Shown in pieces: positions 1 through 64,000 of a stretch of 64,000 nucleotides of DNA. Origin of the DNA: Desulfovibrio sp. Fe33. Its GTDB lineage: Bacteria; Desulfobacterota; Desulfovibrionia; Desulfovibrionales; Desulfovibrionaceae. The stretch's first letter is position 1. The number at the start of each line of letters is the position of its first letter. Where the stretch lies: NCBI RefSeq assembly GCF_028532725.1, contig NZ_JAQKGU010000009.1, forward strand, positions 62,001 to 126,000, given 5' to 3'. The translations under genes were made by a program, and so were the position numbers. The notes under the pieces were generated by a model. That model had not been told where the DNA came from. It searched no databases and saw nothing but the letters and a program-made list of their open reading frames with translations.

Positions 1-19
1 CCGAAAGTGGCAGGCCGCT

Positions 20-33
20 CAGGTACGTACCTG
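20..33. repeat. 14-bp perfect palindrome upstream of dsrM
   Basis: CAGGTACGTACCTG is a perfect palindrome 30 bases before the dsrM start. It could be a regulator site or part of an upstream element cut by the window edge. Function unknown. Confidence 0.4.
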
Positions 34-63
34 CGGTCCAACCTTCAAGCGAGGTGACGGTAG

Positions 64-1110
64 ATGAATGCTCTTTACTCACTTCTGTTCGTCTTTCTCC
101 TGGTGTTGATCCCGTTGTTCGGGGTTGATGCGGCACACATGAGGACTTTCTTCGGTGTCTGCATCCCGACGACGGCGTTCATCATCTTCATTATCGGCTT
201 TGTATACAAAGTCGTCACCTGGGGTCGGAGCGCCGTGCCGTTCCGCATCCCTACAACCGGCGGACAGTTCAAATCCTTTGACCCCGAACTGTTCAAGCAG
301 AACAAGCTGGACTGTCCCCAGACCGGCGCTCAGACCTTCTTCCGCATGGTGCTTGAGGTCTTCGCGTTCCGGTCTCTGTTCAGGAACACCGCCGTGTCCC
401 TGCACGAGGGCAAGGACTACCCCGTAGTCGCCTACAAATCGAGCAAGTGGCTGTGGCTCTTCGCCATCACCTTCCACTACTCCTTTTTCATCATCGCCCT
501 GCGGCATCTGCGCCTCTTCCTCGAACCGATCCCGTTCATTCCCGTGGGCGCGCTCGAATTCGTGGACGGCATCCTGCAGATCGGCGCTCCGGTCATGTAC
601 CTGAGCGACCTCGGCCTGGTGGCCGGCGTGCTCCTGCTCATGGGCCGCAGGCTCGTCAACGCCAAGATCAACTACATCAGCTACGTCTCCGACTTCTTCC
701 CGCTGTTCCTGATCCTGGCCGTCGCCCTGTCGGGCATCTACATGCGTTACTTCGCCAAGGTCGACATCATCGCGATCAAGGAGTTGACCATGGGTCTGGT
801 GACGTTCCACTACGTCGTCCCCGAGACCGTCACCGTCTCCTTCTTCGTCCACGTCTTCCTGGTCAGCGTACTTATGGCGTACTTCCCGTTCAGCAAACTC
901 ATGCACATGCCGGGCGTCTTCCTGTCCCCGACCCGCAACCTGCCGAACGACTCTCGCGCCAAGCACCATGTGAACCCTTGGAACGATCCGAACATCAAGG
1001 CGCACGCCTATGCCGACTACGAGAAGGAATTCGGCGTGCCCATGGCCGAGGCCGGGCTGCCCCTGGACAACCCGGAGAACGGCGTGCCCAAAGACGAGGC
1101 CGAGGCCTAG
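64..1110 (+). CDS. dsrM: DsrM, cytochrome b-type membrane subunit of the DsrMKJOP complex
   Basis: Integral membrane subunit of the Dsr redox complex that passes electrons between the quinone pool and the cytoplasmic DsrK/DsrC side during dissimilatory sulfite reduction. The 348-residue product has a hydrophobic N-terminus and several further membrane segments resembling the NarI-type di-heme b domain, with histidines in membrane segments (for example HYSFFI near residue 138). The length fits the family. The start follows a GAGGTG ribosome binding site. It is first in the conserved order dsrM-K-J-O-P, which makes the assignment firm. Heme ligation is known for the family and was not tested here. 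Confidence 0.96.
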   Translation: MNALYSLLFVFLLVLIPLFGVDAAHMRTFFGVCIPTTAFIIFIIGFVYKVVTWGRSAVPFRIPTTGGQFKSFDPELFKQNKLDCPQTGAQTFFRMVLEVFAFRSLFRNTAVSLHEGKDYPVVAYKSSKWLWLFAITFHYSFFIIALRHLRLFLEPIPFIPVGALEFVDGILQIGAPVMYLSDLGLVAGVLLLMGRRLVNAKINYISYVSDFFPLFLILAVALSGIYMRYFAKVDIIAIKELTMGLVTFHYVVPETVTVSFFVHVFLVSVLMAYFPFSKLMHMPGVFLSPTRNLPNDSRAKHHVNPWNDPNIKAHAYADYEKEFGVPMAEAGLPLDNPENGVPKDEAEA

Positions 1111-1155
1111 GGTTCACCATCCGGTGATACTTTCTTCATTCGAGGAGATAAGAAT

Positions 1156-2826
1156 ATGTCCGACATTCCCAAAGCAGATGAGCTCTTCAAGAGCATAGAT
1201 TACAATCCGCCCGTGACCGGATGGATGGAAACCCCGGTAGACTTCTCGCCGGGCCATTGGTGTTACCCCGCCAAGCCCGAAAAGATCGCCTACATGGACA
1301 AGAAGCTGCCCGGCCTGTGGGGCGAGCCGCGTACATGGATGCCTTCCGACGCCGATTGGAAGCTGCCCCCCAACTGGAAGGAGACCGTGGTCAACGGTTT
1401 CCGCGAGCGGCTCAAGAAGTTCCGCTCCCTCCAGTTGTTCATGGACATCTGCGTGCGTTGCGGCGCTTGCGCCGACAAGTGTCACTACTTCATCGGCTCC
1501 GGCGATCCCAAGAACATGCCCGTGCTCCGCGCCGAGCTGATGCGCTCGGTCTACCGCGGCGAGTTCACCCTGGCAGGCAAGATCCTGTCCAAGTTCACCG
1601 GCTCCCGCGTCATGGAAGAGCATGTCCTGAAGGAGTGGTTCATCTACTTCTATCAGTGCACCCAGTGCCGCCGCTGCTCCCTGTTCTGCCCCTACGGCAT
1701 CGACACCGCGGAAATGACCATGATGGCCCGCGAGCTCATGCACCTGGTCGGCCTGAACACCAACTGGATCATGGAGCCGGTCTCCAACTGTAACATCACC
1801 GGCAACCACCTCGGCATTCAGCCCCATGCCTTCAAGGATATCGTGGACTTCATGGTCGACGACATCGAGGAAGTCACCGGCCGCCGGGTCAAGGCCCCGC
1901 TGAACGAGAAGGGCCACGAGATCCTGTTCATCACGCCGTCCGGCGACGTGTTCGCCGACCCCGGCATCTACACCTTCATGGGCTACCTGCTCCTGTTCGA
2001 CTATCTCGACCTGGATTACACCATGTCGACCTATGCGTCCGAGGGCGGCAACTTCGGCTCGTTCACCAACAACGAAGTCATGAAGAAGCTCAACGCCAAG
2101 ATGTACGCCGAGGCCGAGCGCCTGGGCTGTAAATGGATTCTCGGCGGCGAGTGCGGCCACATGTGGCGCGTGGTGCACCAGTACATGGACACCATGAACG
2201 GCGACAACCAGTGGTCCGGCATGACCACCCCGAAATCGCCCATCACCGGTACCGTGTTCGACACCGCGGCGGCCACCAAGATGCTCCACATCACCGAGTT
2301 CACCGCTGACCTCATCAAGCACAACAAGCTGAAGCTGGACCCCAGCCGCAACGACCACCTGCGCGTCACCTTCCACGACTCCTGCAACCCCGCCCGGGGC
2401 ATGGGCCTGCTGGAAGAGCCGCGCTACGTGCTCAAGCATGTGTGCAACAACTTCTTCGAGATGCCCCCCGCGACCATCCGCGAGCAGACCTTCTGCTGTG
2501 CGGGCGGCTCCGGCCTGAACACCGACGAGATCATGGAAATCCGTCTGCGCGGCGGCCTGCCCCGCGGCAACGCCCTGCGCTACGTGCAGGAAAAGCACGG
2601 CGTCAACCTGATGGCCTGCATCTGCGCTATCGACCGTGCGACCCTGATCCCGCTGGCCGATTACTGGGCTCCGGGCGTGACCATCGCCGGTACCCACGAG
2701 CTGGTCGCAAACGCCCTGGTTCTCGAAGAGGGCGAGGTCCGCACCATGGACATGCGGCAGGAACCCCTCCCCGGTTTCGAGGACGAAGAGGACGATTGGA
2801 CGCCCCCGAGCAAGGAGGATGCATAA
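1156..2826 (+). CDS. dsrK: DsrK, HdrD-like iron-sulfur subunit
   Basis: Cytoplasmic catalytic subunit of DsrMKJOP, related to heterodisulfide reductase HdrD and thought to reduce the DsrC trisulfide. Two 4Fe-4S motifs are visible: Cys99/102/105/109 and Cys168/171/174/178. The C-terminal half carries a CCG-type domain with HDSC at about 410 and the FCCAGG motif at 447-448, which in the family ligates the noncubane catalytic cluster. At 556 residues it is full length. An AGGAG sits upstream of the ATG. The stop is directly followed by dsrJ, so translation is probably coupled. Confidence 0.97.
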   Translation: MSDIPKADELFKSIDYNPPVTGWMETPVDFSPGHWCYPAKPEKIAYMDKKLPGLWGEPRTWMPSDADWKLPPNWKETVVNGFRERLKKFRSLQLFMDICVRCGACADKCHYFIGSGDPKNMPVLRAELMRSVYRGEFTLAGKILSKFTGSRVMEEHVLKEWFIYFYQCTQCRRCSLFCPYGIDTAEMTMMARELMHLVGLNTNWIMEPVSNCNITGNHLGIQPHAFKDIVDFMVDDIEEVTGRRVKAPLNEKGHEILFITPSGDVFADPGIYTFMGYLLLFDYLDLDYTMSTYASEGGNFGSFTNNEVMKKLNAKMYAEAERLGCKWILGGECGHMWRVVHQYMDTMNGDNQWSGMTTPKSPITGTVFDTAAATKMLHITEFTADLIKHNKLKLDPSRNDHLRVTFHDSCNPARGMGLLEEPRYVLKHVCNNFFEMPPATIREQTFCCAGGSGLNTDEIMEIRLRGGLPRGNALRYVQEKHGVNLMACICAIDRATLIPLADYWAPGVTIAGTHELVANALVLEEGEVRTMDMRQEPLPGFEDEEDDWTPPSKEDA

Positions 2827-3213
2827 ATGAAAATGTACAACGGATTTGCTATCGTCGCCGGGCTGGTCATCTTCTTCGCGATGCTGACCGCTCCCTTCGC
2901 GCTCGGCACCATGACCAAGCAGTACAAGGAACCCGAGCTCAAGCTGCCCGTGAACGAGAAGGAGTGCATCGAATCCACCGAGTACATGCGCACCAATCAC
3001 ATGCAGCTCTTGAACGAATGGCGCGACTGGGCGCTGCGTGACGGCAAGAGGACCTATACCAACCACGCTGGCAAGGAGTTCTCCATCTCCCTGCAGAACA
3101 CCTGCATGAAGTGCCACACCAGCAAGGCCGACTTCTGCGACAAGTGTCACAACGACGCGGGTGTCTCTCCCTACTGCTGGGATTGCCACGTTCAGCCGGA
3201 GGGTTTGAAATAA
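2827..3213 (+). CDS. dsrJ: DsrJ, periplasmic triheme cytochrome c
   Basis: Triheme cytochrome c subunit of DsrMKJOP, anchored by an uncleaved N-terminal hydrophobic segment (about residues 5-25) and facing the periplasm. Three CXXCH motifs are seen at Cys93-His97 (CMKCH), Cys104-His108 (CDKCH) and Cys117-His121 (CWDCH). The product of 128 residues is normal for the family, in which one heme has unusual His/Cys ligation. The stop codon overlaps the ATG of dsrO (TAATG). Confidence 0.96.
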   Translation: MKMYNGFAIVAGLVIFFAMLTAPFALGTMTKQYKEPELKLPVNEKECIESTEYMRTNHMQLLNEWRDWALRDGKRTYTNHAGKEFSISLQNTCMKCHTSKADFCDKCHNDAGVSPYCWDCHVQPEGLK

Positions 3214-3986
3214 TGAAGAACAGCAGAAGAACCTTCATCAAGCTTGCCGGTATCGCTGCCGCCGGTCTGGCCGTGGCCCCCAAAAAGGTCCTGGCCTCGA
3301 GCGGCGGACACTCCCCGGTCAAGGTCAATGCCACGGCCTCCCATGCGAAGCATTGGGCCATGGTCATCGACACCACCAAGCTGCACACTGCCGAAGCCAT
3401 CGACGAGCTGGCCAAGGTCTGCCACCACATCCACAACGTGCCCTCCATCGAGGGCAAGAAGGAAGTGAAGTGGCTGTGGCACGATACCTACGGCCATTCC
3501 TTCCCCGAGCAGGAGAACCCGCATCTGGCGGAAGAGGTTCACGAGCGCGTCTTCCCGCTTCTGTGCAACCACTGTGAGAATCCCCCGTGCGTGCGCGTCT
3601 GCCCCACCAAGGCGACCTTCCAGCGCCCGGACGGCATCGTGGCCATGGACTACCACCGCTGTATCGGCTGCCGGTACTGCATGGCGGGCTGTCCCTACGG
3701 CTCCCGCTCGTTCAACTGGGGCGATCCCCGGCTGAACCTGGATATGGCCAACCTGAACCCGGAGTTCCCCACCCGTATGCGCGGCGTCGTCGAGAAGTGC
3801 AACTTCTGCGTCGAGCGTCTGGCCGTGGGCAAGCAGCCCGCCTGTGTGGAGGCATCGAACGGCGCCATGTTCTTCGGCGATCTGAAGGATCCGGATTCCG
3901 AAGTCCGCAAGGTGCTTCGCGAGAAGTTCACCATTCGTCGTAAACCCTCGGCAGGCACTGAGCCCAGTGTTTACTACATCATCTAG
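3213..3986 (+). CDS. dsrO: DsrO, periplasmic ferredoxin-like iron-sulfur subunit
   Basis: Periplasmic 4Fe-4S electron carrier of DsrMKJOP that links DsrJ to the NrfD-type subunit DsrP. The 257-residue protein begins with a Tat signal peptide (NSRRTFIKLAG). It has several ferredoxin-type cysteine groups, including CNHCENPPCVRVC, CIGCRYCMAGC and CNFC, as in HybA/NrfC-like proteins. The start is the ATG overlapping the dsrJ stop, because it gives the twin-arginine motif at the very N-terminus; the upstream extension of the frame overlaps dsrJ and is not used. Confidence 0.95.
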   Translation: MKNSRRTFIKLAGIAAAGLAVAPKKVLASSGGHSPVKVNATASHAKHWAMVIDTTKLHTAEAIDELAKVCHHIHNVPSIEGKKEVKWLWHDTYGHSFPEQENPHLAEEVHERVFPLLCNHCENPPCVRVCPTKATFQRPDGIVAMDYHRCIGCRYCMAGCPYGSRSFNWGDPRLNLDMANLNPEFPTRMRGVVEKCNFCVERLAVGKQPACVEASNGAMFFGDLKDPDSEVRKVLREKFTIRRKPSAGTEPSVYYII

Positions 3987-3997
3987 GAGGACTCCGA

Positions 3998-5224
3998 ATG
4001 CTTGAATTAGCTCTCAAAGGCTCCAAGAGATACTACGGCTGGATCGCGTTCCTCCTGGTTCTCATTGGCATCGGTTCCACCGCCCTGGTGGACCAGTGGA
4101 TAAACGGCCTGACGATCACCGGCATGAGCCGCGACGTGTCCTGGGGATTCTACATCTCCCAGTTCACCTACCTGGTCGGCCTGGCCGCCTCCGGCGTCAT
4201 GATCGTGCTGCCGAACTACTTCCACTCGTATAAGACCAACAAGCACATGGTCATCTTCGGCGAGTTCATGGCCATCGCTGCGTGTATAATGTGCCTGCTG
4301 TTCATCGTCGTGGACATCGGGCAGCCCACCCGCATGATGAACATGATCTTCCATCCCACTCCGAACTCCATTCTGTTCTGGGATATGATCGTGCTCAACG
4401 GCTACCTGTTCCTGAACCTGCTCGTGGGCTGGACCTGCCTGCAGGCGGACCGTCAGCACCTGCCTCACCCGCAGTGGCTCAAGCCGTTCATCTACATCTC
4501 GATCATCTGGGCCTTCTCGATCCATACCGTGACCGCGTTCCTGTACCAGGGCCTGCCCGGCCGCCACTACTGGCTCACCGCCATCCTGGCCGCCCGCTTC
4601 CTGGCTTCCGCGTTCTGCTCCGGTCCCGCGATCCTGCTGCTCGTCATGATGATCACGGAGAAGTTCACCAGCTTCAAGATGGCCAAAAACGCCATTTCCA
4701 CGCTCGTGAAGATCATCGCCTACGCCATGTGCGTGAACATGTTCTTCTTCGCGCTGGAAATCTTCACCTCGTTCTACTCGAACATCCCGGGCCACATGCA
4801 CCCGATCCTTTACCTGTTCGAGCACGCGAGCTCCGGCCTGGTCACTCTGATGTGGACCTTCATCGCCTTTGCCGCGATCTCCATCACCCTGCTGGTGACC
4901 CCGCGCTTCCGCAACAACTACAAGCTGCTGCCCTGGACTCTCGGCATCCTGATCGTCGCGACCTGGATCGACAAGGGTCTTGGCCTGCTCATCGGCGGGT
5001 TCAACCCCACGCCGTTCGAGACCATCACCTCGTACTGGCCCACCGGCAAGGAACTCATGGTTTCCATGATGGTCTACGCCATCGGCGCCCTGGTGGTGAC
5101 GGTGCTCTTTAAGATCGCCACCGAGGTCAAGGCCGAAGTGGGTCATTCCCAGAAGCTGGACTGCGGTTGTTCCTCCGAGGACACCTGCGAGTGCGCTCCT
5201 GAGGAAGCCCCGGCCGAAGCCTAG
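3998..5224 (+). CDS. dsrP: DsrP, NrfD-family integral membrane subunit
   Basis: Polytopic membrane protein (about ten hydrophobic segments) of the NrfD/PsrC family that exchanges electrons with the quinone pool in DsrMKJOP. It is 408 residues long and starts 11 bases after dsrO behind an AGGAGG-type site. The last 25 residues form a soluble tail with a compact cysteine group (CGCSSEDTCEC) followed by an acidic Ala/Glu/Pro stretch. I do not know this tail as a standard part of the family. A strong terminator follows at about 5280, closing the operon. Confidence 0.95.
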   Translation: MLELALKGSKRYYGWIAFLLVLIGIGSTALVDQWINGLTITGMSRDVSWGFYISQFTYLVGLAASGVMIVLPNYFHSYKTNKHMVIFGEFMAIAACIMCLLFIVVDIGQPTRMMNMIFHPTPNSILFWDMIVLNGYLFLNLLVGWTCLQADRQHLPHPQWLKPFIYISIIWAFSIHTVTAFLYQGLPGRHYWLTAILAARFLASAFCSGPAILLLVMMITEKFTSFKMAKNAISTLVKIIAYAMCVNMFFFALEIFTSFYSNIPGHMHPILYLFEHASSGLVTLMWTFIAFAAISITLLVTPRFRNNYKLLPWTLGILIVATWIDKGLGLLIGGFNPTPFETITSYWPTGKELMVSMMVYAIGALVVTVLFKIATEVKAEVGHSQKLDCGCSSEDTCECAPEEAPAEA

Positions 5225-5279
5225 CCTCGGCGCAGCCTGGCCACGTAACGTCACCTCGCTAGGCACCTAGGCTGAAACA

Positions 5280-5311
5280 GGGCCGCCCCGGAAACGGGGC
5301 GGCCCATTTTT
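5280..5311 (+). terminator. Rho-independent terminator of dsrMKJOP
   Basis: GGGCCGCCCC, a GAAA-type loop and GGGGCGGCCC form a 10-bp perfect stem followed by ATTTTT, 55 bases after the dsrP stop. Confidence 0.9.
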
Positions 5312-5660
5312 ATGGGAACACCTGTCCGCAAGCCGTTGCGTCCTTTGCGGAGCCGCTTTGACGCGTTGCCCCGCCCTGTGTTCGCAGATTATTGCCTGAA
5401 TGGCTGGGAAAATCGCCTTGCGGACCGCGCGCCCTGCCCGGACCGCACTTGCCGTAGGGCAAGGCTGCCGGGGCGGTCTGTGGGGAGCGCGGCGGGATTA
5501 CGGACGTCGGGAATCGAGTCATTGTGCTTAAATCGGCAAGGTTCGCGTATGTTGCGACATTGACGAGTGCGTGGCATAGTGCATCTCCATTAATAATCGG
5601 CGAGTAGGGGAAGGACCGGAGGCGGTTGCGCCGAGCACCTTATCGCATTGCGAGGAAAGC
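5312..5660. other. Intergenic stretch between the dsr terminator and the FmdE-type gene
   Basis: About 350 bases without a supportable gene. Short open frames here are GC-driven and lack ribosome binding sites. The promoter of the downstream gene probably lies in the AT-richer part at 5530-5610, but I could not pick convincing -35/-10 boxes. Confidence 0.5.
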
Positions 5661-7286
5661 ATGAATATTGGCCAGTACACTTTTGAAGAGTTCAAGAAGA
5701 AAGCCAAGGAATTTCACGGATATCCAGCTCCAGGCCTGTTGATAGGCGGGTACATGGTGGAGGCGGCCAAGGCGCGTCTTCCCGAAGGTACGCTGTTCGA
5801 GGCCATGGTCGAGTCGGGCAAATGTCTGCCGGACGCGGTCCAGCTTCTGACCCTGTGCTCCACAGGCAATAACTGGATGAAGGTCAAGCTTCTCGGCCGA
5901 TATGCCGTGTCCCTGTACGACAAGTACACCGGCAAGGGAATCCGCGTGGCCGTGGATCAGGAAAAGCTCAAGGATTGGCCGGAGATTCGCTCCTGGTTCA
6001 TGAAGGAGAAACCCAAGGCCGAGCAGGACACCGAACGGCTTTTCGCCGAAATCGAGCAGGCTGGGGACACCATCTGTTCCATTCGGCCCGTGACCATTTC
6101 CAAGAAATACCTGGGACATGGGCACATGACCACTATCGATGTCTGTCCCGTCTGCGGCGAGGCGTACCCCGGTTCCGACGGCTCCATCTGCCGTGGTTGC
6201 CAGGGTGAGGCTCCCTACGAGTCCATGGAAGGGGCGTTCTGCGTCGATGATGCGCCGGATCTCAAGACCGTGCCCGTCGAGGAGGCCGTGGGCAAGAAGG
6301 CCGTGCACGACATGACCGGCATCGAGCCCGGCGAGTCCAAAGGCCCGATCACCAAGGCCGGGGATGTTTTCGATATAGGCGATGTCTGCCGCCTGCAACG
6401 CATCGGCAAGTTCAACGTCTATGACGGCGACGCCGTTCCCGGCGACGAGTGGGTCCATGAGAACGACGCGGTCAAGGCGTTCGCCAAACGCATGGCCGGT
6501 CCCGGCATCACCTACGATCCGAATCCGGAAGAGGGCAAGATCAACTTCTTCGCGGAGTATGCCGGTATGCTCTCCATCGACCTGGACGCGCTGAACAGGT
6601 TCAACCTCTCCCCGGACGTCATGCTGGCCACCCGGCACGACGGTTCGCTCATGCCTGAAGGCAAGGGCGTGGCCGGAACCCGCGCCATTCCCCTTTACAT
6701 CTCGCGCGACAAGCTCAGCCGCGCCCTGACCGCCCTTGGCGAAGGGCCGGTCCTGTCCATTCTGCCGCTCAAGCCCGCCAAGGTCGGTATTCTCGTTACC
6801 GGCACCGAGGTCTTTCAGGGGCTCATCGAGGACAAGTTTATCCCCATTATCTCGTCCAAGGTTATTCACCTCGGTTGCACGGTACACATGACCGATATCG
6901 TGCCCGACGATCGGGAAGCCATCACCCGCGCGGCCACGGCCATGCTGGAAGGCGGCTGCGAGCTTGTCGTCACCACGGCGGGCATGTCTGTCGACCCGGA
7001 CGACGTCACGCGGGCGGCCCTGGTGGACGCCGGTCTGCACGGAGACCTGTACGGCGTCCCCATGCTGCCCGGCACCATGACCCTGGTGGGCAAGCTGCGG
7101 AATGCCGCCATCATCGGCGTGCCTGCCTGCGCCCTGTTCTACAAGACCACGGCTTTTGACGTGGTCCTGCCCCGCATCCTGGCCGGGCAGGAACTCCGCC
7201 GCAAGGATTTGGCTCGCTTCGGCGAAGGCGGGTTCTGCATGAACTGCAAGACCTGCTCGTTCCCCAAGTGTCCGTTCGGGAAGTAA
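5661..7286 (+). CDS. FmdE-domain protein fused to a molybdopterin-binding (MoeA/MoaB-like) domain
   Basis: A 541-residue protein with two recognisable parts. Residues 1 to about 190 resemble FmdE (the subunit E family of formylmethanofuran dehydrogenase), ending in a zinc-finger-like CPVCGEAYPG...CRGC motif. Residues about 370-500 resemble the MoCF-biosynthesis fold (VGILVTGTEVF, DDREAI, VVTTAGMSVDPDD). A cysteine-rich C-terminus (CMNCKTCSFPKCPFGK) suggests metal or cluster binding. Similar proteins in sulfate reducers carry vague database names. A role in molybdenum or tungsten cofactor handling, perhaps for a formate or aldehyde oxidoreductase, is inference. The start follows GAGGAAAG. It appears monocistronic. 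Confidence 0.75.
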   Translation: MNIGQYTFEEFKKKAKEFHGYPAPGLLIGGYMVEAAKARLPEGTLFEAMVESGKCLPDAVQLLTLCSTGNNWMKVKLLGRYAVSLYDKYTGKGIRVAVDQEKLKDWPEIRSWFMKEKPKAEQDTERLFAEIEQAGDTICSIRPVTISKKYLGHGHMTTIDVCPVCGEAYPGSDGSICRGCQGEAPYESMEGAFCVDDAPDLKTVPVEEAVGKKAVHDMTGIEPGESKGPITKAGDVFDIGDVCRLQRIGKFNVYDGDAVPGDEWVHENDAVKAFAKRMAGPGITYDPNPEEGKINFFAEYAGMLSIDLDALNRFNLSPDVMLATRHDGSLMPEGKGVAGTRAIPLYISRDKLSRALTALGEGPVLSILPLKPAKVGILVTGTEVFQGLIEDKFIPIISSKVIHLGCTVHMTDIVPDDREAITRAATAMLEGGCELVVTTAGMSVDPDDVTRAALVDAGLHGDLYGVPMLPGTMTLVGKLRNAAIIGVPACALFYKTTAFDVVLPRILAGQELRRKDLARFGEGGFCMNCKTCSFPKCPFGK

Positions 7287-7331
7287 GCTTTGATTCAGTA
7301 GCTCACTTTTGAAATTGAAAGAGAAGAGAAT

Positions 7332-8070
7332 ATGGAAGGCCGCCCTAAGGGGCGGCTTTTCTTTTGATGGAAAGAAGCGCGCCTTTGGCGCGAGAGCCAG
7401 TGAAGGGGCTTTGCCCCTTCAGCCTCCATGCCCTCCCGGCGGGGTCCATTTCTTTTGCTGGACCCAAAAGAAATAGACGAAAGAAAAGGGCCTTTTTCAG
7501 CGCGGCCGCCCGCAGGATCATCGACAAGAATCCGATCCGCTCGGGTCGGCTCCATCCGAGCAAAAGTATAGGTCCTTCCCCGGTGCTCCGCTTCCCACTC
7601 TCGCAGGTCCTTCCTTCCTCGTCACCGGAGCCGCCGCCCCTTCGCGGTCGGCTTCTAGGCCGCTGATCCAGGGCTAGAGCTCGTAGTAGACCATTTGCCT
7701 TGCGTTCGCCTTGGGGAGGGCCTTCGAGAAAGAAGAGCCTAAAATTAGTTTTCCCGCGTTGGAAGGCGGTATCTCGCTTGCGCGGGAGACGTTCGAAAGC
7801 CGGGGCCTAGAGCCTGTCTGAAGCGGCGAAGCGTAGGCCGACTGCGTTCGCCGCAGGCGGACATCCTGTCGGGCAGCGAAAGCCGCTACAGGCTCTTGGC
7901 CACTGCTTTCGGGAGCCGAAAGGGCCGAAAAGCGCAGTTTTTGCTTCCTTTTTTCTGCGCCAGCAAAAAAGGAAGTCGCCGTAAAGGCGAAACAAAACGT
8001 GGTGAGAACGCGCACGGTCTGCCGCGAAGCGCGGCACACCTTCACGCGCTCTCCTCCCAAAAAAACAAAT
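7332..8070. repeat. Tandem non-coding repeat, copy A (about 740 bp)
   Basis: First of two head-to-tail copies; matching landmarks are offset by 739 bases at the left end and 750 bases in the middle. Ordered elements: a terminator-like hairpin (GGCCGCCCTAAGGGGCGGC then T-rich); ATTTCTTTT paired with AAAAGAAAT; a long imperfect inverted repeat bounded by GAGCCTGT (about 7811) and ACAGGCTC (about 7893); and CTTCCTTTTTT paired with AAAAAAGGAAG near 7945-7976. Open frames in both strands are similar between copies but lack ribosome binding sites and recognisable domains. It is more likely structured intergenic DNA than a gene. Confidence 0.8.
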
Positions 8071-8823
8071 ATGGAAGGCCACCCTAAGGGGCGGCTTTTT
8101 TTTGAAGGAAAGAAGCGCGTCGTTGGCGCGAGAGCCAGTGAAGGGGCCTTGCCCCTTCAGCCTCCATGCCCTCCCGGCGGGGTCCATTTCTTTTGCTGGC
8201 CCAAAAGAAATAGACGAAAGAAAAGGGCCTTTTCCTAGCGCGGCCGCCCCCGGGATCTTCGGCAAGAATCCGATCCGCTCGGGTCGGCTCCATCCGAGCA
8301 AAAGTATAAGCCCTTTCCCGGTGCTCCGCTTCCCACTCTCGCCAGGCCTTCCTTCCTCGTCACCGGAGCCGCCGCTCCTTCGCGGTCGGCTTCTAGGCCG
8401 CTGATCCAGGGCTAGTGCTCGTAAGCGGACTAGTTGGATAGGGTCGCCTTTGGGATGGATTTGGGTAGCGGCTTTGGGGACGAAGAGCGGGGAATAAGTT
8501 TTATTGAGTTGGAAGACTGTAACTCGCTTGCGCGGTAGACGTTCGAAAGTCGGGGCCTAGAGCCTGTCTGAAGCGGCGAAGCGTAGGCCGACTGCGTCCG
8601 CCGTAGGCGGACATCCTGTCGGGCAGCGAAAGCCGCTACAGGCTCTTGGCCACTGCTTTCGGGAGCCGAAAGGGCCGAAAAGCGCAGTTTTTGCTTCCTT
8701 TTTTCTGCGCCAGCAAAAAAGGAAGTCGCCGTAAAGGCGAAACAACACGTGGTGAGAACGCGCACGGTCGAACGCGAAGCGCGGCGCACCTACCCGCGCT
8801 ACACCTCGCCCCAAAAAGAAGAA
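8071..8823. repeat. Tandem non-coding repeat, copy B (about 750 bp)
   Basis: Second copy of the unit described at 7332. It has the same hairpins in the same order, with many substitutions and small indels, so the duplication is not recent. The least conserved part is about 8420-8550 (copy A 7680-7800). The end of the copy merges with the terminator of the neighbouring minus-strand gene. Confidence 0.8.
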
Positions 8824-8830
8824 ATAAAAA

Positions 8831-8857
8831 GGCCGCCCATACAGGCGGCCTTCCCCT
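8831..8857 (-). terminator. Terminator-like hairpin after the D-lyxose isomerase gene
   Basis: GGCCGCC, CATACA loop and GGCGGCC, preceded on the plus strand by AAATAAAAA, which gives a T-tract on the minus strand. It lies about 20 bases after the minus-strand stop at 8878. Confidence 0.7.
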
Positions 8858-8877
8858 TCCATCCGATGGAAAGAAAC

Positions 8878-9549
8878 CTACACATAGTTCGGATAGTCGG
8901 TGCACAACAGGTGAAGCGGAGCTTCATCCTCGTCGATTTCAGGGAAACGGGCCTGCGGTTCATGGAACCTGTTGTCGGTGTTGTCGTCGTTCACGGACGA
9001 AACTTCGCCCACCAGGACTTTGCCCTTGCCGGGCTCGCCGTAGAAGCGGTGGTACATGCCCTGTTCGAGAAATATGGATTCGCCGGGCGTCAGGATGATC
9101 TTTCCGCCGGGCTGGACGATGCGGGTAAAGCCGTCCACGGAAACGGCCAGGGGTTCCCGGGCCAGCTCTTCGGAGGGGGTGGAGCCGTACAACTCGATAA
9201 CCAGGTTGCCGCCGCCCCGGTTGATGATGTCCTCGGTCTTGGCCCAGTGGAAGTGCATGGGACAGACTTGGTCTTCCCGGACGATCATGATTTTTTCCGC
9301 ATACTTCTTGGGGTGTCTGGCGGCGAGGTTGCCGTTGCGGATGGTAAACAGGATCAGCCCCCGATGCTCGAAATCGCCCGCCCCGTAGTCGGTCAAATCC
9401 CAGCCGAGCTGGTTTTGGACCACTTCTGACGCGCCCTTGCCCTTCCATTGCTCCGGAGACCAGAAGGCCCACGGCGGCAGGGCGAACCGGAAGGAGGCGA
9501 AGAAGTCCTTGGCGTCCTGGATAAGGGTGTTGATTTCGCTGCGTTTCAT
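8878..9549 (-). CDS. D-lyxose ketol-isomerase family cupin
   Basis: A 223-residue protein of the D-lyxose/D-mannose isomerase family (YdaE-like cupin), which interconverts D-lyxose and D-xylulose, or D-mannose and D-fructose, with a divalent metal. The metal-site pattern of the family is visible: CPMHFHWAKTEDI supplies two His and a Glu, and a later His sits in EQGMYHRFYG. The length matches characterised members. It stands alone between the tandem repeat and bactofilin, so the natural substrate is unclear. It has its own terminator. Confidence 0.85.
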   Translation of the reverse strand: MKRSEINTLIQDAKDFFASFRFALPPWAFWSPEQWKGKGASEVVQNQLGWDLTDYGAGDFEHRGLILFTIRNGNLAARHPKKYAEKIMIVREDQVCPMHFHWAKTEDIINRGGGNLVIELYGSTPSEELAREPLAVSVDGFTRIVQPGGKIILTPGESIFLEQGMYHRFYGEPGKGKVLVGEVSSVNDDNTDNRFHEPQARFPEIDEDEAPLHLLCTDYPNYV

Positions 9550-9742
9550 GTCGTCTATCTAGGTGAGCCGGTTGGCCGCGTCAAGGGGAAGCAAGGGTCG
9601 GAAGGGCGACTCTGTAACATTCACCGTAACAAAAAGAGGTGGCGTTCGGCATCGGCCGGGTATATAGGAAAAATCTGCTCTGACGCTATGACCGCAACAC
9701 GGGACGGCCCTGCCGCCCGATAACGTGTGAGGAAGATTATAT

Positions 9743-10213
9743 ATGGGCCTCTTTTCTCAAGAGAAAGCCAAGGAAAATTCCGAATTGAACGCCTTCCTGG
9801 GCGTGGGTACCGAATACAAGGGTAAGCTTGAATTCGTCGGCACCGTCCGCATCGACGGCCGGTTTGAGGGCGAAATCACCACCGACGGCGTGCTCATCCT
9901 GGGCCGTAAGGCCTACATCGAGGGGCTGGTCCGCGTGGGACAGCTCAACTCCTGTGGTGAAATCCGCGGCGAAGTCCACGTCAAGGAAAAGGCCGTGTTC
10001 GAAAAGACCAGCGTGCTCAAGGGCAGCCTTGACACATCGGTCCTTGTTGTGGAACAGGGCGCTCTGGTCGAAGGGACCATCCACATGACCGGCGCGGAGA
10101 CTATGGCCTCCAAGCCCAAGGTCGTGTCTGCGAATTTCGGCGGCAGCGCAACAGAGCCCGCCGCCGGCGAACCTGACGTCGCCAAGACCGGCTCCGACGA
10201 CGGCGGGGCCTAA
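9743..10213 (+). CDS. Bactofilin (polymer-forming cytoskeletal protein)
   Basis: A 156-residue protein with the DUF583 right-handed beta-helix core (about residues 25-115: VGTVRIDGRFEGEI, GEIRGEVHVKEKAVF, GSLDTSVLVVEQGALVEGTI), flanked by short disordered tails. Bactofilins form nucleotide-independent filaments that position envelope machinery. The ATG follows GTGAGGAAG. It is followed 12 bases later by a 52-residue gene, probably in the same operon. Confidence 0.9.
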   Translation: MGLFSQEKAKENSELNAFLGVGTEYKGKLEFVGTVRIDGRFEGEITTDGVLILGRKAYIEGLVRVGQLNSCGEIRGEVHVKEKAVFEKTSVLKGSLDTSVLVVEQGALVEGTIHMTGAETMASKPKVVSANFGGSATEPAAGEPDVAKTGSDDGGA

Positions 10214-10225
10214 CGGAGGTTTACG

Positions 10226-10384
10226 ATGTTTGAAGTAGTTATCGAGACAATGGGCAGGGAATACGTCGCCTTCACCACTGAAGACGCTCGTGAGGCCGAA
10301 CTGATTCGGCAGCGCCACATCCGTTCTCTCACCGACGGCATGGCGTACATCCGCGAAACCAAGCCCGAAGAAGACAAGAAGTAA
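10226..10384 (+). CDS. Small conserved-looking 52-residue protein
   Basis: An acidic/basic mixed 52-residue protein (MFEVVIETMGREYVAF to the C-terminal KPEEDKK), preceded by ACGGAGG at good spacing and placed between bactofilin and a strong terminator. No membrane segment or known domain. The operon position and a good ribosome binding site support a real gene. Function unknown; a partner of bactofilin is possible but only by position. Confidence 0.7.
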   Translation: MFEVVIETMGREYVAFTTEDAREAELIRQRHIRSLTDGMAYIRETKPEEDKK

Positions 10385-10410
10385 CCGGCTCGTTCCGGTT
10401 GCCCGAATGA

Positions 10411-10452
10411 TCGGCCCGCCGACGCACATGCGCCGACGGGCCGACCGTTTTT
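10411..10452 (+). terminator. Terminator after the bactofilin operon
   Basis: TCGGCCCG and CGGGCCGA pair around a GC-rich loop, followed shortly by GTTTTT. Confidence 0.8.
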
Positions 10453-10568
10453 CAAGCCGTTGACAGCCGGGCGCGCCCGGGTATCCCTGGCGAAGCCCGT
10501 CCCAACGCTGTTTACCTCGCGGGCGATATGTGAGAAGGTCCGCCCAAGTTCGCACGGGAGTTCTCTTC

Positions 10569-11777
10569 ATGGAAAAGATCATATTGGTGCATGTGACGGG
10601 CGGCGACCGGCCCGGTCTGACGGCGGAACTGTCCGACGTCCTTGCAAGCTACGAAGTGGATGTGCTCGACATCGGCCAGGTGGTCATCCACAACTTTCTG
10701 ACCCTCGGCATTCTCATTCGCCTGCCTGCCAATTCCCAGCCGGTGCTCAAGGACCTGCTTTTCAAGGCGCACGAGCTGGGCGTGACCATGAAGCTCCATC
10801 CCCTTGACGAGGATAAATACAATTCCTGGGTGGGCGAGGCGCACAGGCCGCGCTACATCATAACCCTGCTGGCCCGTTCGGTCTCCGCGGCGCAGATCGC
10901 CGCCATCACCAAGGTGGTCTCCGAGGCCGGGCTGAACATCGACACCATATACCGCCTTTCCGGCCGCGTGCCCCTCGACTGCAACGACTACGAGTGCTCG
11001 CGCGGCTGCGTTGAATTCACCGTGCGCGGCACCCCCCGGGACGTGGCGGAACTCCGCGCCAAGTTCCTGGAAATATCCTCCCAGTTGATGGTCGACATCG
11101 GTTTCCAGGAGGACAACATCTTCCGGCGCAACCGCCGCCTGGTGGCATTCGACATGGACTCCACCCTGATTCAGGCCGAGGTCATCGACGAACTGGCCAA
11201 GGAGGCGGGCGTGGGCGATCAGGTGGTCGCCATCACCGAGTCCGCCATGCGCGGCGAGCTGGACTTCAAGCAGTCACTGCGCAAACGGCTTTCCCTGCTC
11301 GAAGGCCTCGACGAATCCGTGCTGCAAAGGGTCGCCGACCGTCTTCCCATGTCCGAGGGCGCGGAAAAGCTCATTTCCAACCTCAAGAACGTGGGCTACA
11401 AGATCGCCATCCTGTCCGGCGGCTTCACCTATTTCGGAGACATCCTGCGCCGACGCTACGGCATCGACTACGTCTACGCCAACGAACTTGAAATCGTGGA
11501 CGGCAAGCTCACCGGGCGGGCCGTTGGCGATATTGTGGACGCCCAGAAGAAGGCCGAGCTGCTCCAGTCCATCGCCGCCCAGGAAGGCATCTCCCTGCAA
11601 CAGGTCATCGCGGTGGGCGACGGCGCCAACGATCTGCCCATGCTCAATCTCGCCGGATTGGGCATAGCCTTCCACGCCAAGCCCAAGGTCAAGCAGGGCG
11701 CGCGTCAGGCCATCTCCACCCTCGGCCTCGACGCCATTCTCTTCCTCATCGGTATGCGCTCCCGCGACGTGCTGTAG
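10569..11777 (+). CDS. serB: Phosphoserine phosphatase with N-terminal ACT domains
   Basis: Hydrolyses O-phospho-L-serine in the last step of serine synthesis. The 402-residue protein has two ACT-like regions (about 1-85 and 90-175) and a HAD domain with the nucleophile motif FDMDSTLI (Asp195, Asp197), the SGGF motif II and the GDGANDLPML metal-binding motif. ACT domains usually give amino-acid regulation. A GTG further upstream at 10530 is in frame, but the ATG at 10569 after CGGGAG starts exactly at the ACT domain and is preferred. Confidence 0.93.
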   Translation: MEKIILVHVTGGDRPGLTAELSDVLASYEVDVLDIGQVVIHNFLTLGILIRLPANSQPVLKDLLFKAHELGVTMKLHPLDEDKYNSWVGEAHRPRYIITLLARSVSAAQIAAITKVVSEAGLNIDTIYRLSGRVPLDCNDYECSRGCVEFTVRGTPRDVAELRAKFLEISSQLMVDIGFQEDNIFRRNRRLVAFDMDSTLIQAEVIDELAKEAGVGDQVVAITESAMRGELDFKQSLRKRLSLLEGLDESVLQRVADRLPMSEGAEKLISNLKNVGYKIAILSGGFTYFGDILRRRYGIDYVYANELEIVDGKLTGRAVGDIVDAQKKAELLQSIAAQEGISLQQVIAVGDGANDLPMLNLAGLGIAFHAKPKVKQGARQAISTLGLDAILFLIGMRSRDVL

Positions 11778-11798
11778 GCGTTGAAAAACGCCTGGTGA

Positions 11799-11843
11799 GG
11801 AGAGAGGGAAACCCTTTGGATAAGGGGTTTCCCTCTCTCCTTT
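11799..11843 (+). terminator. Terminator after serB
   Basis: GGAGAGAGGGAAACCC pairs with GGGGTTTCCCTCTCTCC, a stem of about 16 bp, followed by TTTA. Confidence 0.85.
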
Positions 11844-12089
11844 ACAAGCCTGTCATGCCCAAAGGCATTGCGTCGGCGCAGGCATGAATAGCCGGGGAAA
11901 GGAAAAGGACTCTCCCCGAGGCGGGCCGCCGCAGGGGTGTTGTCCCATGCGGCGAAGGCGTTTCGGGTGGCGGGCGCGGGCCGGGCCGAATCGAAGGCAT
12001 CGTCACGGAAGTGAGCGTTGTCTAAACGGGGGAGGGCTGGTAAGGACGGGAGGGGAGCTCGAATACTGACAGAATATGCAGGAGGGGCC

Positions 12090-13223
12090 ATGTTCGACAA
12101 TGATAAGCCATACACCCTGGATTCGGTGGTGCGGATGGTTTTGGGGGCCGGTTTCTTCATCGGCATGGTTTGGCTGCTCGGGTATTTGTCGGGCGTGCTC
12201 GTGCCGTTCGTGGCGGCCTTGCTGGTGGCCTATCTGCTCAACCCCCTGACCTGTTTCCTGGAAAAGCGTGTGGGCAACCGAGGCGTGGCTGTGCTTCTGA
12301 CCATGCTCGTGCTGGTCGTGGGCACGGCTGCCGTGTTTCTGTTGGTTGTGCCCATGATGATAAACGAATTCGCGCACATGGGCCAGGTGTTGTCGCGTCT
12401 GGTCTCCAACACCGAGCTGGCCGACAAGGTCGCCGCCCACCTGCCGCCGGACATCTGGGCGTGGGTGCGTCAGACCGTGCAGTCGCCGGAGGTCCGGGAT
12501 TTGTTCACGGCTCAGGGCGCGCTCAATGCGGCCAAGACCGTCGCCGGGAATGTCGTTCCGGGCATCCGGGGCGTGGCCGTCGGCGCGATCAATGCCGTGG
12601 CCGGGATTTTCGGGGTGTTCGTCATCCTGCTCTACGTTATTTTCCTGCTGGCCGACTTCGGGCGTATCAAGGCCGGGTGGCAGGACTATTTGCCCGCCCG
12701 GTATCGCGAAAGCGTGACGGGTTTTCTGGGCGAGTTCGAGAAGACCATGGGCCTGTATTTCCGTGGACAGATCATCGTCTGCCTCCTCGTCGGTGTGCTC
12801 ATGTCCATCGGCTTTCTGCTCATCGGGCTGCCTTTGGGGCTGGTCATGGGAATGCTCATCGGCATCCTGAACATCGCCCCCTATCTGGGCGTGGCCGGGG
12901 TGATTCCGGTTCTTTTCCTGGCCGGGCTCGATTCGCTTGAGGCGGGGGAATCCGTTTGGGTGGGCATCGGGCTGGCCGTGGCGGTCATGGCCGTGGTCCA
13001 AGTAATCCAGGACGCCGTGCTGGTCCCCAAGATCCAGGGCGAGAGCCTGGGGCTTTCCCCGTGGCTCATTCTCCTTTCCCTGTCCATTTGGGGCAGGCTC
13101 CTCGGCTTTTTGGGCCTTTTGATCGCCTTGCCCATGACGTGCCTCTGCCTCTCCTATTATCGTCGCCTGCTGGCCGTTAAGGCGGCCGAAGCTCCTGCGG
13201 AGCCGCCTTCCGAAACAAACTGA
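12090..13223 (+). CDS. AI-2E family (PerM/YdiK-type) membrane transporter
   Basis: A 377-residue polytopic membrane protein of the AI-2E transporter (DUF20) family, with hydrophobic segments at both ends and the family region GLPLGLVMGMLIGILNIAPYLG. Members export autoinducer-2 or act as Na+/H+ exchangers or other permeases, so the substrate cannot be assigned. The ATG follows AGGAGGGG; an in-frame extension upstream overlaps the serB terminator region and is not used. It converges on a minus-strand LysE exporter. Confidence 0.88.
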   Translation: MFDNDKPYTLDSVVRMVLGAGFFIGMVWLLGYLSGVLVPFVAALLVAYLLNPLTCFLEKRVGNRGVAVLLTMLVLVVGTAAVFLLVVPMMINEFAHMGQVLSRLVSNTELADKVAAHLPPDIWAWVRQTVQSPEVRDLFTAQGALNAAKTVAGNVVPGIRGVAVGAINAVAGIFGVFVILLYVIFLLADFGRIKAGWQDYLPARYRESVTGFLGEFEKTMGLYFRGQIIVCLLVGVLMSIGFLLIGLPLGLVMGMLIGILNIAPYLGVAGVIPVLFLAGLDSLEAGESVWVGIGLAVAVMAVVQVIQDAVLVPKIQGESLGLSPWLILLSLSIWGRLLGFLGLLIALPMTCLCLSYYRRLLAVKAAEAPAEPPSETN

Positions 13224-13326
13224 TGTGGGCGGCTCGTCGCGCCGCCGCCCGGTCCTGTCTACTCCATTCCGCTTCGGGATGGAGCGGCTCGGCCGCGTCT
13301 TGTCGAAAGGATTGTTCCGAAACCGG

Positions 13327-13950
13327 CTAGGCCCGTTTGAGGGCGGCGGTGAGGATGCCCGCGCCGATGAGCGAGGTGCCGCCGATTCTGTTTATGAGCC
13401 GCATGGAGCCGGGATTGGCGACAAGGCGGCGAGCCTGGACGGCGAGGAGGGCGTAGAACAGGGCCACAAGCATGGTCAAAATCTGGACCGTGACTTCGAG
13501 AATGAGCAACTGGGGCAGATAGGGGCGGCTCGGGGTGATGAACTGCGGCAGGAAGGCGCACAGGAAAACGATGGCCTTGGGGTTGGTCGCCGTGACGACG
13601 CAGGCGTTGAGCAGGTGGGTTCTGTTTTTCGCGGGCTGGGCGGATTTCGGACCCGAGCCGGTATTCGGCTCGGCCAGCCAGGTCTTGACGCCCAGATAGA
13701 CGAGGTAGGCGGCTCCTGCCCATTTGAAGAGCGTGAACAGTTCGGCGGAAGCGGCCAGCAGCACGCCCAGTCCGGCCAGGGAGGCCGCGGCGGCCACGGC
13801 GTTGCCCAGCCCCACGCCGAGGGCGAGCGGCACGGCGGCGCGTCTGCCCTGCGCCAGAGCGCTGCCCACCACCATCATCACGGTGGGGCCTGGGATGAGC
13901 AGCACCGCCACGGTGGCGGCCAGAAACACCAGATAGGTATCCAATTCCAT
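13327..13950 (-). CDS. LysE/RhtB family amino-acid exporter
   Basis: A 207-residue membrane protein with about six hydrophobic segments and the LysE/RhtB signature near the N-terminus (LIPGPTVMMVVGSAL, then GVGLGNAV). Family members export basic amino acids, homoserine or threonine. The substrate here is unknown. It is a single gene on the minus strand between the AI-2E permease and a histidine kinase. Confidence 0.9.
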   Translation of the reverse strand: MELDTYLVFLAATVAVLLIPGPTVMMVVGSALAQGRRAAVPLALGVGLGNAVAAAASLAGLGVLLAASAELFTLFKWAGAAYLVYLGVKTWLAEPNTGSGPKSAQPAKNRTHLLNACVVTATNPKAIVFLCAFLPQFITPSRPYLPQLLILEVTVQILTMLVALFYALLAVQARRLVANPGSMRLINRIGGTSLIGAGILTAALKRA

Positions 13951-14066
13951 GTGGGCTCCGGGTTGCGGGAAAGCCTATCTTGAATCTGACAGGACAAGCC
14001 GGTTCCTTGTCAAGTCGGGCTTGCCCGGGAATCGCCGCCGCCGGGCCGCCTCGCGGCTGTGCGGAT

Positions 14067-15461
14067 TTAGGAGTGCTCGAAGGGGAGGACGAACGAGAAC
14101 ACGTTGCCCTCCTCGGTGTGGGCGTAGGAAACCTTGCCGCCGTGCAGTTCGACCACCTGCCTGACGAAGTAGAGACCATGCCCCGTGCCGGGTCTGCTGG
14201 CCACGTTCTTGGCGCGGAAGCCCGGCTTGAAGACTTCCAGCGGTTCCTTCAGGTCAAGCGGGTTGCCCGTGGAGGCGACCCACAGACGGATGCCGGGCTT
14301 GTTCGGGCCGAAGAAGTCGTCGATGATCTTCCAGCCGTAGGATACGCGCTGTTCCTTGCCGCCGCCTTTCACCGGCATCTTTTCCGTGTATTTGAGGGCG
14401 TTGGAAAGAATATTGTCCAGGACCTGGGCGATGAGCCCCCGGTCGAGGGTCAGCCGTATCACGTGATCCTCGGCGCATTCATGCGCCAGCGAGAGCCGTA
14501 TGTTGCGTTCTTCGAAGCGGTGACGGAACCGTTCGACGACCGGGTCGACGACCGTGGTGCGCAGGTTCACGTCCCGCTTGTCGAGCACGTAGCGCCCCTC
14601 TTCGAAATGTTGCCGCCTGAGCAGGGTCTCAAGGAACATCGAGGTGGACTCGTAGTGGCTGTAGATTTCCTGGTATTGAGCCTCGATGCCGCCGACGATC
14701 TGCGCCAGCCTGTTGCCCTCGCGGATTTGATCCGGGTTCGCGTTCTTGTTCATTCCCGTGAGGATGGATGTGGTGGTCAGGTGCAGCTCCTCGATCTTGC
14801 GCTTGAGCCGGTTGAAATAGAGCTTGAAGTACATGTTGGGCACGATGACGTTGTGCCCGATGTCCTGGACCATGGATTTGATGAAGGCAATATGCTCGCG
14901 GTTGCGGGCGCGGATGATGCGGTGGTGAAGCTGGTAGCCGACGCGGTTGACGTATTTTTCGAGGAAGAGGCGGATATGGCCGGGTAGGCCGGAGCAGGGG
15001 CGCATGACGAAACAGCCCAGGACGTTGTGGGGCGGTTCGAAGGCGAGCATGTCGTTGAATTCCGGGTTTCCCCGGATGGGGATGTGCATGTTCTCGCCCT
15101 TGATTGTCAGGCGGTGGTTCATCACGTCGCTCCAAGGCAGTACGGACTCCTTGTCGCATTTCCCGGAAGAGCAGGCGGCCAGGGCGAAGGTCTCCTCGTC
15201 CTCCAGGATGTACATGGTCGATTCCAGGCCGAACAAGGCATGGGGTATGGCCATGCAGACCGCGTAGAACATTTCCCGGCCGCGCATTTCCTGCGAGAGC
15301 TCGAAGAAGATGTTCAGGGCGATGTTTTGCCGCCGGGAAAAGTCGTACCCGTCGTAGTCGAGGAATTTTGCCTCGATGCGTTCCTCCACGAGGGCGAGCC
15401 GCTCTTCGTCGGTGATATCGAGCAGGCTTTCGTTCTGGGCGTGGGTGTCGGGGTTGTTCAT
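14067..15461 (-). CDS. Soluble sensor histidine kinase
   Basis: A 464-residue protein without membrane segments. The N-terminal half looks like a GAF-type sensory region (about 60-190). A helical region follows containing DIGHNVIVPN as a candidate phospho-acceptor site, which is unlike the usual HELRTPL H-box. The C-terminal HATPase_c domain has the N-box DNILSNALKYTEK and the G-box GTGHGLYFVRQVVELHGG. No response regulator is adjacent. The start is uncertain: ATG at 15461 is chosen over an upstream TTG at 15530; neither has a strong ribosome binding site. Confidence 0.8.
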   Translation of the reverse strand: MNNPDTHAQNESLLDITDEERLALVEERIEAKFLDYDGYDFSRRQNIALNIFFELSQEMRGREMFYAVCMAIPHALFGLESTMYILEDEETFALAACSSGKCDKESVLPWSDVMNHRLTIKGENMHIPIRGNPEFNDMLAFEPPHNVLGCFVMRPCSGLPGHIRLFLEKYVNRVGYQLHHRIIRARNREHIAFIKSMVQDIGHNVIVPNMYFKLYFNRLKRKIEELHLTTTSILTGMNKNANPDQIREGNRLAQIVGGIEAQYQEIYSHYESTSMFLETLLRRQHFEEGRYVLDKRDVNLRTTVVDPVVERFRHRFEERNIRLSLAHECAEDHVIRLTLDRGLIAQVLDNILSNALKYTEKMPVKGGGKEQRVSYGWKIIDDFFGPNKPGIRLWVASTGNPLDLKEPLEVFKPGFRAKNVASRPGTGHGLYFVRQVVELHGGKVSYAHTEEGNVFSFVLPFEHS

Positions 15462-15575
15462 TCGCGCACGTCCGGCGGTTTGAGTATGCGGATTTGGTTT
15501 ATATGTACGCTTTTGGGATGGTTCTGACAAGAAAAGCGGGCGCGAAGTCCGTAACTCCGTTACGCCGGAAACGGT

Positions 15576-15603
15576 GAAAGGGCCGCTTGCGCGGCCCTTT
15601 CAG
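15576..15603. terminator. Perfect hairpin between the histidine kinase and the small ORF region
   Basis: GAAAGGGCCGC, TTGC loop and GCGGCCCTTTC. It lies upstream of the kinase on the minus strand, so it most likely ends the minus-strand transcript coming from 15.7 kb or beyond. Confidence 0.6.
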
Positions 15604-15677
15604 GGGTTGGAGGTCTGCTTTTGAGGAGGGGTTTTGAGGTTAGAAACTGCTTTTCAAGGGAGGTATGGTATATGCTG

Positions 15678-15875
15678 TCAGGCTCGGTCGTTGCGCCGTT
15701 TGATCCGGATGGGATGGGGGTTTGTCATCCGGACGGGCACAGGGACTTTGGCCTCGAAGCCGTTGGGTTCCCCGTCTTCCCGGACGCCGGGGGCGGCGTC
15801 CGGGTCGGTGAGGAGGGGCCGCCGCAACAACACGACGGCCAGGATGATGAGAGTGACGGTAACTGCATCAATCAT
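15678..15875 (-). CDS. Possible small membrane protein (65 residues)
   Basis: Begins MIDAVTVTLIILAVVLLRRPLL, a good single membrane segment, then a Pro/Arg-rich tail. No clear ribosome binding site. It lies between the hairpin at 15576 and a set of TTGCACAAT repeats that would form its upstream region. It may be a real short membrane protein or a chance frame. Confidence 0.35.
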   Translation of the reverse strand: MIDAVTVTLIILAVVLLRRPLLTDPDAAPGVREDGEPNGFEAKVPVPVRMTNPHPIRIKRRNDRA

Positions 15876-15955
15876 GATTTGCTATTAGCATAGGCCGTGC
15901 CAAACCATTGAAGCCTGTAATTTCAGCTAGTTGTAGACTTGTTGCATGTTCAACA

Positions 15956-16006
15956 TTTGTGCAATGTGATGTGCATTGCACAAAAAGATGTGCAGCGTTG
16001 CACAAT
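15956..16006. promoter_or_regulatory. Cluster of three TTGCACAAT elements (possible operator)
   Basis: TTTGTGCAAT at 15956-15965 and ATTGCACAAA at 15975-15984 form a perfect 10-bp inverted repeat with a 9-base spacer. A third copy, TTGCACAAT, is at 15998-16006. Such spacing is typical of a dimeric repressor site. It lies upstream of the small minus-strand ORF and just after the stop of the gene at 16018. The regulator is unknown. Confidence 0.5.
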
Positions 16007-16017
16007 GTGTGCGGGGA

Positions 16018-17076
16018 TCAGTTCATGAGCAGGGCGTAGACCGCGCCCACCAGGGCGATGGTCAGGCTGCGCGAGACCTGATTGTAGAGAATGAGCTTGA
16101 AGGCCATGCGCGGGCGGAAGATGCCTGCATAGTAGGGGAATTGATGGCGGAAGGCGCGCACGGGCGAGGAGAGCACATTGCCGAGCATGAGCGCCAGAAT
16201 GACCTGGACCTGGGTCAGGCTGGTGTCGGCGATGAGTGCGCTGGCCACGGCCAGCCCGGCGGTGAACTCGGCGGCCATGTGGAAGGCCACGATGGACAGC
16301 GCCTCGGGCGGCAGGAAGGTGAAGAGCGGGACGCCGTCCGCCATGGCCGACTGAATCCAGGCGAACAGGCCGAGCTGCTTGAGCACGAAGAACAGCGTGT
16401 AGATGGGGCAGGTGATATAGAGGATTTTGGGAAGCCGTTTGGTGAACCTTCGCCAGGCCTGCCTGAGCGCCTTGGACAGGGTGGCCGAAAGACGGCGTCG
16501 GATGATGAGCAGCACCTTGACGGGGCGTCGCCTGAATGCCCTCCAGGTTATCTTTGTCCCCGATTTGTTCCACTGCGCGTCGATCTCGGAAAGCCTGCAT
16601 GGCAGACACCCCTCCGGCAGGGGCGGGAGCAGAAATTTGCCTGCGAAGACGATGCCCATGGTTCGGAGGACCGACGCGAGCGCGGTCAGCCCCACGTAGG
16701 TGTAGGCCGCGGAGCCGATGAACGGGCTGGCGATGAAGAATATGGTCGGCAGGTGCAGGAAATAAGTGGGCAGGGAGTTGAACAGGTTGGAGAGGACCAG
16801 CTCTCGGTCCGACAGCTCCCCTTTTTCATGGGCTTCGGCGAGCATTGTGTTGGCAGTGAGCCCGGAGAAAAAGGCCATGGTGAAGCTGGCCGCCGACACG
16901 TCCTTGAGCCGGGCGCGCCGCGCCAGGGGGTCCGCCAGCTTGGCGGCATATCGGGTCCAGCGCAGGGACTCGATCAGGATGCCGACCATCAGGGCTATCG
17001 ATATGTAGAACGTCAGCCTGATGAGCGGCCAGAAAAGACCGTTCCAGAGTACCGGCCAGGAAAAGTCGATGGCCAT
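16018..17076 (-). CDS. Nucleoside-recognition (Gate) domain membrane protein
   Basis: A 352-residue polytopic membrane protein with two Gate/nucleoside-recognition-like blocks (about 20-130 and 215-350), separated by a basic cytoplasmic stretch rich in Arg (about 155-205). The family includes SpmA/SpmB-like proteins and transporters of unknown substrate. Its ATG is immediately after the panB stop, so the two are co-transcribed. Function beyond membrane transport is not known. Confidence 0.8.
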   Translation of the reverse strand: MAIDFSWPVLWNGLFWPLIRLTFYISIALMVGILIESLRWTRYAAKLADPLARRARLKDVSAASFTMAFFSGLTANTMLAEAHEKGELSDRELVLSNLFNSLPTYFLHLPTIFFIASPFIGSAAYTYVGLTALASVLRTMGIVFAGKFLLPPLPEGCLPCRLSEIDAQWNKSGTKITWRAFRRRPVKVLLIIRRRLSATLSKALRQAWRRFTKRLPKILYITCPIYTLFFVLKQLGLFAWIQSAMADGVPLFTFLPPEALSIVAFHMAAEFTAGLAVASALIADTSLTQVQVILALMLGNVLSSPVRAFRHQFPYYAGIFRPRMAFKLILYNQVSRSLTIALVGAVYALLMN

Positions 17077-17964
17077 TTACTTCTTTTTGGGTTTGATCTT
17101 GATCTTGCGGACCTGGGCCACCTCGTCGGTGGGCATGTAGAAGGTGTTCTTGTCGCCGGGGAACGTGGTGCGCCGGACTTCGGCGCAATACATCTCAAGG
17201 GCCTTGCGCGAATCATCGCCCAGTTCGGCGAAGCGGCGGACGAACTTGGGAGTGAACCTGTCGAACAGGCCCAGCGCGTCGTGGTAGACCAGAATCTGGC
17301 CGTCGGTCACGTTGCCCGCGCCGATGCCGATGGTCGGGATGGTCACGGCCTCGGTGATGACCTGGGCGGCCTCCACCGGCATGGCCTCCAGAACCACGCA
17401 GAATGCGCCGGCGGCCTCGACGGCCTGCGCGTCTTCGACGAGCACGCGGGTGGCCTCGGCGGATTTTCCCTGGGCCTTGAAACCGCCGAACCTGGCGAGG
17501 TGCTGGGGGGTCAGTCCCACATGGGCCATGACCGGCACGCCCGCTTCGGTCAGGGCGGTGATTTGCGGGGCCACGGTCTGGCCTCCTTCGAGTTTGACCG
17601 CCCTGGCTCCGCCCTCGCCCATGAGCCGATGGGCGGTGTCGAGCGCCCGGTCCACGGTGGCGAACGACATGAACGGCATGTCGGCCACGAGCAGCGCCCG
17701 CTTGACGCCTCTTGCGGCCGCCTTGGTGTGGTGGACCATCTCGTCCACGGTCACGGACAGGGTGTCCTCGCGGCCGAGCACGACCATGGCCAGGGAATCA
17801 CCCACCAGAACGAGGTCGACGCCTGCCTGGTCGGCGATGAGCCCGGACGGATAGTCGTAGGCGGTTATGCAGCAGATTTTCGCTCCGCCTTTCATGCCCT
17901 GGATGACCGGGGCGGTGACGGGCTTGGCCTTGGCCTGGGGGATGGTCTTCTCTGAGGTTGTCAT
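17077..17964 (-). CDS. panB: 3-methyl-2-oxobutanoate hydroxymethyltransferase
   Basis: First committed step of pantothenate synthesis: transfers a hydroxymethyl group from 5,10-methylene-tetrahydrofolate to alpha-ketoisovalerate. The 295-residue product has the family motifs ITAYDYPSG, LVGDSLAMVVLG (metal-binding Asp), VKLEGG and GIGAGNVTDGQILVYHD. It ends in a lysine-rich tail. No panC or panD lies next to it. It probably forms an operon with the membrane gene at 16018. Confidence 0.95.
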   Translation of the reverse strand: MTTSEKTIPQAKAKPVTAPVIQGMKGGAKICCITAYDYPSGLIADQAGVDLVLVGDSLAMVVLGREDTLSVTVDEMVHHTKAAARGVKRALLVADMPFMSFATVDRALDTAHRLMGEGGARAVKLEGGQTVAPQITALTEAGVPVMAHVGLTPQHLARFGGFKAQGKSAEATRVLVEDAQAVEAAGAFCVVLEAMPVEAAQVITEAVTIPTIGIGAGNVTDGQILVYHDALGLFDRFTPKFVRRFAELGDDSRKALEMYCAEVRRTTFPGDKNTFYMPTDEVAQVRKIKIKPKKK

Positions 17965-18189
17965 GGCCCGGAGAGTAGGGCCGCTTGCGGTCCCAAGTCA
18001 AGGGGGGGGCATGTGTCTTGAAAGACGCGTGGACGCCATGGGGAAAATCAGGCGCTGAAAGCCGCTTCGCGGCAATAGTCGGGTGATTTCGCCTCCGGCG
18101 GACAAGGGCCCGCACCCTTGCATCCCCTGTAAGCGCCTTCGGCGCGGGGTTTTTTCCGCTTCGCGGCGTGAGTTGAATATATGATGTCC

Positions 18190-18226
18190 AAAAAAAAGAC
18201 CGCCCGGAGAGCGGGCGGTCTTTTTT
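18190..18226. terminator. Bidirectional terminator
   Basis: AAAAAAGACCGCCCG, GAGA loop and CGGGCGGTCTTTTTT: a symmetric A-tract/stem/T-tract structure. It ends the minus-strand repressor gene at 18251. Confidence 0.88.
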
Positions 18227-18250
18227 GCTTGGTGCGGATCAGGCCCGGAT

Positions 18251-18973
18251 TTACATCGGGGCGAGGTTCTGCAGCACCCAGATGACCCGGCCGACGGTGC
18301 GGTCGTTCATCTCTTCAGCGGGGATGGTCAGGTCGGAATACTGTTCGTTGTCGGCCTTGAGCAGGAAGGTGTCGCCCTGGTGGAAGACCCTGCGGATGGT
18401 CAGTCCCTGGTGGGGAAAGTGCACCGCGCACAGGTCGCCGTCGGGATGTTCGCTCTGGTCGCGGTCGATGCCGACGAAAGCGCCGCGCGTGATGACCGGG
18501 TCCATGCTCGCGGAATCAACCTTCACCACCAGCAGCTTGGGGCGGCAGAAGGATTCGGGCACGGAAAGTTCCTCAATGGGCTTCGGTTCCCACTCGGCGG
18601 CGTCCTTGTCCGCGCCGGCCATGGTGGAGACGGCGACCAGACGGCCGCGCGAGTTCATCCGGCCATAAGGGGCCGGGGTCTCGCGGAGCAGGGTGTCGGC
18701 CGGGACCTTGGCCTTGTCGGCGTTGATGTAGACGGGCTCCACGCCTTCGGACAGCCAATCCGGGTCCAATCCGTGGCTGCGGTACAGCTTCAGGAACCAA
18801 TCGGCGGGGATAGAGCAGCGGCGCTTGGCGTCCGATATGCTTGACTGGCGAACATCGAGCACCTCGGCCAGTTGGACCTGGGTGCGGGCCCCGGTCGCCT
18901 TCTTTATGCGCTCAAGCGCTTCCTCGAACCACTTGAGCTGCGCTTCGTCACATCTCCGTTTCTTCTTGGGCAT
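18251..18973 (-). CDS. CI-type repressor with S24 peptidase domain
   Basis: A 240-residue regulator. The N-terminal part (about 10-75) resembles the phage CI repressor helix-turn-helix (QVQLAEVLDVRQSSISDAKRR). The C-terminal part is a LexA/CI-type S24 domain with the catalytic Ser in VDSASMDPVI and the catalytic Lys in FLLKADNEQY, so RecA-stimulated self-cleavage is possible. No phage genes are nearby, so it is probably a domesticated regulator. Three palindromes of similar sequence upstream (19071-19155) suggest autoregulation. It is monocistronic and ends at a strong terminator. Confidence 0.88.
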   Translation of the reverse strand: MPKKKRRCDEAQLKWFEEALERIKKATGARTQVQLAEVLDVRQSSISDAKRRCSIPADWFLKLYRSHGLDPDWLSEGVEPVYINADKAKVPADTLLRETPAPYGRMNSRGRLVAVSTMAGADKDAAEWEPKPIEELSVPESFCRPKLLVVKVDSASMDPVITRGAFVGIDRDQSEHPDGDLCAVHFPHQGLTIRRVFHQGDTFLLKADNEQYSDLTIPAEEMNDRTVGRVIWVLQNLAPM

Positions 18974-19070
18974 AGTCGCTCCTTAACAAATGATGGCGGC
19001 ACGTAGTGACTTTCCCCCTATTATCGGAGTAACGTAACATCTGTATGCCGTCCAGTATATTTTATCAATA

Positions 19071-19155
19071 GGGGTAATCCCCCGGACCAGACAATAGGTT
19101 CCGCCGTTTTTCTGCGTATAGGGAAAATCTCCCGGGGACTTTGGGAGAAACTCCC
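19071..19155. promoter_or_regulatory. Three operator-like palindromes upstream of the S24 repressor
   Basis: GGGGTAATCCCC (19071-19082), GGGAAAATCTCCC (19121-19133) and GGGAGAAACTCCC (19143-19155) share a GGGnnnnnnCCC design. Centres are about 50 and 22 bases apart, close to whole helical turns. The arrangement resembles multi-operator control regions of CI-type repressors. It sits in the 280-base region between the repressor gene and the hflC terminator. Confidence 0.55.
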
Positions 19156-19194
19156 GATAATGTCAATGATATCGTTTAAGGTTATTTTTTGCAA

Positions 19195-19229
19195 AAGAAA
19201 AAGGATGTGGCCGTTATGTGACCACATCC
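19195..19229 (-). terminator. Terminator of hflKC
   Basis: On the minus strand, GGATGTGG and CCACATCC form an 8-bp stem followed by TTTTTCTTTT, 25 bases after the hflC stop. Confidence 0.88.
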
Positions 19230-19253
19230 TCAATCAACAGGAGTGTGCTTTTC

Positions 19254-20105
19254 TTATTGAAGGTGTTTCAGGAAGGGACTTTTTGGCGTCAGTATGAATC
19301 TGGTATTCTTATCGAATCCCTGACGATAAGCCTCGAGGCTACGGGTGAATTCGTAGAAGTCGGGAGATTGCCCCAGAGCGTCCGCATAGACTTTGGTCGC
19401 CTGGGCGTCGCCTTCGCCTCGGATTATTTCCGCCTGTTTCCCGGCGTCGGCGAGGATGATGGCGCGCTCCTTGTCGGCGTTGGCCTTGATCTTGGCTGAC
19501 GCCTCCTGTCCCTCGGAGCGGTACTGCTTGGCCTGGCGTTCGCGCTCGGCCTTCATGCGTCCGTAGATGGAGCGGGCGTTTTCGGCGGGCAGGTCGGTGC
19601 GCTTGATGCGCACGTCCAGAACCTCGATGCCGTAGGGCATGAGCAGTTCCTTGGACCGTTCGGTCACCATGTCCATGATCTCCTGCCGTTTGTGCGAGAC
19701 GACCTCGATCAGGGTGTAGCGGCCCAGGGCCACGCGGAGCTGCGAGCGGACGATGTCGTCCAGCCGGGCGCGGGCGCCCTGGATGGTGCGCACCTTGGTA
19801 TAGAACGTCAGGGGATCGATGATCTTCCACTTGGTGTAGGAGTCCACGTTCATGTACTTCTTGTCCGTGGTGGTGATCTCCTCGGGCTTGGCGTCGAAGT
19901 CCAGGATGCGCGCGTCGAAGAAGACCACGGTCTGGACCACGGGCAGCTTGAAGTGCAGGCCCGGTCCGAGGGCCTTGTCCCCGATGGGACGGCCGAGCTG
20001 GATGACGATGGCCTGCTGGGTCTGGTCCACGGTGAAGGCCGCGGAGGTCAGCACAAAGGCCCCGATGATGATGGCGGCGGCGAATATGATGGTCGTTTTC
20101 TTCAT
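19254..20105 (-). CDS. hflC: HflC, SPFH-domain regulator of FtsH
   Basis: Membrane-anchored SPFH (band 7) protein that forms a complex with HflK and modulates the FtsH protease. The 283-residue product begins MKKTTIIFAAAIII, a single N-terminal membrane segment, then the SPFH domain (about 25-190) and a helical region with Glu/Ala/Arg-rich repeats. The ATG at 20105 follows AGGGGAG; the frame extends 12 codons upstream but that would overlap the ribosome binding site. It is 13 bases after hflK. Confidence 0.93.
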   Translation of the reverse strand: MKKTTIIFAAAIIIGAFVLTSAAFTVDQTQQAIVIQLGRPIGDKALGPGLHFKLPVVQTVVFFDARILDFDAKPEEITTTDKKYMNVDSYTKWKIIDPLTFYTKVRTIQGARARLDDIVRSQLRVALGRYTLIEVVSHKRQEIMDMVTERSKELLMPYGIEVLDVRIKRTDLPAENARSIYGRMKAERERQAKQYRSEGQEASAKIKANADKERAIILADAGKQAEIIRGEGDAQATKVYADALGQSPDFYEFTRSLEAYRQGFDKNTRFILTPKSPFLKHLQ

Positions 20106-20118
20106 ATCGAGTCTCCCC

Positions 20119-21189
20119 TTATTGAGCTTCCTTGGGGGCAACCCGGCGGGGCTGCTTGTCCAGGGGGAGATAGGGTACTGATTGCTTCAGGGCGTCGTCG
20201 GACATGACCAGCTTTTCCGTGTCGGGATTGGACAGGAGTGCTTCCATGGTCTCCAGGTAGAGGCGCTCGCGGGTGATGTCCTTGGCCTTGTTGTATTCGG
20301 TCAGCACGGCCAGGAATCGGGCGGCGTCACCTTCGGAGCGGCGAACCTTGGCCTCCTTGTAGGCCAGGCCCGCGTTGACGATGCGGGACGCCTCGCCGCG
20401 CGCCTTGGGCAGGATGTCGCGCTGATAGGCTTCGGCCTCGTTGATGAAGCGGCTCTTGTCCTCGCGCGCGCTCGCCACGTCCTTGAACGCCTCGATGACC
20501 TCATCCGGCGGATGCACGTTCTGCATCTGTACCGCCACGACGGACAGCCCGGTCTGGTAGTTGTCCAGAATACGCTGCATCAGCTCGCGGGTCTGGACCT
20601 GGATTTCCTGCTTTCCGGTGGTCAGGGCGTCGTCGATCTTGCCGTTGCCGATGACTTCGCGCATGGCCGCCTCGCCGGCGTGGGCCAGGGTCTGTTCGGG
20701 GTCGTTGACGTTGAACAGATAGTGTTCGGCGTCCTTGATGAGGTATTGGACGATGAACTGCACCGAGACGATGTTCTCGTCGCCGGTGAGCATCAGGGAT
20801 TCTTCCTTGACCTCGCGGCTGACGCCCTGCTGGAAGCTTTGCGTCAGGGGGCGTCCCACGGACCTGAAACCGAATTCCACACGCCGGATTTGCGTCACCT
20901 TGGGAGTGAGCACGCTTTCCACAGGATATGGAATGTGGTAATTCGGACCTGCCGTGGTGACACGGTTGAACTTGCCGAATTGTTTGACCACGCCGACCTC
21001 ATCGGGTTCGACAATGTAGAACCCGCTGGCGATCCAGAGGAGGACGAGGATAGGAAGGACGAGTTTCCAGCCGGGCAGTTTAAACCTTTTCAGTTTGTCG
21101 AACTGCTCCTGGAAATCGTCGAAGCTCGGCGGCTTGCCGCCGGGGCGCCCCTGTTGCTGCTTTTGTAATTTGTCCCAATCCCAATTCAT
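20119..21189 (-). CDS. hflK: HflK, SPFH-domain regulator of FtsH
   Basis: Partner of HflC. The 356-residue protein begins MNWDWDKLQKQQQGRPGG, a glycine/glutamine-rich leader typical of HflK, then a membrane segment at about residues 45-65 (WKLVLPILVLLWIASGFYIV) and the SPFH domain with EPDEVGVVKQFGKF. The frame is open far upstream, but the ATG at 21189 matches the family N-terminus. First gene of the hflKC operon. Confidence 0.93.
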   Translation of the reverse strand: MNWDWDKLQKQQQGRPGGKPPSFDDFQEQFDKLKRFKLPGWKLVLPILVLLWIASGFYIVEPDEVGVVKQFGKFNRVTTAGPNYHIPYPVESVLTPKVTQIRRVEFGFRSVGRPLTQSFQQGVSREVKEESLMLTGDENIVSVQFIVQYLIKDAEHYLFNVNDPEQTLAHAGEAAMREVIGNGKIDDALTTGKQEIQVQTRELMQRILDNYQTGLSVVAVQMQNVHPPDEVIEAFKDVASAREDKSRFINEAEAYQRDILPKARGEASRIVNAGLAYKEAKVRRSEGDAARFLAVLTEYNKAKDITRERLYLETMEALLSNPDTEKLVMSDDALKQSVPYLPLDKQPRRVAPKEAQ

Positions 21190-21288
21190 AATGACACACA
21201 AGTAGGCATATTGCGTGGGCAGGTCAAGAAAAGCCGAAGGAAAAAGCATTGAAACCGCTGCCGGGGATAAAAAAAGGAGTCGGCCCGC

Positions 21289-21771
21289 ATGGCCCTTGTT
21301 GACCGCATGACCGGACTCTTCCGCCGTTTTCGGTCCTACGTCCTCCGCCGCGAGGTGGAGGTGGTCGGGCAATGTCTCTGTTGCGGCCGGTGTTGCCGGT
21401 CCATCCGTCTTTCCGAGGAAGGCCGCTGGCTGCGGCATGTTTCCGATTTCGAAAGGCTGGTGGAAGAGGCCCCCGGGCTCGGCCGTTTCATCCCCCTGGA
21501 GCGCGACGAAGAGGGATACCTGACCTTCGACTGCTCCATGCTCGGCGAGGACAACCTTTGCATCCGTCACGGGTCCCGTCTCTCTTTATGTAGAAATTAT
21601 CCGTCGAAATCGCTATATTACCAAGGCGGCCGGACTCTCAAAGGCTGCGGCTACACTTTCAGGGCCGTGACGTTTCGCGACGTGTTGCTGGGCCGCAGAC
21701 CTCTCAAACCCGCCGATTTCTCCGCCGAACTGCGCCGGGAAATCGAACAGGAACAAGACAACCGGAAATGA
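21289..21771 (+). CDS. YkgJ-family cysteine cluster protein
   Basis: A 160-residue protein with the CxxCGRCC motif near residue 30 (CLCCGRCC) and further cysteines in FDCSMLGEDNLC, LCRNYP and KGCGY, the pattern of the CxxCxxCC zinc/iron-sulfur family. Function of the family is poorly defined. It starts an operon: its stop overlaps the ATG of the membrane-fusion protein by 4 bases, which is unusual company for this family. Confidence 0.82.
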   Translation: MALVDRMTGLFRRFRSYVLRREVEVVGQCLCCGRCCRSIRLSEEGRWLRHVSDFERLVEEAPGLGRFIPLERDEEGYLTFDCSMLGEDNLCIRHGSRLSLCRNYPSKSLYYQGGRTLKGCGYTFRAVTFRDVLLGRRPLKPADFSAELRREIEQEQDNRK

Positions 21772-22856
21772 AAAAGCTCATATTCATCCTCATTGCGGCG
21801 ATTCTGACCGGGGGCGGCGTCTGGTACTTCACTGCGGGCCAGACCGCCGAAAAAATCAAGGTCCTCAAGACCGACACGGTCAAACGGGGCAGCGTTTCCA
21901 AGGTCCTTGAGGCCACCGGCATCGTCAAGGCCCAGGTGGGCGCGCAGGTCAAGATCGGCGCGCAGGCCACGGGCGTGCTCGAATCCGTGCCCGTCAAGGT
22001 GGGCGAGCATGTGAAAAAGGGCGAACTCGTGGCCCGGATCGACGCCCGCGAGCTCAAGGCGCGCATAGCGGAGGCCAAGGCCAATCTGGACCTGGCCATG
22101 GCGAAGCTCGACTATATGGAGAAGAACCTCCCGCGCAAGCGCACCCTGGTACAGAAGCGCCTCGAAGCCCAGGATTCCCTGGACGTGGCCACCCAGGACG
22201 CTGAGACGGCCCGGTTCAGCGTGGCCGCCGCCAAGGCGAAGCTCGACACCCTCAAAGTCCAGCTTTCCTACACCAGCATCTACTCGCCTATCGACGGCGT
22301 GGTCAGCCAGGTGGCCGCCCAGGAGGGCGAGACCATCGTTTCCGGCCTGTCCGTGTCCAACCTTATCACCGTGCTCAACCCGGAACTGCTCGAAATGTGG
22401 ATATACGTGGACGAAACCGACGTGGGCCGCGTCAAGACGGGGCTGCCCGTGCGCTACACCGTGGACGCCTACCGCGACAAGATCTTCGAAGGCGTCGTGG
22501 ACCGCATCTATCCCGAGCCCGAAATCCGCGACAACATCGTCTACTACCGCACACTGGTCACAGTCTCCCGCGAGCAGGCCGACTTCCTGCGGCCGGAGAT
22601 GACCACGCAGTGTAAAATCATAGTCCAGACCAAGGACGATGTGCTGACCGTTCCCAACAACGCCCTCAAATGGGTCAAGGACCGGCAGGTCTGTTTCCGC
22701 GTGACCGATCCGACCCGGGAACCGGAAGAGGTCGCCCCCAAGCTCGGTCTCGTCGGCCTGGAGAATTCCGAGATTCTCGAAGGGCTGTCCGAGGGCGACG
22801 TGGTCGCCACCCAGCTCGTCCTGCCCGGCGCCAAGGTCGGCAAAAAGGGCCTGTAA
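21768..22856 (+). CDS. MacA-like periplasmic adaptor (HlyD/RND membrane-fusion protein)
   Basis: Periplasmic adaptor of an ABC-type tripartite efflux pump. The 362-residue protein has an N-terminal membrane anchor (about 3-23), a lipoyl/barrel-sandwich domain split around a helical hairpin (about 65-165, AKANLDLAMAKLDYMEKN), and a beta-barrel region. Order adaptor-ATPase-permease is as in macAB. Its stop overlaps the start of the ATPase gene (TAATG). Confidence 0.9.
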   Translation: MKKLIFILIAAILTGGGVWYFTAGQTAEKIKVLKTDTVKRGSVSKVLEATGIVKAQVGAQVKIGAQATGVLESVPVKVGEHVKKGELVARIDARELKARIAEAKANLDLAMAKLDYMEKNLPRKRTLVQKRLEAQDSLDVATQDAETARFSVAAAKAKLDTLKVQLSYTSIYSPIDGVVSQVAAQEGETIVSGLSVSNLITVLNPELLEMWIYVDETDVGRVKTGLPVRYTVDAYRDKIFEGVVDRIYPEPEIRDNIVYYRTLVTVSREQADFLRPEMTTQCKIIVQTKDDVLTVPNNALKWVKDRQVCFRVTDPTREPEEVAPKLGLVGLENSEILEGLSEGDVVATQLVLPGAKVGKKGL

Positions 22857-23554
22857 TGACCTCGGCCATCTCCCTCGACGGGATCACCAAGACCTTCTTC
22901 CAGGGAAAGGACGACGAGACCCGGCCCGGCATCGAGGTCCTCAAGGGCATCACCCTGGAGGTCGCCTCCGGCGAGTTCATCGCCCTGCAAGGCACCTCCG
23001 GTTCGGGCAAGTCCACCCTGCTGCATATCATCGGATTGCTCGACCGGCCCACGGCGGGAACCTATCGCCTTCTGGGACACGACGCCTCGCACCTGGACGA
23101 CGATCAGCAGTCCGATCTGCGCAACAAGGCCCTCGGGTTCGTGTTCCAGTCCTTTTACCTCATCTCCTACGCCACGGCCCTCGAAAACGTCATCCTGCCC
23201 GGACTCTATTCCGGCAGGCCGCGCGGCGAGCTGGTCGCCCGCGCCGAGGAGCTTCTGGACCGCGTTGGGCTGTCCGACCGCATGAACTTCAAGCCCTCGC
23301 GCCTGTCCGGCGGGCAACAGCAACGCGTGGCCATGGCCCGCGCCATGCTCAACAAGCCGCAGATTCTCCTGGCCGACGAGCCTACCGGCCAGCTCGATTC
23401 CACCACTTCAGGCGATATCATGAAGCTCTTTCACGATGTGCACGACGCGGGACAGACCATTGTTCTCGTCACCCACGATGAGGACGTGGCCCGGGAAGCG
23501 GGCCGTATCATCCGTCTGCACGACGGGCGCATCGCCGAGGACGTGGCCGTGTAA
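22856..23554 (+). CDS. MacB-like ABC transporter ATP-binding protein
   Basis: A 232-residue ATPase of the LolD/MacB type. Walker [10 protein letters not shown] at about residue 46, the Q-loop FVFQSFYL, signature [14 protein letters not shown], Walker [10 protein letters not shown] and switch His in VLVTHDED are all intact. It powers export with the FtsX-type permease encoded at 23873. The start is the ATG within the overlapping TAATG. Confidence 0.92.
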
Positions 23555-23872
23555 CGGGGAAAGGTGTGCCTCCGGCGGCCGGGGCGCTGCCCCGGACCCC
23601 GCCAGGGAACCTTTTGAAAAAGGTTCCCTGGACCCTCCAAAACTTTTTGTGCCGCCTTCGGCGGGGGGAGAGGCAACCTTTCAAAATAAATGTTATTTCA
23701 ACGGATGAACGTTGTAACTTGAACGGGACCAACCCTGCGATTCCCTCCGCGAAGCGGCCCGAAAAGTTTAGGAAGGGAAAGGGGATGGGGGTTCGGGGGA
23801 AGGGGAAAGGGAAAGCCCTTTTCAAAGGGGTTCCCTTTCCCCTTCCCCCGGCCGCCGGAGGCACATAAAAAA
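23555..23872. other. Hairpin-rich spacer inside the macAB-like operon
   Basis: 318 bases without a gene. Its two ends form an 18-bp perfect inverted repeat: 23567-23584 (TGCCTCCGGCGGCCGGGG) and 23846-23863. Inside are two strong hairpins, CAGGGAACCTTTT/AAAAGGTTCCCTG at about 23602 and a GGGGAAAGGGAA/TTCCCTTTCCCC structure at about 23802-23843. It may attenuate or process the transcript between ATPase and permease, or be a degenerate repeat element. Confidence 0.7.
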
Positions 23873-25102
23873 ATGATGCGGACCATAACCAGGGTAGTGA
23901 GCATGGGCTTGGAGGCTGTATGGGCTTTCAAGTTGCGGTCCATATTCGTCATTTTGGGTGTGGCGTTCGGCATCGCTTCGCTGACGCTGATCGTGACGGC
24001 GGTGGACGGCGCGAACCGCAAGGCGCTGGAGATGGTGGACATGTTCGGTCCGGACGCGGCGTTGGTGTTCGGCGGCAATTTCCAGAAGCGCGCGGTGGGG
24101 ATGCGCACGCTGATATTGAGCCGGGACGACGCGGAGCGCATCCGGTCGTCGTTGCCCGGGGCGTATCAGGTGTTGCCCATGCGCGCCAGGGGCAGCCAGA
24201 CGGTGAAGGCGGGCAACCGGAGCTGTCAGGACGTGGTGATTGTGGGAACCTATGAAAATTACTCCCAGGCATGGAACTGGCCGTTGAGCGAGGGGCGTGA
24301 CCTGTCGGCCGAAGACGAGCGCATCGGGGCCAAGGTGGCGTTGATAGGCGAGACGCCTTCGCGTGAGCTGTTCGGGGACGAGTCGCCGGTGGGGCGGGTC
24401 ATGTACGTTTCGGGCATCCCGTTCCAGGTGGTGGGCAAGCTGTCCTACCGGGGCGTGACTTCGGGCGGAGGCGGCGACGTGGACAACCGGATCATCATTC
24501 CCCTGTCCACCATGGTCCAGAGGTACAATTTGGACCGCAAGTATTTCAGGGCGTTGCGGGTCAAGTTCGCGGAGCCGGATTATATGGCCGCGCACACGGA
24601 AAACCTGCGTTCCCTGCTTCGGCATCTGCACCACCTCCAGCCTGAGGAAGACGACGACTTCACCATTCTGACGGCCGACGAGGTGCTCAAGTTCCTGGCT
24701 ATATTCAAGGGCGGCCTGACCATATTTCTGGGTGTGACGGCGGGCATCGCCGTGCTGGTGGGCGGGTTTGTCCTGGCCAATCTCTTTTCCATTTCGGTTT
24801 CGGAACGGGCCGAGGAAATCGGTCTGAAAAAGGCCATGGGCGCGCGCAATTCCGCGATAATGATGCAATTCCTCGTGGAGGCGTGCGCTTTGACCATGCT
24901 CGGCGGGGTGCTTGGGCTGTTCCTTGGGCTGGGGCTTGGTCAATTCCTGTCGCGGCTGGATATCCTGACCATACAGTTTTCCTGGAAGGCTTTTTTCATG
25001 GCCCTGGCCGGATCGCAGGCCGTGGGGCTGGTCTTCGGCCTCAAGCCCGCCCGGCAGGCTGCGTCGCTTGATCCCATTCAGGCGCTTCGCGGCGAGGGGT
25101 AG
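23873..25102 (+). CDS. MacB-like ABC transporter permease (FtsX family)
   Basis: A 409-residue permease with one membrane segment near residue 22-42, a large MacB periplasmic core domain (about 45-265) and three C-terminal membrane segments with the FtsX motif ISVSERAEEIGLKKAMGARNSAI. It forms a type VII ABC exporter with the gene at 22856 and the adaptor at 21768. Unlike E. coli MacB, ATPase and permease are separate proteins. No outer-membrane channel gene is adjacent. Confidence 0.9.
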   Translation: MMRTITRVVSMGLEAVWAFKLRSIFVILGVAFGIASLTLIVTAVDGANRKALEMVDMFGPDAALVFGGNFQKRAVGMRTLILSRDDAERIRSSLPGAYQVLPMRARGSQTVKAGNRSCQDVVIVGTYENYSQAWNWPLSEGRDLSAEDERIGAKVALIGETPSRELFGDESPVGRVMYVSGIPFQVVGKLSYRGVTSGGGGDVDNRIIIPLSTMVQRYNLDRKYFRALRVKFAEPDYMAAHTENLRSLLRHLHHLQPEEDDDFTILTADEVLKFLAIFKGGLTIFLGVTAGIAVLVGGFVLANLFSISVSERAEEIGLKKAMGARNSAIMMQFLVEACALTMLGGVLGLFLGLGLGQFLSRLDILTIQFSWKAFFMALAGSQAVGLVFGLKPARQAASLDPIQALRGEG

Positions 25103-25157
25103 GCTGGGCCCGGCTTCCGGGCTTGCCTCAATTCCGCCCAGACGATAGAGAGCAGCC

Positions 25158-25670
25158 ATGCGCATCAACATCCCCAGAGTGCACGGTTCCACGCCCAAGG
25201 AAAAACTTGTTCGAACCCTTGCGTTGATCCTCGTCTTCGCCGCCGTGATATGGGCGTTCATGAAGAACAACGAGCATGTTGTCGAAGTCCTCAATCAGGC
25301 GAGCGCCGTTTACGACGAGACGGGCGTCCTGACCAAGGACCAAAAGAAGATGATCGTGTCGTTCACGGGAGCCTTGCGGGACAAGTGGGGGATGGAGTGC
25401 CGGATACAGGTCTACGGCGGCGACTTCGTGGTGCCGGACCTGGACGACAAGACCATGTACATGGGGCTTGCGCCCGCCATCGGCGTGGCCGAGCTGCGGT
25501 TTCCCCCGCTCATGCGCAAGGCCCTCGGGCCGCAATTCATAGAGTCTCTCAAAACCACTTTCCTGCTCCCGTCCTTCGAGGCGGGCGACTGGCCCATGGC
25601 CATTCAGGAAGTGCTGGTGGAAATCCTCAAAAAACTCGATTCATTGAACAAGGAGAACAGTAGTGAGTGA
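25158..25670 (+). CDS. Membrane-anchored TPM-domain protein
   Basis: A 170-residue protein with a single N-terminal membrane segment (about 20-40) and a TPM-like domain (about 45-155: [16 protein letters not shown], then [13 protein letters not shown]). TPM domains are linked to membrane-protein quality control or phosphatase activity in other systems; the function here is unknown. The last bases overlap the GTG start of rnhA. Confidence 0.7.
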
Positions 25671-26148
25671 TCGCGTGACCATGTATACGGACGGTTCCTG
25701 CCTGGGCAACCCCGGCCCCGGCGGCTACGGCGCGGTCCTCATCCACGGCGAATACAAGGGCGAGAAGGCGGACAACTACAAGGAGTTCGCCCAGGGCTAC
25801 AAGCGGACCACCAACAACCGCATGGAGCTGCTCGCCGTCATCGTGGGGCTGACCGCCCTCACCAGGCCGTGCTCCGTGGACCTCTGGACCGACTCCAAAT
25901 ACGTCCAGCAGGCCATCACCCAACGCTGGCTCAAGAACTGGCAGCGGAACGGCTGGAAAACCGCCGCGAAAAAGCCGGTCAAGAATCAGGACCTTTGGCA
26001 GAGGCTCCTGCCTCTTATCGAAAAGCACGACGTCGATTTTCATTGGGTCAAGGGCCACGCCGGGCACCTGTTTAACGAGCGTGTGGACGATCTGGCCAGA
26101 AATGCCGCCTCGGGCAGGGACCTGCTTGAGGACGAGGGTATGGAGTAG
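25663..26148 (+). CDS. rnhA: Ribonuclease HI
   Basis: Degrades RNA in RNA-DNA hybrids. The 161-residue protein has the family signature [16 protein letters not shown] (catalytic Asp), [10 protein letters not shown] (Glu), DSKYVQQAI (Asp) and [16 protein letters not shown] (His/Asp), so the four catalytic carboxylates are present. GTG start at 25663, preceded by AAGGAGAA and overlapping the upstream gene by 8 bases. Confidence 0.95.
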
Positions 26149-26276
26149 GAGCCGCCTCGGTCCGGGGCTGATTTTCGCGTCCCCTCCCTTCCGGGCGGGG
26201 GCTGTCCATCGATATATTCAGAAAAATCCTGCGTGTTGTGACGCCGCTTCGAGGAAGCGGCCGGGACAAACGACGA

Positions 26277-26306
26277 CGCCCCCGCCTGCGTATGCAGACG
26301 GGGGCG
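26277..26306. terminator. Hairpin between rnhA and the APC permease
   Basis: CGCCCCCG and CGGGGGCG flank the self-complementary CTGCGTATGCAG. Only weak T-tracts. It separates convergent rnhA and the minus-strand permease gene. Confidence 0.6.
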
Positions 26307-26349
26307 ATATTGTTCGGCGGGCGGTAGAGGCTTGCCGATGAAGCTGTTG

Positions 26350-27855
26350 TTAGTCGGCCTGGGCCGGAACCTCGATTTCGGGGGAGCGGCTCTTGAAGAA
26401 GACGGGGATGTCCTTGCGGCCGAGGATGCTTGCACGCAGCTCCGATTCGGACAGCTTCGCCCACTCGCTCCTGTTGGAGAAGTAGAAGAAGACGCCCATG
26501 CCGACCCAGGAGACCATGCACCAGCGGGAAGCTTCGCTGATGTAGGCGGGGGAGCCGGGGATGAGGAGCAGCACGATGCACAGAACGGAGGCCACGGTGC
26601 CCATGGCGCAGCAGAACAGGCTCAGCGCCCGGTTCTCGATGCCCGTGCTGCCGAGGATGACGCGGCGGGCGGCAAGGCAGGAGAACAGGTAACCGATGCC
26701 GGTGCCCACGGAGCTCATGTCCACGATCCAGACGATGACGGAGCGGCCGGCGAAAGGCGTCAGAAGCACGATGGCGATGGTGAACAGGATGGCCTTGTAG
26801 GGGGAACGGTACTTGGGATGGATTTCGCCGAACCATGCGGGCAGGATGCGGCCGCGGGCCATGCTGAGCAGCAGGCGGGAGGTGGCGATGTAGAAGCCGT
26901 TGATGCCGGTGCAGACCGCGCCCATGACGGCGCAGGCAAGGATGACGGCGCCCATTTTACCAAAGGCCATGGCGGCGACTTCGCCGGTGGCCCAGGCGGT
27001 TCCGCCCGCGGCGCGCATGGTTTCCATCTTGGCCAGCATCTCGGGATAGGGGATGGCGATGCCGACGGCCAGCGTCACCAGGGCGTACAGCACCATGCCG
27101 CACAGGATGGCGATAATCATGAGGTTGCGGGCGCGGGAAGGTTCGAAGGTGAACTCTTCGGCGGCCTGCGGCACGGTGTCGAATCCCGCGAACAGGAAGG
27201 GGGAGATGGCGAAGATGATGAGGACGCAGGAGAAAGCGGAGCGGTGCTCGGCGAACAGCGGCAGCAGGTTGGAGGGTTGCGCGGTTTCCAGGGATGCGGC
27301 TCCGGTGAACAGGGAGGCGATGCCGATGACGAGCAGGAAGGTGAGAATCACCTGGAATTTACCCGCGAAGTTGGTGCCCCGGTAGTTCATCCAGCCGAAC
27401 AGGAGCGTGGCCGCTGTCATGAGCAGGACCTCGCCGGTGTACACATCCCATCCGGCGATCGAATACAGTGGGCCGAATTCGAAAACGCCCGGGAACAGGA
27501 ATCGGAAAATCAGGGCCAGGGCGGCGACGTCGATGCCGATGATGGCGACGTAGCCGAGCACGAGCGCCCATCCGCAGATGAAGGCCGCCGTCGGGCCGTA
27601 GCCGACATAGGCATATGCGAAGGCGCCGCCGGCGACCGGGGCGTATTTGATCATATAGCTGTAGCAGACAGCCACGAAACAGATGAGAAAGGCTCCGACG
27701 GTGAAGCCGATGAGGGTGCCGAGAACGCCGGCCTGCGGCAGGAACATGTCTCCGGGCAGTACAAAACATCCCCAACCGACGATGGACCCGAGGGCCAATG
27801 CCCACACCTGGGCCGGGGAAAGGGATTTATTCAGTTCCAACTGTTCTTGTGACAT
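26350..27855 (-). CDS. APC-family amino acid/organic cation permease
   Basis: A 501-residue membrane protein with about twelve to thirteen hydrophobic segments and the APC-superfamily N-terminal pattern (VWALALGSIVGWGCFVLP, then APVAGGAFAYAYVGYG). Family members import amino acids, polyamines or related amines. A TGGCAC-N5-TTGCT sigma-54 promoter lies about 280 bases upstream, matching those of the DUF4125 and glycyl-radical operons, so it probably imports the substrate used by that pathway. The ATG follows GAGAG. The actual substrate cannot be read from sequence. Confidence 0.85.
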   Translation of the reverse strand: MSQEQLELNKSLSPAQVWALALGSIVGWGCFVLPGDMFLPQAGVLGTLIGFTVGAFLICFVAVCYSYMIKYAPVAGGAFAYAYVGYGPTAAFICGWALVLGYVAIIGIDVAALALIFRFLFPGVFEFGPLYSIAGWDVYTGEVLLMTAATLLFGWMNYRGTNFAGKFQVILTFLLVIGIASLFTGAASLETAQPSNLLPLFAEHRSAFSCVLIIFAISPFLFAGFDTVPQAAEEFTFEPSRARNLMIIAILCGMVLYALVTLAVGIAIPYPEMLAKMETMRAAGGTAWATGEVAAMAFGKMGAVILACAVMGAVCTGINGFYIATSRLLLSMARGRILPAWFGEIHPKYRSPYKAILFTIAIVLLTPFAGRSVIVWIVDMSSVGTGIGYLFSCLAARRVILGSTGIENRALSLFCCAMGTVASVLCIVLLLIPGSPAYISEASRWCMVSWVGMGVFFYFSNRSEWAKLSESELRASILGRKDIPVFFKSRSPEIEVPAQAD

Positions 27856-28137
27856 AGATCATCTCTCAGATTTAATGAGTTTTCGACAGCCTTGACCCCG
27901 TTTTTTTGGGGGGCGGGCCAGCTTTCCGGCAGCGCGCTCTTCCTCGTAGCGTCTGCCCGCATGGCCCCTGCCGATGGCTCCGGATCGTGAGTTCTCGGTG
28001 CCTGTCGGGCCGCGCCTATCCTGAAACCTATCAGGCCGAGCGCGGCTTTTTCCGCAACTACAGAGGGCGAACGAAACCTCTGCGCTATTAATCCGAACCT
28101 CCTAAAAACAACCTCACGTGTTGCTGTCACAAAGAAA

Positions 28138-28153
28138 AGCAAATTGGGTGCCA
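28138..28153 (-). promoter_or_regulatory. Sigma-54 promoter of the APC permease gene
   Basis: On the minus strand TGGCAC-CCAAT-TTGCT, a full match to the consensus TGGCAC-N5-TTGCW with GG and GC separated by 10 bases. The transcript would have a leader of about 270 bases. Confidence 0.75.
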
Positions 28154-28243
28154 ATACGTGAAAATCTTCACCATCTAAACAACCCATTAAAATAGCTGAT
28201 GATCCAAAGTGTGTTTGCTGATGAGCTGATGTTTTAGGCAGAT

Positions 28244-28255
28244 AGAAATTTTTCT
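28244..28255. promoter_or_regulatory. Possible activator site (AGAAA-TT-TTTCT)
   Basis: A short perfect inverted repeat about 100-170 bases from both divergent sigma-54 promoters. It resembles the larger AATAGAAAA/TTTTCTATT repeat upstream of the glycyl radical enzyme. Candidate enhancer site for the local activator; AT-rich context makes chance possible. Confidence 0.35.
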
Positions 28256-28425
28256 TTTCCAATAAAAATTTTCATTTTTTTAAAATTCTCTTGTGTCGGC
28301 CTTCGGTGCTCAGGACCGAAATGCATGGTGCTCCATGATTTGTGATAAAATGAATTATACATTAAATCTAGTGAGTTAAATAGTAAGTGCACCCGTTTAT
28401 CATTAGCGTCCACAGCCTTTGGAAT

Positions 28426-28441
28426 CGGCATCGCCCTTGCA
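28426..28441 (+). promoter_or_regulatory. Sigma-54 promoter of the DUF4125-tauE pair
   Basis: CGGCAT-CGCCC-TTGCA, a near-consensus -24/-12 element with GG at 28427 and GC at 28439, 92 bases before the start codon of the DUF4125 gene. Confidence 0.65.
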
Positions 28442-28532
28442 ATGTCCCGCTCGTTCTTTTTTTCATTTGCCGAAACGGCATGGCTTTTGCCCAGTTGCGG
28501 TGCTTTCCCCAACGATTACAATAGGAGGAATG

Positions 28533-29087
28533 ATGAACGAACAATATCGTGAGAATCTTATCGGCGACATCATTGAACGCGAACTGGAGATGTTTCTCGC
28601 GGTCAAGAACCGGGGCGGCACATCGCAGTGCCAGGAACGCCCGGAATCCTTTCGCCTCATGCGGGAAATCTCCCATGGGGTCCTGTCCGACGCCTTTCTG
28701 GAATCCTATCTGGGCGATCTGAAGGCCGCCGCGGAACAGGGGCGAAACTTCATGACCGAGAAATACGCGCTCATGGAAGGGCTGATTCCTCCCCTCAGCG
28801 ATTCCCCGGTCATCAGGGATATCGTTGCCGCGGAGAGCGAGTGGCGCAAGGAAGTGGCCGCCCAGTTCCCGCGGTGCATTCATCCCGAGGGGCATCAGGG
28901 CTTTTGCCTCTATCTCGGCTGCGAACTCCAGACCTATTCCTCGGCCACTCTCGAAGCCTATTGCGCGTGCGTCGAAGCCGCGCAGCGGGAACACCGCAAT
29001 CTGGTGCGGGAGCGCTACGAGCTGTTGATGCGCAAGCTGGGTCACGAGTCTCTGGCGGCGTGCGAGGCCGGACTCGCGCACCGCTGA
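28533..29087 (+). CDS. DUF4125 family protein
   Basis: A 184-residue soluble protein that matches the DUF4125 pattern: IIERELEMFLAVKNRGG near the N-terminus, then CQERPESFRLMR and FLESYLGDLKAA. Function unknown; no catalytic motif is obvious, though several cysteines (in RCIHPEGH, CLYLGC, CAC) lie in the C-terminal half. Two ATGs follow AGGAGG; the second, at 28533, has the better spacing. It forms a pair with the TauE exporter and sits under a sigma-54 promoter in the glycyl-radical locus. Confidence 0.8.
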   Translation: MNEQYRENLIGDIIERELEMFLAVKNRGGTSQCQERPESFRLMREISHGVLSDAFLESYLGDLKAAAEQGRNFMTEKYALMEGLIPPLSDSPVIRDIVAAESEWRKEVAAQFPRCIHPEGHQGFCLYLGCELQTYSSATLEAYCACVEAAQREHRNLVRERYELLMRKLGHESLAACEAGLAHR

Positions 29088-29107
29088 TTCGACGCGGGTT
29101 TCTTCCC

Positions 29108-29842
29108 ATGTTCGATCCCACTCATCTCCTTGTCTTCGGGTTGTGGCTCGTCGGCGGATTCGTCTCCGGCGTCAGCGGCATCGGCGGGGCCATGGTCGCG
29201 GTTCCGGCGGCGGCCATGTTCATACCCATGCATGAGCTGATTCCGCTCAGTTGCATCCTGAACGTGGTCATGGACGGCTGCATCGCCGCCGCACATTTCC
29301 GCCACTGCCGCGTGTCCGCGCTCTGGCCCATGCTCGCCGGTTCCCTGCCCGGGGCATTCGTCGGCCTATTCATCCTCAAATTCGTTCCCGGAGCCATATT
29401 GCAGGGGGCTGTGGGCGCGTTGCTGCTTTACTATGTATATTGGCAGCGGACCTTTCGCGTCACCGAGGTGCATCGGGAATCGTGGTCGCACGGCGGGGCG
29501 GCCGGATTCGGCGCGGGCCTGCTCGGCACGGCCATATCCTTCGACGGTCCGCCCGTCGGCGCGTATGGGCTGTATGTGGGCTGGTCCCCCAGGACCTTTC
29601 TTGGCACCTTGGGCGTATTCTTCGTGATCCGGGGCACCATGACCTGCGTGCTGCAGGCCGGAGCGGGACTCTACACTTCCGCCGTTATCGAGTACGCAAT
29701 GTACGGGATTCCGGCGACCATGCTGGGAACCCTGTGCGCCTTTCCGATCACCAGGCACGTCAACCAGGACACGTTCCGGCGAGTGCTTCTGGCCATCATC
29801 CTGCTGGCCGGAGTGGTCTGCCTGGTGCGCTCCCTGTTCTGA
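29108..29842 (+). CDS. TauE/SafE family exporter
   Basis: A 244-residue membrane protein with about eight hydrophobic segments and the duplicated TauE/SafE motifs (GFVSGVSGIGGAMVAVPA and GFGAGLLGTAISFDGPPVGAY). Family members export sulfite, sulfoacetate or related anions. It starts 21 bases after the DUF4125 gene and shares its sigma-54 promoter, so it probably removes a product of the local pathway. Sulfite is an attractive but unproven guess. Confidence 0.85.
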   Translation: MFDPTHLLVFGLWLVGGFVSGVSGIGGAMVAVPAAAMFIPMHELIPLSCILNVVMDGCIAAAHFRHCRVSALWPMLAGSLPGAFVGLFILKFVPGAILQGAVGALLLYYVYWQRTFRVTEVHRESWSHGGAAGFGAGLLGTAISFDGPPVGAYGLYVGWSPRTFLGTLGVFFVIRGTMTCVLQAGAGLYTSAVIEYAMYGIPATMLGTLCAFPITRHVNQDTFRRVLLAIILLAGVVCLVRSLF

Positions 29843-29896
29843 TCCGGCACGGCCGGTCCGCCATGTCGCGGGCCGGTCGTGTTTTCAGGATTCGCC

Positions 29897-31390
29897 CTAA
29901 AATCTGTCTTCTATGCCGAGCTGCTTGATCTTGTAGCGCAATCCGGCCGCGGTGATCTCCAGGATGCGGGCGGCCTTTGCCACATTGCCTCCAGTGACCC
30001 GCAAAACATTGCACAGGCATTCCGCTTCGTACCGCTGCATACATTGCTTGAGCGGGATGACGCTGTTTCGTTTGACCGTGCGGTAATCGAAATAATTCTG
30101 GCTTGGCCCGGCGTTTTCGTCCGGCCCGGGCGTTTCCGCCATGGGTTCCGCGGACTCCGCCACGCAGGTGGTCTCGCACGCCTCGCGGAAGTGGCGCGGC
30201 AGGGTCCGGCAGTCCATGGAATGCTGATCGCCCAGCATGGCGAGGCCGCCTTCGATGACGTGTTGCAGCTCCCGGATGTTTCCCGGCCAGTCGTAATCCT
30301 GGAATATCCGGAGCACTTCGGGGGTCACTTCGATGGGCGCGCCGTCCTGCGCCTGTTTTGAGCGCTCGATGAATGTGCGGACCAGCAGGGGGATGTCCCC
30401 TTTCCTGTCGCGCAGGGGCGGCACGGCGAGGCCCACCACGGCGAGCCGGTAATACAGGTCGCTGCGCAGGATGCCGTTGCCCACGGCGGTCAGCGGAGCT
30501 TCGTTCAGGATGCTGATGACCCGCACGTCCACCGGGATTTCCTTGCTTGAGCCGAGGCGGCGCACCCGTTTTTCCTGGAGTACGCGCAACAGCTTGGCCT
30601 GGAGCCCCAGCGGCATGGAGTTCAATTCGTCCAGGAGCAGCGTGCCGCCGTTGGCCGCTTCGAACAGGCCGGGCTTTTCCGGGGCGTCGGTGTACGCCCC
30701 CTTGGAGGTGCCGAAGAGGATCGCCTCAAGCAGATTTTGGGGGATGGCGGCGCAGTTTTCGGCAACGAAAGGCTCGTCGCGCCGGTCGCTCCCGGAGTGG
30801 ATGGCCTGGGCGAACAGTTCCTTGCCGGTGCCGCTTTCACCCCAGATCATGACGTGGGACGACGCTCTCGCCGCTGTCCGGGCTTCGGCCAGCACGTCCG
30901 CCAGGCTGTCGTCCTTACCTATGATGCTGTCGAACGTGTAGTAGGAGTAGGAGCGCTCGGCCGGTTTTTTCGGACGCCGCTTGGAGTCGTTCAGGGTGGC
31001 CGAGCCGGTCCAGATGGTGAAGGCGATGACCCCGTCCTTCCTGCCGTGATCGTACAGGGGGAAGAAATCCGAGACCGTGCTGGCGAGGTAGTTGTTGGTG
31101 GTCTTGTAGAAGTAGCTTTTTTTCAGGATCGGCCTGCTGCTTCGCAGGCATTCGATGGTGGGGATGCATTCCAGTTCATGGGGCACATACAGCTTTGTGA
31201 TGTGCTGTCCCCTCACCGGCAGGCTGGTGAAGCTGTCGGCGCGCCGTTGGATGGGGTTCATATATTCACAAATGCCGTTGGCGTCGACAACGGCTACGCC
31301 GACTCCGAGGTCGTCCCATATGGCGGTCATGGCCGGGGTCAGGACGCTTGCCCGGCTGACATCGGTGAATTTCTCTTCGGAAAAAAGCAA
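29897..31390 (-). CDS. Sigma-54-dependent transcriptional activator with PAS domain
   Basis: A 497-residue enhancer-binding protein. It has an N-terminal PAS-like sensor (about 20-135, LGVGVAVVDANGICEYMNPIQRR), then an AAA+ domain with Walker A GESGTGKE, a GAYTDA variant of the sigma-54-contacting GAFTGA loop, Walker B GGTLLLDELNSM and the R-finger region, and a C-terminal Fis-type helix-turn-helix (NVAKAARILEITAAGLRYKIKQLG). The likely start is TTG at 31390, five bases after GGAGG; a TTG at 31408 is also in frame. It is flanked on both sides by sigma-54-type promoters and is their probable activator. Confidence 0.92.
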   Translation of the reverse strand: MLFSEEKFTDVSRASVLTPAMTAIWDDLGVGVAVVDANGICEYMNPIQRRADSFTSLPVRGQHITKLYVPHELECIPTIECLRSSRPILKKSYFYKTTNNYLASTVSDFFPLYDHGRKDGVIAFTIWTGSATLNDSKRRPKKPAERSYSYYTFDSIIGKDDSLADVLAEARTAARASSHVMIWGESGTGKELFAQAIHSGSDRRDEPFVAENCAAIPQNLLEAILFGTSKGAYTDAPEKPGLFEAANGGTLLLDELNSMPLGLQAKLLRVLQEKRVRRLGSSKEIPVDVRVISILNEAPLTAVGNGILRSDLYYRLAVVGLAVPPLRDRKGDIPLLVRTFIERSKQAQDGAPIEVTPEVLRIFQDYDWPGNIRELQHVIEGGLAMLGDQHSMDCRTLPRHFREACETTCVAESAEPMAETPGPDENAGPSQNYFDYRTVKRNSVIPLKQCMQRYEAECLCNVLRVTGGNVAKAARILEITAAGLRYKIKQLGIEDRF

Positions 31391-31481
31391 ATTTTCCTCC
31401 CCCCGCAAAAACGTCTGCGGCTTGTCATGCTCGCCTATAAACTCATTGGCAGCACCTTAGAAAGAGAAAAATTTTTTTACA

Positions 31482-31503
31482 AATAGAAAATTATTTTTCT
31501 ATT
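31482..31503. promoter_or_regulatory. Inverted repeat AATAGAAAA/TTTTCTATT, candidate enhancer site
   Basis: Perfect 9-bp arms with a 4-base spacer, about 100 bases upstream of the sigma-54 promoter of the glycyl radical operon, the expected distance for an enhancer. A shorter similar repeat lies in the permease/DUF4125 region. Confidence 0.5.
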
Positions 31504-31598
31504 AATTAATTTTTTCACTCCGGATTTCACTTCTTGTAAAAACTAAAAAATTTAATAATTCAGTACGTTATTCACAAATCAAAGAGAAGTGCGTCTTC

Positions 31599-31614
31599 TG
31601 GCACACCCCGTGCT
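31599..31614 (+). promoter_or_regulatory. Sigma-54 promoter of the glycyl radical enzyme operon
   Basis: TGGCAC-ACCCC-GTGCT: GG at 31600 and GC at 31612 with the canonical 10-base gap, 78 bases before the start codon. Confidence 0.8.
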
Positions 31615-31691
31615 AGTGCGAAAAAGAACAAGCGAACGAACTTCACATATTAATCCGATTCAGAACATCATCAAGAGAACAGGAGATGGAA

Positions 31692-34142
31692 ATGACGACT
31701 CTTTCCGTTGTGAATAAGACCGACAATCAGGCTGAGGCCAAGGGCTACGGCATCAATTGGGATACCGCCGAAAAGCGGGCCAAGGAACTCAAGGACTACT
31801 TGATGGCCGCGCCGCAGGTGATGGATCCGGAACGTCTGAAGTTCCTCCTTGAAGTATACGAAAAGCATCAGGGCGAGCCGGTTGTCTACATCCGCGCCAA
31901 GCTGCTGGAGCGCGTCCTGACCGGCAAGAAGATTTTCCTGGACGGCAACCCCCTGGTCGGCACCCTGACCGGTGTCCGCGCGGGCGTTTACGCCTACCCC
32001 GAGTGGAACGTTTCCTGGATCAAGGAAGAGATGCAGATGGCCAAGATGGCCTCCCTGGGCGAAATGAAGATTCCCGCCGAGACCCAGGAACTGCTCGAAA
32101 AGACCTACAAGCTCTGGAAGGGCCGCACCTGCGTCGACCAGAACAACACGATGTACAAGGAAAAGTACGGCGTGAACGCGAAGCAGTACGCCAAGGCCGG
32201 CATGTACTACGAGAACGTCTCCGTCGCTTCCGGTTCCGGCATCGCCGATTACGGCCTGGTTCTGAACAAGGGCCTGCGCTACCTCATCGACGACGTCAAG
32301 AAGCGTCTGGCCGAGTGCCCGACCACCCTGGCCGACAGGGACCGGATCGACCTGTACCGCTCCATGCTCATCACCTTCGACGCCGTCATCGCCCATTCCC
32401 ATCGCTACGCCGATCTGGCCGAGCAGACCGCAGCCGGGGAATCCGATCCCAAGGTCAAGGCCGAGCTGCTTGAGATCGCCGAAATCTGCCGCCGCGTGCC
32501 CGAGCATCCGGCCCGCAACTTCCGCGAAGCCATCCAGTCCTTCTGGTTCATCCACCTCTGCGTGGCCACCGAGCAGATGGCCTGCGCCGTGTCCCCCGGC
32601 CGTTACGGCCAGTACATGTATCCCTTCTTCAAGAAGGACATCGACGAAGGCAACCTGACCCGCGAGCAGGTCGTGACCCTGCTCAAGTTCCAGTGGATTC
32701 GCCACCTCGAACTCGGTGAGTACCAGGGCAACTCCTACGCCCTGACCCTGTCCGGCCACACCGGCCAGTCCATCACCATCGGCGGCGTGGACGCCAACGG
32801 CGAAGACGCCTGCACCGAGCTGGAGGAACTGCTCCTCGAGACCCAGATCCAGATGCGGAGCATCCAGCCCACCCTGACCCTGCTGTACCATCCCAAGATC
32901 AAGGATTCCTACATGCAGAAGGTCGTTGAGTGCATCCGCGGCGGTTCCGGCCAGCCCCAGATCCTGAACAACAACGTGGTCATCCAGCGCACCCTGGCCC
33001 GCTTCGCCAAGTATCCCGACGGCATCACCCTGGAAGACGCCCGCAACTGCGGCAACTACGGCTGCGTGTCCACCGGCGTTTGCGGCAAGGGCAGCTTCAT
33101 CACCCAGGAAGACCAGCCCTGCCTCGCCAAGGTCATCGAACTCGTGCTGAACAACGGCAAGTGCCCGGTCACCAAGAAGCAGGTCGGCGTCGAGACCGGC
33201 GATCCCACCACCTTCGAGACCTTCGAAGACCTCTACGACGCGACCAAGAAGCAGTTGGACAACCTGTTCCACATCTCCCGCGCCCACTCCGACCTGAGCC
33301 AGATGGCCCGCCTCCAGGTGGTCCCGAGCGTCTTCCGCTCCGCCATGTACGACGGCTGCATTGAAAAGGGCATGTGCGAAGAGGCGGGCGGCACCCGTTA
33401 CCCGCAGGTCAACCCGATCATGACCGCGGGCATCGACGCCGCCAACTCCCTGCTGGCCGTCAAGCACCTGGTCTTCGACACGAAGAAGATCACCATGGAG
33501 CAGCTCCTCGAAGCCATCAAGGCCAACTTCGAAGGGTACGAGGATATCCGCAAGATGTGCTTCGACGCGCCCAAGCACGGCAACGACTACCCCGAGGTGG
33601 AGAAGTTCGTGCAGCGGTTCTACCGCGACGTGGACACCATCCACAGCTCGCAGGGTCCGGACTGCTTCGGCCAGCGCACTCCGCTGGACGCGTACTCCCT
33701 GTCCTACCACAACTACTTCGGCTCCATGATGGGCGCGCTGCCCAACGGCCGCAAGGCGGGCGTCGCCCTGACCGACGGCTCCGTCTCCGCCATGCCCGGC
33801 ACCGACCATGAAGGCATCACCGCCCTCATCAAGTCCGGCGCCGAGGCCATCGACACCGTCCGTTACGGCGCGAACCACTTCAACGTGAAGGTCAACCCGC
33901 AGGTCATCGAGGGCCCGGCCGGGGCTCGTACCCTGATCTCCCTCATCAAGACCTACTGCGACTTCGGCGGCTCCCACATCCAGTTCAACTGCGTCAGCTC
34001 CGAGACCCTGAAGGACGCCAAGGCCCATCCGCAGGAATACCCCGATCTGGTCGTCCGCGTGGCAGGCTTCAGCGCCTACTTCACCCGTCTGGACTGCGGC
34101 GTGCAGAACGAGATCATCAAGCGCACCGAATACAAGAACTAG
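31692..34142 (+). CDS. Glycyl radical enzyme of unassigned substrate (Cys-Val-Ser active-site variant)
   Basis: An 816-residue pyruvate-formate-lyase-type enzyme, in the length range of diol dehydratase, choline lyase and isethionate lyase. The glycyl radical motif RVAGFSAYF is at the C-terminus, with radical Gly792. The thiyl cysteine is Cys458 in NCGNYGCVSTGVCG. The residue two after it is Ser460, whereas dehydratases, CutC and sulfonate lyases have Glu (Cys-X-Glu) as general base. Typical framework motifs (LNNG, TGDP, GALPNGRKAGV) are intact, so the fold should be normal. ATG 31692 is preferred over 31686 because AGGAG abuts the latter. Neighbours (activase, TauE exporter, APC permease) suggest uptake of a small organic compound, C-X cleavage and anion export. 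Substrate unknown. Confidence 0.88.
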   Translation: MTTLSVVNKTDNQAEAKGYGINWDTAEKRAKELKDYLMAAPQVMDPERLKFLLEVYEKHQGEPVVYIRAKLLERVLTGKKIFLDGNPLVGTLTGVRAGVYAYPEWNVSWIKEEMQMAKMASLGEMKIPAETQELLEKTYKLWKGRTCVDQNNTMYKEKYGVNAKQYAKAGMYYENVSVASGSGIADYGLVLNKGLRYLIDDVKKRLAECPTTLADRDRIDLYRSMLITFDAVIAHSHRYADLAEQTAAGESDPKVKAELLEIAEICRRVPEHPARNFREAIQSFWFIHLCVATEQMACAVSPGRYGQYMYPFFKKDIDEGNLTREQVVTLLKFQWIRHLELGEYQGNSYALTLSGHTGQSITIGGVDANGEDACTELEELLLETQIQMRSIQPTLTLLYHPKIKDSYMQKVVECIRGGSGQPQILNNNVVIQRTLARFAKYPDGITLEDARNCGNYGCVSTGVCGKGSFITQEDQPCLAKVIELVLNNGKCPVTKKQVGVETGDPTTFETFEDLYDATKKQLDNLFHISRAHSDLSQMARLQVVPSVFRSAMYDGCIEKGMCEEAGGTRYPQVNPIMTAGIDAANSLLAVKHLVFDTKKITMEQLLEAIKANFEGYEDIRKMCFDAPKHGNDYPEVEKFVQRFYRDVDTIHSSQGPDCFGQRTPLDAYSLSYHNYFGSMMGALPNGRKAGVALTDGSVSAMPGTDHEGITALIKSGAEAIDTVRYGANHFNVKVNPQVIEGPAGARTLISLIKTYCDFGGSHIQFNCVSSETLKDAKAHPQEYPDLVVRVAGFSAYFTRLDCGVQNEIIKRTEYKN

Positions 34143-34165
34143 CTCCTGAACAGGGTAGGCAAAAA

Positions 34166-34196
34166 GCGGGGCGAGGGTCCCAACCCCTCGCCCCGC
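34166..34196 (+). terminator. Strong hairpin between the glycyl radical enzyme and its activase
   Basis: GCGGGGCGAGGG pairs with CCCCTCGCCCCGC, without a run of T after it. It more likely stabilises the 3' end of the enzyme mRNA or partly attenuates, giving less activase than enzyme, than fully terminates. Confidence 0.65.
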
Positions 34197-34272
34197 GTCT
34201 CCCTCTCCCACAGGGGACCTCCAGGCCCTCTGCGAGAATCGCGAAACGGAAAATACCTGCGGAGAGAAAAAA

Positions 34273-35166
34273 ATGAGCCAGGGAATGATTTACAACATAC
34301 AGCGCATGTCCATTCACGACGGGCCCGGCCTGCGCACCACTGTTTTCCTCAAGGGCTGTCCCCTGAGCTGCCTGTGGTGCAGCAATCCGGAGTCGCAGAA
34401 GGCGACTCCGCAAATGCTGCTTTTCGCGGACCTGTGCATCGGCTGCGGAGCCTGCGCCCAGGCCTGCCCCAACGGGGCCGTGGTGGAAAAGGACGGCAAG
34501 TTCGGCCGGGACCTGGAAAAATGCACCAACTGCGGCGAATGCGTGGACTCCTGCCCGAGCAAGGCCCGGGAGTTGTCCGGCAAGACCATGACCGTGGATG
34601 AGGTCATGGAGGTCGTACGCAAGGACTCCCTGTTTTACGAGAATTCCGGCGGCGGCGTGACCTTCGGCGGCGGCGAGCCCACTGCGGGCGGTCAATTCTT
34701 CCTCGACATGGTCCGGGCGGCCAAGGACGAGGGCTATCATGTGACCGTGGACACCTGCGGTTACTGTCCCGAGGAGCGCTTCGACAAGGCCATCGAGCTG
34801 GCGGACCTGTTCCTGTTCGACTGCAAGCACATGGACCCGGAGCGGCACAAGGCGCTGACCGGCGTGGACAACGGAATCATCCTGCGCAACATGCGCGCCG
34901 CGCTCACGTCCGGCAAGGAAGTGCGCATCCGTATGCCGCTTATGCCCAACCTCAACGACTCCGATGAAAATATCGCGGCCATGGCGGATTTCTTCAAGGA
35001 ATTCGGCCGCAACGAGATCGAGATAATGCCGTGTCACGCCTTCGGGCGCAACAAGTACGCGGCTCTCGGCTGGCAGTACCGCATGTCCGGCGAATACGAG
35101 CCGGAACAGTTGGAAGCGGTCCGGCAGCGGTTTGTCGACCACGGCCTCAAGTCCGTGATCGTCTAA
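34273..35166 (+). CDS. Glycyl-radical enzyme activating protein (radical SAM)
   Basis: Generates the glycyl radical on the upstream enzyme using S-adenosylmethionine. The 297-residue protein has the radical-SAM triad Cys29/Cys33/Cys36 in GCPLSCLWC, followed by two ferredoxin-type 4Fe-4S groups (CIGCGACAQAC and CTNCGECVDSC), as in activases of the non-PFL subgroups. The GGGEPT SAM-binding motif is present. It lies 130 bases after the enzyme gene with a hairpin between, and its stop (TAAGGAG) supplies the ribosome binding site of the next gene. Confidence 0.94.
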   Translation: MSQGMIYNIQRMSIHDGPGLRTTVFLKGCPLSCLWCSNPESQKATPQMLLFADLCIGCGACAQACPNGAVVEKDGKFGRDLEKCTNCGECVDSCPSKARELSGKTMTVDEVMEVVRKDSLFYENSGGGVTFGGGEPTAGGQFFLDMVRAAKDEGYHVTVDTCGYCPEERFDKAIELADLFLFDCKHMDPERHKALTGVDNGIILRNMRAALTSGKEVRIRMPLMPNLNDSDENIAAMADFFKEFGRNEIEIMPCHAFGRNKYAALGWQYRMSGEYEPEQLEAVRQRFVDHGLKSVIV

Positions 35167-35177
35167 GGAGCTCGGCC

Positions 35178-35711
35178 ATGATGCATCTTCTCCCCGATGA
35201 GGAACGGCTTGTCGCCGAATCCGGTTTGGCGGCCCGGCAGCTCTATGGAAACGGCCCCATGTGCTGTTCCGAGGCCGTGCTCGCCGTAATCAACCGGGAA
35301 TTCGACGGCGGGTTGTCCACGGACCTGGTGACGGCCCTTGCCAAGGGATTCTGCGGCGGCATCGGCGATGCGGGGTGCCTCTGCGGGGCGCTCTCGGGAG
35401 CGGTCATGGCTCAAAGCCTGATTCTGGGCAAGGATTCCGGGAACGTTTCCGACGATCAGGTGCGGAAGGCGTCCAAGGAATTGCACGATCGATTTCTCGC
35501 CCGCTACGGCAGCGTCTGTTGCCGCGTACTGAGCAGGGAGCGCGATCCGAATTCGGATTCCAAGGGAGTGTGCCTCGATTACGTGGAGGCCGCGGCGGGG
35601 ATGTGTGTCCGCCTCCTGCTGGAGTCCTCCGAGCGGCGGGATGGCGAGGCGATTCACGGCCGCCGCGCAGAAGGAACCTGCGGAAGCGGGCTCAAGCCCG
35701 CAATAATGTAA
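35178..35711 (+). CDS. C_GCAxxG_C_C family redox protein
   Basis: A 177-residue protein with the family pattern of spaced cysteines: NGPMCCSEAV, GFCGGIGDAGCLCGALSGAVMA, and further Cys in YGSVCCRVL and KGVCLDYV. The family is often found in anaerobes beside electron-transfer or selenium-related genes; its biochemistry is poorly known. ATG 35178 follows AAGGAG at seven bases. It is translationally close to the activase and probably supports its redox or iron-sulfur chemistry, which is inference. Confidence 0.82.
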   Translation: MMHLLPDEERLVAESGLAARQLYGNGPMCCSEAVLAVINREFDGGLSTDLVTALAKGFCGGIGDAGCLCGALSGAVMAQSLILGKDSGNVSDDQVRKASKELHDRFLARYGSVCCRVLSRERDPNSDSKGVCLDYVEAAAGMCVRLLLESSERRDGEAIHGRRAEGTCGSGLKPAIM

Positions 35712-35740
35712 TCGAATCAAGAACTCGTGAGGATAAGAAT

Positions 35741-36028
35741 ATGTTTGAAGTGACCGTTCCCGAAGAGATGCTGGAAAAGCTGCGCGACATGCTGGACGAC
35801 GAAGAGAGCTGCGTTCGCTTGCGTGAATACAAGACGGGCGGCGGCTGCCATTCGAAAATCGTGCTCGGTCTGGGCATAGACGAACTTGACGAGGATGAGG
35901 ACGAACGCGTGCAAGTGGAGGATGTGCCCTTCATCGCCGAAAAGGACTTCCTCCTCAAACACGGCAGGAAGTACACGCTGAGCTTCAGCGACAAGAAGGA
36001 AGTCGTGCTGACGCCCGCGGGCGAATAG
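35741..36028 (+). CDS. HesB/IscA-like protein, cysteine form
   Basis: A 95-residue acidic protein resembling the HesB/IscA family in fold pattern (MFEVTVPEEMLEKL, then SCVRLREYKTGGGCHSK). Cys24 and Cys36 are the candidate metal ligands; the C-terminal CGCG pair of classical IscA is missing. It is followed by a close paralogue in which Cys36 is replaced by an in-frame TGA. A role in iron-sulfur or selenium handling for the glycyl-radical activase is inferred from position. Start after GAGGATAAGAAT. Confidence 0.8.
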   Translation: MFEVTVPEEMLEKLRDMLDDEESCVRLREYKTGGGCHSKIVLGLGIDELDEDEDERVQVEDVPFIAEKDFLLKHGRKYTLSFSDKKEVVLTPAGE

Positions 36029-36134
36029 CGCTCAGGCCGCACGGATTCCGGCGCGGTGAAAGAACGACATCATTTCCGGTCATCGGGCGGGTAGGCCCCG
36101 ATGCGACCGGGACAACAAGAATGAGGATATCGAC

Positions 36135-36425
36135 ATGTTTGAACTGACCGTTCCCGAAGAGATGCTGGATAAGCTCCGGGACATGCTGGAGGACGAGGAC
36201 GAGGAAAGCTGCATTCGTCTTCGTGAATACCAGGTCGGCGGAGGCTGACACGCCAAGATCGTGCTCGGTCTGGGCATCGATGAACCGGATGAGGATGAAG
36301 ACGCGCGTATCGAAGTGGCGGATGTTCCCTTTATCGCCGAAGAGGACTTTCTCACCAAATACGGCAAAAAATATTCGCTGAGTTTCGGCGAGAACAAGGA
36401 AGTCGTGCTGACCCCCGCGGCGTGA
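36135..36425 (+). CDS. HesB/IscA-like selenoprotein (in-frame TGA at codon 38)
   Basis: Reads as 96 residues if TGA at 36246-36248 is decoded as selenocysteine. The sequence on both sides aligns closely with the upstream paralogue: MFELTVPEEMLDKLRDML before, and HAKIVLGLGIDEPDEDED after, with TGA exactly at the Cys of GGGCHSK. The frame stays open for 58 codons to a matching C-terminus (KEVVLTPA), so this is not decay. A SECIS-like hairpin lies just downstream of the TGA. HesB-like proteins are a known prokaryotic selenoprotein family, and sulfate reducers commonly use selenocysteine. Standard gene callers would split or miss it. Confidence 0.85.
36246..36275 (+). promoter_or_regulatory. Selenocysteine TGA codon and SECIS-like hairpin
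   Basis: TGA at 36246-36248, then GCC-A-AGA (36252-36258) can pair with TCT-G-GGC (36269-36275), leaving an apical loop that contains GG at 36267-36268, 19 bases after the TGA. Distance and loop GG fit the loose bacterial SECIS consensus. Confidence 0.65.
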
Positions 36426-36454
36426 CGCTTTCCGAAACCATCCAACCTCCTCTC

Positions 36455-36490
36455 AATGAGCCTCCGGCAATCGACGGCCGGGGGCTCATT
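36455..36490. terminator. Terminator after the HesB-like selenoprotein
   Basis: AATGAGCC-CCGGC pairs with GCCGG-GGGCTCATT (one bulge). It separates the glycyl-radical locus from the convergent CinA-like gene. Confidence 0.75.
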
Positions 36491-36528
36491 ACTTTATGCG
36501 GCGTCCGGGATGAACCCTTGGGCGCAGG

Positions 36529-37014
36529 CTACTTGGTCACGCCCAGCAGCCCGTTGATGGCGGTCATGACGGTTTGGCTCTTGATCTGATCGCGGGTGCC
36601 CCGGAAGCTGTATTGGCGGGCACGCGAGCCGCCGGGCCAGGCCCAGGCGATCCAGACGGTGCCGACGGGTTTTTCCGGGGTGCCGCCGCCCGGCCCGGCG
36701 ATGCCGGAAATGGCCACGGACACGTCCGCGCCGATGGTCTTGAGCACGTTCAGGGCCATGGCCAGGACCACGGGCTCCGAGACCGCGCCATGCTCCTCAA
36801 GGGTGGCTTCGGGCACGTCGAGGAGCCTGTTCTTGACCTTGTTGGAATAGGCCACAACGGACCCGGCGAACCATTCCGAGCTGCCGGGAGTGTCGGTTAG
36901 GGTGCTGGCAAGCAGCCCGCCGGTGCATGATTCCGCAGTCGCCAGGAAGTGGCCCTGCGCGCGCAGGCATTCGCCCACTTCGGCGACGGCTCTTGAAATG
37001 AGATAGGTGTCCAT
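36529..37014 (-). CDS. CinA C-terminal-domain protein (nicotinamide-nucleotide amidase family)
   Basis: A 161-residue protein that is only the CinA C-terminal domain (PncC type), which deamidates nicotinamide mononucleotide in NAD recycling. Motifs [20 protein letters not shown] and [20 protein letters not shown] are intact, including the catalytic Ser in ESCTGG. ATG at 37014 follows GGAGG; an upstream extension is not needed. Confidence 0.9.
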
Positions 37015-37101
37015 GTCGATCCTCCGTGCCCCGCTTTTACAAAAAGCCGTAATGGGTTGCAATGACGGCGAGGTCGTTTGTATGGTCGGGCAGGAGAGAC
37101 C

Positions 37102-37524
37102 ATGACCGTCACGCCTTCGTCGTTGTTCGCGCTAGCGGTGTCGAGACATCGGCAGCCGTGGAACTGGAGCCTGCATGTGGCGGCCCTGGTCCTGTTCTGT
37201 CTGGCGTTGCTGACGCACGGCTATCTTCTGCTGGCCGCTTCGTTCGTGCTGCTCGGCGTCGGTTTCTTCGAACTGAAGCTCCCCGATCAGCCGGACAACC
37301 GCTGGTTCCGGCTGGCCCGGCGCGGCGTGGAATGGGAGAAGAACTGGGCCGCCGCCCCATGGAACCGGGTGAAATGGACCCGCCTGCTGATTTTCGCCGC
37401 CCTTGCCTCGCTGTCCGTCTGGGCCTTGTGGGTCCGGGAGCTGGCGACCCTGATGCTGCTGGCCGGCTTCGCCGTTTTGGTGCGGGTCATGCGGGAAAAT
37501 CGAAAGAGCGGCATCGATCCGTAG
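37102..37524 (+). CDS. Hypothetical membrane protein
   Basis: A 140-residue protein with two pairs of hydrophobic segments (about 25-60 and 98-130) around a cytoplasmic loop rich in Arg and Trp. ATG follows AGGAGAG. No family recognised. It lies divergently from the CinA-like gene and upstream of the DVU0772-family gene. Confidence 0.65.
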
Positions 37525-37593
37525 GCCAAGGGTGGACAGAAGTACAATTGAGACTTATTATCACGAGACGTAATGAACACCATCGGAGGAAAT

Positions 37594-37947
37594 ATGAGCG
37601 ACGACACCAACACCTGCAAGCAGTGGCTGAACGAAGTGAACTGGGACATGATCCATGAGGATGCCGTCACCCTGTACCTGGAATGGGGCAACAACAACTA
37701 TCGCGACGCCATGCGTTCGCCGGTGACGACTTCCGGCGAGTATTCCGTGTATTTCGCCATCGACACCTGGGCCGCGCCCAAGGTCGTGCTCATGCGCATG
37801 GACAACTACGGCTCCACCATCCTGTGTTCCAAGAATATCCCGGACGACCTGGCCAAGCAGTTGCTCGACGATATCAAGGGCATCAAGGGCATTCTTGAGC
37901 TGACTCCGCCCATCAAGGAGTGGCTGATGAAGGAACTGGAAGCCTGA
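37594..37947 (+). CDS. DVU0772 family protein
   Basis: A 117-residue soluble protein (MSDDTNTCKQWLNEVNWDMI) that I recognise as the DVU0772-type family, conserved in Desulfovibrio and relatives and of unknown function. ATG follows CGGAGGAAAT. A terminator follows. Its restriction to this group supports the taxonomic assignment. Confidence 0.75.
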   Translation: MSDDTNTCKQWLNEVNWDMIHEDAVTLYLEWGNNNYRDAMRSPVTTSGEYSVYFAIDTWAAPKVVLMRMDNYGSTILCSKNIPDDLAKQLLDDIKGIKGILELTPPIKEWLMKELEA

Positions 37948-37968
37948 TCTCTTCTTTATTTGAATGTG

Positions 37969-38004
37969 AAAAGGGCCGTTCCCACCGGGGGAGCGGCCCT
38001 TTTT
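37969..38004. terminator. Terminator between the DVU0772-type and DUF3124 genes
   Basis: AAAAGGGCCG and CGGCCCTTTTT flank an internal GTTCCC/GGGGAG loop; A- and T-tracts make it bidirectional. Confidence 0.85.
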
Positions 38005-38034
38005 GGTTTCGGATGCGTTTCCCCGTCCTTGCGG

Positions 38035-38511
38035 CTATTCCTCCTCGACCACGACGCCGTCGCAGGTGAAGGAGATTCCCTGCCCGGAGGCCGTGCCGAT
38101 CATGACCGCCTGGATGATGGGGACGGCCGTCTTGGCGGCGGATTCCCATTTGACGGTGAAATTCGCGCCTGAGCCGCCGGAAGAGTCGCGTTCCGAAACG
38201 TAGACCTCCTTGGTGGACATGGGCGGGATGGAAACGGGCTGGGCGAAGTGGTCCTTCACCAGTGAGCCTTTGCTGTCAAAGTATTTGACCGAGGTGACGG
38301 TGATTGTCTGGTTGCGGTCCACGTTGCGGATGGAGAGCAGGGCGGACAGGTTGTACGGTTTGCCCTTGGGACCCTGGTAGATGTGGGAGTAGATGGGCAC
38401 GTACACGGTTTGTCCGTTCGAGACGAAGAGCTTGCGTCCGGCGAAAGCGGGCAGGCTGAACACGGCCACGGCCAGGACGGCCGTGATCAGGCGAAGGGAC
38501 GTTGTGCGCAT
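38035..38511 (-). CDS. DUF3124 family secreted protein
   Basis: A 158-residue protein with a signal peptide (about 1-24, LRLITAVLAVAVFSLPAFA) and a beta-rich DUF3124 domain (TVYVPIYSHIYQG, LLSIRNVDRNQTI). Periplasmic. Function unknown. ATG at 38511 chosen because the signal peptide begins there. Confidence 0.8.
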   Translation of the reverse strand: MRTTSLRLITAVLAVAVFSLPAFAGRKLFVSNGQTVYVPIYSHIYQGPKGKPYNLSALLSIRNVDRNQTITVTSVKYFDSKGSLVKDHFAQPVSIPPMSTKEVYVSERDSSGGSGANFTVKWESAAKTAVPIIQAVMIGTASGQGISFTCDGVVVEEE

Positions 38512-38576
38512 GGCTTGGACTCCTTGGATATCCGATTTCAACTAGAATATGCCGGTTCGGGAGCGGATGGCAAGAG

Positions 38577-39311
38577 CTATGCGAAGGCGCGGACGATCAG
38601 TCCAAGGCCGAGCAGCCCGATGAGGGCGAAGACGATCTGCCGGAAAGCCGGTTCGGGAAGCCTGCGTCGGATTTTGCTGCCCGTGTAGATGCCCAGGAAC
38701 ACGGGAACCAGTCCCGCCGCCGACACGATGAGGGTTTCCGTCGAGACCAGGCCGAGCCGGTTGAGGCCCACGAGCATGATGACCGAGGACAGGGTGAAGG
38801 AGGTGTTGATGGCCTGGACGAGCTGGTCCTTGGTGATATCGAGGGACATGAGATAAGGCAGGATGGGCATGATCTGCGAGCCGGTCAGGCCGTTGACCGC
38901 GCCGGTGACGACGCCCACCGCGGTGTCGAGGAGCGGTGTCTGGCGCAGTTGCAGCACGCCGCCCCACAGTCCCCATCCTCCATAGAGGAACATGGCCGTG
39001 CCGAGGACCAGCCTGGGCACGGAACTGGAACTGCCGCCCAGAATCCACAACCCCAGGGCCAGGCCCGGCAGGGTGGCCAGGAGCATGAACCTGAACCGGC
39101 GCAGGATGGGGAGGAAGCCGCCCGCGTCGATCATGACCAGCGCGTTGGAAAGCACGGAGGGGATGATGACCAATGGAATGGCCTGCCGCATGTCGAGATA
39201 GGCGGCCATGATGCCCAGGCAACTGGTGGCGAAACCGAGCCCGGCGGTCCCCTTGAGGAAGGCTGCGAAGAAGAACGTGGCGAAGACGAGGGCGAGGGTG
39301 AGCGAGTCCAT
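38577..39311 (-). CDS. TauE/SafE family exporter (second in window)
   Basis: A 244-residue membrane protein with eight hydrophobic segments and the family pattern (FLKGTAGLGFATSCLGIMAAYLD, VTGAVNGLTGSQIMPILPYL). Related to but distinct from the exporter at 29108, and not under a visible sigma-54 promoter. Probably exports a small sulfur-containing or organic anion. Start uncertain between ATGs at 39311 and 39323. Confidence 0.82.
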   Translation of the reverse strand: MDSLTLALVFATFFFAAFLKGTAGLGFATSCLGIMAAYLDMRQAIPLVIIPSVLSNALVMIDAGGFLPILRRFRFMLLATLPGLALGLWILGGSSSSVPRLVLGTAMFLYGGWGLWGGVLQLRQTPLLDTAVGVVTGAVNGLTGSQIMPILPYLMSLDITKDQLVQAINTSFTLSSVIMLVGLNRLGLVSTETLIVSAAGLVPVFLGIYTGSKIRRRLPEPAFRQIVFALIGLLGLGLIVRAFA

Positions 39312-39422
39312 GCGGTTCGGCATACTCCTTGCGTCGGGCCGAGGCAACCACTTCCCCCTTTTCAGAGGGGCGACTCTGCGTTATGGCTGGGTGCAATTCA
39401 AGCTCAGCATCCGGAGAATCCG

Positions 39423-40604
39423 ATGAAAATACCCGTAGGATATAGCTTCGCCGCCACGTCGGCGTCTTTCAAGAAACCCGGCAAACTGGATCTTGCAGCC
39501 ATCGTCAGCCGGACTCCGGCCGTGGCCGCCGGGGTGTTCACCACCAACAAATTCAAGGCCGCGCCCGTGCTGCAATGCAAGGATATGTTGGCCGACCGCC
39601 GGAGGATGTCCGGTTTTCTTATCAATTCTGGCCAGGCCAACGCCTGCACGGGCGAGGAGGGACGCGCCAACTGCCGCGAGACCCTGAACCTTGTGGCCCG
39701 CGCGCTGGGCGTTCCCCCCGACGAGATGCTGCCCGCCTCCACCGGCGTCATCGGCGCGCAGTTCGACATGAAAAAGTGGGCCGACGCCATGCCCGCGCTG
39801 GCGCAAAGTTTCGGCAAGACCGACCCCGAGGACGCGGCCCGCGCGATTATGACCACGGACACGGTGCACAAGCTCGCCGAAAGCTCCTTCAAGCTCAATG
39901 GAGGCGAGGTGCGGCTGCTCGGCTTGTGCAAGGGCGCGGGCATGATCTCCCCGAACATGGCCACCATGCTTTGCTTCGTGGTTTGCGACGCGGACATTTC
40001 GGCCGAGGCGTGGCAGGTCATGCTGACCGACTGCGTGAACCTGACCATCAACCGGGTGACGGTGGACGGCGACATGTCCACCAACGACTGCGTCATGGCC
40101 CTGGCCAACGGCGAGTCCGAGGTGGCGATCGAGACCGAGGACGACTACGTCCTGCTGCGCAAGCATTTGCTTTCCGTGCTGGAGGAGCTGGCGTACAAGA
40201 TAGTCATGGATGCCGAAGGCGGCACCAAGGTGGCCTTCATAGAGGTCTCCGGGGCGAAGAACGACGCCGACGCCGAAAAGGTGGCCCGGGCCGTGGGCAA
40301 TTCGCCCCTGGTCAAGACCGCGCTCTTCGGCTCCGACCCCAACTGGGGACGGATCATCTGCGCTGCGGGCTATTCGGGAGCGGACTTCAAGCCCGAGGAC
40401 CTGGTTCTCAAGATCGGCGGCGTGCTGGTCTTCCGCAACGGCGCTCCCGAACCGGGCGACATGGACGATCTGCTGAAGCCGATCATGAAGGAGCGGGACA
40501 TCGTCATCCACATCAACGTGGGCGACGGCCAGGGTTCCTCCATGCTGCTGGCCTCCGACCTGAGCAAGGATTACGTGTCCATCAACGCGGATTACCGCAG
40601 CTAA
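39423..40604 (+). CDS. argJ: Bifunctional glutamate N-acetyltransferase / amino-acid acetyltransferase
   Basis: Transfers acetyl from N-acetylornithine to glutamate, and often also acetylates glutamate from acetyl-CoA, in the cyclic arginine pathway. The 393-residue precursor has the self-cleavage site KGAGMISPNMATML, where Thr becomes the N-terminal nucleophile of the beta chain, and the GSDPNWGRI motif. ATG at 39423. No other arginine gene is adjacent. Confidence 0.94.
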   Translation: MKIPVGYSFAATSASFKKPGKLDLAAIVSRTPAVAAGVFTTNKFKAAPVLQCKDMLADRRRMSGFLINSGQANACTGEEGRANCRETLNLVARALGVPPDEMLPASTGVIGAQFDMKKWADAMPALAQSFGKTDPEDAARAIMTTDTVHKLAESSFKLNGGEVRLLGLCKGAGMISPNMATMLCFVVCDADISAEAWQVMLTDCVNLTINRVTVDGDMSTNDCVMALANGESEVAIETEDDYVLLRKHLLSVLEELAYKIVMDAEGGTKVAFIEVSGAKNDADAEKVARAVGNSPLVKTALFGSDPNWGRIICAAGYSGADFKPEDLVLKIGGVLVFRNGAPEPGDMDDLLKPIMKERDIVIHINVGDGQGSSMLLASDLSKDYVSINADYRS

Positions 40605-40688
40605 CGACAACGCGCCGAATACCCGTTCCCGACGCCGCAGGCGGCCTGAAAGGATCAGGAGGGGAGAGGTGTTGGGCCGGGGCGGCAT

Positions 40689-41300
40689 ATGTCTGAAATG
40701 AAAGAGCGCGGCAGGCTGACCAGGATTGTGGACTTCTTCAACGAATGCGGGATGCTGCGCAAGACGCCGAGGACCGGTTACCAGTTTCTGGGGTCGGGCT
40801 CGGAGAACGTGGCCGAGCACTCGTTCCGCACGGCGGTCATCGGCCATGTGCTGGCGCTGATGGCCGGGGCGGACGTGCCCCGGACCACGTATATGTGCCT
40901 TTTCCACGACCTGCACGAGGCGCGCACGGGCGATTTCAATTATGTGGCCCACATCTACAACAAATCCGAGCGCACCCGGGTCCTTGAGCACGCCACCGAG
41001 GGAACCGGGCTGACCGAGGACATCCTCGGCTACTGGAATGAGCTGGAGGAGACCGAAACCCTGGAGGCGAAGCTTGCCCAGGACGCGGACCAGCTGGACT
41101 TCATCCTGAACCTAAAGGAGGAGCAGGACCAGGGCAACAAATACGCCGGGGAATGGCTCAAGAGCGCGGTGAAGCGGGTACGCACGCAGTGGGGCCGGGA
41201 GCTGGCCGAAACCATAGTGGAAACCGATCACAAGGATTGGTGGTTTCTCGGCCCGGACAGGGACTGGTGGGCGCGCAAGAACGGCAAGTCCGGGGAGTGA
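40689..41300 (+). CDS. HD-domain phosphohydrolase (YfbR-like)
   Basis: A 203-residue HD hydrolase with metal-binding residues in EHSFRTAV, FHDLHEA and a later Asp in QDADQLDF. Closest pattern is the 5'-deoxynucleotidase YfbR/YGK1 type, so a role in nucleotide pool clean-up is likely. It follows argJ by 84 bases and may be read through from it. Confidence 0.85.
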   Translation: MSEMKERGRLTRIVDFFNECGMLRKTPRTGYQFLGSGSENVAEHSFRTAVIGHVLALMAGADVPRTTYMCLFHDLHEARTGDFNYVAHIYNKSERTRVLEHATEGTGLTEDILGYWNELEETETLEAKLAQDADQLDFILNLKEEQDQGNKYAGEWLKSAVKRVRTQWGRELAETIVETDHKDWWFLGPDRDWWARKNGKSGE

Positions 41301-41355
41301 GTTCGGGCCGGTCCGGGAATGAGGTCCGGCACAATGATTAGTTTTTCTAATGGTC

Positions 41356-41384
41356 TTGCCGTTTATATTTATATTAGGTAAAGA
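41356..41384 (+). promoter_or_regulatory. Candidate sigma-70 promoter of the mla operon
   Basis: TTGCCG, a 17-base AT-rich spacer and TAAAGA, 100 bases before mlaE. The -35 is a fair and the -10 a moderate match to consensus. Confidence 0.4.
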
Positions 41385-41484
41385 TTCCAAATTGGATAAT
41401 GGGTTATCGGTCGCTTTCGGGCGGCGGATATGATCGAAAGGGGGAAACGGCCGGGCCAATTCCCCAGGGCTTGGAGTCATTCGC

Positions 41485-42288
41485 ATGACGGAGAAGACGC
41501 ACGGGAAGGCGTTGCGCCTGTTTCCCTGGAAGATATTCCGCGATGTGGCGGACGAGGTCGGGAGCCTTACTCTCTTTCTCGTCGACTCGTTGCGGCTTGT
41601 CTTTGCGGGGCTGGGGCAGTTCCCAAAGATCGTCCGCCAGATTTATTTCATAGGCGTGCAGTCCGTGTCCGTAATCGCCCTGATCGGCCTGTTCACCGGC
41701 ATGGTCATGGGGATGCAGCTGTATTACGCGCTGTCCGTGTTCGGCGCGGACGGTTTCCTGGGCACGGGCGTGGCCCTGTCCATGGTCCGCGAACTGGCTC
41801 CCGTGCTGACCGCCATCATGCTCACCGGCCGGGCCGGGTCGGCCATGACCGCCGAGATCGGGGTCATGCGCATCTCCGAGCAGATCGACGCCCTTTCCAT
41901 CATGGACGTCAACCCCATGCGCTACCTGGTGGCCCCGAAAATGGCCGCCTGTCTGATAAGCTTTCCCATCCTCACGGCGTTCTTCAACCTCATCGCCCTG
42001 TGGGGCGGCTGGCTGACGGGCGTCAAGCTGCTGGGGGCCAACGCGGGCGTGTACTGGTCGAGGGTCCAGGGATCGCTCGACTGGGACGATATCGAGGGCG
42101 GATTCATCAAGTCCATCGTCTTCGGCCTGCTGGTCTGCACCATCTGCTGTTTCGAAGGCTATTACACTCACCTGCGGTCCGGGCACGCCGGGCCCGAGGG
42201 CGTGAGTCAGTCGACCACCAACGCCGTGGTCAAATCCTGCGTCGTCATCCTGGCGGCGGACTACATCTTGACTTCGCTGCTGTGGTAG
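41485..42288 (+). CDS. mlaE: MlaE, permease of the phospholipid-trafficking ABC system
   Basis: Inner-membrane permease of the Mla system, which moves glycerophospholipids between the outer and inner membranes. 267 residues with the MlaE/YrbE family motif around ELAPVLTAIMLTGRAGSAMTAEIG. First of five consecutive mla genes in the order E-F-D-C-A. Confidence 0.94.
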   Translation: MTEKTHGKALRLFPWKIFRDVADEVGSLTLFLVDSLRLVFAGLGQFPKIVRQIYFIGVQSVSVIALIGLFTGMVMGMQLYYALSVFGADGFLGTGVALSMVRELAPVLTAIMLTGRAGSAMTAEIGVMRISEQIDALSIMDVNPMRYLVAPKMAACLISFPILTAFFNLIALWGGWLTGVKLLGANAGVYWSRVQGSLDWDDIEGGFIKSIVFGLLVCTICCFEGYYTHLRSGHAGPEGVSQSTTNAVVKSCVVILAADYILTSLLW

Positions 42289-42296
42289 GAACCGAC

Positions 42297-43157
42297 ATGA
42301 GCACGGCGCCGAGCATAAGACTGGAAAACGTGACCGTGGGATACGGCAAGACGCCCGTGGCCTCGGACTTGAACATAGAATTTCCCGGCGGCAAGCTGTC
42401 CATGCTCGTGGGCGGCTCCGGATGCGGCAAGTCCACCGTGCTCAAGCACATCCTGGGGCTGCATTCGCCCATGGCCGGACGCCTGCTGATAGGCGATCTC
42501 GACCTGGGGCGGATGACCGCAAGGGAGGCCCGCTGCATGCGTCAGCGCACCGGCGTGCTCTTCCAGGACGGCGCGCTTCTCGGCTCGCTCAAGCTCAAGG
42601 ACAACGTGGCCCTGCCCCTGCGCGAGCATACCAGGCTCAAGGAGCCGGAGATCATGCGCATCGTCCAGGACCGGCTCGACATGGTCGGCCTGGGGCACGC
42701 CCTGGACCTGTTCCCCAACGAGCTTTCCGGCGGTATGCGCAAGCGGGCGGGGTTGGCCCGCGCGTTGGTCATGGACCCGCAGATGCTTTTTTGCGACGAG
42801 CCCACCTCCGGGCTGGACCCGGTGCTCTCGGCCGAGCTGGATCAGCTCCTGCTGGAGATGATGTGCCGTTTCGACATGACCATGGTCGTGGTCACGCACG
42901 ATCTGGCGAGTATGCGCGGCCTGGCCGACTTCGTGGTCATCCTGGGCGAACGGCGGTGCCTGTTCCAGGGAACCATCGAGGAGCTGGAGCGGACCGAGGA
43001 CCCGTACCTGCGCCGGTTCCTCGACCGGGCGGCCGAAGACCGCGACGCCCCGAGACTGACCCTGCCGCCCATCGACCCGGCCATGATGAAGATCGATTGC
43101 TCCAGCGTCCTGGGCAAGAAAAACACCATTCGGAAGGATGACCGATGTTTAAAATAA
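42297..43157 (+). CDS. mlaF: MlaF, ATP-binding protein of the Mla system
   Basis: A 286-residue ATPase with Walker A GGSGCGKST, Q-loop LFQDGALLGSL, signature LSGGMRKRAGLARAL and Walker B MLFCDEPTSGLDP. A C-terminal extension of about 40 residues follows the ATPase core. It overlaps mlaD by 13 bases. ATG at 42297, eight bases after mlaE. Confidence 0.94.
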   Translation: MSTAPSIRLENVTVGYGKTPVASDLNIEFPGGKLSMLVGGSGCGKSTVLKHILGLHSPMAGRLLIGDLDLGRMTAREARCMRQRTGVLFQDGALLGSLKLKDNVALPLREHTRLKEPEIMRIVQDRLDMVGLGHALDLFPNELSGGMRKRAGLARALVMDPQMLFCDEPTSGLDPVLSAELDQLLLEMMCRFDMTMVVVTHDLASMRGLADFVVILGERRCLFQGTIEELERTEDPYLRRFLDRAAEDRDAPRLTLPPIDPAMMKIDCSSVLGKKNTIRKDDRCLK

Positions 43158-43591
43158 AGAAAGAAACCGCAGTGGGTATCTTCGTCATCATGGGACTGCT
43201 GGCCGTTGTCTACATGAGCGTCAAACTGGGCAACGTGCAGTTGTTTTCGGACAAGTACTACGTGGTCAAGGCGAATTTTACCGACATCTCGGGGCTGAAG
43301 GTCAACGCCCCGGTGCAGATGTACGGCGTGGACATCGGGTTTGTCAGCAAAATCGGCCTGAACCAGGAAAAGGGCGTGGCCGAGGTTTCCATGATGGTTT
43401 TGAAGGAAGTGGAACTCACGGATGACGCCATCGCCGCGATCAAGACCAACGGCCTGATCGGCGACAAATACGTGAAAATTGTGCCCGGGGGACTTGGCGA
43501 ACCCGTCAAGCCGGGCGATACGTTGTTTGACACACAGCCCGCGGTTGACCTTGAAGACCTGATAAGCAAGTTCGCTTTCGGTTCGGTCTAG
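43145..43591 (+). CDS. mlaD: MlaD, MCE-domain periplasmic lipid-binding protein
   Basis: A 148-residue protein with a single N-terminal membrane anchor (about 8-27) and one MCE domain (about 35-115: YYVVKANFTDISGLKVNAPVQM, VYGVDIG-type motif, GLIGDKYVKIVPGG). Slightly shorter than E. coli MlaD, lacking part of the C-terminal helix. Overlaps mlaF. Confidence 0.93.
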   Translation: MFKIKKETAVGIFVIMGLLAVVYMSVKLGNVQLFSDKYYVVKANFTDISGLKVNAPVQMYGVDIGFVSKIGLNQEKGVAEVSMMVLKEVELTDDAIAAIKTNGLIGDKYVKIVPGGLGEPVKPGDTLFDTQPAVDLEDLISKFAFGSV

Positions 43592-43626
43592 GGCGCATCA
43601 ACGCCCGTCGGGGATAGGTAACGCAC

Positions 43627-44259
43627 ATGTCTTTGAAGAGAACCATACTGGCTTTTGTCCTGATTTGCCTGGCGGCCGCCGGCGCTTCCGCCGCCGTGGC
43701 CGGGCAGTCCCCGACCGACCGCGTGCGCGAAGGGGTGGACCGTATTGTCGAAACGCTGTCCGATCCCGTCATGCAGGACCCGGCGCGGCATGACGAGGCG
43801 CTCGGGCGGCTGCTCCGCGTGGCCGAGGATTACATCGACTTCGAACTGGTCACCAAGTTCGCGGTGGGACGGCCCTGGCTTCAGATGTCCGACGACCTGC
43901 GCGTCAAGTTGCAGGACGCCTTCATGCAGCTCCTTGAGCAGTCCTATCTGAAGAGCATCCCGGCCTACGGCGGCCAGAACGTGGAGTACACGCGGGAGGA
44001 TGTTTCCGGCGGCAACGCCAAGGTTCAGACGGCCATCACGGACAAGGATAAGAAAATAATCGTTGAATTTCGTTTGAAATTCGTTCAAGGGAAATGGATG
44101 ATTTATGATGTCGTCGCCGAAGGCGTGAGCCTGGTGATGAATTATAGAAGCCAGTTCGCAGAGGTCCTGAACAAGGGGACCGGCGAAGACCTGCTGAAAG
44201 CGATCCAGGATCGGATCATGCAGATCAATCAAGGCAAAGAGGGACAACCGGCGTCGTGA
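43627..44259 (+). CDS. mlaC: MlaC, periplasmic phospholipid shuttle
   Basis: A 210-residue periplasmic protein with a signal peptide (about 1-26) and the MlaC/Ttg2D fold (LLRVAEDYIDFELVTKFAVGRPW, then VEYTREDV). Ferries phospholipid between MlaA and MlaFEDB. The stop overlaps the mlaA start (GTGATGA). Confidence 0.92.
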   Translation: MSLKRTILAFVLICLAAAGASAAVAGQSPTDRVREGVDRIVETLSDPVMQDPARHDEALGRLLRVAEDYIDFELVTKFAVGRPWLQMSDDLRVKLQDAFMQLLEQSYLKSIPAYGGQNVEYTREDVSGGNAKVQTAITDKDKKIIVEFRLKFVQGKWMIYDVVAEGVSLVMNYRSQFAEVLNKGTGEDLLKAIQDRIMQINQGKEGQPAS

Positions 44260-45092
44260 TGAGGGTTGAAGAAACAGGCTTTCGCCTTATTACCATACTG
44301 CTGGCCGCCGTGCTCCTGTTTGGAGTCGCGGGGGTCTGTTCCGCTTCCCAGGCTCAAGGGGAGCCTGTCAGCGTGGCCCAGTTCGGCGGCGAGCCCGCGG
44401 CTGCGGACGAAAACGCCGACGGTCTTGATGATTTCGACGAGTTCGACGCCGCCTACGCGGATCAGCACCTGGTCAGCGATCCCCTCGAAGGATGGAACCG
44501 GGTCTGGTTCGACATCAACGACATTCTCTACCGGGGCGTGTTCCGGCCTATGGCCGAAGGATACGCCTGGGTGGTCCCGCCCCGGCCCCGCACCTGGGTC
44601 GCCAATTTCTTCACCAACCTGCTCTTTCCGGTCCGGTTCCTCAACGACATCCTGACCGGCAAGTTCGACGCCGCCTACATGGAGACTTCCAAGTTCGTGG
44701 CCAATACCTCCTTCGGAGTGTTCGGCCTGGGCGACGTCACCGCGGGGATGCCCCGCAACTGGGAGCCCGAGCGGCCCACCGCGGACGGCTTCGACCAGAC
44801 CCTGGGCAAAGCCGGATTCGGCACGGGCTACTACCTGGTCTGGCCTTTGGTCGGACCCAGTTCCATCCGAGGCTCCGTGGGCTGGCTGGCCGACGCCTAC
44901 TGTGACCCGCTGACCTATGGCCGGTTCACCTTTGTCGAGTTCATGGGCATTCGGGCGTACAAGAATCTGAACGAGCTTTCCCTGCAGCTTGAGGGCAACG
45001 AGTACGAGACCCTGACCACCGGCGCGGTGGACAAGTACGCCGCGGTCCGGGATGCCTACATCCGCTTCCGGGCCAAAAAGGTCTCCGAGTAA
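44259..45092 (+). CDS. mlaA: MlaA (VacJ) outer-membrane lipoprotein-like component
   Basis: A 277-residue protein with an N-terminal hydrophobic signal and the MlaA family region (DPLEGWNRVWFDINDILYRG, then FFTNLLFPVRFLNDILTGKF, PLVGPSSIRG). A signal is present (about 10-32), with Cys in GVCSAS as a possible lipobox-type site. Starts at the ATG that overlaps the mlaC stop. Removes phospholipid from the outer leaflet of the outer membrane. Confidence 0.92.
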   Translation: MRVEETGFRLITILLAAVLLFGVAGVCSASQAQGEPVSVAQFGGEPAAADENADGLDDFDEFDAAYADQHLVSDPLEGWNRVWFDINDILYRGVFRPMAEGYAWVVPPRPRTWVANFFTNLLFPVRFLNDILTGKFDAAYMETSKFVANTSFGVFGLGDVTAGMPRNWEPERPTADGFDQTLGKAGFGTGYYLVWPLVGPSSIRGSVGWLADAYCDPLTYGRFTFVEFMGIRAYKNLNELSLQLEGNEYETLTTGAVDKYAAVRDAYIRFRAKKVSE

Positions 45093-45112
45093 CCTTTCCC
45101 CGTTTTCAGCCC

Positions 45113-45592
45113 ATGCAGATCGCCATTATCTCGGATACCCACATGGGCACTCCGCCGGCCTGGCTCGACCAGGTCTATGCCCGTTGGCTCGGGCCGTCCG
45201 ATGTGCTCATCCACTGCGGAGACATCACCTCGGCGTCGACCTGGTCCTACTTTCTGCAACACGATAATTTCCTTTGCGTCCGAGGCAACTGCGACTGGGA
45301 CCCGGAACTGGCCGAGCGGCTGGAGCCCATGCTTTCCGCCCAGGTGGGGCCGCTCAGGGTGGGCGTGACCCACGGCTGGGGGCCGCGCTCCCAGGTTTCG
45401 GTCAAGGTGGCCCAGGCTTTCGGGCCGGACTATGATCTGGTCTGCTACGGACACACTCACATCCGGGACTGGTCCGTGGTCGAGGGTGTCCGCCTCGTCA
45501 ACCCCGGTTCCCTTGGCGAAAGCGGCTCTCTGGCCCTTGTCCGCGTCGATGACGGCGGCGGGCTTCGGTGCGAGTTTGTCGACGCTCGTTAA
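45113..45592 (+). CDS. YfcE/MJ0936-type metallophosphoesterase
   Basis: A 159-residue calcineurin-like phosphodiesterase with the metal ligands ISDTHMG, HCGDIT, GNCDWD, THGWG and GHTHIRD. Family members hydrolyse phosphodiesters with broad specificity. It lies 20 bases after mlaA and may be part of that operon. Physiological substrate unknown. Confidence 0.88.
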   Translation: MQIAIISDTHMGTPPAWLDQVYARWLGPSDVLIHCGDITSASTWSYFLQHDNFLCVRGNCDWDPELAERLEPMLSAQVGPLRVGVTHGWGPRSQVSVKVAQAFGPDYDLVCYGHTHIRDWSVVEGVRLVNPGSLGESGSLALVRVDDGGGLRCEFVDAR

Positions 45593-45720
45593 CTCTCGGT
45601 TCCCTCTCCATGCCGCCTCTTGGACGCGCCTCGTTTACGAAGTGCTCTTTTTCGCTTCGAGAGGCGGAAGAATCTTGTGCGGCTGTTGCACTTTTGCCTG
45701 GGGAGTGGCATGAACCTACC

Positions 45721-46971
45721 GTGGATAAACTGAGGAAAAAACTGTTTGTTGCCGTTTTGTTCACGCTTTCCACCGTCTTTTGTCTCTGCCCCGGCAGGGC
45801 CGAGGCCGAAGGGAAGCGGGAGCTGGTCTTTGGCATGTCCGCAGCCTTCACTGGCGCCAACGCCGAACTGGGCATCGAGTATTATCGGGGGCTCATGGCC
45901 TACCTCGAATACTACAACGCCAGGGTGGGCGAAAACGGTTGGGCCATTCGCGTCAAGCCCGCCAACGACGGCTACAATCCCGCCCCCTGCTTTCAGAATA
46001 CGGTCAAGTTCGTCGTCCAGGACGATGTCTTCGCCCTGGCCGCCTATGTGGGCACCCCCACGACTTCACATGTCCTTCCCCTTTTGCAGCGGTTTTCGGA
46101 TCGGCGCATCTGTCTGCTTTTTCCCTTCACCGGCGCACAGCCGCTGCGGACCGAGCCCTTCGGCAAGTACGTCTTCAATCTGCGGGCTTCCTATTTCGAT
46201 GAGACCAAGGCGCTGGTGGACCACTTCCTGGCAGTGGGCCGCACCCGCATCGGGGTGTTCTACCAGTCCGACGCCTATGGCCGCACGGGTTGGGACGGCG
46301 TGCGCCGGGCCCTGGAGAAGCGTGGGCTGCCCATCGAGGCCGAGGCCGCGTACAACAGGGGCGCCGCCTTCGTGCAGGATTTTTCCCGGGAGGCCCAACA
46401 TTTCGTGGATGCGGGCGTTGACGCCATCGTCGTCGTCGGAACCTACGCCTCCCAGGCGGCGTTCATCCGCGACGCGCGCGACCTCGGCTGCGCCCTGCCC
46501 ATCGCGGGCCTTTCCTTCTCCGACAGCGACAAGATGCTCGATCTGCTCAAAGAGGAGGGCGGACGCAGGGGAAGGGACTATACCTTCGACCTGATCCAGT
46601 CCCAAGTGGTCCCGAGCTACGAGGAGACCGGGCTGTCCGGCGTGCGTTTCTACCGCGAGATCATGGCCGGGTACGAAGGTGGAAATCCGCCTTCGGACGG
46701 GGCGTACTCCCCGAGGAGATTCAGCTTCGTGAGCTTCGAGGGGTTCCTCAACGGCGTTCTCCTCGGCGAAATGGTCCGGCGCATGGGCGACGAGCCGTCG
46801 CGTGAGCGCATTCCCGCCGTGATGGAGTCCATTCGGGACTTCGATCTGGGCATCGGGGTCAACGCGCATTTCGGCCACGGCCGCCATCAGGGGCTTGACG
46901 CCATCTACCTGACCACGGTGAAGGACGGCCGCTTCCGGGCCATTGAGAGCTGGGAGAGGTGGCGGAAATGA
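45721..46971 (+). CDS. Periplasmic ligand-binding protein (type I, Leu/Ile/Val-binding-like)
   Basis: A 416-residue secreted protein with a signal peptide (KLRKKLFVAVLFTLSTVF, cleaved near AEA) and a two-lobed ANF/Peripla_BP_6 fold (FGMSAAFTGANAELGIEYYRGL, LLFPFTGAQPLRTEP). The start is GTG at 45721; the frame runs further upstream but only this start gives a signal peptide. No ABC permease or ATPase follows; instead the stop overlaps a GGDEF-EAL gene, so it probably senses a ligand for that enzyme. Confidence 0.85.
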   Translation: MDKLRKKLFVAVLFTLSTVFCLCPGRAEAEGKRELVFGMSAAFTGANAELGIEYYRGLMAYLEYYNARVGENGWAIRVKPANDGYNPAPCFQNTVKFVVQDDVFALAAYVGTPTTSHVLPLLQRFSDRRICLLFPFTGAQPLRTEPFGKYVFNLRASYFDETKALVDHFLAVGRTRIGVFYQSDAYGRTGWDGVRRALEKRGLPIEAEAAYNRGAAFVQDFSREAQHFVDAGVDAIVVVGTYASQAAFIRDARDLGCALPIAGLSFSDSDKMLDLLKEEGGRRGRDYTFDLIQSQVVPSYEETGLSGVRFYREIMAGYEGGNPPSDGAYSPRRFSFVSFEGFLNGVLLGEMVRRMGDEPSRERIPAVMESIRDFDLGIGVNAHFGHGRHQGLDAIYLTTVKDGRFRAIESWERWRK

Positions 46972-49541
46972 AAGCCCCCAAGCTTTTCGTCAAGCCGCTC
47001 CTGCTGATGGTCGTGATCTTCGGCATCGTCGCTGTGGTCACGTCCATGACTTTTTCGAGCCAGCTCCGGCGCGAACTGACCCGCGAGTACGAGTCCAAGG
47101 CCCTGGCGCTGGCCCGGTCCGTAGCAGAATCCGACATCGCCACCATTCTCAGCCAGGACGCCGGGTCCCTCCAAGGGCGCATCGACCAGTACCTCGCCAT
47201 CAACGCCGTTTCCTACGTGTTGATCGCCGACGAGAACGGCAAGGTCCTGGCGCACACCTTCGTTCCGGTCATCCCTCCGAGAATCCTGCGCCTCGTGGCG
47301 GAGACGCCGAAGCTCGAAGCCCGTGAGGATCATATTCTGCGGGATGTGATCCTGGACGGAAAGCGCTACCTGCACGTGTCGAGCCCCATCCTTTCCGGCC
47401 TGGCCGGAGACGTGCATATCGGCATGGACTACGCGGGCATCGACAAGAACATACACGAGGCCGTGCTGGAGCAGCAGGTGGTCATGCTCATCCTGTTGGG
47501 GGCCAGCCTCCTTCTCGTTTTCTTCTTCGTGGTCAACATCTCCAAGCCGCTCACAGAGCTTACCGAGTACGCCGGGCGCGTGGCGGTCAAGGATTTCGGC
47601 AACGTGCCGGTCATCGACTCCAATGACGAGGTGGGCCAACTGGCCAAGGCCATGGAGGCCATGACGGGCCAGATTTCCGAGTTGGTCGGCAACCTGGAGG
47701 AACGCGTCAGGCAGAAGACCCACGAGTTGCAGGAGGCCCGGGACGCCCTCAAGCAGAAGGTGGAGGAGCGCACCGGTGAACTGACGCGCACCAACACGCA
47801 GCTCAAGATCGAGATCGCCGAACGCAAGGTCATCGGCGACGCCCTGCGGAAGGCGGAGAAGAAATATCGCGCCATCTTCGAAAACGCGGTGGAGGGCATC
47901 TATCAGTCCTCCATTTCCGGCCGGTTCCAGGATACCAACCCGGCTCTCGCGCGTATTCTCGGCTTCAAGACACCCGAGGCCCTGATGAGCTCCATCTACG
48001 ACATCGGCACCCAGATCTATGTGGACCCCGACCGTCGCAAGGAGTTTCTGCTCCTCCTCGAGGAGAGGGGCGAGATCAAGAATTTCGTGTCCAAGGTGCG
48101 CAAGCGCGACGGCCGGATTATCTGGGTCGCGGAGAACGCGCGCAAGATCGTGGACGAGAAGGGCGCCGTCGTCTGCGTCGAAGGGTCCATCGAGGACATC
48201 ACCATGCGCAAGAAGGCCGAGGATCAGCTCAAGCGCCAGGCCTTCCACGACCCGCTCACCGGGCTGCCCAACCGTGCTCTGTTCCTGGACCACCTGCGCA
48301 TGGCCATGGAGCGCTCCCGGCGGCGCAAGCACATGTTCGCGGTCCTGTACATGGACCTGGACCGCTTCAAGGTGGTCAACGATTCCCTCGGCCATGACGC
48401 GGGCGACGAGCTGCTGCGCGGGGTGGCCCGGGTACTCGAGCAGTGCGGCCGTTCCGTGGACACCGTCGCCCGGTTCGGCGGCGACGAGTTCGCCATTCTC
48501 CAGGAGGAGATTTCCGCGCCCAAGGACGCCATCGCCATCGCGCGGCGCATTCTCGAAGGCGTGCGCCAGCCGTTCAATATCGGCGGCAACGAGGTCTTCA
48601 CTTCCGCATCCCTGGGCATCGTCCTCAAGACCGACGGCTACGACCGGCCCGAGGCCCTGCTGCGTGACGCCGACACGGCCATGTATCGGGCCAAGGAACT
48701 CGGCAAGTCGCGCTTCAAGGTCTTCAACCGCAAGATGCACGATCAGGCCCTACAGCTCATGGAGCTCGAAACGGACCTGCGGCGCGCCGTGGACTTGCGG
48801 GAGTTCGAGGTGGTCTATCAGCCCATCGTGGAGGTTCCGACCCGGCGCGTGTGCGGTTTCGAGGCGCTGGTCCGCTGGCGTCATCCCGAACACGGCATCA
48901 TCGCTCCCGGCGATTTCATCGGGCTGGCCGAGGACACCGGGCTGATCTACGCCATCGACAACCTGGTGCTTGAAGAGGCCTGCGCCCAGGTGCGCCGTTG
49001 GCAGACGCTGGCCGGGGACGGGCCGGGCGCGGCTTTGAGCGTGAACATCAACGTCTCGGGCAAGCATTTCGGCCAGTCCATGCTGGCGGGCCAGATTTCC
49101 CGCGCCCTGGAGGATTCCGGCCTGCCCGCAGATTCCCTGAACATCGAGATCACCGAGTCCGCCCTCATGGACAACCCCTCGGTGGCCGAGGAGATTCTGC
49201 AACAGCTCAAGGAACTCGGCATCCACATCTGCATCGACGATTTCGGCACGGGCTATTCCTCGCTGTCCTATCTGCAACGCTTCCCCATCGACGTGGTCAA
49301 GGTGGACAGGAGCTTCATCATCGCCGTGGACGAGGACCAGGACAGCCAGGCCATCGTGCGCACGGTCTTTTCCCTTGGCGAGTCCATGGGGCTCAAGATC
49401 GTGGCCGAGGGCGTGGAGACGGCGGGCCAGCTCGGTTTTCTGGAACGCGAGGGTTGCCGCTTCGTCCAAGGATATTTCTTTTACAAGCCGCTGACCGTGC
49501 CCGAGGTGGACAGCCTTCTCGAAGGACAGCGCCTGGGCTGA
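46968..49541 (+). CDS. Membrane-bound GGDEF-EAL protein with HAMP and PAS domains
   Basis: An 857-residue c-di-GMP enzyme. Order: membrane segment (about 10-28), periplasmic sensor (about 30-165), second membrane segment (about 167-188), HAMP and coiled coil (to about 290), PAS (about 300-420), GGDEF (about 425-590, intact RFGGDEF) and EAL (about 600-855, FEALVRWRHP and DDFGTGYSS). Both catalytic motifs are intact, so it could make or break c-di-GMP. Its ATG overlaps the stop of the binding protein at 45721, a likely sensor partner in the periplasm. Confidence 0.92.
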   Translation: MKAPKLFVKPLLLMVVIFGIVAVVTSMTFSSQLRRELTREYESKALALARSVAESDIATILSQDAGSLQGRIDQYLAINAVSYVLIADENGKVLAHTFVPVIPPRILRLVAETPKLEAREDHILRDVILDGKRYLHVSSPILSGLAGDVHIGMDYAGIDKNIHEAVLEQQVVMLILLGASLLLVFFFVVNISKPLTELTEYAGRVAVKDFGNVPVIDSNDEVGQLAKAMEAMTGQISELVGNLEERVRQKTHELQEARDALKQKVEERTGELTRTNTQLKIEIAERKVIGDALRKAEKKYRAIFENAVEGIYQSSISGRFQDTNPALARILGFKTPEALMSSIYDIGTQIYVDPDRRKEFLLLLEERGEIKNFVSKVRKRDGRIIWVAENARKIVDEKGAVVCVEGSIEDITMRKKAEDQLKRQAFHDPLTGLPNRALFLDHLRMAMERSRRRKHMFAVLYMDLDRFKVVNDSLGHDAGDELLRGVARVLEQCGRSVDTVARFGGDEFAILQEEISAPKDAIAIARRILEGVRQPFNIGGNEVFTSASLGIVLKTDGYDRPEALLRDADTAMYRAKELGKSRFKVFNRKMHDQALQLMELETDLRRAVDLREFEVVYQPIVEVPTRRVCGFEALVRWRHPEHGIIAPGDFIGLAEDTGLIYAIDNLVLEEACAQVRRWQTLAGDGPGAALSVNINVSGKHFGQSMLAGQISRALEDSGLPADSLNIEITESALMDNPSVAEEILQQLKELGIHICIDDFGTGYSSLSYLQRFPIDVVKVDRSFIIAVDEDQDSQAIVRTVFSLGESMGLKIVAEGVETAGQLGFLEREGCRFVQGYFFYKPLTVPEVDSLLEGQRLG

Positions 49542-49566
49542 GGCACGCCCCGGACAGAGGAGGATC

Positions 49567-50913
49567 ATGGCCATACGCGATTTGATAAGCTGCGGCGTGG
49601 AGCCCATCGAACAGGTGCTCATGCCGTTCCAGGTGTTTTTCCGTTCCCAGTCCACCAGCGGCATTCTGCTCATGCTGGGCGCGGCGGCGGCCCTGGTCTG
49701 GGCCAATTCGCCCTGGGCGGAATCCTACATCGCGCTGTGGCAGACCCCGTTCACCGTGGGCTTCGGAGCGGCCGCCCTGTCCAAGCCTGTCATCCTGTGG
49801 GTCAATGACGGACTCATGGCTCTGTTTTTCTTTGTCGTGGGACTTGAGATAAAACGGGAATTCCTCGTGGGCGAGCTGTCCACCCGCAGCCATGCCGTCC
49901 TGCCCATCGCGGCGGCCATCGGCGGCATGGTCGTGCCCGCGTCCATCTTTGCCCTGGTGAACCTTGGCGAACCGTCCATTTCGGGCTGGGGCATCCCGAT
50001 GGCGACCGACATCGCCTTCGCGCTGGGCATCCTGGCCCTGCTGGGCGACCGCGTTCCCTACCAGATCAAGATTTTCCTGACCGCCGTGGCCATCGTGGAC
50101 GATATCGGCTCCATTCTGGTCATCGCCCTGTTCTATACGGCGGACATCTCCTTCGTCATGCTCGGCGCGGGCGCGGCCTGCCTGGTCCTGGCCTTCGCCG
50201 GAAACCGCATGGGCGTGCGCTCGCCGCTGTTCTACGCCCTGGCGGGCTGCCTGCTCTGGTTTTTCGTGCTCAAGTCCGGGGTTCATTCCACGGTGGCCGG
50301 CGTGCTCATGGCCTTCACCATCCCGTCCCGGACACGTTGTGACGCCGAGGCCTTTTCCTTCAACGCCACCAGGCTTCTGGACGACTATCGCGAGTCCGTC
50401 GAGTCGGGCGGGTCGGTCCTGACCAATCAGCACATGCATTCCGTCCTGCTGTCCATGCAGCATATCGTGACCCGCGCCCAGACCCCGTTGCAACGGCTGG
50501 AACACGCCCTGCATCCCCTGGTGGACCTTGTCGTCATGCCCATTTTCGCCCTGGCCAACGCGGGCGTGGTCCTGTCCGGCGGCATCGCCCCGGAGGCGGC
50601 TTCGGCCGCTCTGGGAACGGCCCTCGGACTGGTCCTGGGCAAGCCCGTCGGCATCGTGCTCATGGTCGTACTGATCGTCCGCTTTTCCGAGGGCTACCCT
50701 CGCGGCGTGACCCTCAAGCATTTCATAGGCGCGGGAATGCTCGGCGGCATCGGCTTCACCATGTCCCTGTTCATCGCCAACCTGGCCTTCGGGAACGCGC
50801 CGGAGCTGCTCACGGGAGCCAAGACTGCCGTGCTCGGCGCATCCCTGGCGGCGGGCGTGGGCGGCTTCCTTGTCCTGCGTACCGCTCCGAGGCAGGGGCC
50901 GCCTGATTCCTAG
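49567..50913 (+). CDS. nhaA: Na+/H+ antiporter NhaA
   Basis: A 448-residue antiporter with about twelve membrane segments. The conserved ion-site Asp pair is in VAIVDDIGSILVIAL, and the family motifs GLEIKREFLVGEL and FALANAG are present. It is longer than E. coli NhaA (388) because of a soluble insert at about 255-320. ATG follows AGAGGAGG. Confidence 0.94.
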   Translation: MAIRDLISCGVEPIEQVLMPFQVFFRSQSTSGILLMLGAAAALVWANSPWAESYIALWQTPFTVGFGAAALSKPVILWVNDGLMALFFFVVGLEIKREFLVGELSTRSHAVLPIAAAIGGMVVPASIFALVNLGEPSISGWGIPMATDIAFALGILALLGDRVPYQIKIFLTAVAIVDDIGSILVIALFYTADISFVMLGAGAACLVLAFAGNRMGVRSPLFYALAGCLLWFFVLKSGVHSTVAGVLMAFTIPSRTRCDAEAFSFNATRLLDDYRESVESGGSVLTNQHMHSVLLSMQHIVTRAQTPLQRLEHALHPLVDLVVMPIFALANAGVVLSGGIAPEAASAALGTALGLVLGKPVGIVLMVVLIVRFSEGYPRGVTLKHFIGAGMLGGIGFTMSLFIANLAFGNAPELLTGAKTAVLGASLAAGVGGFLVLRTAPRQGPPDS

Positions 50914-50997
50914 ACCGCTTCCTATCGGGTGGGATACGGTGTATGTTCACCGTGTGAACGCGGCCGTTTTCTTCCAAAAAACACAAGGCATCCGACA

Positions 50998-51732
50998 ATG
51001 ATGAGTGAACTAGGACTGATCGAAGGCGTCTTCTCCATTGAACGCACGACCCGGATCGGTACGGGGACTACTTCCCGGCGAGTGGGGCAGAGTGCGCTGT
51101 ATTACGCCAGGGAGACGGAGGACGGCTCCATCGAGCTTCAGGGCCTGAACAGCCGGAACGTGCCTTTCGGGCCGGTTGGGGTCATTACCAAGGATGAACT
51201 TCTGGCCGACTACCTGCCTGTGCCGCAGCTCTTCAAGGAGGTGTTCGGCAATCTCCGCGCGGTGCAGAAATCCGTGGCCAGGGGCGACAAGTTCCGCAAG
51301 CGGGGCGAAAATTTCACCGCCGAGTACGAGTACGCCAACGCGTTGAACCTGGACGAGCTGAACGTGCGGGCGAATTTCGGTATCGGCCTGTGCCTTCTGG
51401 CCCGGGACGAGGAGGAGAAGGCCAAGAAGGTCTTCGACCGCATTCTCGGCCTGGATACCGCCTTTTCCGACGATCATAAGCACCTTTTCAACGAATACGG
51501 CATAGCCCTGCGCAAGAAGAAGCTGTTCGGCCAGGCCGTCGATTATTACCGCCGCGCTCTGGAGCTGGCGGGCGACGACGAGAATCTCTGGTACAATCTG
51601 GCCCGCGCGCAATTCGAACGGCAGGACTGGGCCGCCTGCGCCAAGGCCGCGGCCAAGTGTCTTGAGCTGGCTCCGGAGCATGAGGAAGGGCGAAGGATGA
51701 TGGATCATCTCGCCAAAAAAGGCTTGATCTAG
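50998..51732 (+). CDS. TPR-repeat protein
   Basis: A 244-residue soluble protein. Residues about 105-235 contain three to four tetratricopeptide repeats (AEYEYANALNLDELNVRANFG, AVDYYRRALELAGDDENLWYNLA). The N-terminal 80 residues are of unknown fold. Probably a protein-interaction scaffold. It precedes the cobyrinate amidase gene by 9 bases. Start at the first of two adjacent ATGs; no strong ribosome binding site. Confidence 0.75.
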   Translation: MMSELGLIEGVFSIERTTRIGTGTTSRRVGQSALYYARETEDGSIELQGLNSRNVPFGPVGVITKDELLADYLPVPQLFKEVFGNLRAVQKSVARGDKFRKRGENFTAEYEYANALNLDELNVRANFGIGLCLLARDEEEKAKKVFDRILGLDTAFSDDHKHLFNEYGIALRKKKLFGQAVDYYRRALELAGDDENLWYNLARAQFERQDWAACAKAAAKCLELAPEHEEGRRMMDHLAKKGLI

Positions 51733-51741
51733 GGGGCGGGC

Positions 51742-53139
51742 GTGAGCACGGTCAAGGCCTTCGTCATCGCCGGAACGCACAGCGGGTGCGGCAAGACGTC
51801 CATCTCTTTGGGGCTCATGGCTTCATTGGCCCGCCGCGGCGTCAGGGTGCAGCCCTTCAAGAACGGGCCGGATTTCATCGACCCCGGCCATCACGCCCTG
51901 GCCTGCGCCGTGGACGGCGTGCCTGTTCCAAGTCACAACCTCGACGGCTGGATACTCGACGAGGCCGCCAACTTCGATATCTTCAACCGTTACGCCGCAG
52001 GCAGCGACGTGGCCGTCATCGAAGGGGGCATGGGCCTTTTCGACGGCATTTCCGGGACCGGCGAAGCCGGGTCCACGGCCCAACTGGCCAAGATACTTGG
52101 CCTGCCCGTCATTCTGGTGGTGGACGCCCGCTCCATGGCCCGGTCCGCCGCCGCCCTGGTGGCGGGGTACGCGGACTTCGATCCCGAAGTGACCATCGCG
52201 GGAGTCATCTTCAACCGCGTCGGCAGCGCGTCCCATGCGGAGCTGCTGCGCGAGGCCATGACCCTGGTCCCTGACGTGCCGGTGCTGGGCGTGCTCGGCC
52301 GCGACGACTCCATCGCCACCCCCTCGCGCCATCTCGGCCTCGTCACCCCGGAACAGGACGCCCCGGATCTTTCGCGGTATCAGCGATTGGCCGACTGGGT
52401 GGAGACCGGCCTGGACCCGGACGCGATTCTGGCCCGGCTGCCCGACATTACGGCCGTCCCCCCGTTCGAGCCCGTGCCGCAGCTCCCCAGGGTGACTATC
52501 GGGCTGGCCAGGGATAACGCCTTCTGTTTCTATTACGAGGAAAATCTTCGTCTCCTGCGGGAGGCCGGAGCCCGGCTGGTGGAGTTTTCCCCCATCGCCG
52601 ACGCTCGTCTGCCGGAGCATCTGGACGGCCTCTACCTTGGCGGAGGCTACCCGGAACTCTATGCCTTCGAGCTCGGCCAGAACACCCGTATGCGCCGTGA
52701 CATCAAGGAGTTCTGCGAGTCGGGACGCCCGGTCTACGCCGAGTGCGGCGGGTTCATGCTGCTCATGAACGACATCATCACCGGGCGGGGCCGTTACGCC
52801 ATGACCGGCGTCTATCCGGTGCGCGCGGAAATGAACGAGCGGTTCCGCGCCCTGGGCTACCGTGAGATCGCCACCCGCGAGGCCACCATCCTCGGTCCGG
52901 CGGGAACCGTCGCGCGCGGACACGAATTCCATTATTCCTCCCTTCAGGAGGACGGCGCGCCCGACGCCCTGCACCCGGTCTACTCCATGTCCGGCCGAAA
53001 GGGGCGCATCGACGCGCCCGAAGGGTTCGTCACCCGAAACACCCTCGGCTCCTACGTCCACCTCCACTTCGCCTCCAACCCGGAAATCGCGCGTTCCTTC
53101 GTGCGCCTGTGTATTGAGGCAGGCAACAGCTTGCAGTAG
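51742..53139 (+). CDS. cbiA: Cobyrinate a,c-diamide synthase (CobB/CbiA)
   Basis: ATP-dependent glutamine amidation of the a and c carboxylates of cobyrinic acid in cobalamin synthesis. The 465-residue product has the N-terminal P-loop GTHSGCGKTS, the FKNGPDFIDPGHH motif and the C-terminal class I glutaminase-like domain with catalytic Cys in YAECGGFMLL and GGGYPEL. GTG start at 51742 immediately after the TPR gene. No other cobalamin genes are in the window. Confidence 0.93.
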   Translation: MSTVKAFVIAGTHSGCGKTSISLGLMASLARRGVRVQPFKNGPDFIDPGHHALACAVDGVPVPSHNLDGWILDEAANFDIFNRYAAGSDVAVIEGGMGLFDGISGTGEAGSTAQLAKILGLPVILVVDARSMARSAAALVAGYADFDPEVTIAGVIFNRVGSASHAELLREAMTLVPDVPVLGVLGRDDSIATPSRHLGLVTPEQDAPDLSRYQRLADWVETGLDPDAILARLPDITAVPPFEPVPQLPRVTIGLARDNAFCFYYEENLRLLREAGARLVEFSPIADARLPEHLDGLYLGGGYPELYAFELGQNTRMRRDIKEFCESGRPVYAECGGFMLLMNDIITGRGRYAMTGVYPVRAEMNERFRALGYREIATREATILGPAGTVARGHEFHYSSLQEDGAPDALHPVYSMSGRKGRIDAPEGFVTRNTLGSYVHLHFASNPEIARSFVRLCIEAGNSLQ

Positions 53140-53236
53140 CCGGGCCTTCATTCCCGAACCGTTTTCCGGGCGGCAACCGGCCGCCCGAGGCGTCCCCCCC
53201 TTAACAAACGACGCCCGACCGGGTAGGAGATGAAGG

Positions 53237-54424
53237 ATGCGGACGTGGATTCTTCATATCGACATGGATGCGTTTTTCGCGTCGGTGGAGCAGATGGACA
53301 ACCCCGAGTTGCGGGGCAAGCCTGTGGCCGTGGGCGGGACGTCGGACCGCAGCGTGGTGTCTGCGGCCAGCTACGAGGTGCGCAAGTACGGCGTCCGTTC
53401 GGCCATGTCCGTGGTCAAGGCGCGCAAGCTCTGTCCGGAGATAATCATGGTTCCGGGGCGCATGGCCCGCTACAAGGAGGTCTCGCGGCAGGTCATGGGC
53501 GTGCTGAAAGAGTTCTCGCCGACCGTGGAGCAGGCCAGCGTGGACGAGGCGTACCTGGACGGAACGGGACTGGAGCGGCTGTTCGGCCCCATCGACGAGA
53601 TGGGGCGGCGGATCAAGGCGCGAGTGAAGGAGGCCACGGGGCTGAATTGCTCGGTGGGCGCTGCCCCGGTGCGGTTTCTGGCCAAGATCGCTTCGGATAT
53701 GGATAAGCCCGACGGCTTGTTCATTGTCCGGCACGAGGAGGTCGGGGAGTTCCTGCGCACGCTGCCTGTGGGCAGGATTCCCGGTGTGGGGGCCAAGCTG
53801 TTGGAGGTGTTGAAACGCATGGGCGTGCGCACCTGCGGCGACGTCCTGCTCAAGCCCGCAGAATACTGGGAGGAGCGGCTGGGAAAGTACGGCGCGGCCC
53901 TGCACGAAAGGGCGCGCGGCATCGACCCCACGCCGGTCACGCCCCACGAGGCGGCCAAGAGTTGCAGCGCGGAAAACACATTTCAGGAAGACACCACGGA
54001 TCGGACGTTGCTGCGCAAATGGCTTCTCGCGCAGTCCGAACGGGTTGGCGAGGATTTGCGCCGTCACGGCTACAAGGGACGAACCGTTACGCTCAAGATC
54101 AAGTATGCGGATTTCACCCAGATCACCCGTTCGAAAAGCCTGGACGCCCGCACGGACAAGACCGGGGTCATATACGACACCGCCTGTTCCCTGCTTGAGC
54201 AGGTGCGCCTTCCGCGCGCCGTCCGGCTGATCGGAGTGGGCGTGTCGAATTTCGAGGCCCGCGCCCGCCAGGTCAATTTGTTCGAGGAATCGCCGGAGCA
54301 AAGGGAGTCGACCAGTGAGCTGGACAGGGCCGTGGACGAGGTTCGGCGCAAGTTCGGGGGCAAGGCCGTGACCCGCGTGGAGCTGTTGGGATTCAAGAAA
54401 AAACCAACCAATTCTGCTGAGTGA
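53237..54424 (+). CDS. dinB: DNA polymerase IV (Y family)
   Basis: Error-prone translesion polymerase. The 395-residue protein has the Y-family palm motifs HIDMDAFFASVEQ and SVDEAYLD with both catalytic acidic centres, the helix-hairpin-helix region GVGAKLLEVLKRMGV, and a little-finger domain (about 235-345). ATG at 53237. The C-terminal 30 residues contain a beta-clamp-like QVNLFE motif. Confidence 0.94.
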   Translation: MRTWILHIDMDAFFASVEQMDNPELRGKPVAVGGTSDRSVVSAASYEVRKYGVRSAMSVVKARKLCPEIIMVPGRMARYKEVSRQVMGVLKEFSPTVEQASVDEAYLDGTGLERLFGPIDEMGRRIKARVKEATGLNCSVGAAPVRFLAKIASDMDKPDGLFIVRHEEVGEFLRTLPVGRIPGVGAKLLEVLKRMGVRTCGDVLLKPAEYWEERLGKYGAALHERARGIDPTPVTPHEAAKSCSAENTFQEDTTDRTLLRKWLLAQSERVGEDLRRHGYKGRTVTLKIKYADFTQITRSKSLDARTDKTGVIYDTACSLLEQVRLPRAVRLIGVGVSNFEARARQVNLFEESPEQRESTSELDRAVDEVRRKFGGKAVTRVELLGFKKKPTNSAE

Positions 54425-54544
54425 GCGTCCCCGGCGAGGTTTCGGCGGTTCCGGCTTGCCAAAGCTGATGAAGATTACTACATAGAAAAGATACTATGAA
54501 AAAAATATCGTCTTTCGGCGAGTATCAAAGGATGTCAACCATTC

Positions 54545-55852
54545 GTGAATATTATGAAAAGTAAGAAATTGCTCAATGTCAGGGGTCTGCTTGTTCTCGC
54601 CTTCGTCTTGTTTGCGCCGTGCCTGTTCGCGGCCGGCGTTTCGGCGGAGGAGGAACCCAAGGGAATCATGGACGTGGACCTTTCGGCCAAGCCCGCGCCG
54701 TTGGCCGAGAATGTGGAAAAGGGCCTGAGTCACCTTTTCGCGGTCCTTGACGACAAATCCGTTCCCCTGTCGGTGGCCGAACTGCAACCCATGCTCGACT
54801 TCGTGGTCAACGTGGATGCCGACCCCAAGGATATCGAACCCGCCAAGCGCTTCGACGGCCGGGGAATCTGCCTGCGCCGCGACGTGTCCACGGATCTGAC
54901 CCGCATCCTCAAGTATTTCTACAACCCCGACATCCCTAACCATTTGCTCTGTCCGGCGGTTCTGCGCTCGTCGGGATGGCGCGAGGGCAGCGAGTTCCTG
55001 GCCCGGCCGAACGGGTTGTGGGAGGAGTTGCCTTCGCTGGGCGAGAACGGGCCGGTGGTGGTCCGGGGCAGCGAGTACGAGGTGACCACGCCCGATTCGT
55101 TTGCCGAGGCGTATTACGGCTACGATTTGAACCGGCTCATTATCCTGACCCGATTCCAGGGCAAGAACGTGCTCATTTCCGTGTCCGAGCAGGACGGCAA
55201 GTCCGACGTCGGCCGCAAGGGGGCGATCCTGGACGACAAGAGCTGGGAGTATTTCTACTCCGGGCTGGAAGGCCTCAACAAGGGCATGATCGGCTGGATG
55301 GACACCTTCACCTACGCCTCCGGCTCGGTTCAGGTTTTCGTGGAGCAGGACGCTCAGGCGCCTCGCAGCACGGTCTTCCTGTTCAAATGGCTGAACGCGG
55401 GATGGGCCGGTATGAACGTGGTCAAGCGTTCCCACATCTATGACGGGACCCTGCGTTACGTGCGCAGCTTCTCCAAGGTGGTGGAGTCCAACGGCCTCAC
55501 TCCGGAGTTCCTGGTCGACGGCCTCAGGGACGTCATGGCCATGCCTGAAAGCCGGGTGAACGAACTCATCGAGGAATACGCCCGCAACTTCGAGGCCCGG
55601 TTCAAGGACGATCCCAAGCTGAAGTCCCGCGATTACGCCAAGGTCATCCGCGACGGCGGGTATGCCGAGGTTCTGGACGATAACGCGCGGCGGTCGGTGC
55701 TGGCCCTGGAAAAGCTCAAATCCCTCATGGGCATGGACACCCTTATCGCCCTGGAGGGCGAGGCGTCTCAGCCCGTGGCCCAGGGGCCGGAGAACGCGAC
55801 TCACCCCGTGGCCGCGGAAGTGGCGCAGCGCGAGACCGCGCCCGGCAACTAG
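54545..55852 (+). CDS. Hypothetical periplasmic protein
   Basis: A 435-residue exported protein with a signal peptide (about 8-32, VRGLLVLAFVLFAPCLFAAGVSA is hydrophobic and ends in an AxA site). The remainder is soluble and I recognise no family. GTG at 54545 is preferred over ATG 54554 because AAAGGA lies twelve bases before it. It is monocistronic, ending at a strong terminator. Function unknown. Confidence 0.7.
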   Translation: MNIMKSKKLLNVRGLLVLAFVLFAPCLFAAGVSAEEEPKGIMDVDLSAKPAPLAENVEKGLSHLFAVLDDKSVPLSVAELQPMLDFVVNVDADPKDIEPAKRFDGRGICLRRDVSTDLTRILKYFYNPDIPNHLLCPAVLRSSGWREGSEFLARPNGLWEELPSLGENGPVVVRGSEYEVTTPDSFAEAYYGYDLNRLIILTRFQGKNVLISVSEQDGKSDVGRKGAILDDKSWEYFYSGLEGLNKGMIGWMDTFTYASGSVQVFVEQDAQAPRSTVFLFKWLNAGWAGMNVVKRSHIYDGTLRYVRSFSKVVESNGLTPEFLVDGLRDVMAMPESRVNELIEEYARNFEARFKDDPKLKSRDYAKVIRDGGYAEVLDDNARRSVLALEKLKSLMGMDTLIALEGEASQPVAQGPENATHPVAAEVAQRETAPGN

Positions 55853-55880
55853 TCAGCGGACCGGATACACGCTATATTGA

Positions 55881-55911
55881 CGGCGCGCCGATCGGTCGGC
55901 GCGCCGTTTTT
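55881..55911 (+). terminator. Terminator after the periplasmic protein gene
   Basis: CGGCGCGCCGA, TCGG loop and TCGGCGCGCCG, then TTTTT: an 11-bp perfect stem. Confidence 0.9.
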
Positions 55912-55934
55912 CATTTGCCGCAAGGAGAAGCCCC

Positions 55935-56108
55935 ATGCTCGTTCACGTGGATGACGCCAAGTTTTTGTTCTGTCCCCTGCTGATGACCCATGACGACAAG
56001 ATGAAGATGTGCCAGGTGGCCCAATGCATGATGTGGCGCTGGGTGGACCGCGAACGGGGCGTCGGGTATTGCGGCATGGCAGGGAAGCCCGCCGGGGCCG
56101 AAAGCTAG
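55935..56108 (+). CDS. Small cysteine/methionine-rich protein (57 residues)
   Basis: MLVHVDDAKFLFCPLL then KMCQVAQCMMWRWVD and GVGYCGMAGK. Four cysteines, seven methionines and three aromatic clusters in 57 residues suggest metal or cluster binding. The ATG follows AAGGAG at good spacing, right after a terminator and 29 bases before fliJ, so it is likely a real first gene of that operon. No family recognised. Confidence 0.7.
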   Translation: MLVHVDDAKFLFCPLLMTHDDKMKMCQVAQCMMWRWVDRERGVGYCGMAGKPAGAES

Positions 56109-56137
56109 CCGCCCCTTCCCCGAAAGGATTTCAAGTC

Positions 56138-56578
56138 ATGTCCAAACCGTTTCGCTTCAAGCTCGACAAGGTGCTCGACTACCGCGAGCAGCTTGAGGAG
56201 CAGGCCAGGGGAACGCTCGCCCGGGCCAGGGCCGCGCGTGACGCCCAGGCCGAGGTCCTGCGCGGCCTGGAGACGCGCCTGGAGGCCCATCTGGCCGCCG
56301 AGGCCGAGTCGCACGGGTCGGCCAACGACATGTGGCTGTGGCGGCAGTACAAAGACGCCCTGTCCCAGGACGTGGCCATCGCCAGGGTGGATTTGAACGG
56401 TTTGGAACTCAAATTGCAAAGATGCCGCACGGAAGCTGTGGAACGTTCCAGGGACAGGAAGCTCCTGGAGAAGCTCAAGCAAACGCAAGCCAAGAGGCAT
56501 CATGATCGAGAAAACGCCCGTGAAGAAAAGGAAAACGATGAAACGGCAACGCTCCGGTTCAAGTCTCACGATCACTAA
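56138..56578 (+). CDS. fliJ: Flagellar export chaperone FliJ
   Basis: A 146-residue almost entirely helical protein with the FliJ pattern (FRFKLDKVLDYREQLEEQARG), a coiled coil that helps the export ATPase FliI. Its C-terminal part overlaps the next gene by 77 bases in another frame. Other flagellar genes are not nearby in the window. Confidence 0.87.
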   Translation: MSKPFRFKLDKVLDYREQLEEQARGTLARARAARDAQAEVLRGLETRLEAHLAAEAESHGSANDMWLWRQYKDALSQDVAIARVDLNGLELKLQRCRTEAVERSRDRKLLEKLKQTQAKRHHDRENAREEKENDETATLRFKSHDH

Positions 56579-57230
56579 GGTTCTCGCCAGTCTCGTTTTC
56601 CTGGCCTTGCTGAAGCTGACCGTGTTCGGCCTTCTGAGCGTCGATTCCATGACGCTCAAGGCTGTCGGAAACGTGTTGCCCGACGTTCTGTCAGGCGAGA
56701 CCGCCGCGGCCCAGGACAATGCCGCCCCCGCCCGGAGCGACTCGGCTCCCGCCACTCCCATCGCCGACAAGGCGGACTCCGAGGCCAATCGCGCCGCGAA
56801 GGCCGAGGCGGCCATGGACCGCGCCGCCGCCGAAAAGCGCACGGAAGAGGATTTGCCCGAGGAGTGGAAGGCCCTGAAGCGCAAGGAGGACGAGTTGGCG
56901 GGCAAGGAACGTGCCCTCAAGGAGATGGAGGCGTCCATCAAGGCCGAGGCCGAGCGGGTCGCGAAACTCCATGCCGAGATAAAGTCCATGCTCGACGAGG
57001 CCAAGCAGATCAAGGACCAGCGTGTCAAGAAGCTGGTGGACATGCTCTCCAACACCAAGGCCAAGAAGGCCGCCGAGATTTTGCAGTCCATGGACGACGA
57101 TCTGGCCGTCAAGGTCCTGTCGGGAATGCGCGGCAGGCAGGCGGGCGAGATCCTCTCCTTCGTGGAATCCAAGAAGGCCGCCAAGCTCTCCGAGGAACTG
57201 ACCAAGTTGCAGATTCCCTTCGAGAACTAG
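56502..57230 (+). CDS. MotE-like flagellar motor chaperone
   Basis: A 242-residue membrane-anchored protein: basic N-terminus, one membrane segment (about 25-47), an Ala-rich linker, a long coiled coil (about 95-175, KRKEDELAGKERALKEME) and a C-terminal MgtE-N-like domain (about 180-235, AKKAAEILQSMDDDLAVKVLSGM). Such proteins (MotE) stabilise stator or MotC components of the flagellar motor. The upstream ATG 56502 gives a long overlap with fliJ; ATG 56538, after AAGGAAAA, is a plausible alternative start. Confidence 0.75.
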   Translation: MIEKTPVKKRKTMKRQRSGSSLTITKVLASLVFLALLKLTVFGLLSVDSMTLKAVGNVLPDVLSGETAAAQDNAAPARSDSAPATPIADKADSEANRAAKAEAAMDRAAAEKRTEEDLPEEWKALKRKEDELAGKERALKEMEASIKAEAERVAKLHAEIKSMLDEAKQIKDQRVKKLVDMLSNTKAKKAAEILQSMDDDLAVKVLSGMRGRQAGEILSFVESKKAAKLSEELTKLQIPFEN

Positions 57231-57250
57231 GCCAGGCAACCCTGAACATT

Positions 57251-57287
57251 GCGGGCGGGCGGTCTGACGGCCGCCCGCTTTTTTTGC
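57251..57287 (+). terminator. Terminator after the fliJ-motE operon
   Basis: GCGGGCGG and CCGCCCGC around a 12-base loop, then TTTTTTT. Confidence 0.9.
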
Positions 57288-57334
57288 CGCCGTCCGGCGT
57301 TGAACTGCGGACCGCCTTCACGTATAGCAGGCCC

Positions 57335-58081
57335 ATGACGCGCGTCCGAATGATCCTGGCCTACGAGGGCACGGAATTTTGCGGCTGGCAGGTACAGCCC
57401 GCAGACCGCACCGTGCAGGGCGAGCTTGAGCGCGCCCTGGAGACCATTTTGGGCAGGCCGGTCCGTGTTCACGGCTCGGGGCGCACCGACTCCGGGGTCC
57501 ACGCCCTGGGGCAGACTGTGCATTTCGACTGCCCGGACGACCGCCCCGATTTCCCATGGCGGCGGAGCCTGAACGCTTTGCTGCCGAAGGATGTGCGCGT
57601 GCTTGAAGCCGCTCCGGCGGCCGACGACTTCCACGCCCGGTACGGAGCCGTTTCCAAAACCTACGAATATTGTTTGTGGCACGAGCGGGCCTTCTGCCTT
57701 CCCCAACGCCGCCGTTTCGTCTGGGCGTGCGGGCCGGTGGACTTCGCGCGTATGGAGGCGGCCGCCGCGATCCTTGCGGGCGAGCACGACTTCGCCGCCT
57801 TTCAGAATGTCGGCACCGACGTCGAATCCACAGTGCGGACCGTGACGGGAATCTCGCGCCATCCCGGCGCGACGGAGTTCGAATCTGTCTGGCGCTTTTC
57901 CGCTGACGGGTTTCTCAAGCAGATGGTGCGCAATCTGGTGGGCTGTCTGGTGGCCTGCGGTCGGGGGAGGATGAGCCTGGAAGAGGTGCGGGCCGTGCTC
58001 GAATCCCGCAACAGGACGCTGGCCCCGGCCACGGTTCCCCCCCAGGGACTGACCCTGGTGCGGGTGGAGTACGGGAGCTGA
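57335..58081 (+). CDS. truA: tRNA pseudouridine synthase A
   Basis: Modifies U38-U40 of the tRNA anticodon arm. 248 residues with the RTDSGVHALGQ motif carrying the catalytic Asp, and the FLKQMVRNLVG motif. Convergent to the DUF342 gene with only 4 bases between stops and no obvious terminator. Confidence 0.95.
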   Translation: MTRVRMILAYEGTEFCGWQVQPADRTVQGELERALETILGRPVRVHGSGRTDSGVHALGQTVHFDCPDDRPDFPWRRSLNALLPKDVRVLEAAPAADDFHARYGAVSKTYEYCLWHERAFCLPQRRRFVWACGPVDFARMEAAAAILAGEHDFAAFQNVGTDVESTVRTVTGISRHPGATEFESVWRFSADGFLKQMVRNLVGCLVACGRGRMSLEEVRAVLESRNRTLAPATVPPQGLTLVRVEYGS

Positions 58082-58084
58082 CGG

Positions 58085-59986
58085 TCAGCGTCCCAGGATG
58101 TCGCGTTTTTCCGCGTCCCAGTAGAATACCGTGGCTTCAAGCCGCTTTTCGACCTTTTTCCTGACGCTGCAAAATCCGATCACCGCGCCGGGCTGGACGA
58201 TCTTCTTGACCTGGATGGTGAGCCCCGCAAGTTCCTGCTGGAGGCGGACCGTCGTGCGGTTGATCTTGTCGCTCAAGGCGTCGCGCCGCTTGACCAGGGC
58301 TTCACGGTGCCGGATTACCTCGACAAGGGCGGGGCGTCTGGCTTCGGGCGTGCGTGCCAGGAGCGTCTCGGGCGGCTCCGTGCCCAGGGTGGCGTCGATC
58401 TTCTTGATGGACTGGGCCACCCGGATGCGCTCTTCCCGCAGCGCATCGTCCTCGCAATCCTCGACGACAATCCCCACCAAGGTGGCCACGCCCAGCTCGG
58501 AGCCGAGCTCGTTGATTTCGATGCCCTTGCGGGCCAGGACTTCGCCGCCCTGGACCGTGCCCTTGCCCGACAGGGCTATGAGCCTGCCGTCCGTGTGGAT
58601 GGACGAATTCTGTATTTCGTTGGCGATAACCACATCGTGCCCGGCCCGGATGCGCGCGTTGATGGCGAAGTTGGCGACCACGCGGCCGTCGCTCACGATT
58701 TCGCCGCCGTCGGGCATGAGAATGCCGCCCTTGACCTCCACCAGGCCGCCCGCATAGACGGTCGAGCTTTCGATGGACCCTTCCACCAGGACGTGCTTCG
58801 GCGCCGAGACGGAGAAGCCCGCCTGAATCGACCCCAACACCTTGATCGAGCCGTGCTCGACCTTCACGTTGCCCGAATTGAGGTCCACGTTGCCGTGGAC
58901 CACCAAGCACTCGGTCACGGACAGGGTGTTCCGCTCCAGGACCGCCACGCCCTGCGCCTTGGATGCGTAGGTCGTCCCGTCGTTCTGGAGCAGGACGTTT
59001 TCGCCCAGGACGATCTTCAGCTCCCTGCCCGCGCTGGCCGGTATGGTCTTGCCGTAGATATCGATGCCGCCTTCGCCCGCGGTCGGCGGATGGAGTCTGC
59101 CGATGATCTGCCCGGTAACGACCATGGGATAGGTCCCCCGGTCGCGGAAGTCGAGCCTGCCAGAGGCGTCCTCGGTGCCGGTCTCGTCGCGGGTGGCGAC
59201 CATGGACTCCAGCCAGCCGTCGCGGCCCGGCACGGGATGCGCTCCCTTGACCAGAACCTGGTTGGGCAGGGCCATGTTCATGTCTCCGGCCTGGCCGAGT
59301 TTGGCCGCGAGCGCTTCCAGGTCCACGGGTATGAGCACGCCCATGTCGCGCAGTTCCTTTTCGATGCGCTCCACGGTGATGGGCTCGCCCCGGAAATCCT
59401 TGTGGTGGATGGTCCCGACGACTTCGACCTCGTCGTCGGTGATGTGGGCGCAGGGGGTTACCGAAACCACGCCGTCGCGGATTTTGGCCACGCCCCAAAC
59501 GCGGGAGTAGTATGCTCCGGCCGAGGGGTCCCAATCCACATGTTCGCCCGCCTCGACCTTGACGGCCTTGGGCGTGAAGGAACCGGTGGGCCGGATCGCC
59601 CGCCCGTCGATGGACTCGCCGACGGCCGCCGTGGCGGCGGGGCGGAAGCGGAGGAAGCGGTCTTCGGGAAAAACGGGAAATTGCAGGTCGCCAAGGGCCG
59701 ACAGGACGGCCTCTCTCGGCTCCCTCGGAGGGATGCCCCGGACCAGGGGGATGCCCCGGAATTCGTCGCCCGCTAGAACCGCTGCGACGATGCGTCCGGC
59801 GGCTTCTTCATCCACGGGCAGTCTGACCCCGCAGGCGGCCACCTGCGCCTTGAGCAGAGCCACGCTCGGTTCCTTGCCCCCGTTGGGCGGGAAGTAGCGG
59901 TTGACGCCGAGCTTCATGCCGTCTTCGGACATGCAGAAGCGAAATTGTGCGTCCGGGCTGTTTTTCAGGGCCTCTTCATCCTGCAT
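58085..59986 (-). CDS. FapA-family (DUF342) protein
   Basis: A 633-residue protein. The central part (about 200-430) is a right-handed beta-helix-like region of the DUF342/FapA family (IDIYGKTIPASAG, then VHGNVDLNSGNVKVEHGSIKVLGSIQAGF). The C-terminal part is coiled coil (about 515-600, EERIRVAQSIKKIDATLG). Family members act in polar localisation, flagellar control or morphology; the exact function here is unknown. ATG at 59986 is chosen; the frame extends 25 codons upstream without a good ribosome binding site. Confidence 0.8.
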   Translation of the reverse strand: MQDEEALKNSPDAQFRFCMSEDGMKLGVNRYFPPNGGKEPSVALLKAQVAACGVRLPVDEEAAGRIVAAVLAGDEFRGIPLVRGIPPREPREAVLSALGDLQFPVFPEDRFLRFRPAATAAVGESIDGRAIRPTGSFTPKAVKVEAGEHVDWDPSAGAYYSRVWGVAKIRDGVVSVTPCAHITDDEVEVVGTIHHKDFRGEPITVERIEKELRDMGVLIPVDLEALAAKLGQAGDMNMALPNQVLVKGAHPVPGRDGWLESMVATRDETGTEDASGRLDFRDRGTYPMVVTGQIIGRLHPPTAGEGGIDIYGKTIPASAGRELKIVLGENVLLQNDGTTYASKAQGVAVLERNTLSVTECLVVHGNVDLNSGNVKVEHGSIKVLGSIQAGFSVSAPKHVLVEGSIESSTVYAGGLVEVKGGILMPDGGEIVSDGRVVANFAINARIRAGHDVVIANEIQNSSIHTDGRLIALSGKGTVQGGEVLARKGIEINELGSELGVATLVGIVVEDCEDDALREERIRVAQSIKKIDATLGTEPPETLLARTPEARRPALVEVIRHREALVKRRDALSDKINRTTVRLQQELAGLTIQVKKIVQPGAVIGFCSVRKKVEKRLEATVFYWDAEKRDILGR

Positions 59987-60132
59987 GGTCCACCGCGTGA
60001 TCGGATAAGGAGTGAAAGCTGGATTTGCCCCGGCCGGACCGTCCCGGATGGAGGGGCGCATTCTCGGGAGTTAATTTAGCACGGGACATCGGAGCTGGCA
60101 ATCCATTGGAAAAGCGGCTGATTCGAGAATAG

Positions 60133-61395
60133 TTACGGAGTCGAGGAAGGGTACAGCCGCCAGTAGAGCTCTTCCAGCATTCCGGCCAGGTCCGCATAGA
60201 TGCCGCCCGGCTCAGGGGGCAGCCCGAACAGGGCGCGGCGTTGTTCCCTGAGTCCTTCCTTGGAGACCGCGCCCGAGTCGGAGTGGAATACGGTCATGGA
60301 CAGCCGTTCGGCCAGCAGATAGCCGGTCAGCCCATTGCCGAGCAGGTCCATGAGCACCCGGAAGCGGTCGCGCATCCCGTCCCAGAAGGCCAGGGCCTCG
60401 TCCGACGGTTCGCAGGCCAGGGCTTCGCAGATGAGCGAATACAGCGTGTTGACGCCCGCGCCCGGGATGCCGCGCCGCCAGCCGAGCAGCCACGGGTTGC
60501 GCCAGAAGAGCAGGAAGTGTTCGGAGCCGGTTCGGATGATTTCTTCCATAATCCGGCGGGCGCGGATGAGCGTGGCGTCCTCCCATACGATGGGGCGGGC
60601 GGCCACGTCCCAGGCCGGGACCGGCCTGCGTTCAGCCGCAGCCGTCTCGGGTTCGTCGAGTACGCGGCCGAGGAGGTGCGAAAACCAACGGTTGGCCTGG
60701 TTTGAGGCGGGGGTCTCCAGGTGGGCGTAGCTCAGGACGACTCGTCCCGCGCCGAATCGGTTGGCCGCCACCACCGGGGCTCCTTCCATGAAATCCGGGC
60801 TCAGATTCACGCCGTAGAGATTTTCCCAATCCGCCATGGTCCCCTTGGGCAGGGTGGACAGGTTGATATCCGCCACCCAGAAATCCGGCCCGGGCTTGCC
60901 GTAGCGGGCCAGGACCCGGACCGACGGGTCGGCGGGATCGAACCGTCCCGGCCACCAGACCGGCAGCAGGGCCTCGTCCATGCCGTCGGGCACGAGGTCG
61001 CTCGAGCTGTCCAGGCGGGCTTCCACGTGGCCCGAGAGAAAGTGATGGAGCCGGTTGCGGTACCCCTTGCGCGTCCAGGGAGAGAGTCCCAGGCCGTATG
61101 GGCCGGTCAGGGCCAGCCCCGCCCCGCCGCAGAAGCCGAGGTAGGCTCCGCCGGAGTTCACGTATTCGCAGATGGCGTCCATGCCACGCACGCCGAGCCG
61201 GTCGGCCTTGCCCTTGGCGCGTCCGCCGGGCACGAGGAGCGCGGCCGGGACCTCGCCGAGCTTGCCAGAGAGCGCGCCATCGGCTATTTCAGAGCCGCGC
61301 ACCAGCCGGTGGGGGATGCGCCACGCGGAGAGTGCTCTGGCGGCCAGCAGGCCCCAGAAGTGCGATTCGTCCCAATATATATGTATGCTTGACAT
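60133..61395 (-). CDS. BPL_N-type (biotin-protein-ligase N-terminal-like) protein
   Basis: A 420-residue protein whose first 230 residues resemble the BPL_N, GATase-1-like domain: MSSIHIYWDES, LLVPGGRAKGKAD, YVNSGGAYLGFCGGAGLAL (the conserved Cys in GFCGG). The C-terminal 190 residues are helical and unassigned. Not a biotin ligase by itself, since the catalytic domain is missing. ATG at 61395 gives the family N-terminus. Divergent from valS. Confidence 0.75.
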   Translation of the reverse strand: MSSIHIYWDESHFWGLLAARALSAWRIPHRLVRGSEIADGALSGKLGEVPAALLVPGGRAKGKADRLGVRGMDAICEYVNSGGAYLGFCGGAGLALTGPYGLGLSPWTRKGYRNRLHHFLSGHVEARLDSSSDLVPDGMDEALLPVWWPGRFDPADPSVRVLARYGKPGPDFWVADINLSTLPKGTMADWENLYGVNLSPDFMEGAPVVAANRFGAGRVVLSYAHLETPASNQANRWFSHLLGRVLDEPETAAAERRPVPAWDVAARPIVWEDATLIRARRIMEEIIRTGSEHFLLFWRNPWLLGWRRGIPGAGVNTLYSLICEALACEPSDEALAFWDGMRDRFRVLMDLLGNGLTGYLLAERLSMTVFHSDSGAVSKEGLREQRRALFGLPPEPGGIYADLAGMLEELYWRLYPSSTP

Positions 61396-61522
61396 ATGCG
61401 GCTCTCTTGACAAGGGTAGCCCGACGCTACCAAAGGCGCAACCACTTGCGCAAGCGTAACCATACGAGATCTCAGGCCGTCGGTCGCCCGGCACCGGCAG
61501 CAGGCATAAAGGAAGGAATTTC

Positions 61523-64000
61523 ATGGCCCGGAAAGAGTTAGCCAAAGCCTACGAACCGTGGGATGTGGAAGACAAGTGGGAGACCCACTGGGAAGAGAAC
61601 AAGACCTTTACCCCGGACCCGGACGGTCCGGGAGAGTCCTACTCCATCGTCATTCCTCCGCCCAACGTCACCGGCGTTCTGCATATGGGCCACGCCCTGA
61701 ACCTGACGCTCCAGGACATCCTCTGCCGCTTCAACCGGCAGCAGGGCAAGAACGTCCTGTGGGTGCCCGGCACGGACCATGCGGGCATCGCCACCCAGAA
61801 CGTGGTCGAGCGCAGGCTCAAGGAAGAGGGGTTGACCCGGGACGACCTGGGCCGCGAGAAGTTCATCGAGCGCGTCTGGGAGTGGAAGAAGGAGAAGGGC
61901 GACCACATCCTGAGCCAGATCCGCCGCATGGGCGCGAGCGTCGACTGGACCCGCGAATGCTTCACTTTCGACGATCAGCGCGCCAAGGCCGTGCGCGAGG
62001 TTTTCGTCGCCCTGTTCGAACAGGGGTTGATCTACAAGGGCGACTACATCATCAACTGGTGCAACCGCTGCCACACCGCCCTGGCCGATGACGAAGTCGA
62101 GCACGAGGCAAAGCCCGGCAAGCTCCATCACGTCAGGTATCCCCTGGCCGACGGCTCCGGCCATCTCGTGATCGCCACCACCCGTCCCGAGACCATGCTG
62201 GCCGACTCGGCCATCGCCGTGAACCCGGACGACGAGCGGTTCAACAAGTTCATCGGCAAGACCGCCATCCTGCCCCTGGTGGGCCGCGAACTGCCTATCA
62301 TCGGCGACTCCTATGTCGACGTCGAGTTCGGCACCGGCTGCCTGAAAGTCACCCCGGCGCACGACATGAACGACTGGGAGATCGGCCGCAGGCACGGGCT
62401 GGAAGTCATTTCCATTCTGGACGAGCAGGGCTTCATCAACGAGAACGCCCCCGAGAAATACCGGGGCATGTCCGTGGCCGACGCGCGCAAGGCCGTGCTC
62501 GAAGACCTGGACGCCGAGGGGCTGCTCGGCGAGATCGTGGACCACGACCACTCGGTCGGCGTCTGCTACCGCTGCAAGTCCACCATCGAGCCGCATGTCT
62601 CCACCCAGTGGTTCGTTTCCATGAAGCCCCTGGCCGAAAAGGCCCGCGCCGCCGTTCCCGCGCAGACCCAGATTTTCCCGGAGCACTGGACCAAAACCTA
62701 CTACCAGTGGCTGGATGAAATCCGCGACTGGTGCATCTCCCGCCAGATTTGGTGGGGCCACCGCATCCCGGCCTGGACCTGCGAGGATTGCGGCGAGCTG
62801 ATCGTGGCCAAGGAAGACCCGACCGTCTGCACCAAGTGCGGCTCCTCCCGCCTCATCCAGGAAGAGGACGTGCTCGACACCTGGTTCTCCTCGGCGCTCT
62901 GGCCGTTCTCGACCATGGGCTGGCCCGACGACACCAAGGAGCTCGCCAAGTATTACCCGACCTCCTGTCTGGTCACCGGTTTCGACATCCTTTTCTTCTG
63001 GGTCGCCCGCATGATGATGATGGGCCTTCAGTTCATGAAGGAAGTTCCGTTCCATCATGTCTACATCCACGCCCTGGTCCGCGATGAGCAGGGCAAGAAG
63101 ATGTCCAAGTCCACGGGCAACGTCATCGACCCCCTGGACATGATCGAGAAATACGGAGCGGACGCCCTGCGCTTCACCCTGACCAGCTTCGCGGCCATGG
63201 GCCGGGACATCAAGCTGTCCGAACAGCGCATCGAGGGCTACAAGCACTTCATGAACAAGGTCTGGAACGCCACCAGGTTCGCCATGATGAACCTGCCCGA
63301 CGAAATCCCGGACGCGGACGTGACCGAGGCCGAGGGCCTGGCCAACCGCTGGATTCTCCATCGCCTTGAAGAGGTCAAGGAGTCCATTGCGGCCGCCACC
63401 CTGGAATATCGGTTCAACGAGATCGCCCAGACCCTTTACAAATTCATCTGGTCCGAGTTCTGCGACTGGTACCTGGAGATGATCAAGCCCGCCCTGTACG
63501 GCGAGGACGAGAAGGCCAAGGCGGACACGCAGCGTGTGCTGTGGACCGTGCTGTCCGAGACCATGGTTCTGCTCCATCCCGTGACCCCGTTCATCACCCA
63601 GGAAATCTGGTCCGTGCTGCCCCGTCCGGCCGGAGACGACCGCTCCGAGGACATCGCCACCCTGCCGTTCCCGGAAAAGCGGCCCGGCTGCCTGGACGAC
63701 AGGGCCGAGGCCGAGATGGAGCTGTTCATGGGCGTGGTGTCCGGCACCCGGAACATCCGCACCGAACTTTTGATCGAACCGGCCAAGAAACTCGACCTGC
63801 TCATCAAGACCGTCAGCGACGGCGACATGGCCGTGCTTGAGGCCAACCTCGATTTGATCCGCTCTCTGGCCCGCATCGAAAACGTGACCATCGGTCCCGA
63901 CGTCAAGGCTCCCAAGGCTTCGGGCGCGGCCGTGGTTCAGGGTAACGAATTGTCCGTCCCGCTGGAAGGCGTGGTGGATTTCGAGTCCGAACTGGCCCGC
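61523..64000 (+). CDS. valS: Valyl-tRNA synthetase (3' end cut by the window)
   Basis: Charges tRNA-Val. 826 codons are visible, open to the window edge; the family is about 880-950 residues, so roughly 60-120 C-terminal residues are missing (tRNA-binding coiled-coil arm). The class I motifs HMGH (His54-His57) and KMSKS (526-530) are intact, as are the editing-domain motif TTRPETMLAD and the zinc-type cysteines near 420-440 (CEDCGE, CTKCGSS). ATG follows AAGGAAGGAATTTC. Confidence 0.96.
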   Translation, partial: MARKELAKAYEPWDVEDKWETHWEENKTFTPDPDGPGESYSIVIPPPNVTGVLHMGHALNLTLQDILCRFNRQQGKNVLWVPGTDHAGIATQNVVERRLKEEGLTRDDLGREKFIERVWEWKKEKGDHILSQIRRMGASVDWTRECFTFDDQRAKAVREVFVALFEQGLIYKGDYIINWCNRCHTALADDEVEHEAKPGKLHHVRYPLADGSGHLVIATTRPETMLADSAIAVNPDDERFNKFIGKTAILPLVGRELPIIGDSYVDVEFGTGCLKVTPAHDMNDWEIGRRHGLEVISILDEQGFINENAPEKYRGMSVADARKAVLEDLDAEGLLGEIVDHDHSVGVCYRCKSTIEPHVSTQWFVSMKPLAEKARAAVPAQTQIFPEHWTKTYYQWLDEIRDWCISRQIWWGHRIPAWTCEDCGELIVAKEDPTVCTKCGSSRLIQEEDVLDTWFSSALWPFSTMGWPDDTKELAKYYPTSCLVTGFDILFFWVARMMMMGLQFMKEVPFHHVYIHALVRDEQGKKMSKSTGNVIDPLDMIEKYGADALRFTLTSFAAMGRDIKLSEQRIEGYKHFMNKVWNATRFAMMNLPDEIPDADVTEAEGLANRWILHRLEEVKESIAAATLEYRFNEIAQTLYKFIWSEFCDWYLEMIKPALYGEDEKAKADTQRVLWTVLSETMVLLHPVTPFITQEIWSVLPRPAGDDRSEDIATLPFPEKRPGCLDDRAEAEMELFMGVVSGTRNIRTELLIEPAKKLDLLIKTVSDGDMAVLEANLDLIRSLARIENVTIGPDVKAPKASGAAVVQGNELSVPLEGVVDFESELAR

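Follow-up and report, generated by a model that had tools for sequence, protein, structure and literature searches.

What reaction can be expected of a glycyl radical enzyme (GRE) that retains its radical framework and lacks the glutamate beside its thiyl cysteine? The question is raised by a gene of the sulfate-reducer-type bacterium Desulfovibrio sp. Fe33 (31692..34142, + strand), located in the window analysed here, that is, the whole stretch of 64,000 nucleotides in which all coordinates are given. The gene encodes a base-less, Cys-Val-Ser type GRE of 816 aa (818 if the start is 31686), and its segment 33030-33110 lies within a single open frame that reads ...EDARNCGNYGCVSTGVCGKGSFITQED.... 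The Cys-Val-Ser codons (33063..33071, +; Cys codon 33063, Ser codon 33069) specify the thiyl Cys460 and Ser462, and Cys-Val-Ser-Thr (CVST) occupies the place where most GREs carry Cys-X-Glu. Residue numbers of the GRE (Cys300, Cys460, Ser462, Asp668, Gly794) count from the ATG at 31686; from the ATG at 31692, which stands behind AGGAG, the thiyl cysteine is Cys458. The LNNG, TGDP and NGRKAG motifs are all present, as is the glycyl motif RVAGFSAYF with the radical site Gly794 (codon 34065..34067, +), and the original prediction of a Cys followed by Val-Ser in an intact GRE framework is thus confirmed by reading the open frame and these motifs. With a PFL-like domain (PF02901, 533 bits) and a C-terminal glycyl motif (Gly_radical PF01228, 103 bits), the protein is a GRE with a PFL-like barrel, and the 50 best PDB fold matches listed by Foldseek for its structure model are all GREs. 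The model has a mean pLDDT of 83, with segments 176-179, 351-356 and 789-804 below 50, and parts of its active-site loops are of low confidence.

A Glu two residues after the thiyl Cys is the mark of the base-dependent eliminases (PD, GD, CutC, HypD, IslA and HpsG), and the window GRE has Ser462 instead. This residue aligns with the Glu column of CutC, HypD, diol dehydratase and IslA, a column that is Glu in 21/21 hand-chosen comparison GREs. CVST is found in all 31 distinct sequences of at least 1396 bits, the window included. The next sequence down (L146; 70% identity, 1350 bits) carries CVTT, further relatives carry CVGT, CVAT and CVAS, and more distant ones CVST (L129, L130), CIQT, CVQN, CVQS and CVGS; L133 and L134 retain the Glu (CVEM, CVEI). 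The gene is under purifying selection, with pN of 0.013-0.080 versus pS of 0.155-0.554 in four GRE pairs, and this, together with the 31/31 conservation, excludes CVST as a product of chance or sequencing error. The predicted absence of the Glu therefore stands, not as a private trait of this gene but as the mark of a deep clade.

That clade emerges from trees drawn with a midpoint root, of 45 rows first and then of 40, seven clade or diol-type rows having been taken out of 47. A 100/100 branch separates the Glu-less rows with S, G, A, T or Q from HypD, CutC, IslA, HpsG, the diol-dehydratase-like rows, L133/L134, L055, L165, L075, L169 and PDB 7e7l. The comparison with characterised GRE clades that had been proposed as a check thus places the window GRE apart from CutC, IslA, HpsG, HypD and the diol-dehydratase-like enzymes. 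Since the S/G/A/T/Q cousins form one clade, a single loss of the Cys-X-Glu base within it is the simplest reading and, given the midpoint root, not more. Glu is also absent across the branch, from L169 (C-V-V) and from 7e7l, which is labelled hydroxyphenylacetic acid decarboxylase, carries C-V-L at the motif and which we take to be AAD; across the GREs, therefore, the Glu has been lost more than once. Two of these outlying rows are of interest in themselves. L169:295-2646 is another Glu-less GRE (GCVVPH), which both trees put beside CutC, away from the clade and at the end of a long branch, and L055:7961-10384 is a GRE relative with VASYMA for VAGYSA, that is, with Ser at the glycyl position, for which noncanonical aminoacyl radical enzymes offer a comparison (PMC11528403).

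From the missing Glu the original prediction had moved to a different chemistry, on the premise that this residue is the catalytic base of the eliminases. The residue is indeed essential in IslA, where E470Q had no activity (PMC8473560), and in IAD, where E502Q was inactive (PMC9248008). As a guide to chemistry, the premise proved incomplete: the decarboxylases HPAD and IAD both carry the Cys-X-Glu Glu (PMC6181972, PMC9248008), and two other characterised decarboxylases appear to lack it, namely 7e7l and PAD, whose Gln at the Glu place is gathered from the wording "with Gln to mimic PAD" (PMC9248008). A different chemistry for the window GRE is an inference from sequence. The companion claim, that a textbook substrate is unlikely, is borne out by a score below the curated cut-off of every GRE model, at 510 bits against 678 for subfamily TIGR01774, 490 against 1100 for the trans-4-hydroxyproline dehydratase model NF043068 (HypD), and 489 and 387 against 1100 and 1150 for the IAD and HPAD models NF033718 and NF033715.

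Likenesses to characterised enzymes are correspondingly partial. The hydroxyproline dehydratases (HypD 6vxc; N-methyl-4-hydroxyproline dehydratases 8iof and 8id1) come nearest in fold, with 8iof and 6vxc topping the Foldseek list at ~30% identity, and HypD has a similar Cys-loop run (GCVxTGxxGK) and LNNG...TGDP; unlike the window GRE, these enzymes have Cys-X-Glu, and where HypD carries an Asp, six positions ahead of the GR motif, the window GRE has Cys300. AAD (7e7l, C-V-L) and PAD/PhdB (C-X-Q) share the apparent lack of a carboxylate beside the thiyl, but AAD lies outside the clade and no aromatic-substrate gene was recognised near the window GRE. IslA and HpsG share the GRE fold and also occur in this bacterial family, IslA in the same genome; of Glu470, R189, Q193 and R678 of IslA, however, the window GRE keeps 0/4.

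The pocket was compared by alignment between 29 hand-chosen S/G/A/T rows and 21 hand-chosen others at a 90% threshold, with the C-X-Gln rows and L137 left out. Kept in at least 28/29 clade rows and rare in the 21 others are Cys300, Gly308, Ser356-Gly-His358-Thr-Gly360, Gln423, Gln425, Arg551, Asn676, His731 and Phe795. The Gly308 column is Asp in 21/21 other GREs, and the Gly360 position is Phe or Trp in 17/21 of them, an aromatic cap that the S/G/A/T clade is without. Cys300 (codon 32583..32585, +), a second Cys of this clade, is present in 29/29 chosen S/G/A/T rows and absent from the C-X-Gln rows L131, L136 and L108. Its place lies six positions ahead of the GR-motif Arg (which is His in L160) and is taken by Asp in the HypD-like L160, Thr in CutC rows and, by the same count, Thr in IslA (L002) and His in a diol-type row; the match to the HypD Asp and the IslA Thr is a count from the GR motif, the MAFFT columns of both being shifted by one. 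HypD Asp278, CutC Thr334 and IslA Thr312 are discussed as residues of strand beta2 (PMC8473560). The sulfonate of the IslA substrate is bound by R189, Q193 and R678 (PMC6453916, PMC8473560), which correspond to S182, a gap and D668 in the window GRE (D668 read from the printed alignment), and the beta1 site, where IslA binds sulfonate, shows no Arg. Besides the Glu, then, other substrate-handling groups are replaced, as judged from aligned positions.

The genes around the GRE were examined against a census of 50 versus 50 GRE frames of at least 600 aa on loci of at least 11 kb, split at a score of >440 bits; these loci overlap and repeat, and the >440-bit set includes the C-X-Glu outgroup. Within it, 22 "main-clade" frames score >1300 bits, and their neighbours were counted within 8 kb. 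Downstream of the GRE, the activase gene is followed by one for a C_GCAxxG_C_C protein and then by a tandem pair of ErpA-like genes. The activase (34273..35166, +), a radical SAM protein with a ferredoxin-like insert (TIGR02494, 372 bits, cut-off 174), provides the GRE with a cognate partner and recurs in 22/22 main-clade frames; so does a sigma-54-dependent regulator, which in the window lies divergently upstream (29897..31408, -) and, among curated models, matches PrdR best while scoring below that model's cut-off. The C_GCAxxG_C_C putative redox protein (35178..35711, +; PF09719, with TIGR01909 over cut-off) recurs in 4/22 frames. Further upstream are a TauE/SafE-family permease (29108..29842, +; PF01925, 108 bits; 17/22 frames), a DUF4125 protein (28530..29087, +; PF13526, 179 bits; 8/22) and an APC-family amino acid permease (26350..27855, -; PF00324/PF13520; 15/22). 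Among the window genes scanned beside the GRE, no catabolic enzyme was recognised, only transporters, the regulator, DUF4125 and redox/cluster proteins; the product would therefore feed into central metabolism or be released from the cell. Transporters vary among sub-clades (APC, BCCT-like, TRAP and TauABC-like, partly named by eye; the BCCT-like one lies near the 70%-identical L146, also by eye), and substrates may thus differ between them. Searched against the PDB, a TRAP ligand-binding protein gave many weak matches that pointed to no ligand, and the ABC binding protein gave no match.

Several features of these and related loci may be recorded alongside. Near some such GREs (L033, L094, L104, L148, L152, L153), DUF4125 is seen again, as is a protein that by eye resembles DUF169; the operon for limonene ring cleavage in a bacterium that has a fumarate-adding GRE likewise encodes a DUF4125 protein (PMC12583861). 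At L141 and L142, C-X-Gln GREs alternate with acyl-CoA dehydrogenase-like genes, and L141 also has a 2-oxoacid oxidoreductase-like pair (by eye). At the start of the window (64-5224, +) five genes read by eye as dsrMKJOP in a genome that gave no dsrA match, perhaps through an assembly gap, a withheld stretch or true loss.

The GRE subfamily was found here in Desulfobacterota. In the family sample, 20/149 genomes carry a relative of at least 700 residues (E<=2.4e-242, 48-100% identity), a set in which the G092 GRE ends at a contig end and that of G127 has two TGA in frame. In the class sample 54/348 genomes match at E<=1e-160, and in the phylum sample 11/395 at E<=1e-150, two of them with C-X-Glu relatives (G480, G720); each of the three samples contains the window's own genome. 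A scan of genome contigs with six short peptide patterns, by which alone phyla beyond Desulfobacterota were covered, returned 68 loci. Of these, 55 share 25-32% identity; the other 13 share 76-84%, and every one of them comes from a record with the name Pseudodesulfovibrio, Desulfovibrio, Mailhella or Desulfovibrionaceae. A second Glu-less GRE (L154, CVAS) lies ~52 kb from the CVST GRE of Desulfovibrio piger ATCC 29098 (L024), the placement of L154 in D. piger being inferred, and a Mailhella-type CVST copy (L013, L032) is split over two overlapping frames, with two TGA in the search frame, as either a pseudogene or an assembly error.

The most distinctive companions of the GRE are the two small ErpA/IscA-like proteins. 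The Cys form (GGGC; 35741..36028, +) reaches 134 bits in NF033940 (cut-off 65) and has an IscA-like structure model, and the second (36135..36425, +) reaches 138 bits in NF033940 when its in-frame TGA (36246-36248), at the conserved Cys position, is read as U. That TGA likely encodes selenocysteine: among 70 distinct ErpA-like proteins, 35 contain a single internal TGA, at or beside the conserved Cys position, and 35 contain none, and the genome encodes SelB (389 bits, cut-off 242). Against this, the short hairpin after the TGA is unremarkable, with folding z-scores of -1.94 and -0.73 (+0.41 in the Cys copy), mean folding energy after the TGA is -10.3 (n=35) versus -9.4 in Cys forms (n=27), Rfam detected no SECIS, and the 64-kb window contains no tRNA-Sec. 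The fold is IscA-like, with IscA/SufA chains matched at TM 0.57-0.70 (by query length), prob 0.99-1.00 and E 0.002-0.03; the best structure match of the model is YneR (E 5e-4), and a profile matches ErpA HI1723 at E=1.5e-4. The C-terminal Cys-X-Cys, which presumably supplies the ligands of the A-type Fe-S carriers (IscA/ErpA/SufA), is absent from the 35741..36028 protein and from all 14 aligned ErpA-like rows. Both proteins score over the cut-off for NF033940, the ErpA-related model. HesB-like selenoproteins are an established family (PMC1794560, PMC13188914) that occurs in Desulfovibrio (PMC1794560), so that a selenoprotein of this kind is no novelty.

What appears unreported is their tie to a GRE. 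In the family sample, NF033940 is over cut-off in 19/149 genomes, comprising 19/20 GRE carriers and 0/129 others (Fisher 4e-23). The lone carrier without it is G095; among the 129 non-carriers, G064 has a 32-bit match below cut-off and G027 a GRE fragment, the addition of which gives 21 carriers, 19 with the partner. In the phylum sample it is over cut-off in 5/395 genomes, the same five whose GRE is at least 56% identical; the six more distant carriers fall below cut-off (G348 at 32 bits), and matches of 32-33 bits also turn up in three genomes that are not on the GRE list. At the level of loci, ErpA-like genes lie within 4 kb of 39/50 GRE frames of >440 bits versus 0/50 lower-scoring frames; these loci overlap, and the genome-level test is the cleaner one. 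A limited literature search found no report linking the ErpA-like family to a GRE, and in their available parts the selenoproteome papers PMC1794560 and PMC13188914 make no mention of "glycyl radical".

Taken together, we tentatively favour, at a probability of roughly 0.42 and thus with low confidence, the view that the enzyme is active, belongs to a GRE subfamily not yet characterised, and would cleave an imported acid of amino-acid-like or zwitterionic character without the help of a base, decarboxylation being the first candidate. The activase would generate the Gly794 radical, which would pass to the Cys460 thiyl and on to the substrate, a relay expected because the protein belongs to the GRE family; the thiyl would take a hydrogen (or an electron) from the imported acid. 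Since no base stands beside the thiyl to deprotonate a hydroxyl, the ketyl route of the dehydratases, CutC and IslA is less likely, and the substrate radical would break without hydroxyl deprotonation, most likely by loss of CO2 and secondarily by base-free C-N or C-S cleavage. Decarboxylation is placed first by analogy, because the decarboxylases PAD and AAD (7e7l) appear to be Glu-less; it is an analogy only, as 7e7l stands outside the clade on a long branch, and HPAD and IAD decarboxylate with the Glu in place (PMC6181972, PMC9248008). The lack of an Arg at the beta1 site and the acidic Asp668, a possible moved carboxylate, also count against this reading. The ErpA-like protein may be a dedicated helper, supplying a cluster to the activase or protecting or resetting the radical centre through its Cys/Sec. 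It is improbable, if conceivable, that its role is more intimate, in a two-component seleno-radical enzyme of base-less GRE and IscA-fold partner whose selenol would reach the radical site or whose Sec/Cys would hold substrate or product as a seleno/thio adduct.

Other accounts of the missing Glu must be weighed against this reading. An ordinary eliminase could obtain its carboxylate from elsewhere, for example from Asp668 on beta8, a residue aligned with IslA Arg678, which reaches the substrate. The Asp668 column is acidic in 29/29 clade rows (D 23, E 6) and in 0/21 others (G, R, A or N), and on this count we raised our estimate for a moved base slightly, within the range of the unlikely, and lowered that for the favoured reading from 0.45 to 0.42. 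Still, HypD 6vxc carries Asp at the same column in a pairwise alignment, and other groups that serve glycerol dehydratase in acid/base roles also seem gone from the window GRE; moreover, the beta8 position is described as too far from the substrate in HypD and CutC (PMC8473560). A C-S lyase acting on a sulfonate other than isethionate (e.g., an amino sulfonate), with the sulfite serving respiration, is a somewhat poorer prospect. It would accord with the frequent TauE/SafE permease, with TRAP or TauABC-like transporters beside second-tier relatives (named by eye; one DctP searched against the PDB), and with dsrA over cut-off in 18/23 genomes searched, two of these having only C-X-Glu relatives. 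It sits poorly with the loss of the three IslA sulfonate-binding residues and with the organism's own genome, which has a separate IslA (L002) and, besides lacking a dsrA match, only dsrB matches far below cut-off; G001, a GRE carrier given as 100% complete, likewise has no dsrA match. The CVST gene is carried by D. piger ATCC 29098, which we take to be the same strain as DSM 749. With taurine as the only acceptor on offer, D. piger DSM 749 made no use of it (PMC6453916). A lyase for taurine or isethionate itself is weakened by this result, by the loss of the IslA ligands and by the separate IslA.

Two further accounts lie at the margins. Radical addition of the fumarate-adding type, which we hold to be quite improbable, draws on a cavity perhaps enlarged by the change of the aromatic cap to Gly and on the acyl-CoA dehydrogenase-like genes beside the C-X-Gln relatives L141/L142. 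Near CVST GREs, however, no CoA-activation gene was recognised (partly by eye); position +15 from the Cys, by residue count and not by structure, is Glu475 where BSS has Arg508, a residue that binds fumarate (PMC11194802); and Foldseek ranks BSS 41st and lower, with hydroxyproline dehydratases first. The BssD profile matched nothing, controls included, and is uninformative for BssA. A degenerate or regulatory GRE without catalysis would fit the absence of a residue whose substitution inactivates IslA and IAD (PMC8473560, PMC9248008), but it is hardly credible for a gene with pN far below pS, a retained thiyl Cys and glycyl Gly, and an activase within 8 kb in 22/22 frames.

For the GRE family as a whole, Cys-X-Glu serves as a means of guessing function, and a deep clade without the Glu represents a reaction class to be tested, which may well be a chemistry that no enzyme has so far been assigned. 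This clade occurs in records named Desulfovibrio piger, Mailhella and Pseudodesulfovibrio. The near one-to-one link between the GRE and the ErpA-like proteins offers something concrete to test, and through it this (seleno)protein family would gain a physiological partner.
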